Below are positions 1 to 35,411 of a stretch of DNA of 35,411 bases, one piece after another. The notes below the pieces were generated by a model. The model was not told where the DNA came from and made no database searches. It worked only from the letters and a program-made list of their open reading frames with translations. The stretch's first letter is position 1; the number at the start of each line of letters is the position of its first letter. The position numbers and the translations under genes are program-made. The stretch is from Bacteroidota bacterium. Its GTDB lineage: Bacteria; Bacteroidota; Bacteroidia; NS11-12g; UBA9320. The stretch covers positions 1 to 35,411 of the forward strand of contig JABIUV010000054.1 in NCBI GenBank assembly GCA_018700895.1. Reading direction: 5' to 3'.

Positions 1-1067
1 CTGGCTCCAGACGCACCCAATGGATGACCTAACGAAACTGCACCACCATTGATATTTACTTTTTGTGCATCTATTCCGAGTAAGCGTGTGTTTACTATTC
101 CTACAACTGAGAATGCCTCATTGAGTTCAAAAGCATCAACATCAGCAAGAGTGCATCCTGCTCTCTCTAAAGCCTTGGGCACGGCCAATGCAGGTGCTGT
201 AGTAAAAAACTCAGGCTCGTGTGCTGCATCTGCAAAAGATGCTACTTCTGCAATGGGAATTAAACCTAGTTCTTTCACCTTACGTTCGCTTGCTAGTATG
301 ATACACGCTGCTCCATCATTTATGGTACTAGCATTTGCTGCTGTTACCGTACCGTCTTTTTCAAATACGGGCCGTATTGATGGAATCTTGTCAAAACGGA
401 CATTCTTATATTCTTCGTCCTCATTCATAACGATAGGGTCTCCCTTTCGTTGTGGAATTTCTACAGGTATTATCTCATCTTTAAATTTACCTGCTTCCCA
501 ACTTGCCGCAGAGGTCTTGTATGAATTAATCGCGAAAGCATCTTGTTCCTCTCTGCTTATATGGTGAACTTTTGCCGTATTATCTGCGGCACTTCCCATC
601 ATATACTCATTGTACACATCTCGCAGCCCGTCGTGAGCTAGACCGTCTACGGCAGTGAAATTACCGTACTTATAACCGCCACGCGAACCCGGAAGATAAT
701 GAGGAACTTGACTCATATTTTCCATTCCACCAGTAATTACTATATCATTGTGACCAAGCATAATAGATGACGCTCCTAGAGCAACAGATTTCATACCACT
801 TGCACATACCTTATTCACAGTAGTGCACGGTGTAGTATTTGACAATCCTGCAAACATTGCTGCCTGTCGAGCAGGTGCTTGGCCTACCCCTGCTTGAAGT
901 ACATTGCCAAAATACACTTCGTCTACTTCAGCGGCTTTGATGCCTGCTTTTTCCAACGCACCTTTTATCGCTATGGATCCTAGCTTAGGTGCAGGAATAC
1001 TGCTAAGTTTACCATTAAAACTGCCCATTGGGGTCCTTACTGCGGCTACAATATAAACTTTACTCAT
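1..1067 (-). CDS. Acetyl-CoA C-acyltransferase (thiolase), 3' end cut by window
   Basis: Thiolase-family enzyme that condenses or cleaves acyl-CoA units (acetoacetyl-CoA formation or beta-oxidation). It starts at ATG 1067 with MSKVYIVAAVRTPMGSF, the classical thiolase N-terminus. The nucleophilic cysteine is C88 in NKVCASGMKS, the NEAF motif is present, and GHPLGASGA with the catalytic histidine lies at the window edge. About 355 residues are visible of the usual 390 or so. The C-terminal block with the second catalytic cysteine (CxG) is outside the window, so its integrity cannot be judged. The beta-barrel gene ends 39 nt upstream on the same strand, so the two may be cotranscribed. The family is certain; biosynthetic (AtoB/PhaA) versus degradative (FadA) use is not decidable here. 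Confidence 0.95.
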   Translation of the reverse strand, partial: MSKVYIVAAVRTPMGSFNGKLSSIPAPKLGSIAIKGALEKAGIKAAEVDEVYFGNVLQAGVGQAPARQAAMFAGLSNTTPCTTVNKVCASGMKSVALGASSIMLGHNDIVITGGMENMSQVPHYLPGSRGGYKYGNFTAVDGLAHDGLRDVYNEYMMGSAADNTAKVHHISREEQDAFAINSYKTSAASWEAGKFKDEIIPVEIPQRKGDPIVMNEDEEYKNVRFDKIPSIRPVFEKDGTVTAANASTINDGAACIILASERKVKELGLIPIAEVASFADAAHEPEFFTTAPALAVPKALERAGCTLADVDAFELNEAFSVVGIVNTRLLGIDAQKVNINGGAVSLGHPLGASGA

Positions 1068-1106
1068 ATAAGGCAAAGGTAGATGAATAAGGAGTATGGA
1101 ATTGTT

Positions 1107-2342
1107 CTAAAACAAGTGTTGCTTAAAGCCTACTTGTATACCCGTATTAAATTGATTTTGGGTAATTGGATAAGAGTTATTGAAGGTAGAAGTCACATTA
1201 TATCTGAACTGGGGAGCGATGTATACTTCAAAACGTTCAACCACATATTGAGAAAATGCAACACTTAAACTACCGCCTAAACCGTACTGGCTATAAAGCT
1301 CCTCCTTATTATTCATCCAATAATAATAATCTGTATTAAAATCATAAGCCAGTGCATTTACCTTGTCTAATTTTTGAAAAACTACCGCAGCATTTACTGC
1401 TATTTTGGAGTTCTTAAAGGTCTTTGCATCATAAGTTAATCCGATTGGCACTTCGAAGTAACGATACTTATTGGTATACGGTATGGTAGCTTCATCTTCA
1501 TCCACAGAGCGTTCGTAAGTAGGTTCCTTATCCATAAATGAAGACACTACACGGTTTGGATTCTCTAGGTCTAAGTGCTTTACTACCATTTGCTCACCCA
1601 ACTGTGTATAGTGTATACCCGAGAATAACGAAAGACGAGGTGAAAGCCTCCTGCCAAAATCTAATCCTATGGCATACGTTGTAATACCTCTGTCGGTTTT
1701 GTTACGTTCATCCTCCGTAGGGCCAAAGGTATATTGTGTATTTTCCTCATAGGCTGCACCGGGTGTGGCGTAAGTGTTATAACCGAAGCGTCTATAACTT
1801 ACTCCCGGTAAAAAATTTAGTCCTATGTACCACTTACCGCGATGGGGAATCAACCCTGGAGAGATTAAGTATTCGTTTTGTAACCTATTGATGTAATTCA
1901 AACGTCTTTTATCTCCAAAATTGGCCGAAATTCTATTGGCAACAATTTCCTCTGTTGAGATAAATCCACTTGGTTTGTCCTCCCTATTCACCTCAAGTTT
2001 TGGCACTGTATTAAGCTTAGCTTCTTTGCGTTTCACCACAGGAAGTGGTGCATTTTCAATAAGGCTGGTAACATTAACATCTATTTCCAACTCCTTTTTT
2101 ATGTTCTTGAGCAAATTGATTTTAGTGTTAGATGCACTTTCTACTTGTCTAACCGGCTCGTCGGTAGACCATAGTTTTCCAATACCAAAATCCAAGTCAG
2201 AAATAGATTTACCCGAAATTAGACTATACGTTTGAAATCCAACCAAGGCTATTCCTGCTACTATGGCGGGAGTGAGTAACCATGTGGCCAAAAGCGACTT
2301 AGACGTTAATCGTTCTTTGATATTTTCGTGTTGCGAACCCAC
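1107..2342 (-). CDS. Membrane-anchored outer-membrane beta-barrel protein
   Basis: Protein of 411 residues with no recognised catalytic motif. Residues 1-18 are polar, followed by a hydrophobic segment at about 19-43, a low-complexity polar linker to about 165, then alternating aromatic/polar strands typical of an outer-membrane beta-barrel, starting near YIGLNFLPG. The last residue is Phe, as in many outer-membrane proteins. It resembles the Bacteroidota outer-membrane beta-barrel families (PF13568 type) that carry an N-terminal membrane segment. The start is GTG 2342: the frame is closed by TGA 15 nt upstream and there is no nearby ATG. The hydrophobic segment could be an uncleaved anchor rather than a signal peptide, which would make the protein span both membranes. 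It lies 79 nt after pdxH on the same strand. Function unknown. Confidence 0.75.
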   Translation of the reverse strand: MGSQHENIKERLTSKSLLATWLLTPAIVAGIALVGFQTYSLISGKSISDLDFGIGKLWSTDEPVRQVESASNTKINLLKNIKKELEIDVNVTSLIENAPLPVVKRKEAKLNTVPKLEVNREDKPSGFISTEEIVANRISANFGDKRRLNYINRLQNEYLISPGLIPHRGKWYIGLNFLPGVSYRRFGYNTYATPGAAYEENTQYTFGPTEDERNKTDRGITTYAIGLDFGRRLSPRLSLFSGIHYTQLGEQMVVKHLDLENPNRVVSSFMDKEPTYERSVDEDEATIPYTNKYRYFEVPIGLTYDAKTFKNSKIAVNAAVVFQKLDKVNALAYDFNTDYYYWMNNKEELYSQYGLGGSLSVAFSQYVVERFEVYIAPQFRYNVTSTFNNSYPITQNQFNTGIQVGFKQHLF

Positions 2343-2421
2343 GTTTATTGAAAGTCAAACAAAATTAAGAAACTCCAAAGGATAATAACGTAGGGGCTCA
2401 TCCTTTGACTAAAAGATGAGA

Positions 2422-3054
2422 CTACGGTTGCAATCGTGTAATAGACCATCCGTCGGATTCACGTGTATACAGAATTCGGTCGTGTAGCCTATTAGGTCGG
2501 CCTTGCCAAAATTCTATTTGATAAGGAACGATACCATAACCACCCCAATGTGGTGGCTTGGGAGGTTCATTGTCAGCGTACTTTTCTGTATAAGACAAAA
2601 GCTGCTCTTCGAGCTCTGCCCTACTCTGTATTACCGAGCTTTGTGAACTTGCCCAAGCCCCTATCCTACTGCTTTGGGGTCTGGAATTAAAGTATGCAGT
2701 TGATTCTTCTTCCGATACTTTAGTGGCCTTCCCTCTAACTATTACTTGTCTTTCGATATTTACCCAAGGAAATAATAAGGTACATGCAGGGTTAGCGTTT
2801 AGCTGTTGACCTTTGTTACTGGTATAGTTAGTATAAAACACAAAAGCTTCGTTTCTTAAATCTTTGAGCAGAACAATCCGTGAATCTGGCGACCCTTCAG
2901 ATGTTACAGTAGAAAGCGACATCGCGTTAGGTTCTAGTATGCCCTCAGCAGAGCTTGCATCTTCAAACCATTGCGTAAATAAATCAAAGGGATTTTGAGG
3001 AATTTGGTCTTCTACCAGCTGTCCCCTTTCGTAGTTTCGACGTAGGTCTTGCAT
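2422..3054 (-). CDS. pdxH: Pyridoxamine 5'-phosphate oxidase
   Basis: FMN-dependent cytosolic oxidase that converts pyridoxamine or pyridoxine 5'-phosphate to pyridoxal 5'-phosphate, the last step of vitamin B6 synthesis and salvage. It has 210 residues, the usual size. Family blocks visible in order are RIVLLKDLRNEAFVFYTNY and SNKGQQL (FMN phosphate binding), QVIVRG, SRIGAWAS, PHWGGY, and IEFWQGRPNRLHDRI near the C-terminus, the diagnostic substrate and FMN site. It ends with the family-typical RLQP. It starts 4 nt after the ffh stop codon, so it is very likely cotranscribed with ffh. Confidence 0.97.
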   Translation of the reverse strand: MQDLRRNYERGQLVEDQIPQNPFDLFTQWFEDASSAEGILEPNAMSLSTVTSEGSPDSRIVLLKDLRNEAFVFYTNYTSNKGQQLNANPACTLLFPWVNIERQVIVRGKATKVSEEESTAYFNSRPQSSRIGAWASSQSSVIQSRAELEEQLLSYTEKYADNEPPKPPHWGGYGIVPYQIEFWQGRPNRLHDRILYTRESDGWSITRLQP

Positions 3055-3058
3055 ATCA

Positions 3059-4381
3059 TTATCTCCTGAATAGACTCTTAGCAGCTCTACCTCCTTTACC
3101 GCTATTTATTACCTTCATCATTTTACGCATTTCATCAAACTGTTTTACGAGTTTATTCACCTCGGTAACAGATGTTCCACTTCCGGTTGCGATACGTTTT
3201 TTTCTACTTCCATCTAGTATTTGTGGATTTTGACGCTCATAGGTGGTCATACTTTTTATGATAGCCTCTATTCCTTTAAAACTATCATCGTCTATATCTA
3301 CATCTTTTATAGCCTTGCCAACACCTGGTATCATCCCCATCAGATCTTTGATATTACCCATTTTTTTAATCTGATTGAGTTGTTTTAAGAAATCGTCAAA
3401 ATCAAATTGATTTTTACGCATCTTCTTTTGCAGAGCAAAAGCCTCTTCTTGGTCAAAAGTTTGTTGAGCTTTCTCTACGAAAGATACAATATCGCCCATC
3501 CCGAGTATTCTGTTTGCCATACGATCGGGATGAAAAACATCCAAGGCATCCATTTTTTCGCCAGTACTTACGAACTTTATAGGCTTATTAACTACAGTCT
3601 TGATAGATATAGCAGCACCACCACGGGTGTCACCGTCCATTTTGGTGAGAACCACACCATCAAAGTTTAGTTTATCGTTAAAGGCTTTTGCCGTATTAAC
3701 TGCATCTTGCCCTGTCATAGCGTCTACTACGAACAAAATCTCTTGAGGCTTGAGGTCTTCTTTCAGATTACCTATTTCAATCATCATCGCCTCATCCACA
3801 CTGAGTCTACCTGCTGTATCTACTATGACAACATTGTTTTGATGGGCTTTTGCGTGCTTTATAGCTTCTTGAGCTATGCTTACTGGATTCTTATTCTCTT
3901 CATTAGCAAAAACAGGCACACCTACTTGCTCACCCAACACTTTAATCTGATTAATGGCAGCCGGTCTGTATACATCACAAGCTACTAATAACGGGCTTCT
4001 CCCTTTTGACTTGAGGTGAGCCGCTAGTTTACCAGAAAAAGTAGTCTTACCTGAACCTTGGAGTCCTGCTATAAGTATAATACTCGGATTACCTGTTAGG
4101 TTTATCGGCTTAGTCTCACCTCCTAATAGTTCTTTGAGCTCATCATTTACAATTTTGGTCATCAACTGACCTGGAGACACACTCGTAAGTACGTCTTGAC
4201 CTATCGCCTTCTCCTTTATGGTAGCGGTAAAGTCTTTCGCGATTTTGTAACTAACATCCGCATCTACTAATGCTCGTCTGATCTCTTTTACCGTCTCGGC
4301 AATATTCAGCTCAGTAAGTGTAGAGTGCCCTTTTAGGGTTTGAAAAGCTTTGTCTAATCTTCCGGATAAATTTTCGAACAT
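3059..4381 (-). CDS. ffh: Signal recognition particle GTPase Ffh (SRP54)
   Basis: Protein part of the signal recognition particle: it binds 4.5S RNA and signal sequences of nascent membrane proteins and docks with FtsY. The 440 residues hold the N domain (about 1-90), the NG GTPase with P-loop [19 protein letters not shown] (G3) and [12 protein letters not shown] (G4 and closing loop), and the methionine-rich M domain from about residue 300, ending in KSLFRR. Length and motif order match bacterial Ffh. It is the first gene of the minus-strand unit ffh-pdxH, possibly continuing into the barrel gene and thiolase. A TAAATTTG promoter box lies 20 nt before the ATG. Confidence 0.98.
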
Positions 4382-4401
4382 GTACGTATCTTATTTACTC
4401 G

Positions 4402-4409
4402 CAAATTTA
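4402..4409 (-). promoter_or_regulatory. Promoter -7 box of ffh
   Basis: On the minus strand this reads TAAATTTG, matching the Bacteroidota -7 consensus TAnnTTTG, and it lies 20 nt before the ffh ATG. I find no clean TTG at the expected -33 distance, so the call rests on the -7 box and its position. Confidence 0.55.
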
Positions 4410-5319
4410 CGATAAATATAAGGCCCTGAAAAGAAGATAAATTGTTAAATGACAATAAGGTTGGAGCCTTCTTACGTCCCTAAAGGTACGTATGCTTAAA
4501 TTCAAGATAATATCGCATAAAGCAAAATGCTTGATTACCAAAGGCATGAAGCCAATCTTGAAACACTCGCACGTTCAATTTACACGTAAAACGCAGACAG
4601 ATTTGTTTGGGGTATTATTAGTGTCAAACACAGAATATTTGAAAGGTGTCTCCTAACATTTTTCTGAACAGCATCCTCGATAATTTAAGATGGAAGTAAT
4701 TAATATCTCAGAATCTTATTCCACAGAGGGAATTGAAACAACTGATAGTATCTCCCTGCTAATGAAACATCCTTAAACCCTAGAACTACTCCTCTTTGAA
4801 TAAGTATTGCAGTATCTAAAACAAGAATAAAATAAGCTTATTAAAACCATATATGAATTAAAAGAATGGCTGATCAAATTTTCATAAGGCAAATGACTCA
4901 AGGAGGCGATATAGTCAACCATCATTATTCTAAAGCATATAATGTACTAAATATAATACTTTTAGTGTCAAATATTTGAGCCATAAACGTAAAAATAGCA
5001 TCTAAACTCTCACGTAAAAGACAACGTACCACATCGACATACAATGGCTATTAATAGCAGAAGCTTACATTCAACTCTCAGACGTTTCTTTTTACAATAC
5101 CAAGAATTAGTAATAGTATGCTATCTTGATGGTGCAATAGTACCGTTTACAAAGATACTGAAAGAAGAAATAACGCTCTTGATATCTCCTGTCTAAATTC
5201 CATACTTAGAAAAAGTATATTTCAAAAAGAAATAAATGTAGTCGCCTATAAAATAAATATCCCAGAAACTATAAAATATTTTCCGAAAATAGAATTATGT
5301 AATCGAATAGAAAAAACAA

Positions 5320-5327
5320 TACTTTCG
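5320..5327 (+). promoter_or_regulatory. Possible promoter -7 box of the TPR lipoprotein gene
   Basis: TACTTTCG differs from TAnnTTTG at one base and ends 7 nt before the ATG at 5335. If used, the mRNA would have almost no 5' leader. No -33 element is clear. Confidence 0.35.
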
Positions 5328-5334
5328 TGGCTTC

Positions 5335-6051
5335 ATGAATAAAATACACTCCATATTACTATTTTCAACTTTTTTATTAGCAATCACAGCTTGTAATAAA
5401 GACAACTCTATTCAACGTGCATCAGATCTATATCAGCAAGCTCTAACCAACAAAGACGCGAGCACCGCAAAATTCGCATTGAACCAGCTTGTTATGTTAG
5501 ACAGCACCAATTTAGAGTATCAAGATTCACTATCACGTATCTATATGAGAAATGGAAATTTTGACGCTGGAATTGGGTATGCTGAGGAAGTATACAATGC
5601 AGGCAAAGCGAATCAAAAACTACAAGAAAATATGGCGTTAGCTTACCAGCAAGTAGGCGAGACGGAAAAAGCCGAGGCGTTTCTAGAAAAACTACTTATG
5701 GAAACAAATGACTATAAGTACCTCTATCAAAAATTGGTAATACACTATGAGAACGGAAATCAAATGATGTTTGATAGTCTTAGTTCCTCTATCCTTACTC
5801 AATTAGAAACGGATTCTGTGTTAATGGCAACTACTGTACCTATGCCAGGACCTTATTCTGGCGTGCAGCAATCTGTACCAATGGAGGCAGCGACATTATT
5901 CCTAATAGGTAATAACGCCCTAGAGCGTAAGCAAGATGTACAAACTGGAGTGGCTTTCTTACAAAAAAGTATTCAAAAATTTGAGCAGTTTGAGTACCCA
6001 AGATATGTACTCCAAGAGCTAGAAAAAATGATATACCAACAAAGAAAGTAA
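5335..6051 (+). CDS. TPR-repeat lipoprotein
   Basis: Predicted lipoprotein of 238 residues. A hydrophobic signal sequence at 4-19 ends in the lipobox AITAC, with C20 as the lipidated cysteine. Residues from about 28 to 140 form helix pairs like tetratricopeptide repeats (for example NFDAGIGYAEEVYNAGK and GETEKAEAFLEKLL), and the C-terminal part contains another TPR-like pair, so it is probably a periplasmic or outer-membrane adaptor binding partner proteins. It stands alone on the plus strand between two minus-strand units, and its stop lies 6 nt from the end of the convergent cobalamin adenosyltransferase gene. No specific partner is suggested by context. Confidence 0.85.
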   Translation: MNKIHSILLFSTFLLAITACNKDNSIQRASDLYQQALTNKDASTAKFALNQLVMLDSTNLEYQDSLSRIYMRNGNFDAGIGYAEEVYNAGKANQKLQENMALAYQQVGETEKAEAFLEKLLMETNDYKYLYQKLVIHYENGNQMMFDSLSSSILTQLETDSVLMATTVPMPGPYSGVQQSVPMEAATLFLIGNNALERKQDVQTGVAFLQKSIQKFEQFEYPRYVLQELEKMIYQQRK

Positions 6052-6057
6052 CGTAAG

Positions 6058-6591
6058 TTATTCGTCTTTTTGCCAAATAACTTCTTCTATTTGTTCTAGG
6101 CGGAGGTAGTCTCTGCTTAGAACAAATAAATAGTCACTTAGTCTGTTCAAATATTGGATATGAATCTGATAGTCATTGTCTTGCAGGTCCACTACACGAC
6201 GCTCAGACCTCCGACAAATGCATCTGGCCATGTGCGTGTACGCACTCACTACTGAGCCACCTGGAAGGATGAAATTTTTTAGCTTGGGTAATCCGCTGGT
6301 CAGCTTGTCTATTTCTTGTTCTAATAATTCTATATCAGTGATAGACACATTTGGAAGCTCAAATTCTAAATTCGGCTCTGCTGCTAGGATACTGCCTATG
6401 TTAAATAGCTTATGTTGTATTGATTTTAGAAAACCTCGGTGTGCTTCGTGAGCCGCTGCTACTACACCTATTGCTGAGTTAAGCTCATCTACTGTGCCAT
6501 AGGCTTCTATCTTAATGTCGGACTTACTTACTCTTGTGCCGCCTACTAGTGAGGTATGCCCCTTATCGCCTGATTTTGTATAAATCTTCAT
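6058..6591 (-). CDS. ATP:cob(I)alamin adenosyltransferase, PduO type
   Basis: Transfers the 5'-deoxyadenosyl group of ATP to cob(I)alamin to make adenosylcobalamin, the cofactor of enzymes such as methylmalonyl-CoA mutase. The 177 residues begin with the diagnostic KIYTKSGDKGHTSLVGG (ATP-binding N-terminus of the PduO/MMAB family), followed by YGTVDELNSAIG and, near residue 145, RCICRRSERRV, the conserved arginine-rich helix with R-x-E-R. Length fits the family. It is the last gene of the minus-strand run and starts 21 nt after the LolD-type ATPase gene. No cobalamin riboswitch or B12-dependent enzyme gene is seen nearby. Confidence 0.95.
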   Translation of the reverse strand: MKIYTKSGDKGHTSLVGGTRVSKSDIKIEAYGTVDELNSAIGVVAAAHEAHRGFLKSIQHKLFNIGSILAAEPNLEFELPNVSITDIELLEQEIDKLTSGLPKLKNFILPGGSVVSAYTHMARCICRRSERRVVDLQDNDYQIHIQYLNRLSDYLFVLSRDYLRLEQIEEVIWQKDE

Positions 6592-6612
6592 CCTTCGCTT
6601 TTGTTCTGATGT

Positions 6613-7296
6613 TTATGTAACACCTAACTGCGTAGCAAGTTTTCCATCTATCATTCTGATGGTTCGTTTGGCGTATTCTGCAATGTCCTCTTCGTGAGTC
6701 ACCATCACTACCGTATTCCCTTCGGCGTGTATCTCGTCAAACAATTGCATTATCTCGTAGCTACTCTTGCTATCCAAGTTCCCAGTAGGCTCATCAGCCA
6801 ACACAATACTTGGATTATTGATTAGTGCTCTGGCTATGGCAACACGCTGTCGTTGTCCACCACTCAATTCATTGGGCTTATGATCTCCCCTATCTCCTAA
6901 CCCTACTTTTTCGAGTACCACTTGTGCTCGTTCTAGGCGTTCCTTTTTACCAACTCCTGCATATACAAGCGGTAGTGCAACATTTTCCAATGCGGAGGTG
7001 CGTGGTAGTAGGTTGAATGATTGGAATACAAATCCTATTTCAATATTTCTTACTTGAGCAAGAGCGTCATCACTCATCGTACTTACGTCTTTGCCATTCA
7101 GAGAGTACTCTCCTGCGGTAGGCGAATCTAGGCAACCGATTACATTCATAAGCGTAGACTTACCCGATCCAGAAGGCCCCATAAGTGCTACATACTCGCC
7201 TTCTTCTATATCACAGTTTAGGCCATTCAAGGCATTAATCTGTGTCGTACCCATCTGATAGGTCTTATAAATGTCTGTTAAATTTATGAGTGCCAT
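6613..7296 (-). CDS. ABC transporter ATP-binding protein, LolD/MacB type
   Basis: Cytoplasmic ATPase subunit of 227 residues of the MacB/LolD/FtsE group, which powers lipoprotein release or mechanotransmission by FtsX-like permeases. Motifs in order: Walker [11 protein letters not shown]-loop QSFNLLPR, signature LSGGQRQR, Walker B plus glutamate [12 protein letters not shown], and switch histidine in MVTHEED. All catalytic residues are intact. No FtsX/MacB-like permease gene is adjacent, so the partner must be encoded elsewhere. The ATG shares one base with the gatC stop codon (TAATG), which points to translational coupling. Confidence 0.95.
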
Positions 7297-7586
7297 TATT
7301 TCTTAATTACCTTAGGTACTTTGAAATAATCTGAATTGGCTAATGGAGCATTCTTCAAAGCTGCTTCTTTGTCTAATGGTTTTTGGACTACATCTTCTCT
7401 AAGCACATTCATCTCATTGCTCAGGTAGATGAGGGGTTCAACGTGGACAGTATCTACCTCGGCTAACTTGTCGCAGAAAGCAATAATACTGGTCACATCC
7501 TTCTTGATATTCACCTTCTCATTGCTTGTAAATTCCAGCCTTGCTAAGTGTGCTAGGTCATCTATTTTTTTGTCAGTGATGCTCAT
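7296..7586 (-). CDS. gatC: Asp/Glu-tRNA amidotransferase subunit C
   Basis: Small stabilising subunit of the GatCAB amidotransferase, which converts Glu-tRNA(Gln) and/or Asp-tRNA(Asn) to the amidated forms. The 96 residues begin [18 protein letters not shown], the conserved GatC N-terminus, and contain VDTVHVEPL, the conserved proline-rich belt region. Length is normal. Its ATG overlaps the stop codon of plsC by 4 nt (ATGA), and its own stop overlaps the ATPase start by 1 nt. The gatA and gatB genes are not in the window. Confidence 0.93.
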
Positions 7587-8317
7587 AAACCATTCATTTC
7601 TTTAAATTTCTGTTCAATAATAGCATAAACCTCTTCTGCTAGCCGCACTTCATCCCCCGGTTTTAGATTTTTAGTTGGTATAGGTCGATGAACATACATT
7701 CTCATCTTCCCTGGACTTCCTGCCGGAATGGTTTCAACGCACGGCATTCGTTTCCAGTTATCGGGCAGTGTGACGGGCACAATATCTAATCCATATTCCA
7801 TAGCTAACTTAAAAGGACCCAGTTTAAACTTACGCATCTCAGGAACCTGAGGCCCTATTCCACCCTCTGGGAAATTGAGCAGACTAATTCCATCTTGTAA
7901 TTTCTTATGAGCTAAATAATATGCTTTTCTTGCTCCCTCTTTACTACTCCTGTCTACAGGCATATCTATTGTTCTGAAAAATATGCGAAATAGCGGAAAT
8001 TTAGTCAGTTCTTTCTTAGCCATAAAACTAAAGAAATGAGACATCTGTGTATTTACACTTACAATATCAAAATACGAAAAATGATTGGGGGTAAAGATAT
8101 AAGTAGCCTTGGAATCTAGGGGTACTTCGTACTCTGTTTTGCCATAAAGTCCCGTAATAGGCATCAGCAGTCTACCCCAAAAGCGACGTAGTGCGTGAGC
8201 TTTTGGATACCATTCCTTACGTGTAAGAAGAATTACAAATCCAGGATAAAGAATTAAAAATAAAATGAGGAAACAGATGAAGAAATAGAGGGTCCAAATC
8301 TTTTTTAAAAGTCTCAT
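7583..8317 (-). CDS. Lysophospholipid acyltransferase (PlsC-like)
   Basis: Membrane-bound acyltransferase of 244 residues, probably 1-acyl-sn-glycerol-3-phosphate acyltransferase making phosphatidic acid. A hydrophobic anchor spans about residues 10-31. The catalytic HX4D motif is H79 to D84 in NHFSYFD; the second block contains the FPEGG motif near residue 150, and the PVTLP block follows. Residue spacing is typical of PlsC. It lies 9 nt after the SRPBCC gene and overlaps gatC by 4 nt. A related acyltransferase of other specificity (for example ornithine-lipid or glycerol-lipid acyltransferase) cannot be excluded. Confidence 0.92.
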   Translation of the reverse strand: MRLLKKIWTLYFFICFLILFLILYPGFVILLTRKEWYPKAHALRRFWGRLLMPITGLYGKTEYEVPLDSKATYIFTPNHFSYFDIVSVNTQMSHFFSFMAKKELTKFPLFRIFFRTIDMPVDRSSKEGARKAYYLAHKKLQDGISLLNFPEGGIGPQVPEMRKFKLGPFKLAMEYGLDIVPVTLPDNWKRMPCVETIPAGSPGKMRMYVHRPIPTKNLKPGDEVRLAEEVYAIIEQKFKEMNGL

Positions 8318-8326
8318 ATTAAATGC

Positions 8327-8722
8327 TTACAACTGCTGTGTTAGCTTGTGCACTTGCACATCCAAAAAGTCCTTTAATAAACCCTCAGCCATCATTTTCA
8401 TCATTAAGTTTAGGTCAGCGTTGATAACTGCCTGCACCTCAGTATTATCTCCTTGCTCTGTGAGATTCCAAATGAGGTCAAACTTAAAAGGAACTTTGTT
8501 TTGAGGAAGCATCACGATACGTGAATACTCAGCTCGTTCTGTGATAGCTAACTCTACTTTCCCGATTCCTTCTATATCGAGTGTGGCAGCATCTTCTGTC
8601 GCCTCAAAACTTCTCACTTTACTTGGCATTAACACCTCATAATTAGCAGGAACAGCTAGATAGGCGTACACCTCTACTATCGGCTTCTCTATAACTTTTT
8701 TATTACTTTCTATTTTGGTCAT
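8327..8722 (-). CDS. SRPBCC-fold (START/polyketide-cyclase-like) protein
   Basis: Soluble protein of 131 residues with the pattern of the SRPBCC superfamily: an N-terminal strand followed by a helix-loop segment (KPIVEVYAYLAVPANYEVLMP), alternating beta strands in the middle, and a long amphipathic C-terminal helix from about residue 105 that would close a hydrophobic cavity. Such proteins bind lipids or other hydrophobic ligands, but no ligand can be inferred here. The gene begins 2 nt after DUF4199 and is followed 9 nt later by the lipid acyltransferase gene, which is compatible with a lipid-related role. That link is inference only. Confidence 0.75.
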   Translation of the reverse strand: MTKIESNKKVIEKPIVEVYAYLAVPANYEVLMPSKVRSFEATEDAATLDIEGIGKVELAITERAEYSRIVMLPQNKVPFKFDLIWNLTEQGDNTEVQAVINADLNLMMKMMAEGLLKDFLDVQVHKLTQQL

Positions 8723-8724
8723 AA

Positions 8725-9255
8725 CTATTCTTTGATTTCGTTATACATCATATTGGTACCTATAAATGCTGCAACTAGGATAGATAACACTAATCCAGTA
8801 ACTAAACTGCCGCCCACAGTTATCATTGAATAGCCCTTGGGCTCATACAAAGCTCCTATTTGCTCTTTTATTATTTCCAACTCCATAGGCTTGTCTGCCG
8901 GTTTAGTTTTATCATCGGCCTCCATCGCTTTTTCTGCTTGTGACCAAGCTTCCTGCTTTCTGTGCTCGTAAAAATCGCCATTGGGTACATATAAAAATCC
9001 AAAAGCGATAACCATAACAAGTGCTCTTACTAAAGCTATAAGTGAACCTGATAATATGGTTCGAGCTATACTTATTACCCCACCAGAAAGTTTCTTGATT
9101 AAAATAAGCCCTGCAATAATGCAGATAGATAGTACTGCTATCTTGGTAGCGAACATTACATTAGCACTACCTGTAGTACCCATAAAAAACACATACTCCA
9201 GAAAAGCACAGATGAGCCCTGCAACTATTCCAAAAATCCAAACTGATTTTTGCAT
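8725..9255 (-). CDS. DUF4199-family membrane protein
   Basis: Integral inner-membrane protein of 176 residues with hydrophobic segments at about 5-25, 35-54, 66-91 and 142-167. A charged Lys/Glu-rich loop at about 95-125 separates the last two. This topology and the N-terminal pattern fit DUF4199, a membrane family of unknown function common in Bacteroidota. It lies 25 nt after the DUF3276 gene and 2 nt before the SRPBCC gene, inside the long minus-strand operon. I cannot propose a function. Confidence 0.8.
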   Translation of the reverse strand: MQKSVWIFGIVAGLICAFLEYVFFMGTTGSANVMFATKIAVLSICIIAGLILIKKLSGGVISIARTILSGSLIALVRALVMVIAFGFLYVPNGDFYEHRKQEAWSQAEKAMEADDKTKPADKPMELEIIKEQIGALYEPKGYSMITVGGSLVTGLVLSILVAAFIGTNMMYNEIKE

Positions 9256-9280
9256 ATACTCTTAGTTGTGTATCGAGTTA

Positions 9281-9583
9281 TTAACCTTCCGAATCGTCTT
9301 GATCTCTGCGAGTGAATTCATCAAAGTCATACTCAGGCATCAAGTCACTTTTTACGTAATTCACTGTTTCTGTGAAAGCCTCCGAGAATTTATTAAAATC
9401 TTCTTTGTACAAAAAGATTTTACTTTTCATATATCCACCATCTTCGAAGCGTTTTTTACTCTCGGTAATCGTGATATAAAAATCATCTTTCATTGTAGTT
9501 TTTACATCAAAAAAATACGTACGCTTGCCAGCTCTTACTTTCTTAGAAAACACCTCTTCTCTGTCATAGTTTGACTCTCCCAT
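9281..9583 (-). CDS. DUF3276 / PUR-like nucleic-acid-binding protein
   Basis: Small protein of 100 residues. The core (about 6-76) reads REEVFSKKVRAGKRTYFFDV, then YITITESKKRF and KSKIFLYKEDFNKF, a beta-beta-beta-alpha PUR repeat as in DUF3276 (PF11680). The family is related to Pur-alpha and to the Borrelia protein BpuR, which bind single-stranded DNA or RNA. The acidic tail (DFDEFTRRDQDDSEG) is outside the fold. It is the first gene of the minus-strand run through DUF4199, SRPBCC, plsC, gatC, ATPase and pduO. A near-consensus -7 box lies upstream at 9613-9620. The RNA/DNA-binding role is known for the family and inferred here. Confidence 0.9.
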   Translation of the reverse strand: MGESNYDREEVFSKKVRAGKRTYFFDVKTTMKDDFYITITESKKRFEDGGYMKSKIFLYKEDFNKFSEAFTETVNYVKSDLMPEYDFDEFTRRDQDDSEG

Positions 9584-9612
9584 CGTTCTTTTTTGTTTTA
9601 AATAATAAGTTA

Positions 9613-9620
9613 CAAATATC
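9613..9620 (-). promoter_or_regulatory. Possible promoter -7 box before DUF3276
   Basis: The minus strand reads GATATTTG, one mismatch from TAnnTTTG, and ends 29 nt before the DUF3276 ATG. It would drive the seven-gene minus-strand run. No clear -33 TTG is visible. Confidence 0.35.
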
Positions 9621-9664
9621 GCAATTTTTATGATTTAGTTAATGTGGCGATAACTTCCCAGAAG

Positions 9665-11446
9665 TTAATCCATCACCATCATTTGTTTTTCGAACAAAGC
9701 AGCATATACTCCACGCTTAGCAATCAGTTCATCATGATTTCCTTTTTCTATAATTTTCCCTGCATCCATAAAAACTAGATCTTTGCAATCCTGTACGGAT
9801 GATATACGGTGACTTATATTAATAAATGTTTGATCTTTATTCCAATCTCTGAGTCTATTCTTTATCGTTACTTCGGTCTTTGTATCTACGGCAGATAGCC
9901 CATCGTCTATCAATAATATTTTCGGATTTTTTACCAATGCTCGGGCTATAGCAGTACGCTGCTTCTGTCCTCCACTCAGCGTAATTCCGCGTTCACCCAG
10001 CATTGTTTCTAATCCATTGGGAAAAGTATCCACCTCCCGACTCAAGGCTGCGGTGGCTATAGCTTGATTTAGGTTAGTATCATCGTCTTCATTAGCACTA
10101 CCAAAAAGGATATTATCCCTTAAGGTCTCCGAAAACAAGAAAATATCTTGCGAAACATAACCAAATAGAGCATTCAGCGTACTTTTTCGATACTGCTCTA
10201 TGGGTAGTCCGTCTACTAATATTGTTCCTTTGGTCGGTCTATAAACTCCTACCAATAATTTTGCTATTGTACTCTTACCACTTCCTGTTGTTCCTATGAT
10301 TCCGAATTTAGTACCGGTTCCTATAGTAAAGGATATATCCTCTAGCACCCAAACTTCTGTCTCAGGGTATTGGAACCATACATTTTTAAATTCTATACTG
10401 CTCGTAAGGGTCTCTATTTGTTCTTGCCCGAGGTCTTCTTCCGGTTCTACATTCATAAACTCGTCAATCCTTTTTTGAGAAGCCGATGCACGCTGTACCA
10501 AGGAGGTGACGTAACCTAAACTAGCTACAGGCCAAGTCAACATATTGACATAAATAATATACTCTACAATATTACCTAAGGTGAATTTACCGTCGACCAC
10601 CGCATTTCCTCCCACGTAAATAGTGATCAAGATACTCAAACCTACTAAGGCAATTACTGATGGCATAAAAATTCCATTAATTTTGACCAAATCAATATTA
10701 TCATCTTTATACTCAGCATTCATCGATTCAAACTCACGAGAGAAGTCAGCTTCAGCTGCGTATGATTTAACCACGTGTATACCCGCAAATGTCTCTTGTA
10801 CGTAACTTGTAAGGCTAGACAATTTCTTTTGGATAAGATCACTCTTTTTATTCATCGCATCACTTACCAAATATATGGTAACTGCCAGTATAGGAAGCGG
10901 AATAAGCACATAAAGTGTAATCTCAGCATTGACATAAAACATCAAACCCACTACCATAAGAATCATACACGACAAGTTGAGAGTGTACATAATGGCAGGG
11001 CCCGTAAACATTCGCACCTTGCTTACATCATCACTTATTCTGTTCATTAAGTCACCGGTATAATTACGACCATAAAACCCTTGACCTAATTTTTGATAAT
11101 GTTTAAAAATATCGTTTTTCTGCTCGTACTCAATATGACGTGACATAATGATAATGGTCATACGCATAAAAAACATACACAACCCTTTGAGCAATGCAAA
11201 ACCTAATATTAGCAGCCCAGCGAATAAAGCTAACCCCGATTTACTCTTGAAACTCGAAGGTATTTGGTCAATGTAAGAAGGGAATTCTCCCGTGTCCAAA
11301 ACTATCTTTACCCCATCTATACTTTCTCTGACAATAGGCGGAAGAAGCACCGCAAAAAGATTGGAAAGCAGTATGAATATAAATCCGAGGAACAAATAGC
11401 GTTTGTGCCTAATGATGTAATTACGTAGCGTAAGCAGCGACTTCAA
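9665..11446 (-). CDS. ABC exporter half-transporter, MsbA/YheI-like, with non-canonical Walker B
   Basis: Fused permease-ATPase half-transporter of 593 residues. Transmembrane segments cover about 17-38, 71-101, 150-197 and 265-310; the ATPase begins near residue 350. Walker A is GTTGSGKST (385-393), the signature SGGQ is at about 491-494, and the switch histidine is H546 in ISHR. The Walker B end is IDDGLSAVD, so the catalytic glutamate after D514 is replaced by D515. This change is typical of the degenerate-site half of heterodimeric exporters such as Bacillus YheI/BmrC, yet no partner half is adjacent. Exporter function is clear; substrate (lipid or drug) is unknown. The start at 11446 is preceded by a TAACTTTG promoter box. 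A short hairpin overlaps the stop codon. Confidence 0.93.
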   Translation of the reverse strand: MKSLLTLRNYIIRHKRYLFLGFIFILLSNLFAVLLPPIVRESIDGVKIVLDTGEFPSYIDQIPSSFKSKSGLALFAGLLILGFALLKGLCMFFMRMTIIIMSRHIEYEQKNDIFKHYQKLGQGFYGRNYTGDLMNRISDDVSKVRMFTGPAIMYTLNLSCMILMVVGLMFYVNAEITLYVLIPLPILAVTIYLVSDAMNKKSDLIQKKLSSLTSYVQETFAGIHVVKSYAAEADFSREFESMNAEYKDDNIDLVKINGIFMPSVIALVGLSILITIYVGGNAVVDGKFTLGNIVEYIIYVNMLTWPVASLGYVTSLVQRASASQKRIDEFMNVEPEEDLGQEQIETLTSSIEFKNVWFQYPETEVWVLEDISFTIGTGTKFGIIGTTGSGKSTIAKLLVGVYRPTKGTILVDGLPIEQYRKSTLNALFGYVSQDIFLFSETLRDNILFGSANEDDDTNLNQAIATAALSREVDTFPNGLETMLGERGITLSGGQKQRTAIARALVKNPKILLIDDGLSAVDTKTEVTIKNRLRDWNKDQTFINISHRISSVQDCKDLVFMDAGKIIEKGNHDELIAKRGVYAALFEKQMMVMD

Positions 11447-11488
11447 AGGATAGAATTTATTGAGTTAATATTAATAATACTTTTGCTG

Positions 11489-11496
11489 CAAAGTTA
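11489..11496 (-). promoter_or_regulatory. Promoter -7 box of the ABC exporter gene
   Basis: The minus strand reads TAACTTTG, a full match to TAnnTTTG, 42 nt before the ATG at 11446. No TTG occurs at the exact -33 distance. It lies in the 198-nt divergent spacer before the glycosyltransferase gene. Confidence 0.5.
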
Positions 11497-11644
11497 GTAT
11501 TTATACCAAGTTGAAATTTTACATTCACCTCAACACACATATCTGCATACGGACGGTAATTAAAACAATATGAAACAGGAATAGTTGAGGGTTAGAATTA
11601 AAAATTCTGACCATAGTTGTTAACTAACGATATTATAGAAAAGA

Positions 11645-13120
11645 TTGAGCATCACTTCACAATATACCAACAGAATTTTCACTGATAAACTAGAGAAATG
11701 GGCTCTAGCACTTCTTAGTTTAGTCGTGCTGGGAGTCATTGCTTACCTCTCACACCTCTCACCGGGATTGGAAGGCGGAATGGACTCCTATAATCATTAT
11801 CTTATAGCACGATATACGTGGGAGTATCCTTATTTATTTTTAGACCAATGGGGTAAGCCACTTTATAATTTATTGGCATCCCCCTTTGTTCAGTTTGGTA
11901 TAAATGGTGCCATCGTGCTTAACTGTGTAAGCTTAATAGGATGCTCTATTCTCGTGTACCGCATTCTCCTAAAAATAGGCATAAACAATGCTTGGCTTGG
12001 ATATATACTCACACTCTTATCTCCTATATTCTTAGACAATACCATCTCATCACTCACCGAACCGCTATGTGCCTTGTTGGTGTTGCTTACACTCTATTTT
12101 TATATAGACAAGAGATATGTACTCTCAGCTGTGATGGCGGGTTTCTTACCCTTTGCTCGATCAGAAGGTTTCATTATCCTCTTTGTAGTGTTCGTATTTA
12201 TTGTAATTATACAGCGTGAGTACAAAGCAATATTGTACACGGCGGTAGGTAGCATACTATTCAACTTGCTTGGCTGGTATATAGAGGGAGAACCACTTTG
12301 GATATTTACCTCTAACCCCTACATCAAATTTGAGATGTCGGGAATCAACATTTGCGGTAGAGGGGACATTTATCATTACTTTAGAGCAGGCCATTATACT
12401 TTCGGTAAAATTGCTTCGTGGCTGTTGGTGGTGGGTGCAATAGTATATGTCATACGATGGCTGCGGGTAAGTAGAATTGCCGATCACGCTATTGGTATAA
12501 TTCTATGCAGCTTTACCCTGTACTTTGCCAGTCACGCTGCTATATGGTGGTTAGGCAAAATGGGCAGTTGCGGGTACGTTCGTGTTATGGTTGTAATTGC
12601 ACCGCTCGCAAGTATTATAATGACGTATGGCCTCCATCATCTATTCCTACAGCTGGAACAAAAATTAGGCGATAAATTAGTCCTAATCCAACGCGGCTTT
12701 ATGCTTTTCGTATTGCTAAATGCCATATACACACCATACCGTTATTACGCATACAAGTATCCCATGCAGGTATCTGCTGAGCAGCAAGAGTATCACAAGC
12801 TAGTAGATTGGATGAAATCCCAACCTCTTGACGATAGAAGAAAAATATACTTATACCCTTATTTCTCCATGATAGCTGATATCAATCCATACAATCAAGA
12901 GGAGCATTATGATTTTTGGGCAAGTAGCCTGCAGTTTGCAGAGGATGGTGATATTTTGATATGGGATGGACACTTTGGCCCACACGAAAGTGGCACGCCA
13001 TTACTAAGCTTGGAGCAAGATAGTACGTGGAAAAAAATACACGCTATAGTACCTAAGGAGAAGATTGTAACGCTCAATGATAAAGCGTTTGAAATACACG
13101 TATTTGAAAAAATAAAATAG
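11645..13120 (+). CDS. GT-C fold membrane glycosyltransferase (PMT/ArnT-like)
   Basis: Polytopic membrane protein of 491 residues with about ten hydrophobic segments over residues 15-360 and a soluble C-terminal part. After the first membrane segment comes GGMDSYNHYLIAR, with the acidic residue D47 expected for GT-C enzymes that use polyprenyl-phosphate sugars, followed by the membrane-edge motif DQWGKPLY. This suggests transfer of a sugar or mannose-like residue on the periplasmic side. The only usable start is TTG 11645: a stop lies 9 nt upstream and the first methionine (M46) would delete the first membrane segment. No promoter box is seen before it. The substrate is unknown. Confidence 0.8.
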   Translation: MSITSQYTNRIFTDKLEKWALALLSLVVLGVIAYLSHLSPGLEGGMDSYNHYLIARYTWEYPYLFLDQWGKPLYNLLASPFVQFGINGAIVLNCVSLIGCSILVYRILLKIGINNAWLGYILTLLSPIFLDNTISSLTEPLCALLVLLTLYFYIDKRYVLSAVMAGFLPFARSEGFIILFVVFVFIVIIQREYKAILYTAVGSILFNLLGWYIEGEPLWIFTSNPYIKFEMSGINICGRGDIYHYFRAGHYTFGKIASWLLVVGAIVYVIRWLRVSRIADHAIGIILCSFTLYFASHAAIWWLGKMGSCGYVRVMVVIAPLASIIMTYGLHHLFLQLEQKLGDKLVLIQRGFMLFVLLNAIYTPYRYYAYKYPMQVSAEQQEYHKLVDWMKSQPLDDRRKIYLYPYFSMIADINPYNQEEHYDFWASSLQFAEDGDILIWDGHFGPHESGTPLLSLEQDSTWKKIHAIVPKEKIVTLNDKAFEIHVFEKIK

Positions 13121-13155
13121 TACAAAAAAGTAGCGGTATAGCTCGATAAAATATG

Positions 13156-13163
13156 TAGGTTTG
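13156..13163 (+). promoter_or_regulatory. Promoter -7 box of nusB
   Basis: TAGGTTTG is a full match to TAnnTTTG, 26 nt before the nusB ATG and 35 nt after the end of the glycosyltransferase gene. No clear -33 element is visible. Confidence 0.5.
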
Positions 13164-13189
13164 CCCCCTAAATTCTTTGAAATTATTAG

Positions 13190-14134
13190 ATGTTAAACAG
13201 AAGGTTAATACGCATTAAAACGTTCCAGGCTCTCTTTGGAGAACTTGGCCAAACTAAGAGCAACCCTACCACGGTTGCCAATAATGTAAAAAAATCAATG
13301 CACGGGATGGGTAACAACCTGCTTGCAGTGCTCAATTTCCTGCCAACATTTATGCACTACATGGAAACGGAGCATAATCCTACGGACTATAAGTACCGGA
13401 CATCTGATGATGACCTCAAACATTTCAATCTTATTACTCAAAATACATTCGTCGCCAAATTGATGGAGATAGGTGAGATGGATGCTCAATCTCAACGTCC
13501 TACTATCGACTGGCACTTGGATAAGGACACGATGTTTGTAATATACAAAGCCATAAAACAAACAGATTTCTACGCCCTAGCATTCTCACTCTCACTCCCA
13601 CTATCTGACAGAACCTTCTTAGAATTTTCTCGTTCATTTTACAAGTACCTATTGCTAGATTCTGTAGAATTTGAGCAGCTGATAGAAGACAAGAATATCT
13701 ATTGGTATGACGAGAAAATACCCATACTGAAAGCAATAGAAAAGATTTTTGACGGTTACGAGCAAAATGGAATCATCGAAATACCAAAGCTTTTCAAAAA
13801 TGAGCCAGAAGATTTGCAAATGGCCGACGATTTGGTAGAAGTATATTTTGCACACAAAGCAGAAATAGACGAAAGCATTAGCAAATACACACCAGGATGG
13901 GATAGTGAGCGAATTACCAAGATAGATTATATGCTCATTACGATGGCTCTACTTGAGTTTAAATATATGCCATTAATTCCTGTAAAAGTTACACTAAATG
14001 AGTACATCGAAATTGCCAAAATGTACAGCACACCCAAGAGTAGCAAGTTCGTAAACGGTACGCTTGATAAGATTTTGTCTGACTGGAAAGAACAAAAAAT
14101 AATACAGAAAAAAGGACGTGGTTTAATTGGATAA
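13190..14134 (+). CDS. nusB: Transcription antitermination factor NusB, long Bacteroidota form
   Basis: NusB binds boxA RNA with NusE (ribosomal S10) and supports antitermination on rRNA operons. The protein starts MLNRRLIRIKTFQALF, the normal NusB N-terminal helix. The C-terminal half contains the NusB core: WDSERITKIDYMLITMALLEF and VTLNEYIEIAKMYSTPKSSKFVNGTLDKI. At 314 residues it is more than twice the size of the E. coli protein because of an insertion of about 150 residues after the first helix, which is usual in Bacteroidota. It heads the unit nusB, DUF1573, yajC, coaE, a frequent arrangement in this phylum. Confidence 0.94.
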   Translation: MLNRRLIRIKTFQALFGELGQTKSNPTTVANNVKKSMHGMGNNLLAVLNFLPTFMHYMETEHNPTDYKYRTSDDDLKHFNLITQNTFVAKLMEIGEMDAQSQRPTIDWHLDKDTMFVIYKAIKQTDFYALAFSLSLPLSDRTFLEFSRSFYKYLLLDSVEFEQLIEDKNIYWYDEKIPILKAIEKIFDGYEQNGIIEIPKLFKNEPEDLQMADDLVEVYFAHKAEIDESISKYTPGWDSERITKIDYMLITMALLEFKYMPLIPVKVTLNEYIEIAKMYSTPKSSKFVNGTLDKILSDWKEQKIIQKKGRGLIG

Positions 14135-14146
14135 AAACTTATCCTT

Positions 14147-14154
14147 TACATTTG
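14147..14154 (+). promoter_or_regulatory. Promoter -7 box of the DUF1573 gene
   Basis: TACATTTG matches TAnnTTTG. A TTG at 14127-14129 lies 17 nt upstream, slightly short of the usual 19-21. The box ends 44 nt before the ATG at 14199 and argues against translation starting further upstream at TTG 14127. Confidence 0.45.
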
Positions 14155-14198
14155 TCTCATTAAAAGAATTAAAACAGCAACTCAATACAATATACACA

Positions 14199-14639
14199 AT
14201 GAAAAACATACTTTACATACTTATAGCTGCAAGCTCTATGGCGGCTTGTGGAAACGGACCTAAAGATAGTAATACGATCGATGCTTCTGTACTCGAAACA
14301 GATAACAACACCACCAAAGAGCCAAAGATGACCTTTGAGGAAATGAAATGGGATTTTGGTACTATTACTGAGGGTGAACGCGTAGAGCATACATTCAAAT
14401 TTGTGAATGACGGAGCGAGTGATTTAGTAGTAAGTAGTGCAACAGCGAGCTGTGGATGTACTATTCCAGACAAACCAAAAGAGCCAGTAGCACCGGGTGA
14501 AACAGGAGAGATTCGCGTAGAATTTAACAGTACAGGGAAAAGTGATATGGTAACCAAGGATATCACCATCTTGGCAAATACTAATCCCGTAAAAACTGTT
14601 CTTCAAATCAAGGTTTTCGTAGAGAAAAAAGACCAATAA
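14199..14639 (+). CDS. DUF1573-domain lipoprotein
   Basis: Secreted protein of 146 residues. The start ATG 14199 is chosen because it gives a proper signal peptide, MKNILYILIAASSMAAC, with C17 as lipidated cysteine; an upstream TTG (14127) would bury the signal and include the promoter box. Residues from about 45 onwards hold the DUF1573 Ig-like fold: WDFGTITEGERVEHTFKF, ASCGCTIP with two conserved cysteines, and the strand pattern to GEIRVEFNSTGK. The family is very common in Bacteroidota and its role is unknown. It is followed 1 nt later by yajC. Confidence 0.9.
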   Translation: MKNILYILIAASSMAACGNGPKDSNTIDASVLETDNNTTKEPKMTFEEMKWDFGTITEGERVEHTFKFVNDGASDLVVSSATASCGCTIPDKPKEPVAPGETGEIRVEFNSTGKSDMVTKDITILANTNPVKTVLQIKVFVEKKDQ

Positions 14640-14640
14640 G

Positions 14641-14928
14641 ATGTTTGAAAATCCCAATTTAATAATCACACTGCTCTTTTTCGTGGTGATGTATATATTT
14701 TTCTTCTTACCACAAATTAGAAAAAACAAAAAACAAAAGCAATTTATAGCCGAACTCAAAAAAGGCGACAAAATAGTAACCTCTGGAGGTATCCATGGCA
14801 AAATAGCCGAGCTAAAAGATCTTACTTGTATAATAGACACCGGAGGAGGAGCGAAGCTAAAAATAAATAGAGGTGCCATAAATATGGAGGCATCGGCACT
14901 CTTAGCTGACAGCCCTTCTGAAGATTAA
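14641..14928 (+). CDS. yajC: Preprotein translocase subunit YajC
   Basis: Small accessory subunit (95 residues) of the SecDF-YajC complex in the inner membrane. It has one N-terminal membrane segment at about 8-25 (LIITLLFFVVMYIFFFLPQ), then the charged linker RKNKKQKQF, and the soluble domain KKGDKIVTSGGIHGKI with the typical DTGGGAKLKINRGAI strand pair. Length and order match the family. It starts 1 nt after the DUF1573 stop codon, and coaE follows 15 nt downstream. Confidence 0.94.
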   Translation: MFENPNLIITLLFFVVMYIFFFLPQIRKNKKQKQFIAELKKGDKIVTSGGIHGKIAELKDLTCIIDTGGGAKLKINRGAINMEASALLADSPSED

Positions 14929-14943
14929 GAAAGGAAATATCAC

Positions 14944-15567
14944 ATGCAGCATCTCAGAATAGGTATCACAGGCGGTATAGGTGCAGGTAAATCTACTATC
15001 TGCAAAATATTTGGCAGATTGGGTGTGCCAATATATGATGCCGATACCCGAGCCAAATGGCTTATGCATAATGACAAGGATATAAAACAAGCTATTACCG
15101 ATAGTTTTGGATGGGATAGCTATACACGTAAGGATGAACTGAATAAAGAATATCTAGCCAAGGTTGTTTTCAATAATGAGGAAAAGCTGAAGGTGCTAAA
15201 CGGTATTGTTCACCCCGCTGTAAAAAATGATTATCAGACTTGGACGCTAGAGTATAAAGAAGAACCTTATTCCATAAAAGAGGCTGCTTTATTATTCGAG
15301 AGTGATGCTTATCTAAATTTGCATAAGGTAATTGTAGTAAATAGCCCTATAGAAACGCGTATAGAACGTATTATGAAGCGTGATCACGTAAAGCGTGAAG
15401 ACATTCTGAAACGCATAGAAAATCAAACTACGGATAGAGAACGCATGAGTAGAGCCGACTGGGTCATATATAATGACGGGGTAAATTCCCTCATTTCTCA
15501 AGCAATGGACGTTCATCACAACATCCTAAAAATGAGAGAATCAGGCGTAATACAATTCAAAGGATAA
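14944..15567 (+). CDS. coaE: Dephospho-CoA kinase
   Basis: Phosphorylates the 3'-hydroxyl of dephospho-CoA, the last step of coenzyme A synthesis, in the cytosol. The 207 residues begin with the P-loop GITGGIGAGKSTICKIF, followed by VPIYDADTRAKWLM (substrate binding), the HPAV motif near residue 90, the LLFES strand, and RIMKRDHVKREDILKRIENQ, the lid region. Length matches the family. It follows yajC closely and precedes the phosphoribosyltransferase gene by 6 nt. Confidence 0.96.
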   Translation: MQHLRIGITGGIGAGKSTICKIFGRLGVPIYDADTRAKWLMHNDKDIKQAITDSFGWDSYTRKDELNKEYLAKVVFNNEEKLKVLNGIVHPAVKNDYQTWTLEYKEEPYSIKEAALLFESDAYLNLHKVIVVNSPIETRIERIMKRDHVKREDILKRIENQTTDRERMSRADWVIYNDGVNSLISQAMDVHHNILKMRESGVIQFKG

Positions 15568-15573
15568 TTCGTT

Positions 15574-16071
15574 ATGCAAAAGTCGCTCATCCTATCTCAC
15601 TCCGAAATCTCCCTAAAGCTCGATCGTATTGCTTGGCAAATACTGGAACAACATTATGGTGAACAACTGATAGTATTGGTAGGATTGGTTGATAGAGGAA
15701 CAGCCGTTGCTCAAAAAATAAAATCTCGACTGGAGCAGAATGGCAATGCTAAGGTAGAGCTCGTCACATTAAGCTTAGACAAAACAAATCCATTTGAGGC
15801 GGACATTACGCTGGAAAATTCAGCAATAATTAGCCGAAATGCGATAATACTCGTAGACGATGTACTCAATTCCGGAATAACTTTGGCTGCTGCACTCAAA
15901 GAAGTGCTGAACCATAATCCGAAGAGCGTGCGAACAGCAGTACTAGCAAATCGTGACCATCACAAATTCCCCATACAGGCTAATTACGTGGGTATATCAC
16001 TCGCTACTACGGTGAAGGAACACATAAACTACGAGGAAAAAGATGACGAAATGTCTATCTGGCTAAGCTAG
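15574..16071 (+). CDS. PyrR-like type I phosphoribosyltransferase
   Basis: Cytosolic phosphoribosyltransferase-fold protein of 165 residues. The PRPP-binding motif is ILVDDVLNSGITLAAAL (about residues 90-106), preceded by LVGLVDRGTAVA, the pyrophosphate loop. The overall layout resembles PyrR (uracil phosphoribosyltransferase and pyrimidine-operon regulator) and related purine or pyrimidine salvage enzymes. No pyrimidine genes or PyrR-binding leader are nearby, so a regulatory role is not supported here. Base specificity cannot be read from the sequence. The stop codon is followed directly by a short hairpin. Confidence 0.85.
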   Translation: MQKSLILSHSEISLKLDRIAWQILEQHYGEQLIVLVGLVDRGTAVAQKIKSRLEQNGNAKVELVTLSLDKTNPFEADITLENSAIISRNAIILVDDVLNSGITLAAALKEVLNHNPKSVRTAVLANRDHHKFPIQANYVGISLATTVKEHINYEEKDDEMSIWLS

Positions 16072-16086
16072 ATAAGCTCTCTTATC
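16071..16086 (+). terminator. Weak hairpin after the phosphoribosyltransferase gene
   Basis: GATAAG (16071-16076), loop CTCT, CTTATC (16081-16086): six base pairs and no T-run. It sits between the end of one unit and the dapD promoter, so it might contribute to termination, but evidence is slight. Confidence 0.25.
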
Positions 16087-16120
16087 GACTGCTATTCTCG
16101 CTAAATTCATTAATTCTAAA

Positions 16121-16128
16121 TACCTTTG
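16121..16128 (+). promoter_or_regulatory. Promoter -7 box of dapD
   Basis: TACCTTTG is a full match to TAnnTTTG and ends 12 nt before the dapD ATG at 16141, so the leader would be only about 5-8 nt. It overlaps a TTG (16126) that would otherwise extend the frame, which supports the ATG start. Confidence 0.5.
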
Positions 16129-16140
16129 CAACATAACGCA

Positions 16141-16956
16141 ATGACTGAATTAAAAAACACCATTTTAGAGGCATGGGAGAATAGAGAACTATTAACTCAA
16201 GACCACGTAATAAACGCCATAAACGAAGTATTAGAACTGGTAGACAAAGGCCAATTGAGATGTGCCGAACCTACTGAAGATGGCTGGCAAGTAAATGATT
16301 GGGTTAAAAAGGCTGTTATCCTTTACTTCCCCATTCGTAAGATGGAAACGATAGAAGTAGGTCCTTTCGAATTTCACGATAAAATGGCTCTCAAAAAAGA
16401 CTATGCTGCTCAAGGAATACGTGTAGTGCCTCACGCTGTGGCTCGCTACGGTGCTCATATAGCTCGTGGAGTAGTAATGATGCCTAGTTATGTCAACATA
16501 GGTGCTTATGTAGATAGTGGAACCATGGTAGACACTTGGGCCACCGTAGGCAGTTGTGCACAGATAGGTAAAAATGTTCACCTAAGTGGTGGTGTAGGAA
16601 TAGGCGGTGTATTAGAACCTGTGCAAGCTGCTCCTGTAATTATAGAAGATAATTGCTTCATCGGCAGTAGATGTATCATAGTAGAAGGAGTACACGTAGA
16701 ATCAGAAGCAGTAATAGGTGCAGGTGTAACCCTCACGATGAGCACAAAGATCATTGACGTATCGGGTAAAGAACCGGTAGAGTATAAAGGTAGAGTTCCA
16801 GCTCGCAGTGTTGTGATACCAGGGAGTATCCAAAAAGAGTTTGCCGCAGGAAGCTATGGTGTAAACTGTGCCCTAATCATAGGCACTCGCAAAGAATCTA
16901 CCGATAAAAAGACCTCGCTAAATGATGTACTACGCGATTTTCAAGTAGCTGTATAA
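16141..16956 (+). CDS. dapD: 2,3,4,5-tetrahydropyridine-2,6-dicarboxylate N-succinyltransferase
   Basis: Adds succinyl to tetrahydrodipicolinate in the succinylase branch of lysine and meso-diaminopimelate synthesis. The 271 residues are the usual length. An N-terminal helical domain (to about residue 95) is followed by a left-handed beta-helix of hexapeptide repeats, and the conserved blocks VDTWATVGSCAQIGKNVHLS and GGVGIGGVLEPVQAAP then EDNCFIGSRC. The start ATG 16141 fits the known N-terminus. The GT4 gene follows after 17 nt. Neither neighbour is a lysine gene. Confidence 0.97.
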   Translation: MTELKNTILEAWENRELLTQDHVINAINEVLELVDKGQLRCAEPTEDGWQVNDWVKKAVILYFPIRKMETIEVGPFEFHDKMALKKDYAAQGIRVVPHAVARYGAHIARGVVMMPSYVNIGAYVDSGTMVDTWATVGSCAQIGKNVHLSGGVGIGGVLEPVQAAPVIIEDNCFIGSRCIIVEGVHVESEAVIGAGVTLTMSTKIIDVSGKEPVEYKGRVPARSVVIPGSIQKEFAAGSYGVNCALIIGTRKESTDKKTSLNDVLRDFQVAV

Positions 16957-16973
16957 CCTATTTCACGCCTCTG

Positions 16974-18026
16974 ATGAAAATTGGTTTTGATGCAAAACGC
17001 TATTTTAACAATAGCACAGGACTGGGCAATTATGCTCGTTGGCTAGTAGACGGTTTAGCCCAACGTAACGCCTACGAATACCACCTGTATCAACCCAATG
17101 AAATATCACAAACAGTAAACTTACCCGTACACTCACCTATTGGTATTAGTAAGGCCTCTCCAAGCCTATGGCGTTCGCGATTTGTGTGTTCGCGATTAGA
17201 GGCGGATGGTATTGATATTTTTCATGGCTTGAGCAACGAGATACCCTTTGGCATTCATAAGACCAATATTAAAGCGGTCGTTACCATTCATGACCTTATC
17301 AACAAGCGGTATCCCCAAAACTATCGCAGTATTGATAAAATCATTTACAACCGTAAACTGCATTATGCTCAAAAACATGCAACTAAAATCATCACACCGA
17401 GCGAGCAGACTAAAGCTGATCTTATACATTACTTTGGTACAGATAAAAACAAGGTAGATGTTATCCCCCTTAGTGTTCAGCCAAGGAAGCACGCAGAGCA
17501 TACTAACCAAGTAGAAGGGCCGTATATGTTGTGTGTAAGTGGTTTTAGTAAGCGTAAAAATATTCCAACACTCATCAAGTCGTATTTAGGGTTATACACG
17601 AACGTAAAGCTCGTACTTGCTGGGCAAAAAGGAGATACGTATAAGGAGGTAAAAGCACTTGCAAAGCATAATCCCAATATTATAATCAAAACCAATGTAA
17701 GCAACGCAGAACTGGATTCACTTTATCAACATAGTTTGTTTTGTGTGTATCCATCTTTGTTCGAAGGTTTTGGGATTCCAATTTTGGAGGCTTTTTCTTA
17801 CGGCAAAACCGTCGCTACATCCAACCTCAGTAGTATGCCTGAGGTAGGTGGTTATGCAGCTTTGTATTTCAACCCTCTTGATGTGGATGAAATCACAAAG
17901 ACACTAAGGTTAATGCTCCAGCAAGACAATAGAGCAGGATTGGAAAGCCTTATAATTAGCAGATTATCACATTTTGATTCCGAAAAACTTCTTGCTCGAT
18001 ACGAAGCCTTATACCAATCACTTTAG
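16974..18026 (+). CDS. GT4-family glycosyltransferase
   Basis: Cytosolic or membrane-associated GT-B glycosyltransferase of 350 residues using a nucleotide sugar. The N-terminus has KIGFDAKRYFNNSTGLGNYARWL, the acceptor-domain glycine loop, then HDLINKRYP and TPSEQTKADL. The C-terminal domain has YPSLFEGFGIPILEAFSYGK, the EX7E motif of GT4 enzymes. Specificity (mannosyl or glucosyl, for exopolysaccharide or lipopolysaccharide) is unknown. It follows dapD by 17 nt, possibly in one transcript. A strong terminator comes 133 nt after its stop. Confidence 0.93.
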   Translation: MKIGFDAKRYFNNSTGLGNYARWLVDGLAQRNAYEYHLYQPNEISQTVNLPVHSPIGISKASPSLWRSRFVCSRLEADGIDIFHGLSNEIPFGIHKTNIKAVVTIHDLINKRYPQNYRSIDKIIYNRKLHYAQKHATKIITPSEQTKADLIHYFGTDKNKVDVIPLSVQPRKHAEHTNQVEGPYMLCVSGFSKRKNIPTLIKSYLGLYTNVKLVLAGQKGDTYKEVKALAKHNPNIIIKTNVSNAELDSLYQHSLFCVYPSLFEGFGIPILEAFSYGKTVATSNLSSMPEVGGYAALYFNPLDVDEITKTLRLMLQQDNRAGLESLIISRLSHFDSEKLLARYEALYQSL

Positions 18027-18090
18027 TCATATTTATGTCTTACTTATCTGATATGACTACGGTATGACAAATTTTCTTGAGCCACGTGTT

Positions 18091-18098
18091 TAGCTTTG
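18091..18098 (+). promoter_or_regulatory. Possible promoter -7 box of a small RNA
   Basis: TAGCTTTG matches TAnnTTTG and lies 65 nt after the glycosyltransferase gene, with no open frame behind it before the terminator at 18159-18184. No -33 TTG is at the right distance. Confidence 0.35.
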
Positions 18099-18103
18099 TG
18101 TAG

Positions 18104-18184
18104 AATATTGTTTTAAAACATTTAACAATATACTATTTCAGTTTTAGTTTTTGGTTTCAAAAAGAGGGTTTTTACCCTCTTTTT
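18104..18184 (+). ncRNA. Candidate small RNA with two hairpins
   Basis: The interval from just behind the TAGCTTTG box to the strong terminator is about 80 nt. It holds an 8-bp hairpin (ATATTGTT 18105-18112 with AACAATAT 18124-18131, loop 11 nt), a single-stranded AT-rich linker, and the 11-bp terminator stem. This is the form of a short independent transcript. It could equally be the 3' untranslated end of the glycosyltransferase mRNA. No known RNA family is recognised. Confidence 0.35.
18159..18184 (+). terminator. Strong intrinsic terminator before the oxidase genes
   Basis: Perfect 11-bp stem: AAAAAGAGGGT (18159-18169), loop of four T, ACCCTCTTTTT (18174-18184), with the T-run forming the 3' arm. 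The symmetric A/T flanks mean it could also work on the other strand. It separates the dapD/glycosyltransferase unit from coxB. Confidence 0.85.
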
Positions 18185-18290
18185 GTGTTTCTAATCCGCT
18201 CATTTTCAAATCTATTTGTAGGCAGTCTAAAAAAAAATTAGAATGTGCATTATTTGTGTTTGGTGTGTTATTTATATAAGAGAGAAAAAG

Positions 18291-18298
18291 TATTTTTG
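18291..18298 (+). promoter_or_regulatory. Promoter -7 box of coxB
   Basis: TATTTTTG matches TAnnTTTG and ends 36 nt before the coxB ATG. TTTG motifs upstream (18259-18262) are too far for a -33 element. The rest of the 18185-18290 spacer is AT-rich with nothing else recognised. Confidence 0.5.
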
Positions 18299-18334
18299 CC
18301 TCACCAAATTTGAACTCAATAAAACAGAGTATAG

Positions 18335-20110
18335 ATGTCTAACAAATTCAAACAACAAACCAAGTGGTTATTCCTAGTCTTAGGATTATTATTCGTTCAA
18401 CATTCATTCGCCTACAAAAGCACACTTACCCGTCAGATTGCTGGAGAGGACGGTACCGATGCTCGCATAGAAGAAGGCAGTAAACTTTTTGCAGCTAATT
18501 GTGCTTCTTGTCACAAATTGAAAGGAAAACTTGTAGGTCCCGGACTGGAAGGAGTGGTAGATAAGTATGAAGAAGATTGGACTTGGCTCAACGCTTGGAT
18601 CAAAAACAATCAAAAATTAATTAAATCGGGTGACGAAAGAGCGAACGCTATTTATACAGAATACAACAAGTCTGCTATGAATATCTTCGAAAATCTGAGC
18701 GATAAGCAGATTACATCTATACTGATGTGGATAGATAATGGCGGTGATGGTCCAAGTGAAGGTGGTGGTGGACCTATTGATACTCTTGAACCACCAGAGG
18801 TACCAAATTCACTATTCAACAATATCAATTGGGCAGTTGTAGTAATGTGTCTTCTTGTTTTTGTGATACTATTGATGCTCTTCGGGATCTTAGAATTGGT
18901 ATCTAACGTCACAGGAAAAGAAATCATCAATTGGAATAATATCAATGCTTACATGATGTTGGTATTCTTGGTAGGTTTCTTCGGACTTGTACTCTACGAA
19001 TATAGCGTTCACAAGGATTTCTTATTACCACAGAGTGCATCGGAGCACGGAGTAGATATGGACAGAATGATGCAATGGACATTTGCAGCAACTTTGCCGG
19101 TATTCTTCATTACACAATTTTTGTTATTCTTCTTTTCGTTCAAATACAGACAAAAACCAGGAAGAAAAGCATACTTCTTATCACATAACAACAATCTGGA
19201 ATTAGTTTGGACAATAATACCAGCCATAGTACTTGCCATCCTCGTATCAGGCGGTTTCAAGATGTGGAACAAAATATTGAGAAGCGATGCGGGTAAAGAT
19301 GCATTACAGATAGAAGTATTTGCTTATCAATTTGGTTGGAACGCACGTTATCCAGGAGAAGACAATAAACTAGGTAAAGCAAATTATAACCTTATAAACG
19401 GTGTTAATCCACTTGGAGTAGCTAACAGAGAGCACGCTACTGGATTGATTACCGAGCTAGAAGAGGAAATCGTTTCACTCAATGAAGCGATTAGCAGATT
19501 GCCACAAGAAGAAGCCAAACTAAGGTCAACACTAGGTGGTTTGGTAGGTGATGATCGAGATGCACATCTTAGAGAAATTCACTCGTATGAAAGCGGTGAC
19601 GTACTCAATGACCTCAAGCTGACCATAAGAGCACGCAATACGCAGATAGAACGTCTCAAAGGAGCCTTAGCTGCGGCCAAAGGCAGTATGTTTACAGGCG
19701 AAGGAGATGATGACCGAGTAGTACAAGAGATACACTTAGTAAAAGATCAACCCATCACACTCAAGTTTAGAGCAAGAGATGTAATACACTCCGCGTACTT
19801 ACCTTACTTCCGTGCACAAATGAACGTAGTACCGGGATTACCTACAGAGTTTACTTTTAAGCCTATCTTATCTACAGGAGATATGAGAGAAATAAAGGGA
19901 GACCCAGAGTTTGATTACTACTTAGTATGTAACAAGATATGCGGTAACGCTCACTTTAATATGAAAATGAAGGTAGTTGTAGAAGAAAATCAAGCAGCTT
20001 ACGATAAATGGATGAACGAACAGGCAGCATTGTTTGTTAAGAAAGAAGAAACTAAGAACGCGGAAACAGAAAGTACTGAAGAGGGTACTGAAACAGTAGC
20101 ATCAAATTAA
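18335..20110 (+). CDS. coxB: Cytochrome c oxidase subunit II with N-terminal cytochrome c domain and coiled-coil insertion
   Basis: Subunit II takes electrons into the aa3 oxidase through its CuA centre. This 591-residue form has a signal-like segment (11-26) and a class I cytochrome c domain at about 44-135 (heme-binding CASCH at 56-60, likely distal ligand M115). A Gly/Pro linker and membrane segments at about 166-190, 203-222, 250-270 and 288-308 follow, then the cupredoxin domain from 325. CuA ligands are complete: H485, C532, C536, H540, M543. Between the strand FGWNARYPG (333-341) and EIHL (465-468) lies an insertion of about 120 residues with a predicted coiled coil (370-447). The C-terminal 30 residues are Glu/Thr-rich. 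Fusions of cytochrome c to subunit II are usually C-terminal (caa3 type), so the N-terminal placement is notable. coxA follows after 22 nt. Confidence 0.95.
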   Translation: MSNKFKQQTKWLFLVLGLLFVQHSFAYKSTLTRQIAGEDGTDARIEEGSKLFAANCASCHKLKGKLVGPGLEGVVDKYEEDWTWLNAWIKNNQKLIKSGDERANAIYTEYNKSAMNIFENLSDKQITSILMWIDNGGDGPSEGGGGPIDTLEPPEVPNSLFNNINWAVVVMCLLVFVILLMLFGILELVSNVTGKEIINWNNINAYMMLVFLVGFFGLVLYEYSVHKDFLLPQSASEHGVDMDRMMQWTFAATLPVFFITQFLLFFFSFKYRQKPGRKAYFLSHNNNLELVWTIIPAIVLAILVSGGFKMWNKILRSDAGKDALQIEVFAYQFGWNARYPGEDNKLGKANYNLINGVNPLGVANREHATGLITELEEEIVSLNEAISRLPQEEAKLRSTLGGLVGDDRDAHLREIHSYESGDVLNDLKLTIRARNTQIERLKGALAAAKGSMFTGEGDDDRVVQEIHLVKDQPITLKFRARDVIHSAYLPYFRAQMNVVPGLPTEFTFKPILSTGDMREIKGDPEFDYYLVCNKICGNAHFNMKMKVVVEENQAAYDKWMNEQAALFVKKEETKNAETESTEEGTETVASN

Positions 20111-20132
20111 TTTATAGATAAGAATTAAAAGA

Positions 20133-22025
20133 ATGAGTACAGCAGTAGCACACGCACACACAGACGATCATCACCACCACGAGGAGTCCTTCATCTCGAA
20201 GTACATCTTTAGTATGGATCACAAGATGATCTCAAAACAATTTTTGATAACAGGTATTATAATGGGGCTTATTGGTATGGGAATGTCTATTGCATTTCGT
20301 TTACAATTGGCATACCCAGATACTTCTTTTCCTATATTAGAATGGCTTTTTGGTAGCAAATGGGCTCCAGATGGTAAATTAGACGCAGGATATTATATGG
20401 CCCTTGTAACCATGCACGGTACTATTATGGTATTTTATGTACTTACAGCAGGACTTAGTGGTACGTTTGCCAATTTATTGCTTCCTTTACAGATAGGAGC
20501 AAGAGATATGGCTTCGCCCTTTATGAATATGTTATCCTACTGGTTCTTTTTCCTGAGTAGCGTAGTTTTACTTTCTTCATTATTTGTAGAAACAGGACCA
20601 GCCTCTGGAGGATGGACTATTTACCCACCGCTTAGTGCATTACCCAAAGCAATGCCTGGTTCGGGAATGGGTATGACATTGTGGTTAGTAGCCATTATTT
20701 TATTCATCGCATCATCATTACTTGGTGGTATCAACTACATAAGTACAGTGCTTAATATGAGAACAAAAGGTATGTCTATGACGAGACTACCTCTTACTGT
20801 TTGGGCGTTGTTCCTTACGGCTGTTCTTGGTTTATTATCTTTCCCTGTATTACTCGGAGGAGGATTACTATTAATGTTTGATAGAGGATTTGGAACAAGT
20901 TTTTACTTATCTGACATATACCTTGGTTCGGCAGGTGCTCTAGAACACACGGGTGGTAGCCCTGTCTTGTTCCAGCATTTATTCTGGTTCTTAGGTCACC
21001 CTGAGGTATATATTATCATTATGCCAGCACTCGGTATCACTTCTGAGATTATAGCTGTAAACTCTCGTAAACCAATATTTGGTTACACAGCAATGGTTAT
21101 ATCACTACTCGGTATTGCATTCCTTTCATTTATCGTATGGGGACACCATATGTTTATTACAGGAATGAATCCTTTACTAGGAGCAGTATTCTTGGTAACT
21201 ACCTTGATAATTGCTGTACCTTCTGCCGTAAAGACATTCAATTACCTCGCTACATTGTGGAGAGGTAACATTCGATTCACAAATGCAATGATGTTTGCTA
21301 TCGGACTGGTTTCGTTCTTTATATCGGGTGGTCTTACCGGTATTTTCTTAGGAAATGCTACGCTTGACATTCAATTACACGATACATACTTCGTAGTAGG
21401 TCACTTCCATATTGTAATGGGTTGTGCCGCAATATTTGGTATGTTAGCTGGTATTTATCACTGGTTCCCAAAAATGTTTGGTAGATTAATGAATAAGCCT
21501 TTAGGTTACATTCACTTCTGGTTAACATTTGCATCAGCATACTTGGTATTTTTTCCGATGCACTTCATTGGTTTGGCAGGTGTACCACGTAGATACTATG
21601 CATTTACATTATTGCCTGAGTACGGACAGTGGGCAGATGTAAACGTATTGATGACACTAGCGGCTATACTCGGTGGTATTGCTCAGTTAGTTTTTATTTA
21701 CAATTTCTTCTCTAGCATATTCATCGGTAAAAAATCTACGGAAAACCCTTGGGAGGCTAATACATTAGAGTGGACTACTCCAGTAGAACGTATTCACGGT
21801 AACTGGCCAGGTGCTATTCCTACCGTATATCGTTGGGCGTATGATTACAGTAACCCAGCTTACGATGAAGATTTCAAAATGCAAAATGTTCCTGACGAAA
21901 GTCACGTAGTAGAGTTGTTTGAAACCAACACAGGCACTGCACCATCTACCAAAGATAAACCAGAGACTGAAACAGTTAGTTTCTTCACCCTCATACGAAA
22001 TTGGTTTAAACCACGCACTGTCTAA
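20133..22025 (+). CDS. coxA: Cytochrome c oxidase subunit I
   Basis: Catalytic heme-copper subunit of an A-type proton-pumping oxidase, 630 residues and about 12 membrane helices. All metal ligands are present: H95 (low-spin heme, in TMHGT), H289 with E291 and the cross-linking Y293 (GHPEVY), H338 and H339 (CuB), H424 (heme a3) and H426 (low-spin heme). D-channel aspartate D125 (GARDMASP) and K-channel lysine K367 (VPSAVKTFN) are also present, so it is of the A1 type. The N-terminus is His-rich (AHAHTDDHHHHEE, residues 7-18). A strong terminator follows its stop codon, separating coxB-coxA from the assembly genes. Confidence 0.98.
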   Translation: MSTAVAHAHTDDHHHHEESFISKYIFSMDHKMISKQFLITGIIMGLIGMGMSIAFRLQLAYPDTSFPILEWLFGSKWAPDGKLDAGYYMALVTMHGTIMVFYVLTAGLSGTFANLLLPLQIGARDMASPFMNMLSYWFFFLSSVVLLSSLFVETGPASGGWTIYPPLSALPKAMPGSGMGMTLWLVAIILFIASSLLGGINYISTVLNMRTKGMSMTRLPLTVWALFLTAVLGLLSFPVLLGGGLLLMFDRGFGTSFYLSDIYLGSAGALEHTGGSPVLFQHLFWFLGHPEVYIIIMPALGITSEIIAVNSRKPIFGYTAMVISLLGIAFLSFIVWGHHMFITGMNPLLGAVFLVTTLIIAVPSAVKTFNYLATLWRGNIRFTNAMMFAIGLVSFFISGGLTGIFLGNATLDIQLHDTYFVVGHFHIVMGCAAIFGMLAGIYHWFPKMFGRLMNKPLGYIHFWLTFASAYLVFFPMHFIGLAGVPRRYYAFTLLPEYGQWADVNVLMTLAAILGGIAQLVFIYNFFSSIFIGKKSTENPWEANTLEWTTPVERIHGNWPGAIPTVYRWAYDYSNPAYDEDFKMQNVPDESHVVELFETNTGTAPSTKDKPETETVSFFTLIRNWFKPRTV

Positions 22026-22035
22026 GCAGTGCACC

Positions 22036-22075
22036 AAAAGCCGCCTTGTATCATAATTCGAGGCGGCTTTTTTTT
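22036..22075 (+). terminator. Strong intrinsic terminator after coxA
   Basis: AAAAGCCGCCTTG (22036-22048) pairs with CGAGGCGGCTTTT (22059-22071), including one G-T pair, around a 10-nt loop, followed by further T to 22075. It lies between coxA and ctaA, only 20 nt before the ctaA ATG, so the downstream genes may receive fewer transcripts by read-through. Confidence 0.85.
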
Positions 22076-22095
22076 GCCAAAAAGAAACAATAAAC

Positions 22096-23109
22096 ATGGG
22101 ACACACACGCTACCTGAAACTGAATTGGTTATCTACCTTTTTCATTTTCATGTTATTTGTAATCGGCGGTTTGGTGCGTAGTACCGGAAGTGGTATGGGT
22201 TGCCCCGACTGGCCCAAGTGTTTTGGAGAATACGTTCCTCCTACTTCTGTCGCTGAACTTCCATTGGAATACGAAGATTTCTTTAAGGTTCAACGTATCA
22301 AAAAAACCAAACGTTTTGCAGCATTGCTGCGTAGCTTTGGAATGGAGGATAAGGCGGAACAAATCTTAAACAACTCGGTCTTAGAAGAAACTCATCAGTT
22401 CAACGTAGTAAAAGCCTATGTAGAATACATCAACAGATTGTGGGGAGCGATAACAGGGATAATTGTTTTAATGTGTTTTCTGTTTAGCTTAAAGTATATA
22501 CGGCAAAATCCGAAGGTATTTTGGCTTACGCTGTTGGGATTAGTATTTGTGTTTTTCAATGCACTACTAGGTGCAGTAGTTGTGAATAGTAATCTCATAG
22601 GCGGGATCGTAACGGTACATTTCATTGCTGCCTTTGCCAGTATTTGTTTTTTTATACTCGCTCGAAGATATGCTGCAGGAATAGATTACGGCACCATCGA
22701 TTCTAAACTCAAAACAGTCAGCATATTGCTTTTGGCTTTGAGCAGCATTCAAGTTATACTGGGTGCAGAGGTACGCGAGCTGTATGACTTGCTACCCGTG
22801 TTATCACAGATCAATGAAAAAATAGAAGCGATGTATCCTACTTTTCAGTGGCACGCTGTATTAGGTGCTGTGATACTAGCTGCTAGTATTTATCAATTCA
22901 TCTACGCTGGTAAGAGTACTTTTTGGGGTAAAAATTCACGATGGATAATGGTGATGGCTATGGCTCAAATTATTTGGGGACCGTTGGCATTGATAGAGGC
23001 TACTGCATCTACTTCAAAACTTTTCCATATTAGCTTAGGTGCCGGTATATTTGTGTTACAATTTTATATTTGCACTTCGTTTCTAAAATCAGCAAAACAA
23101 GCAACATAA
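22096..23109 (+). CDS. ctaA: Heme A synthase (COX15/CtaA)
   Basis: Inner-membrane enzyme oxidising heme O to heme A, which the oxidase needs. The 337 residues make about eight membrane segments in two halves. The conserved GCPDWPKC (C36 and C42) is next to the first helix. Heme ligands H175 (VTVHFI), H253 (QWHAVLG) and H311 (LFHISLG) are present. The position of the fourth, N-terminal histidine is N113 in EYINRLWG; as far as I recall this substitution is usual in Bacteroidota members, so it does not imply loss of function. The N-terminal loop (45-105) is longer than in Bacillus CtaA. ctaB follows with 19 nt between. Confidence 0.94.
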   Translation: MGHTRYLKLNWLSTFFIFMLFVIGGLVRSTGSGMGCPDWPKCFGEYVPPTSVAELPLEYEDFFKVQRIKKTKRFAALLRSFGMEDKAEQILNNSVLEETHQFNVVKAYVEYINRLWGAITGIIVLMCFLFSLKYIRQNPKVFWLTLLGLVFVFFNALLGAVVVNSNLIGGIVTVHFIAAFASICFFILARRYAAGIDYGTIDSKLKTVSILLLALSSIQVILGAEVRELYDLLPVLSQINEKIEAMYPTFQWHAVLGAVILAASIYQFIYAGKSTFWGKNSRWIMVMAMAQIIWGPLALIEATASTSKLFHISLGAGIFVLQFYICTSFLKSAKQAT

Positions 23110-23128
23110 TCCGTTGAAAACAGCCACC

Positions 23129-24007
23129 ATGCAAACTGAATCTATTGGTCTCAAAGCCAAGCTTCAAGACTATAGCCAACTGATCAAATTCAGATTGACA
23201 TTTACGGTTGTATTGTCATCTATCTTCGGCTATCTCATAGGTTACACAGGTGAATTAAACTGGACAGAACTCGTTGCACTAATCATTGGTGGTTTTCTAG
23301 TAGTTGCTTCATCCAATGGATTAAACCAAATTGTAGAAAAAGACTTTGATATCTTGATGACCCGTACCGAAAACCGTCCGCTCGCTCAACGAAGGATGGC
23401 CTTACTAGAAGCAGCGATTTTCTGTGTGATTACAGGTACTGTTGGGATTTACTTATTAGGTCACTACCTCAATACATATGCAGCTATATTGGGTATCGGT
23501 TCGCTGATTAGTTACGCTTTTATATACACACCACTCAAGCGAGTATCGAGTATTGCTGTTTACATAGGAGCTGTACCGGGAGCTATTCCTCCTTTATTAG
23601 GATGGGTGGCAGCAACAGGACGTTTTTCTGCAGCAGCAGGTATACTTTTTCTTATCCAGTTCGTATGGCAGTTCCCTCATTTTTGGGCCATTGCTTGGGT
23701 GCTAGATGATGATTACAAAAAAGCAGGTTACAGATTGCTTCCTCTACGCTCTGGGAAATCAAAAAAAACGGCTATGGTTATACTTATTTCAACCATTTTG
23801 TTGATACCCATAAGTGTACTGCCGTATCTTATCAATATGAGTGGGGTACTAAGCGTTACACTCTTATTGGGTGGCTCACTTGCTCTAATGTATATGGCAA
23901 TTAAACTTTACAAATCACTATCCATAAAAGATGCAAAAAGTTTGATGTTTGCATCCATATTGTACAACCCTTTTGTTCTCGTAGTGTTACTAATAGACAA
24001 GATATAA
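23129..24007 (+). CDS. ctaB: Protoheme IX farnesyltransferase (heme O synthase)
   Basis: UbiA-family membrane prenyltransferase that adds the farnesyl group to protoheme, making heme O for CtaA. The 292 residues carry about eight to nine helices. The first Asp-rich motif is NQIVEKDFDILMTRTENRPL (about 70-90), and the second conserved region reads WVLDDDYKKAGYRLLPL. ATG 23129 is preferred over an upstream TTG (23114) because it is the stronger codon and gives the common length. Its stop TAA shares its last base with the next ATG (TAATG), so translation is coupled to the first subunit III gene. Confidence 0.95.
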   Translation: MQTESIGLKAKLQDYSQLIKFRLTFTVVLSSIFGYLIGYTGELNWTELVALIIGGFLVVASSNGLNQIVEKDFDILMTRTENRPLAQRRMALLEAAIFCVITGTVGIYLLGHYLNTYAAILGIGSLISYAFIYTPLKRVSSIAVYIGAVPGAIPPLLGWVAATGRFSAAAGILFLIQFVWQFPHFWAIAWVLDDDYKKAGYRLLPLRSGKSKKTAMVILISTILLIPISVLPYLINMSGVLSVTLLLGGSLALMYMAIKLYKSLSIKDAKSLMFASILYNPFVLVVLLIDKI

Positions 24008-24597
24008 TGAATATGGCACAAGAAGTAGAATACACAGGAAGAGTTCACCCTAAAAAATTTAGCCTTTGGCTATTACTCCTCGGAATATTAATGCTATTCT
24101 CAGGACTCACAAGTGCTTACATCGTAAGAAAAGGAGATGGGAATTGGTATGATTTTGAATTACCTACCCTATTTTTATACTCAACTATCATCGTACTTGT
24201 AAGTTCCATTACCATGTTATATGCCTACCGAAGTGCCAAAAAAGATGAGTTGGGTGGCGTAAAAATTGGACTTATTCTTACCATACTCCTAGGTTTAGGC
24301 TTTGGGTACACTCAATACTTGGGTTGGGTAGAATTATCAGATAATGGACTACACTTTGTAAATCCTAAATATGGCGATAGAGTTTCGGCTTCATTTTTAA
24401 TTGCTATTGCAGCTATTCATTTAGCACATATCATAGGCGGCATAATATACCTATCTGTTATTTTAGGAAAGACTTTTAACCTGCAGGTACATAAGAAAAA
24501 TACCTTACAAATAAGCATGTGCAATACTTATTGGCACTTTGTAGGCTTGTTGTGGGTTTATTTGTATTTGTTTTTATATTTTGCACCCGATTTTTAA
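24007..24597 (+). CDS. Cytochrome c oxidase subunit III-like protein, first copy
   Basis: Membrane protein of 196 residues with five hydrophobic helices and the subunit III signature regions: the glycine-rich first helix ending in GLTSAYIVRKGDG, the middle IAAIHLAHIIGGIIYL, and CNTYWHFVGLLWVYLYLFLYF at the C-terminus (the conserved WHFVxxxW). It corresponds to the short heme-copper oxidase subunit III found paired with a second copy in Bacteroidota. The second copy follows after 3 nt. The two are diverged and have complementary roles not known from sequence. Confidence 0.9.
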   Translation: MNMAQEVEYTGRVHPKKFSLWLLLLGILMLFSGLTSAYIVRKGDGNWYDFELPTLFLYSTIIVLVSSITMLYAYRSAKKDELGGVKIGLILTILLGLGFGYTQYLGWVELSDNGLHFVNPKYGDRVSASFLIAIAAIHLAHIIGGIIYLSVILGKTFNLQVHKKNTLQISMCNTYWHFVGLLWVYLYLFLYFAPDF

Positions 24598-24600
24598 CCA

Positions 24601-25446
24601 ATGTCAACACAAACTATATCAAAATCAAGCACTTGGGGCGGAGGTAACTCCCCTTTCAATGTAAGTTACGGAAAGCTAATGATGTGGGTCTTTCTGCTCT
24701 CAGATGCATTTACATTTTCATCGCTACTTATAGCCTACGGTGCTATACGCTATAGCTATGATTCCACTCCGATAGAGCAAATAGACGCTCTTGAATTAAA
24801 GTTTGCTGAGAATGTACAAGAAAAATTTGCTCCAGATGTAGCCGAAACAGCATCTCATGCTGCCACTACTTTAGAGCACGGAGCAGAACACGCTGCCGAG
24901 CACGCAGAGCATTTCATCCCTGCACTTAGAGAATTAGGTGTGTTTACCGAAGCTCAATGGCCTTCACCAGACTTGGTTTTCAACCACTTCCCCTTTGCTC
25001 ACGGGCTACACCTACCGCTTATATTCGTTAGTTTGATGACACTTATTTTGATTTTGAGTAGTGTAACGATGGTATTGGGCGTAGAAGCAGGACAACAAGG
25101 GAACCAAAAAGCTGTATCCAAATGGATGTTACTCACTATCATTGGTGGTTTTATGTTCTTGGGCTGTCAAGCTTGGGAATGGACAAACTTTATCTCTGCA
25201 GGTGCAAGAATGTGGTCAAATCCTTATGGTCCGCCAGCATTTGCTGCTTTATTCTTTGGAGTAACAGGATTTCACGGTTTCCACGTATTTTCAGGAGTAG
25301 TACTCAATATAATCATCTATATCAATAACCTTAAAGGAACTTACGCCAAGCGTGGACATTATGAAATGGTAGAAAAGGTAGGTCTGTACTGGCACTTTGT
25401 TGATTTGGTATGGGTATTCGTATTCACCTTCTTCTATTTGATCTAA
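24601..25446 (+). CDS. Cytochrome c oxidase subunit III, second copy with His-rich loop
   Basis: Subunit III homologue of 281 residues with five helices (about 25-48, 138-160, 174-192, 215-240 and 262-281) and conserved GVTGFHGFHVFSG and YWHFVDLVWVF. Between the first and second helices lies a hydrophilic loop of about 85 residues, including an Ala/Glu/His-rich segment with H86, H93, H97, H101 and H104; the i, i+4 spacing would align several histidines on one face of a helix. If the family's usual topology holds, this loop is periplasmic and could bind copper, but that is inference. It is followed 37 nt later by the subunit IV gene. Confidence 0.93.
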   Translation: MSTQTISKSSTWGGGNSPFNVSYGKLMMWVFLLSDAFTFSSLLIAYGAIRYSYDSTPIEQIDALELKFAENVQEKFAPDVAETASHAATTLEHGAEHAAEHAEHFIPALRELGVFTEAQWPSPDLVFNHFPFAHGLHLPLIFVSLMTLILILSSVTMVLGVEAGQQGNQKAVSKWMLLTIIGGFMFLGCQAWEWTNFISAGARMWSNPYGPPAFAALFFGVTGFHGFHVFSGVVLNIIIYINNLKGTYAKRGHYEMVEKVGLYWHFVDLVWVFVFTFFYLI

Positions 25447-25483
25447 GTATATTTTTCATTAACCATTAAAGAATTACAGTAAC

Positions 25484-25840
25484 ATGTCTTCACATACAAA
25501 TAATAACGTAGATATACACGATACAGAGAATTACGACCCTACGACTTGGGTTCCCAAGGTAGAAAGTCACGGTACTAAAGATATTTGGGGCAGATTTTGG
25601 ATTCTTTCCTTCTTGACCATTGCAGATATCGTTGCATACTTTGTATGGCCTCCAAGTATGAGTAGAAATATATTCTTCATCGTAATGGGAGTGCTCAAAG
25701 CGTGGTTTATCGTAGGGACATTTATGCACATGAAGCACGAGCACAAAAAGCTTGGCTATATGATCATACTTCCTATGGCTTTCATCATCTTCTTCCTATT
25801 CTGGATGATGTACGAAGGAAACTTTTGGGGAACAATTTAA
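25484..25840 (+). CDS. Cytochrome c oxidase subunit IV
   Basis: Small membrane subunit of 118 residues. The soluble N-terminus (VDIHDTENYDPTTWVPK) is followed by three hydrophobic segments: about 41-59, 61-83 and 91-109. GVLKAWFIVGTFMHMKHE is the typical prokaryotic subunit IV (caa3_CtaG/COX4 pro) signature, with HMKHE at the membrane edge. Its function is stabilisation of the oxidase. It lies between the second subunit III gene and the SCO gene (21 nt). Confidence 0.92.
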   Translation: MSSHTNNNVDIHDTENYDPTTWVPKVESHGTKDIWGRFWILSFLTIADIVAYFVWPPSMSRNIFFIVMGVLKAWFIVGTFMHMKHEHKKLGYMIILPMAFIIFFLFWMMYEGNFWGTI

Positions 25841-25861
25841 GGAGTTAATCCTTATACCTAT

Positions 25862-26536
25862 ATGAAACAATCTACTGGCAGACGTATTCTAGTAGTATCC
25901 GTAATCTCTGTGATATTGGGATTACCTGTATTATTTGCCCTTTTACTCAAAAAATCCGAAACTGGATATTACGAACTTCCTGTTTTTACAACCGATGAAA
26001 TGGGTAAAGAAGTGCCTTACATCATTGATGAGTTTGAGCTAACTGATCAAAACGGAAAACCTTTTAGTCGCGACAGCATTGGGGATAAAGTTTTTATTGC
26101 CAACTTCTTTTTTGCATCGTGTCCAGATGTATGTCCCACGATCAATGGGCATATGAAAATTGCTTCGCAAAAATTAGAAAATAGTACGGATGTATTATTC
26201 TTATCACACACGGTAGACCCATACAATGACAGTGTGCCTATATTACGAGCGTATGCAGACAAGTTTGAGGTGAACGACAAGCAGTGGAAATTTTTAACCG
26301 GCAAAAAAAGTACGATATACCACCTGGCAAAGGATAGTTATAAAGCGGTAATACAAGAAGTGCCAGACACCAACAACTTTATCCATAGTGAAAAAATTAT
26401 GTTGGTAGACAAAGATTTCCATGTAAGAGGTATATACGACGGGCTAAAAATCACTGAGGTTATGGAAATGATAAAAGATGCTCGATTTTTACTGAAAGTA
26501 TACAAAGATGAAGAAGCCATAAAAGAAGATGAATAA
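25862..26536 (+). CDS. SCO-family copper chaperone
   Basis: Thioredoxin-fold protein of 224 residues, anchored by an N-terminal helix (about 9-28) with the domain in the periplasm. It carries the CPDVC copper site (C87, C91) in FFFASCPDVCPT and a histidine in NFIHSEKIM, the third copper ligand position. SCO proteins deliver copper to CuA of subunit II or reduce its cysteines. Context with subunits II and IV fits exactly. The gene overlaps the DUF420 start by 8 nt. Confidence 0.94.
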   Translation: MKQSTGRRILVVSVISVILGLPVLFALLLKKSETGYYELPVFTTDEMGKEVPYIIDEFELTDQNGKPFSRDSIGDKVFIANFFFASCPDVCPTINGHMKIASQKLENSTDVLFLSHTVDPYNDSVPILRAYADKFEVNDKQWKFLTGKKSTIYHLAKDSYKAVIQEVPDTNNFIHSEKIMLVDKDFHVRGIYDGLKITEVMEMIKDARFLLKVYKDEEAIKEDE

Positions 26537-27068
26537 AATAAGCGACAAGACATTTTTCAGAATAGCATTAGTACTGAGTATTGTGGTATTCGTACTAGTA
26601 GTATTACTCAACAAGCGTGTACTCAATCCACCTACTGAATTCCCAGACTTTATCTATAGATTGCCATTGCTTCACGCCATTATCAATGGTACATGTGCTG
26701 TTTTGCTTGTCTTATCACTCCGAGCCATCAAGGCGAAAAATATAGCACGTCACAAAGCGTTGAACATTACCACATTTGGTTTATCAGCACTTTTTTTGAT
26801 CAGTTATGTCGTGTATCACTTTTTTGTGCCGGAAACTACATTCGGAGGTGAGGGAATTATACGTTATGTGTATTACATTATCCTCACCACACACATCATT
26901 CTAGCCGCTGTGGTGTTACCACTTATATTATTATCTTTCTGGTACGCACTTAATCAAAAAATAGATAAGCATCGTAAGATTGTGCGATTTACTTTTCCTA
27001 TATGGCTTTATGTAGCCGTAACAGGTGTAATTGTGTATCTCATGATATCTCCTTACTACTCTTTCTGA
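26529..27068 (+). CDS. DUF420 membrane protein (CtaM-like)
   Basis: Membrane protein of 179 residues with five hydrophobic segments and conserved histidines in LPLLHAIING, ARHKALNIT, YHFFVPE, TTHIILAAVV and DKHRKIVR. This pattern matches DUF420. The family is usually linked to cytochrome aa3 oxidase; CtaM in Bacillus and Staphylococcus is needed for oxidase maturation. A role in heme or copper insertion here is inferred from family and context. It overlaps the SCO gene by 8 nt. Confidence 0.9.
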   Translation: MNKISDKTFFRIALVLSIVVFVLVVLLNKRVLNPPTEFPDFIYRLPLLHAIINGTCAVLLVLSLRAIKAKNIARHKALNITTFGLSALFLISYVVYHFFVPETTFGGEGIIRYVYYIILTTHIILAAVVLPLILLSFWYALNQKIDKHRKIVRFTFPIWLYVAVTGVIVYLMISPYYSF

Positions 27069-27076
27069 GTTACCCT

Positions 27077-27805
27077 TTGAAAGCATTTATACAGCGATCT
27101 CTGCAGCGTATTTTCGGGTATGATACCTACTTATGGTATTTCACCCTTTACAAGCTCAAAATACTCAAAAGTGATAAAAATGAAAATGACTTTTTTCATT
27201 TCCTTAGTTTGATTCAGCCTGATGGTGTGGCCTTGGATATTGGGGCTAATTTAGGTCTAATGAGTTACTACCTCGCTAAGCAAACTAAAGAGACTATCGC
27301 CTTTGAACCGATGCCTAACAACTATCGTGTAGTACAAAAGGTAAAGCAACGCTATGCATTGAACAATCTCACCTTATTAACCAACGCCTTGGGAAATGAG
27401 AATAAGACCATCCAATTGGTATTACCTATTGTAGACGGTGTAAAAAAACAAGGCCTCTCGCACGTGGTAGACGACAAGATGGAGGAATTCAATGATGGTA
27501 GCTTATTTGAAACTGATTGTAAGCGACTCGATGATATGGCCGCATTTGCGAATAAGCAAATTGATGCAATAAAAATTGACGTAGAAAACTTTGAGTACGA
27601 AGTGTTTTTAGGAGCAGAAAATCTACTAAAACGCTGTAAGCCGATCATTTACTGTGAACTATGGGACAATCAAAATAGACAAGACTGTTTTCAATATTTA
27701 AACGGATTAGGATATAACACTATGGTTTTGCAAAATGGCAAGTTGGAAACGATACAAAGTAACCCAAGTCACATTCAAAACTTCTTCTTTCTTCCAACCG
27801 AATAG
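27077..27805 (+). CDS. FkbM-family methyltransferase, TTG start
   Basis: SAM-dependent methyltransferase of about 242 residues. Motif I is VALDIGANLGLMSYY, then AFEPMPNNYRVV, and in the C-terminal half IDAIKIDVENFEYEVFLGAE, the FkbM-type signature. TTG 27077 is chosen as start: it lies 8 nt behind the DUF420 stop and yields LKAFIQRSLQRIFGYDTYLW, a sensible N-terminus. An ATG at 27002 would force a 67-nt overlap with DUF420. FkbM enzymes methylate sugars, lipids or polyketides; nothing shows a respiratory role, so its place inside the oxidase cluster is unexplained. Confidence 0.85.
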   Translation: MKAFIQRSLQRIFGYDTYLWYFTLYKLKILKSDKNENDFFHFLSLIQPDGVALDIGANLGLMSYYLAKQTKETIAFEPMPNNYRVVQKVKQRYALNNLTLLTNALGNENKTIQLVLPIVDGVKKQGLSHVVDDKMEEFNDGSLFETDCKRLDDMAAFANKQIDAIKIDVENFEYEVFLGAENLLKRCKPIIYCELWDNQNRQDCFQYLNGLGYNTMVLQNGKLETIQSNPSHIQNFFFLPTE

Positions 27806-27813
27806 TATCTTTG
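27806..27813 (+). promoter_or_regulatory. Promoter -7 box of the CPMC protein gene
   Basis: TATCTTTG matches TAnnTTTG, begins directly behind the stop codon of the methyltransferase gene and ends 5 nt before the next ATG, so any transcript would be leaderless or nearly so. Confidence 0.4.
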
Positions 27814-27818
27814 AACCA

Positions 27819-28043
27819 ATGAAAAAAATTCTAATAGCATTCAGCATCATCACCACGGCTAGTCTTATTTCATTAGATGCCAACGCACAATGCCCTATGT
27901 GTAAGGCATCGGTAGAGAGTGGTATGGAAGGAGAAGATGCCAAAGGGAAAGGGCTTAATGATGGTATACTCTACTTACTTGCAACACCCTATTTGGCCAT
28001 TGCCGTAGTAGGCACCGCTTGGTACTACAAACGTAAAAAGTAA
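27819..28043 (+). CDS. Small CPMC-motif membrane protein
   Basis: Protein of 74 residues: signal peptide (KKILIAFSIITTASLISLDANA, cleaved before Q24), a CPMC motif (C25, C28) right at the mature N-terminus, a charged glycine-rich segment, and a C-terminal membrane helix (about 51-69) ending in KRKK. If the signal is cleaved, the cysteines face the periplasm. The motif is like a metal-binding or redox site, and the neighbours (SCO, DUF420, oxidase subunits) make a copper- or heme-handling role attractive but unproven. ATG 27819 is preferred over upstream starts because it gives the signal peptide. DUF983 follows after 1 nt. Confidence 0.85.
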   Translation: MKKILIAFSIITTASLISLDANAQCPMCKASVESGMEGEDAKGKGLNDGILYLLATPYLAIAVVGTAWYYKRKK

Positions 28044-28044
28044 G

Positions 28045-28428
28045 ATGAGTGGACTGCTAGCTTTTTTTAGAGGCAAATGCCCTCAATGCCGTAAGGGCAA
28101 TGTATTTACACACACAGTTTGGAATCTCAAGCGATTTAGAGATATGAATGAGCACTGCCCATCGTGTCAGGTCAAGTTTGAGAGTGAGCCGGGATTCTTT
28201 TGGGGTGCTATGTATTTTAGTTATGCTTATACTGTAGCCTTTCTCATTATCATTGGTTTTTTCTACTTCTCTTACTTTGAGGAGTATAGTCTTGGTTGGT
28301 ACATCGGAGCGATTATTGGTTTTTCCTTGCTTACCGCACCAGCAAGCTTCAGAATGAGCCGATTACTAATGATGTACCTCGCTGCACCCTACCGCAAGTA
28401 CCGAGGCAACTATAAAGGAACACGGTAA
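28045..28428 (+). CDS. DUF983 zinc-ribbon membrane protein
   Basis: Protein of 127 residues with an N-terminal zinc-ribbon-like pair (CPQC at about 12-15 and CPSC at about 35-38) and two hydrophobic segments at about 54-74 and 85-105. This fits DUF983, a family often found near oxidase assembly genes in Bacteroidota and Proteobacteria. Function unknown. It ends the plus-strand cluster, 93 nt before the recA terminator from the other side. Confidence 0.9.
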   Translation: MSGLLAFFRGKCPQCRKGNVFTHTVWNLKRFRDMNEHCPSCQVKFESEPGFFWGAMYFSYAYTVAFLIIIGFFYFSYFEEYSLGWYIGAIIGFSLLTAPASFRMSRLLMMYLAAPYRKYRGNYKGTR

Positions 28429-28520
28429 TTTTTATGCTATGACTTGTACCTATTGTCCCTCTTGGTGTAAATACAAGGTTTAGTTAATCTATACCAACTT
28501 GAGTTCGCATCTAGCAATAT

Positions 28521-28555
28521 AAAAAAAGCCTCACCACCAAATGGCAGCGAGGCTT
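28521..28555 (-). terminator. Intrinsic terminator of recA
   Basis: On the minus strand AAGCCTC, a 16-nt loop and GAGGCTT, followed by a run of seven T (28521-28527 as A on the plus strand). It lies 27 nt after the recA stop codon. The opposite strand has no T-run, so it serves recA. Confidence 0.8.
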
Positions 28556-28581
28556 GAATTGTTCGTTCTCTGAATAAGGGG

Positions 28582-29613
28582 TTATTCGGCTACTGCTTGT
28601 GCTACTTCATCTTCGTCCCCGTTAATGATTTTGAAAATCTTACCTTCTATTTCGTCCATCATTTCTGGGTTGTCTAGTAAGAGTTGTTTTACAGAGTCTC
28701 GTCCTTGTCCGAGGCGTGTTTCGTCATAGCTAAACCAGCTACCGCTTTTCTGAATCACATTATTCTCTACTCCTAGGTCTATCACCTCTCCCACTTTAGA
28801 TATTCCTTGACCATACATAATGTCAAATTCTACCACACGGAACGGAGGAGCTACTTTGTTTTTGGCTACTTTCACCTTCACTCTGTTGCCTATGATGTCT
28901 ACACCATCCTTTATACTTCCTATTCTACGTATATCTAATCGTACCGAAGCATAAAACTTCAAGGCATTACCACCCGTAGTGGTTTCAGGATTACCAAACA
29001 TTACGCCTATTTTTTCACGCAACTGATTGATAAAGATACAGATACAACCAGTCTTGTTGATAGTTCCCGTAAGTTTACGAAGTGCCTGAGACATCAGTCT
29101 GGCATGCAGACCCATTTTAGAATCTCCCATATCGCCTTCTAGCTCGGCACGTGGTACAAGAGCTGCTACAGAGTCTATCACGATTACATCAATAGCCCCA
29201 GAACGTATGAGATTGTCGGCTATCTCCAGTGCTTGCTCACCATCATCGGGCTGCGAGATTAGTAACTCATTGGTATCTATACCTATTTTTTCACCATAGA
29301 ACTTATCAAATGCATGCTCCGCATCTACGAAAGCACATATTCCACCTTTTTTCTGAGCTTCGGCAATACAGTGCATCGCTAAGGTTGTTTTACCCGAAGA
29401 TTCAGGGCCATATATTTCAATGACTCTACCCTTAGGGAAACCACCCACTCCTAATCCAATATCCAGACCCAAAGAACCCGTAGAGATAGAATCTACCTTT
29501 ACGATGTTATCGTCATCCATTTTCATTACTACACCCTTACCATAAGACTTTTCCAATTTGTCAATGGTCATCTTTAGTGCTTTCAGCTTATCGTCGTTTT
29601 GCTTCTTTGACAT
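28582..29613 (-). CDS. recA: Recombinase RecA
   Basis: DNA strand-exchange protein that also promotes LexA cleavage. The 343 residues start [13 protein letters not shown] and carry the Walker [10 protein letters not shown], the Walker B-like [10 protein letters not shown], loop region [21 protein letters not shown], and an acidic C-terminus (NGDEDEV). ATG 29613 is chosen because it gives the family N-terminus and a very good promoter lies 24 nt upstream; an upstream ATG (29772) would add 53 non-conserved residues, include the promoter and overlap the divergent gene. No LexA-box search was possible. Confidence 0.98.
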
Positions 29614-29637
29614 TATTATTATCCAAACTATTTTAAC

Positions 29638-29668
29638 CAAATATATACTAAACCATGCTACTTCACAA
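29638..29668 (-). promoter_or_regulatory. Promoter of recA
   Basis: On the minus strand: TTG (29668-29666), 20-nt spacer, TATATTTG (29645-29638). It matches both parts of the Bacteroidota promoter consensus (-33 TTG and -7 TAnnTTTG) with correct spacing, 24 nt before the ATG. Best-supported promoter in the window. Confidence 0.75.
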
Positions 29669-29752
29669 CTATTGGAAAATGTGTTGATATATATACCAAA
29701 TACCACCTCTTGATGTACTACACTAGCCTTAAATTCGTTCAAATAATTAATC

Positions 29753-31372
29753 GTGGGACACATACACTTCACATATACATTGAGCTTATTGTTACTCTTG
29801 AGTACTACTCAACTCTTGGCTCAACGCGACACTACACTGGCAGATGTAACGGTAAACACACGGTATAAGCCCGATATGGCGGAATCAGTAAAGATTGACA
29901 TACAGCCTACATTAGAAGAACCTAAAGTGAAAGCACCTGTATATAAGTACACCTTTCCCAATGTGGCCTACAAACCCAAAGCGGTGTACTCGCCTATCAA
30001 TCCAGTGTTCATCAAACCTGAGAAACCAGAAGATCTTTTTGATAACTATATAGAAATAGGTGGGGGAAACTACCTTACCTCCTACCTAGATGCGAGCATA
30101 CACAATACACAAGACAAGTATTATACCTACGGGCTAAAGGTGAAACACCACGCGGCTAATGCCTCTAATAATCCACGCCAAGGACTATTTAGTGAAAATA
30201 GAATAAAAGCGTATGGGCTGCGTGAAAAAGGTAATAACCTGTACGGTGAAATAGATTATAACCGTAATGTGGTGCATTACTATGGTTACTTAGAAGATAC
30301 GGCAAACGTACTAGAGCTGGGCGATATCAATCAGATATACAATGACATTGGCTCAAAATTAAATTGGACGATTAATAAGTCAAAGGCGAAAAATGATTTT
30401 GATATTGGGTTTAACCTTTTTGATAAACTAGGCGAAAACGAAATTACCGTTTATCTCACCAACAACACCACTATGAAACTGGGCTCTGGTGATTTGCACC
30501 TGGACCTAGGTGGTACTTTTACCCAACTTACTGATTTGGCCGATTACAGCAGACTATTTATTGATGTAAAGCCACATTACGAGTTTGAGTTTAAGAAATG
30601 GACCATAGACATGGGTCTTAATATGAACTACATAGGTATTTTGGATTCTACTATTAGTGAGATTAAAGCTGCTCCACACCTGAGAGCGGAGACTTACCTA
30701 GTCCCGAAAAAATTGCGTTTTTATGCGGGAGTAACCGGTGATTTGCAAAAGAATACATTGCGAAGCATTAGTTATGAGAATTTGTTTTTGGGAAATAATG
30801 TGAACCTATCTAATCCTTACGTATGGACGCTTCACGCTGGGATGAATGGCGGATTCAAAAACTTTGTGTCGTATGGCATTCAGATGAAACAAGAAATCAT
30901 TTCGGATCAATACTTATTTGTTAATGATACCAATCAATTGCGTAATTTCACTACTGTGGTAGATGATATGAATAAGTTTACCTTCTCTGGCGAACTAAAA
31001 TTTGATGTAAATCAAAATGTAGATATCGGATTTAGAGGTAATTTTTACTCGTACAGTCTGAGAGCGGAGCAAGCAGCTTGGCATTTACCTACGTATGATG
31101 CGGCACTATTTGCAACCGTGCGTATGGCTGATAAAATATACATCAATGGTGGATACTTTGCTACCAGTACACGCGAAGCTCGTGATTTGGCAGGCAACAC
31201 AGCTACACTTGCCGCCATCAATGATTTAAACCTTGGCATAGAGTATCGTTATAAGAAAAATATTAGTGGATTTATAAACGTGCACAACTTATTGAACCAA
31301 GATTACGAGTTATGGAACAACTACCAAGCACAAGGATTTAATGTGCTGGCTGGGATTACTTTCTCATTGTAA
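29753..31372 (+). CDS. Outer-membrane beta-barrel protein, TonB-receptor-like without plug
   Basis: Protein of 539 residues with a signal peptide (residues 1-24, ending LLAQ), an N-terminal Pro-rich segment (about 45-90), and a long series of aromatic-alternating strands to a typical C-terminal [11 protein letters not shown]. It resembles the beta-barrel of TonB-dependent receptors in Bacteroidota but lacks the plug-domain motifs and has only a short N-terminal region, so transport through it is not established. The start is GTG 29753; TAA closes the frame 9 nt upstream. Transcribed divergently from recA. Confidence 0.75.
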
Positions 31373-31470
31373 TTGCAGAGCATATTTTACTTCTGTAAAA
31401 AAGCATAGACGCAGGAGAATGTGCAAGTACGAAAGTAAAGGTTGAAACGCACACACGAGGCTTAATACCT

Positions 31471-31504
31471 AAAACGTGTTGTTTCTGATTATTTTCACGT
31501 TTTT
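31471..31504 (+). terminator. Possible terminator of the barrel gene
   Basis: AAAACGTG (31471-31478), 17-nt loop, CACGTTTT (31496-31503) with one more T. It sits 98 nt after the stop codon and 30 nt before the next start. The rest of the 162-nt spacer shows nothing else. Confidence 0.5.
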
Positions 31505-31519
31505 AAAGTCGTATTTTCT

Positions 31520-31527
31520 TAATATTG
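31520..31527 (+). promoter_or_regulatory. Possible promoter -7 box of the HU/SPOR operon
   Basis: TAATATTG differs from TAnnTTTG at one base and ends 7 nt before the ATG at 31535, again implying a very short leader. Confidence 0.35.
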
Positions 31528-31534
31528 CATTAGA

Positions 31535-32503
31535 ATGGATTTGACAAAAGAAATATCATTTTTACTGTATAAGCACAACTGTGTTATACTACCAAAGTTT
31601 GGTGCTTTTTTACTTCATGAAAAAGAGGCAGAGATTAATAGTGTAGCAAATTACTGTACCCCTAAGCAAAAGACGGTAACCTTCAATAAGCAAATCACCA
31701 ACAACGACGGATTGCTCGCTAACCGTGTAAGTACGCTCAATCAGAGTGCTTATGAACAAGGACTAAAAATGGTAGAAACCTACGTAACTAATCTGTGGGC
31801 AACGCTACGCGACAAAAGAAACTGTGAATTAAAAGGTATTGGTACTTTTTATTATACCAAAGAAGCTAAGGTGGTGTTCGTGCCGCATCATGCTGTTAAC
31901 TTTGAATCGGCATCTTACGGACTACCCAAGCTGCGATTAACGACACTACCCCGAGGAACTGAGGTCGTAATCCCTGAGACATCAATTTCTACTCCAGAAC
32001 CTAAAGTGGAGAAACTCGTTGCTCAAAAAGAAGTGGCTAGGACCAAGACCAAACGTAAGAACGCAGCTGTTCAACAAAAGAAATTAGATAAAAACACAGC
32101 GACTAAGAAACAAAAGTCGCGTATAAGTGCCATTGGAATGGCAAATGCATTTTGTGTGGTACTATTGGTAGGATTATGTATTTCTATCTTCCAATATGAG
32201 TCTAATCCTTCATATTTTGCTCAAGGCGATGAGCAAACCGCGTCTGTACTCGATATCCCAAGTGTAAATACTACTGCTAGTATCCCAAGTGGATATGGCG
32301 TATATGCTGAGGTAAGCAATACCAAAGAGGCGATTCAGTTCACTCAAAAAATCAGAACGCACTATGAAGAAGCGTGCATTCTTCAGACAGAAAACAATAC
32401 ACGTGTTTTCATCATTGCTTTTGATAATCCTGAAGTCGCAAAAGAATATAAAGTGCTGCTTCAAAATAAATTAGACCAAAAACTAGTTATAAAACAGAAA
32501 TAA
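31535..32503 (+). CDS. HU-CCDC81-type domain, membrane helix and SPOR domain protein
   Basis: Protein of 322 residues in three parts. Residues 1-120 resemble the Bacteroidota HU-CCDC81 domains, an HU/IHF-related fold: MDLTKEISFLLYKHNCVILP, FGAFLL, then GLLANRVSTLNQSAYEQGL and GIGTFYY. Residues 160-195 are a Lys/Arg-rich linker, 198-220 a membrane helix, and 253-320 a SPOR domain (GYGVYAEVSN ... ACILQTENNTRVFIIAF), the fold that binds denuded peptidoglycan at division sites. Topology is N-inside, C-periplasmic. A bridge between a DNA-like binding domain and the cell wall is an inference. It is first in the operon with exbB (1 nt), exbD, tonB and folC. Confidence 0.85.
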   Translation: MDLTKEISFLLYKHNCVILPKFGAFLLHEKEAEINSVANYCTPKQKTVTFNKQITNNDGLLANRVSTLNQSAYEQGLKMVETYVTNLWATLRDKRNCELKGIGTFYYTKEAKVVFVPHHAVNFESASYGLPKLRLTTLPRGTEVVIPETSISTPEPKVEKLVAQKEVARTKTKRKNAAVQQKKLDKNTATKKQKSRISAIGMANAFCVVLLVGLCISIFQYESNPSYFAQGDEQTASVLDIPSVNTTASIPSGYGVYAEVSNTKEAIQFTQKIRTHYEEACILQTENNTRVFIIAFDNPEVAKEYKVLLQNKLDQKLVIKQK

Positions 32504-32504
32504 T

Positions 32505-33194
32505 ATGAGCATACTACTTCAATTGGTAGAAGGCGGAAACGCAGTTGCTGACACTACAGCCTCAGGTGGCGGTGGAGCAATGGACATACTTGGCCTAATA
32601 TGGAAGGGCGGTGTTGTAATGATACCTATTGGTATTCTAAGTGTAATAGCAGTGTACCTTACCTTTGAGCGATACTTCACCATAAAAAAAGCTGGTGTAT
32701 TGGACTCTCAGTTTATGAGTGACATAAAAGAAATGGTACAAGGCGGTGACCTCAAAAGTGCTCAACGTTTGTGCCACGACAAAGGAACACCCATCGGGCT
32801 AATGATAGAAAAAGGACTATCGCGAATAGGGAAACCGCTCAAAGACATTAGCGTAGCAGTAGAAAACGTAGGTAAACTAGAGGTGTACAAATTGGAAAAA
32901 GGAATGGCCATACTCGCAACTATCTCGGGAGCAGCACCTATGCTTGGTTTCTTGGGAACGGTGACAGGTATGATACGTACCTTCAACCAAATGCAAGATA
33001 GTGGCCAACAAATAACTGCCGACCTACTAAGTGGTGGTATTGGTGAAGCAATGATGACTACCGTAGCCGGTTTAGTAGTAGGTATATTTGCTTACATCTC
33101 CTACAACTTGTTGAGCAATATGGTTAACAAAGTAGTTTATAAAATGGAGGCTACATCAGTAGAGTTTTTAGATATAATGCACGAACCCGCCTAA
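32505..33194 (+). CDS. exbB: ExbB/TolQ/MotA-family proton channel protein
   Basis: Inner-membrane stator subunit of 229 residues that forms the proton-driven motor energising TonB. It has three helices (about 35-52, 133-155 and 177-199) and the conserved segments GLIWKGGVVMIPIGI, LATISGAAPMLGFLGTVTGMI and GEAMMTTVAGLVVGI; the last carries the conserved Thr and Gly residues of the channel. The neighbouring exbD and tonB genes confirm the role. It lies 1 nt after the HU/SPOR gene and 1 nt before exbD. Confidence 0.93.
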   Translation: MSILLQLVEGGNAVADTTASGGGGAMDILGLIWKGGVVMIPIGILSVIAVYLTFERYFTIKKAGVLDSQFMSDIKEMVQGGDLKSAQRLCHDKGTPIGLMIEKGLSRIGKPLKDISVAVENVGKLEVYKLEKGMAILATISGAAPMLGFLGTVTGMIRTFNQMQDSGQQITADLLSGGIGEAMMTTVAGLVVGIFAYISYNLLSNMVNKVVYKMEATSVEFLDIMHEPA

Positions 33195-33195
33195 T

Positions 33196-33594
33196 ATGAA
33201 TTTTAGAAAAAATAGCAAGGTTAATACAGAATTCAATGCGTCGAGTATGACGGATATTGTATTCTTATTGCTCATTTTCTTTATTATCATAAGCTCTGTG
33301 GTAAAAGATCCCGCACTCAAATTGGTACTTCCCAAGGGTGTAAATAATGTTAATCCTGTCAACAAGGTGGTAATTGTTTCGGTAGATAAAGACCTAAATT
33401 ACGCCATAGATGACAAAAAAATATCAAAAGGTCGTTTACCTTCTGAGCTACGAGCGGTATTAAGTAAAACACCAGAAGCTACAGTGAGTGTGCGTGGGGA
33501 CAAGAATATTCGTTATGAAGACGTAATGGATCTTGTGATGACCGCAGACAAACTTGGGGCTAAGGTAGTATTAGCATTAGACGGAGGTAAGTAA
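33196..33594 (+). CDS. exbD: Biopolymer transporter ExbD
   Basis: Inner-membrane protein of 132 residues with one N-terminal helix at about 18-34. The catalytic aspartate of the proton path is at residue 18 in ASSMTDIVFLLLIFFII. The periplasmic domain follows (KLVLPKGVNNVN ... VSVRGDKNIRYEDVMDLVMTADKLGAK), matching ExbD/TolR. It starts 1 nt after exbB and precedes tonB by 15 nt. Confidence 0.94.
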   Translation: MNFRKNSKVNTEFNASSMTDIVFLLLIFFIIISSVVKDPALKLVLPKGVNNVNPVNKVVIVSVDKDLNYAIDDKKISKGRLPSELRAVLSKTPEATVSVRGDKNIRYEDVMDLVMTADKLGAKVVLALDGGK

Positions 33595-33609
33595 CCGATA
33601 CATCAATAC

Positions 33610-34461
33610 ATGGTAGATTTAAATAGAGAAGAAGACAAACAAGCACTGGTAGGCACTATCATGTTATATGCCTTTCTGTTTATTACATTTATCATACTTG
33701 CTATGCTCAATGCGTGTGGTGATGCCAAGGCTGATTTTGATCCAGGAGGAGGTGTAACCGTAAGTATGGGTGAACCCGACAACGGAGGACCGGACAACAG
33801 TGCTGCTGAGCAACAAGAGGAAGAATACACGCCACCAGTAGTAGAAGAATATGTCCCTGAAAGTCAACTTACGAGTGATGTGGACGAAGCTCCTGCGGTA
33901 CAAGAAACTAAGCCGACTACAAAACCTCCCGCCAAAGCTCAAGGTAAACCAGTAACAGAACCGCAACAGAAAGAAACGCCAAAGGAGACTACTAAACCAG
34001 TCAGAAAACTAAATGAGAAAAGTCTATTTGGTAAAGATAAAACAGGCAGTGGAAAAGGCGGCACGAGCGATAAAGGAGGATATAAAGGTAGTCCTGACGG
34101 CAAACCAGATGGAAGCCCTGATGGCACAGGAGGACAAGGAAATATGGGTGACGGTACAGGAAGTGGCCCAGCTATAGGACCTGGTATAGACGGTGGTATC
34201 GGAGGATTTAAGGTAAAAAATTATGTTAAACCACAAGGCGGTGTGCAGAAATCGGGAGTGGTAAGTTTAAGGGTATGTGTAGACAAGAATGGAAATGTAA
34301 AGGATGTTTCTAAAAATCCTAAGTTCCGCAATATCAATATGACAAATGACCCTGAGTTGGTCGCACGAGCTAAGGCTGCCCTTCGTAAGTTTAAATTTAC
34401 CAACGTAACGGGAGCACAAAGTGGATGTGGATACGTCAACTTCACCTTCAAGGTAAACTAA
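33610..34461 (+). CDS. tonB: Energy transducer TonB family protein
   Basis: Protein of 283 residues with a short cytoplasmic start, one membrane helix (about 16-35), a long Pro/Glu/Thr-rich periplasmic linker (about 70-135), a Gly-rich segment with three PDG repeats (about 155-175) and a C-terminal domain from about 200 that begins VSLRVCVDKNGNVKDVS, typical of TonB_C. It transmits proton-motive energy from ExbBD to outer-membrane receptors. Two cysteines in the C-terminal domain (C222 and C276 by my count) could form a disulfide. folC follows after 9 nt. Confidence 0.92.
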   Translation: MVDLNREEDKQALVGTIMLYAFLFITFIILAMLNACGDAKADFDPGGGVTVSMGEPDNGGPDNSAAEQQEEEYTPPVVEEYVPESQLTSDVDEAPAVQETKPTTKPPAKAQGKPVTEPQQKETPKETTKPVRKLNEKSLFGKDKTGSGKGGTSDKGGYKGSPDGKPDGSPDGTGGQGNMGDGTGSGPAIGPGIDGGIGGFKVKNYVKPQGGVQKSGVVSLRVCVDKNGNVKDVSKNPKFRNINMTNDPELVARAKAALRKFKFTNVTGAQSGCGYVNFTFKVN

Positions 34462-34470
34462 GACCTAAAA

Positions 34471-35411
34471 ATGCTTACCGTGACCTACGAGCAAACGCTT
34501 GATTACTTGTACACCAAGCTGCCTATGTATCAACGTATTGGCACTGTCGCTTTCAAAAAAGATTTAACCAATATTATTAAGCTATGCGATGCCATTGGCA
34601 ATCCGCAACGTGATTTTAAGAGTATACACATAGCTGGTACCAACGGAAAAGGATCTACAAGTCACATTCTATCCGCCGTATATCAAGAGAACGGGTACAA
34701 GGTAGGCTTATATACATCGCCACACTTAGTCGATTTCAGGGAACGAATTAAGATAAATGGACAACTGTGTTCAGAGGAGTTTGTGATATCATTCGTACAG
34801 CAGATAAGTGAGTACGTGGATGAAATAAGCCCTTCTTTTTTTGAAATAACGGTAGCAATGGCATTTGCTTATTTTGCAGAGAAAAAGGTAGATATTGCTA
34901 TCATAGAAACCGGATTAGGTGGCCGACTAGACAGTACGAATATCATTCACCCCATAGCGAGTATCATTACGTCTATAGGTTATGACCACGTTGACATGCT
35001 TGGTGATACTCTAGAAAAGATAGCTACCGAAAAAGCAGGTATTATAAAGACCATTACTCCGCTAGTAGTAGGAAACATCGCTCTAGAACCTATGGAAGTC
35101 ATAACCAACAAGGCTAAAGAGATGAATGCCCCGCTCCACTCCTATTTGCATAAGACATTTGAAACGGATCTCGCAGGTGAGCATCAGCAGTGGAATATAG
35201 GATGTGCCTTGCGATGCGTTGAGCTGGCAAATAAGATCCTACCAACGGAGGATAAAAACAATAGAGAAGCACTAAAACATGTACGTAAAATTTCCAACTT
35301 TGTTGGCAGATGGCAAATTTTACAAAGGACACCCCTAGTAATATGCGATGTTGGTCATAATGAAGAAGGATTTAGGCTCATAGCTCAGCAGCTCAAAGAA
35401 CTCAACAAGCC
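34471..35411 (+). CDS. folC: Folylpolyglutamate synthase / dihydrofolate synthase, 3' end cut by window
   Basis: Adds glutamate to folates (and dihydropteroate) in the cytosol. The start at ATG 34471 is 9 nt behind tonB. The visible 313 residues have the P-loop IHIAGTNGKGSTSH (about 54-67), the TSPHLVDFRERI motif, AIIETGLGGRLDSTN, SIGYDHVDMLG and CDVGHNEEGF near the end, all diagnostic of the Mur ligase-like FolC family. About 100 residues of the C-terminal domain lie beyond the window. Its place at the end of the exbB-exbD-tonB operon is common in Bacteroidota. Confidence 0.95.
   Translation, partial: MLTVTYEQTLDYLYTKLPMYQRIGTVAFKKDLTNIIKLCDAIGNPQRDFKSIHIAGTNGKGSTSHILSAVYQENGYKVGLYTSPHLVDFRERIKINGQLCSEEFVISFVQQISEYVDEISPSFFEITVAMAFAYFAEKKVDIAIIETGLGGRLDSTNIIHPIASIITSIGYDHVDMLGDTLEKIATEKAGIIKTITPLVVGNIALEPMEVITNKAKEMNAPLHSYLHKTFETDLAGEHQQWNIGCALRCVELANKILPTEDKNNREALKHVRKISNFVGRWQILQRTPLVICDVGHNEEGFRLIAQQLKELNK

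Follow-up and report, generated by a model that had tools for sequence, protein, structure and literature searches.

Architecture of CoxB

The window, that is, the whole stretch of 35,411 nucleotides analysed here, carries a cox gene cluster in which coxB is followed downstream by coxA and assembly genes, as expected for an oxidase neighbourhood (Table 1). CoxB carries a cytochrome c domain at its N-terminus. Residues 45–134 match the class I cytochrome c profile PF00034 (Pfam, E 6.4e-12), and both the CXXCH motif and the methionine ligand (Met115 in CoxB) were invariant across 101 aligned cytochrome domains from CoxB and from ActA of alternative complex III (ACIII). The initial annotation had placed a CASCH haem motif at residues 56–60 in front of the membrane helices, and the open reading frame, the extent of the PF00034 match and Met115 confirm this placement. 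Four membrane helices are predicted C-terminal of the cytochrome c domain, and the extra helix pair of CoxB is present too in Bacteroidia CoxB proteins that have no cytochrome.

The CuA ligands H485, C532, C536, H540 and M543 were invariant in 13 CoxB sequences, indicating that CoxB should be a genuine cytochrome c oxidase subunit II. Neither the sequence nor Pfam revealed a C-terminal cytochrome c domain in CoxB, its sole CXXCH motif and sole cytochrome c match being those at residues 45–134, and CoxB does not have the caa3 arrangement, in which subunit II ends in a cytochrome c domain. In a Pfam profile search, PF00116 (COX2) matched neither CoxB nor anything else in the genome, probably because an insertion splits the CuA domain, and CoxB-like proteins could be missed or misnamed by automatic annotation.

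Table 1. Features of coxB and of the cox gene cluster in the window.
Feature	Coordinates	Strand	Basis
coxB, cytochrome c oxidase subunit II with N-terminal cytochrome c domain, 591 aa	18335..20110	+	ORF and translation; Pfam Cytochrom_C and COX2_TM; PDB matches 6btm_A (ActA) and COX2 chains
Probable Sec signal peptide, CoxB residues 1–26	18335..18412	+	Inferred from the hydrophobic N-terminus in the sequence
Class I monohaem cytochrome c domain, ActA N-terminal type, CoxB residues 45–134	18467..18736	+	PF00034; 6btm_A match; domain trees
Haem-binding CASCH motif, CoxB residues 56–60	18500..18514	+	Sequence; alignment of ActA/CoxB domains
CoxB Met115, probable axial haem ligand	18677..18679	+	Invariant in 101 aligned ActA/CoxB domains
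Extra transmembrane helix pair, CoxB about residues 160–193 and 203–227	18812..19015	+	Low-confidence model; sequence comparison
Standard COX2 transmembrane region, CoxB residues 228–303	19016..19243	+	PF02790
Helical insertion in CuA domain, CoxB about residues 366–452, ~88 residues net	19430..19690	+	Loop lengths across 81 CoxB; confident predicted helices
CuA domain C-terminal half, ligand positions H485, C532, C536, H540, M543	19727..19984	+	Invariant columns; 2yev_B match
coxA, cytochrome c oxidase subunit I	20133..22025	+	PF00115, E 2.5e-139; sole COX1 match in genome
ctaA, haem A synthase (COX15-CtaA)	22096..23109	+	Pfam
ctaB-like UbiA prenyltransferase, haem O synthase by context	23114..24007	+	Pfam
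coxC, first subunit III-like protein, 196 aa	24007..24597	+	PF00510
coxC, second subunit III-like protein, 281 aa	24601..25446	+	PF00510
coxD, prokaryotic subunit IV	25484..25840	+	PF03626
sco, SCO1/SenC-family copper chaperone	25862..26536	+	PF02630
DUF420 membrane protein, end of cox cluster	26529..27068	+	PF04238

A helical insertion in the CuA domain varies independently of the fusion

Alignment with 80 other CoxB proteins showed that the loop at residues 342–464 spans 123 residues, compared to typically 35–36 in insertion-free CoxB, indicating a net insertion of ~88 residues (roughly 366–452). The helical segment that had been annotated in this region was found, whereas its proposed size of about 120 extra residues was reduced to ~88 by the loop alignment. 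In the AlphaFold2 model of CoxB (mean pLDDT 51.8, pTM 0.26), of which the insertion helices are the usable part, helices are predicted at residues 365–398, 405–419 and 422–446, with a pLDDT of about 71–90 over residues 371–440. According to this model, the insertion is likely to form a helical hairpin, and a coiled-coil hairpin is plausible.

Loops of 94–150 residues were observed in f1, the family of the window genome, in its sister family f2, and in families f38, f6, f10, f13, f15, f20 and f52. Many of the longer-loop CoxB share a similar basic helix before a DD motif, which reads ARNTQIERL in the window CoxB. The insertion occurs without the fusion in f2, f6, f10, f13, f20 and f52, and the fusion occurs without the insertion in f12, f18, f50 and f58, demonstrating that the two traits vary independently. 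At least five changes are needed to explain the insertion state on a tree of the CoxB core. The CuA insertion is a lineage trait separate from the fusion; that it docks to ACIII is a guess.

The CoxB domain is missing from the ActA of the same genome

The best PDB match of CoxB residues 17–197 was to residues 21–204 of Flavobacterium johnsoniae ActA (6btm_A, E 3.6e-21), not to an oxidase, with the next separate cytochrome c match at E 5.8e-6. The domain thus resembles the ActA sixth-haem domain more closely than other cytochromes c, but it sits on CoxB instead of being fused to the pentahaem part of ActA. In F. johnsoniae, ActA carries six haems; the last of these lies in an N-terminal domain, anchored to the membrane and mobile, which was unresolved by cryo-EM and has been proposed to shuttle electrons to the aa3 oxidase (PMC8552683). 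ActA is essential for aa3 activity in this species and ActE is not, and the ActA of Rhodothermus marinus, which works with a caa3 oxidase, has no sixth-haem domain (PMC8552683). The extra domain of ActA appears to functionally replace the cytochrome c of subunit IIc (PMC5928083).

As stated in the initial annotation, act genes are not adjacent to coxB; instead, a search via NrfD (PF03916) led to a complete act operon (L046) on another contig, C8, of the same genome. It encodes a five-haem ActA, ActB with Fe-S domains, an NrfD-type ActC, ActD (PF11821), a monohaem ActE and an ActF-like membrane protein, which has no Pfam match and was assigned by position. This ActA comprises 309 aa with five CXXCH motifs, and its residues 38–309 match only residues 171–444 of 6btm_A (PDB search, E 9.5e-74), so that CoxB and ActA together cover F. 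johnsoniae ActA. The sixth, mobile N-terminal cytochrome c domain of the F. johnsoniae type is absent from it. Pairwise alignment with f2 ActA revealed a clean excision, in which the signal peptide is followed directly by the SFYS linker and the membrane helix. In a domain tree with few columns and weak deep branches, small cytochromes fell mostly outside the group of ActA and CoxB domains. On these sequence comparisons, we assign the CoxB domain as the counterpart of the N-terminal sixth-haem domain that ActA bears in F. johnsoniae and in most Bacteroidia, and that ActA has lost in f1. An earlier suggestion that it might stand in for the ACIII cytochrome domain is hereby supported, as the ActA of this genome lacks exactly that domain.

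Two further subunits encoded in this operon carry C-terminal additions. ActE (L046:9988-11052, G000:C8; 354 aa) has a C-terminal OmpA-like domain (PF00691, E 5.3e-8), which may make it a peptidoglycan-binding subunit of ACIII. ActE of genome G009 is equally long (354 aa), and G011, from the same genus, and G023 have an ordinary ActE of ~220 aa. ActD (L046:9015-9983, G000:C8; 322 aa) has a C-terminal extension that weakly matches the helix-hairpin-helix profile PF14520 (E 3.1e-5, below the curated cut-off).

A COX1 profile search identified a single haem-copper oxidase in the genome, which has no match to a bd oxidase. Searches for cytochrome c matches found no ordinary soluble class I cytochrome c in the genome, the other matches being ActE, a dihaem peroxidase-like protein, a 172-aa protein without CXXCH and a ~458-aa protein with one CXXCH. 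This is compatible with the additional suggestion that the domain replaces a soluble cytochrome c. Given this set of oxidases and cytochromes, oxygen respiration should run from ACIII through the CoxB domain to CuA and haem a. The same-genus genome G011 (99% complete) encodes a five-haem ActA and has no CoxB or COX1 match, so that either the assembly has a gap or the oxidase has been lost.

The domain is present on ActA, CoxB or both across Bacteroidia

Both the cytochrome fusion and the CuA insertion were present in all 25 sampled f1 CoxB with an intact N-terminus, one of which lies on a 2.4 Mb contig, so that neither chance nor misassembly accounts for the architecture. The view that these features are unusual was therefore not borne out: they are shared across f1, and each also occurs separately in other Bacteroidia families. 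Every f1 ActA found had five CXXCH motifs or was shortened by a gap or a stop. The f2 ActA proteins have six CXXCH motifs, or seven owing to a tandem duplicate, and f2 CoxB has no cytochrome domain.

Our surveys covered 217 Bacteroidia genomes overall, with ActA read in 65 of these and in 80 more; the genomes are a non-random sample in which fused ones were sought. In the 65 genomes with both genes read, the domain was located on ActA only (26 genomes), on CoxB only (22) or on both (17), and none had it on neither. The CoxB-only state was found in f1, f18, f57 and one f50 genome, and both copies in f12, f38, most of f50, f58, f19, f55 and one f21 genome. Among the 80 further genomes sampled for ActA, nearly all kept the ActA domain. 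In G085, one ActA piece lacks the domain and a further copy, on a different contig, seems to have it; G090 gave a weak ActA match only. A phylum-wide search returned no fused CoxB outside the class Bacteroidia among the matches listed.

The 17 genomes with both copies refute a strictly reciprocal exchange of the domain between the two proteins, and an independent-pairs test of ActA loss versus CoxB gain was not significant, with too few pairs.

Two N-terminal cytochrome c domains in tandem (seven CXXCH) were observed in ActA at L080:10890-12551, L085:9508-11229 and L112:1078-2709, the hosts being G037 and G049 (f2) and G212 (f34). In f21, the CoxB of G249 (L147) is fused and groups with f12 CoxB; its relative G152, a genome of the same group, has an ordinary CoxB, and horizontal transfer is a possible source of the fused G249 CoxB.

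Origin of the fusion

In a domain tree of 88 rows and 106 columns with many weak forks, f1 CoxB and f2 ActA domains formed one group (support 97/98), and ActA and CoxB domains of the same genome were sisters in f55, f58 and f19. Mean identity of the f1 CoxB domain was 0.47 to f2 ActA and 0.47–0.48 to f12 ActA or CoxB; with identity to f2 ActA no higher than to f12, the f1–f2 link rests on the tree. AU tests, based on few columns, rejected a single clade of all CoxB domains (log-likelihood difference 308, p-AU 2.9e-47) as well as a joint grouping of f1, f12, f38 and f21 CoxB domains (p-AU 0.0017); a grouping of f1 with f12 alone was not firmly rejected (p 0.068). These tests reject a single CoxB fusion with a vertically evolving domain. 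On the CoxB core tree, built without the domain and with weak key branches, the fused state had to change at least seven times and the state of the ActA domain four times, and the fused families f1, f12, f38, f18, f50 and f58 clustered in a single large group within which f2 was nested.

Two histories could account for these patterns. At about even odds, the CoxB fusion is old within the large clade, the copies were homogenised within lineages, and reciprocal loss removed the ActA copy in f1 and the CoxB copy in f2. The single large group of fused families with f2 nested inside it, the sister relationships of same-genome domains in f55, f58 and f19, and the f2 CoxB, which retains a signal-like N-terminus and linker without the domain, all agree with such a history, whereas the weakness of the key core-tree branches counts against it, as does the match of third positions of identical codons between same-genome copies at only ~46–64%, with no recent gene conversion seen. 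Recent gene conversion between ActA and CoxB copies is likewise not supported as a process in its own right, third codon positions being saturated. Somewhat short of even odds, the domain was copied from ActA to CoxB several separate times, in line with the rejection of one origin both for all CoxB domains and for those of f1, f12, f38 and f21, and with the at least seven changes of the fused state; however, the same tree would be expected from old gene conversion, or from shared selection on a domain with the same docking partners.

Proposed function of the CoxB domain

We propose, with a probability of roughly 0.78, that the CoxB domain acts as a membrane-tethered shuttle from ACIII to CuA, formed by an ActA-type domain that was lost from ActA in f1. 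Most likely, the domain relocated from complex III to complex IV. From its sequence we infer that the domain would attach haem, dock, transfer electrons and be mobile. It would accept an electron where the ACIII haem wire ends, at ActA haem V or at ActE, then shift or lean across a short distance and pass the electron on to CuA of its own subunit, from where it would pass to haem a and O2, and free cytochrome c would not be needed.

This proposal is in agreement with the finding that one genome encodes both a complete act operon and just one haem-copper oxidase, and with the occurrence of the domain on ActA and/or CoxB in 65 of 65 genomes with invariant CXXCH and Met. Against this stands that all of this support comes from sequence and that, even in F. 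johnsoniae, mobility and the shuttle role have the status of a proposal. Moreover, the two locations are not simply exclusive given the 17 genomes with both copies and the non-significant independent-pairs test, and the link of f1 to f2 rests on the tree, where a grouping of f1 with f12 CoxB is not firmly rejected (p 0.068).

A less likely arrangement would be a fixed, caa3-like conduit, in which the domain is permanently docked against CuA and receives electrons from ActE, making it a port of entry instead of a mobile shuttle. The f1 combination of a five-haem ActA with a CoxB cytochrome is logically the same as that of R. marinus, whose ActA is also without the sixth haem, and where the cytochrome c of caa3 subunit II is thought to accept electrons from ActE (PMC5928083, PMC8552683). 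However, the CoxB domain is of the ActA type and not of the C-terminal caa3 type, it is tied via a linker of about 25 residues and extra membrane helices at the opposite end of CoxB, and the ActA version is mobile enough to be invisible by cryo-EM. A domain off the main electron flow, mainly serving another acceptor or assembly, is very improbable. In its favour, ActE of F. johnsoniae, likewise a monohaem domain, is not required for aa3 activity (PMC8552683), so the path can include a haem that is not essential. Against it, each of the 65 genomes retains the domain on ActA, CoxB or both, its haem ligands are invariant, and no alternative path to oxygen is evident in the window genome.

Returning to the tethered shuttle, we lean towards a more general reading in which the shuttle between ACIII and aa3 oxidase in Bacteroidia is an exchangeable module that, more than once, either switched from complex III to complex IV or was copied and then lost from one of them, the rule being that at least one complex carries it. 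If so, the position of the domain would indicate, lineage by lineage, the wiring of the supercomplex. The relocation in f1 represents a natural domain swap, and thereby a natural experiment on the wiring of ACIII and oxidase. It argues that the domain is the working link between the two complexes and that tethering between them matters, and not which of them holds the domain, which bears on how ACIII passes electrons to the oxidase. While caa3 fusions with a C-terminal cytochrome and the mobile domain of ActA are known, our search of the open-access literature (subscription papers being outside its scope) found no description of an ActA-type domain at the CoxB N-terminus together with loss of the ActA copy.

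Comparison with known respiratory systems

The closest counterpart in domain type is the ACIII-aa3 supercomplex of F. johnsoniae (6BTM), in which a cytochrome c domain of the same kind is likewise linked to a membrane helix. Both genomes also encode ACIII together with an aa3 oxidase. In F. johnsoniae the domain resides on ActA, whereas in the window genome it is found on CoxB and ActA is down to five haems. The ACIII-caa3 system of R. marinus shares with the window genome a five-haem ActA and an extra cytochrome c on oxidase subunit II. Its oxidase is, however, of the caa3 type with the cytochrome c at the subunit II C-terminus, and the cytochrome of the window CoxB is N-terminal and of the ActA type.

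The COX2 membrane region and CuA domain of the window CoxB align with those of subunit IIc of the Thermus thermophilus caa3 oxidase (2YEV), which, unlike CoxB, has a C-terminal cytochrome c and neither an ActA-type domain nor the helical insertion. Among Bacteroidia, the CoxB proteins of f12, f18, f38, f50, f58 and others carry an N-terminal ActA-type cytochrome c domain as in the window CoxB. In contrast to f1, the families f12, f38 and f58 and most of f50 also retain the ActA copy, and CoxB of f12, f18, f50 and f58 differs from the window CoxB in having no CuA insertion.
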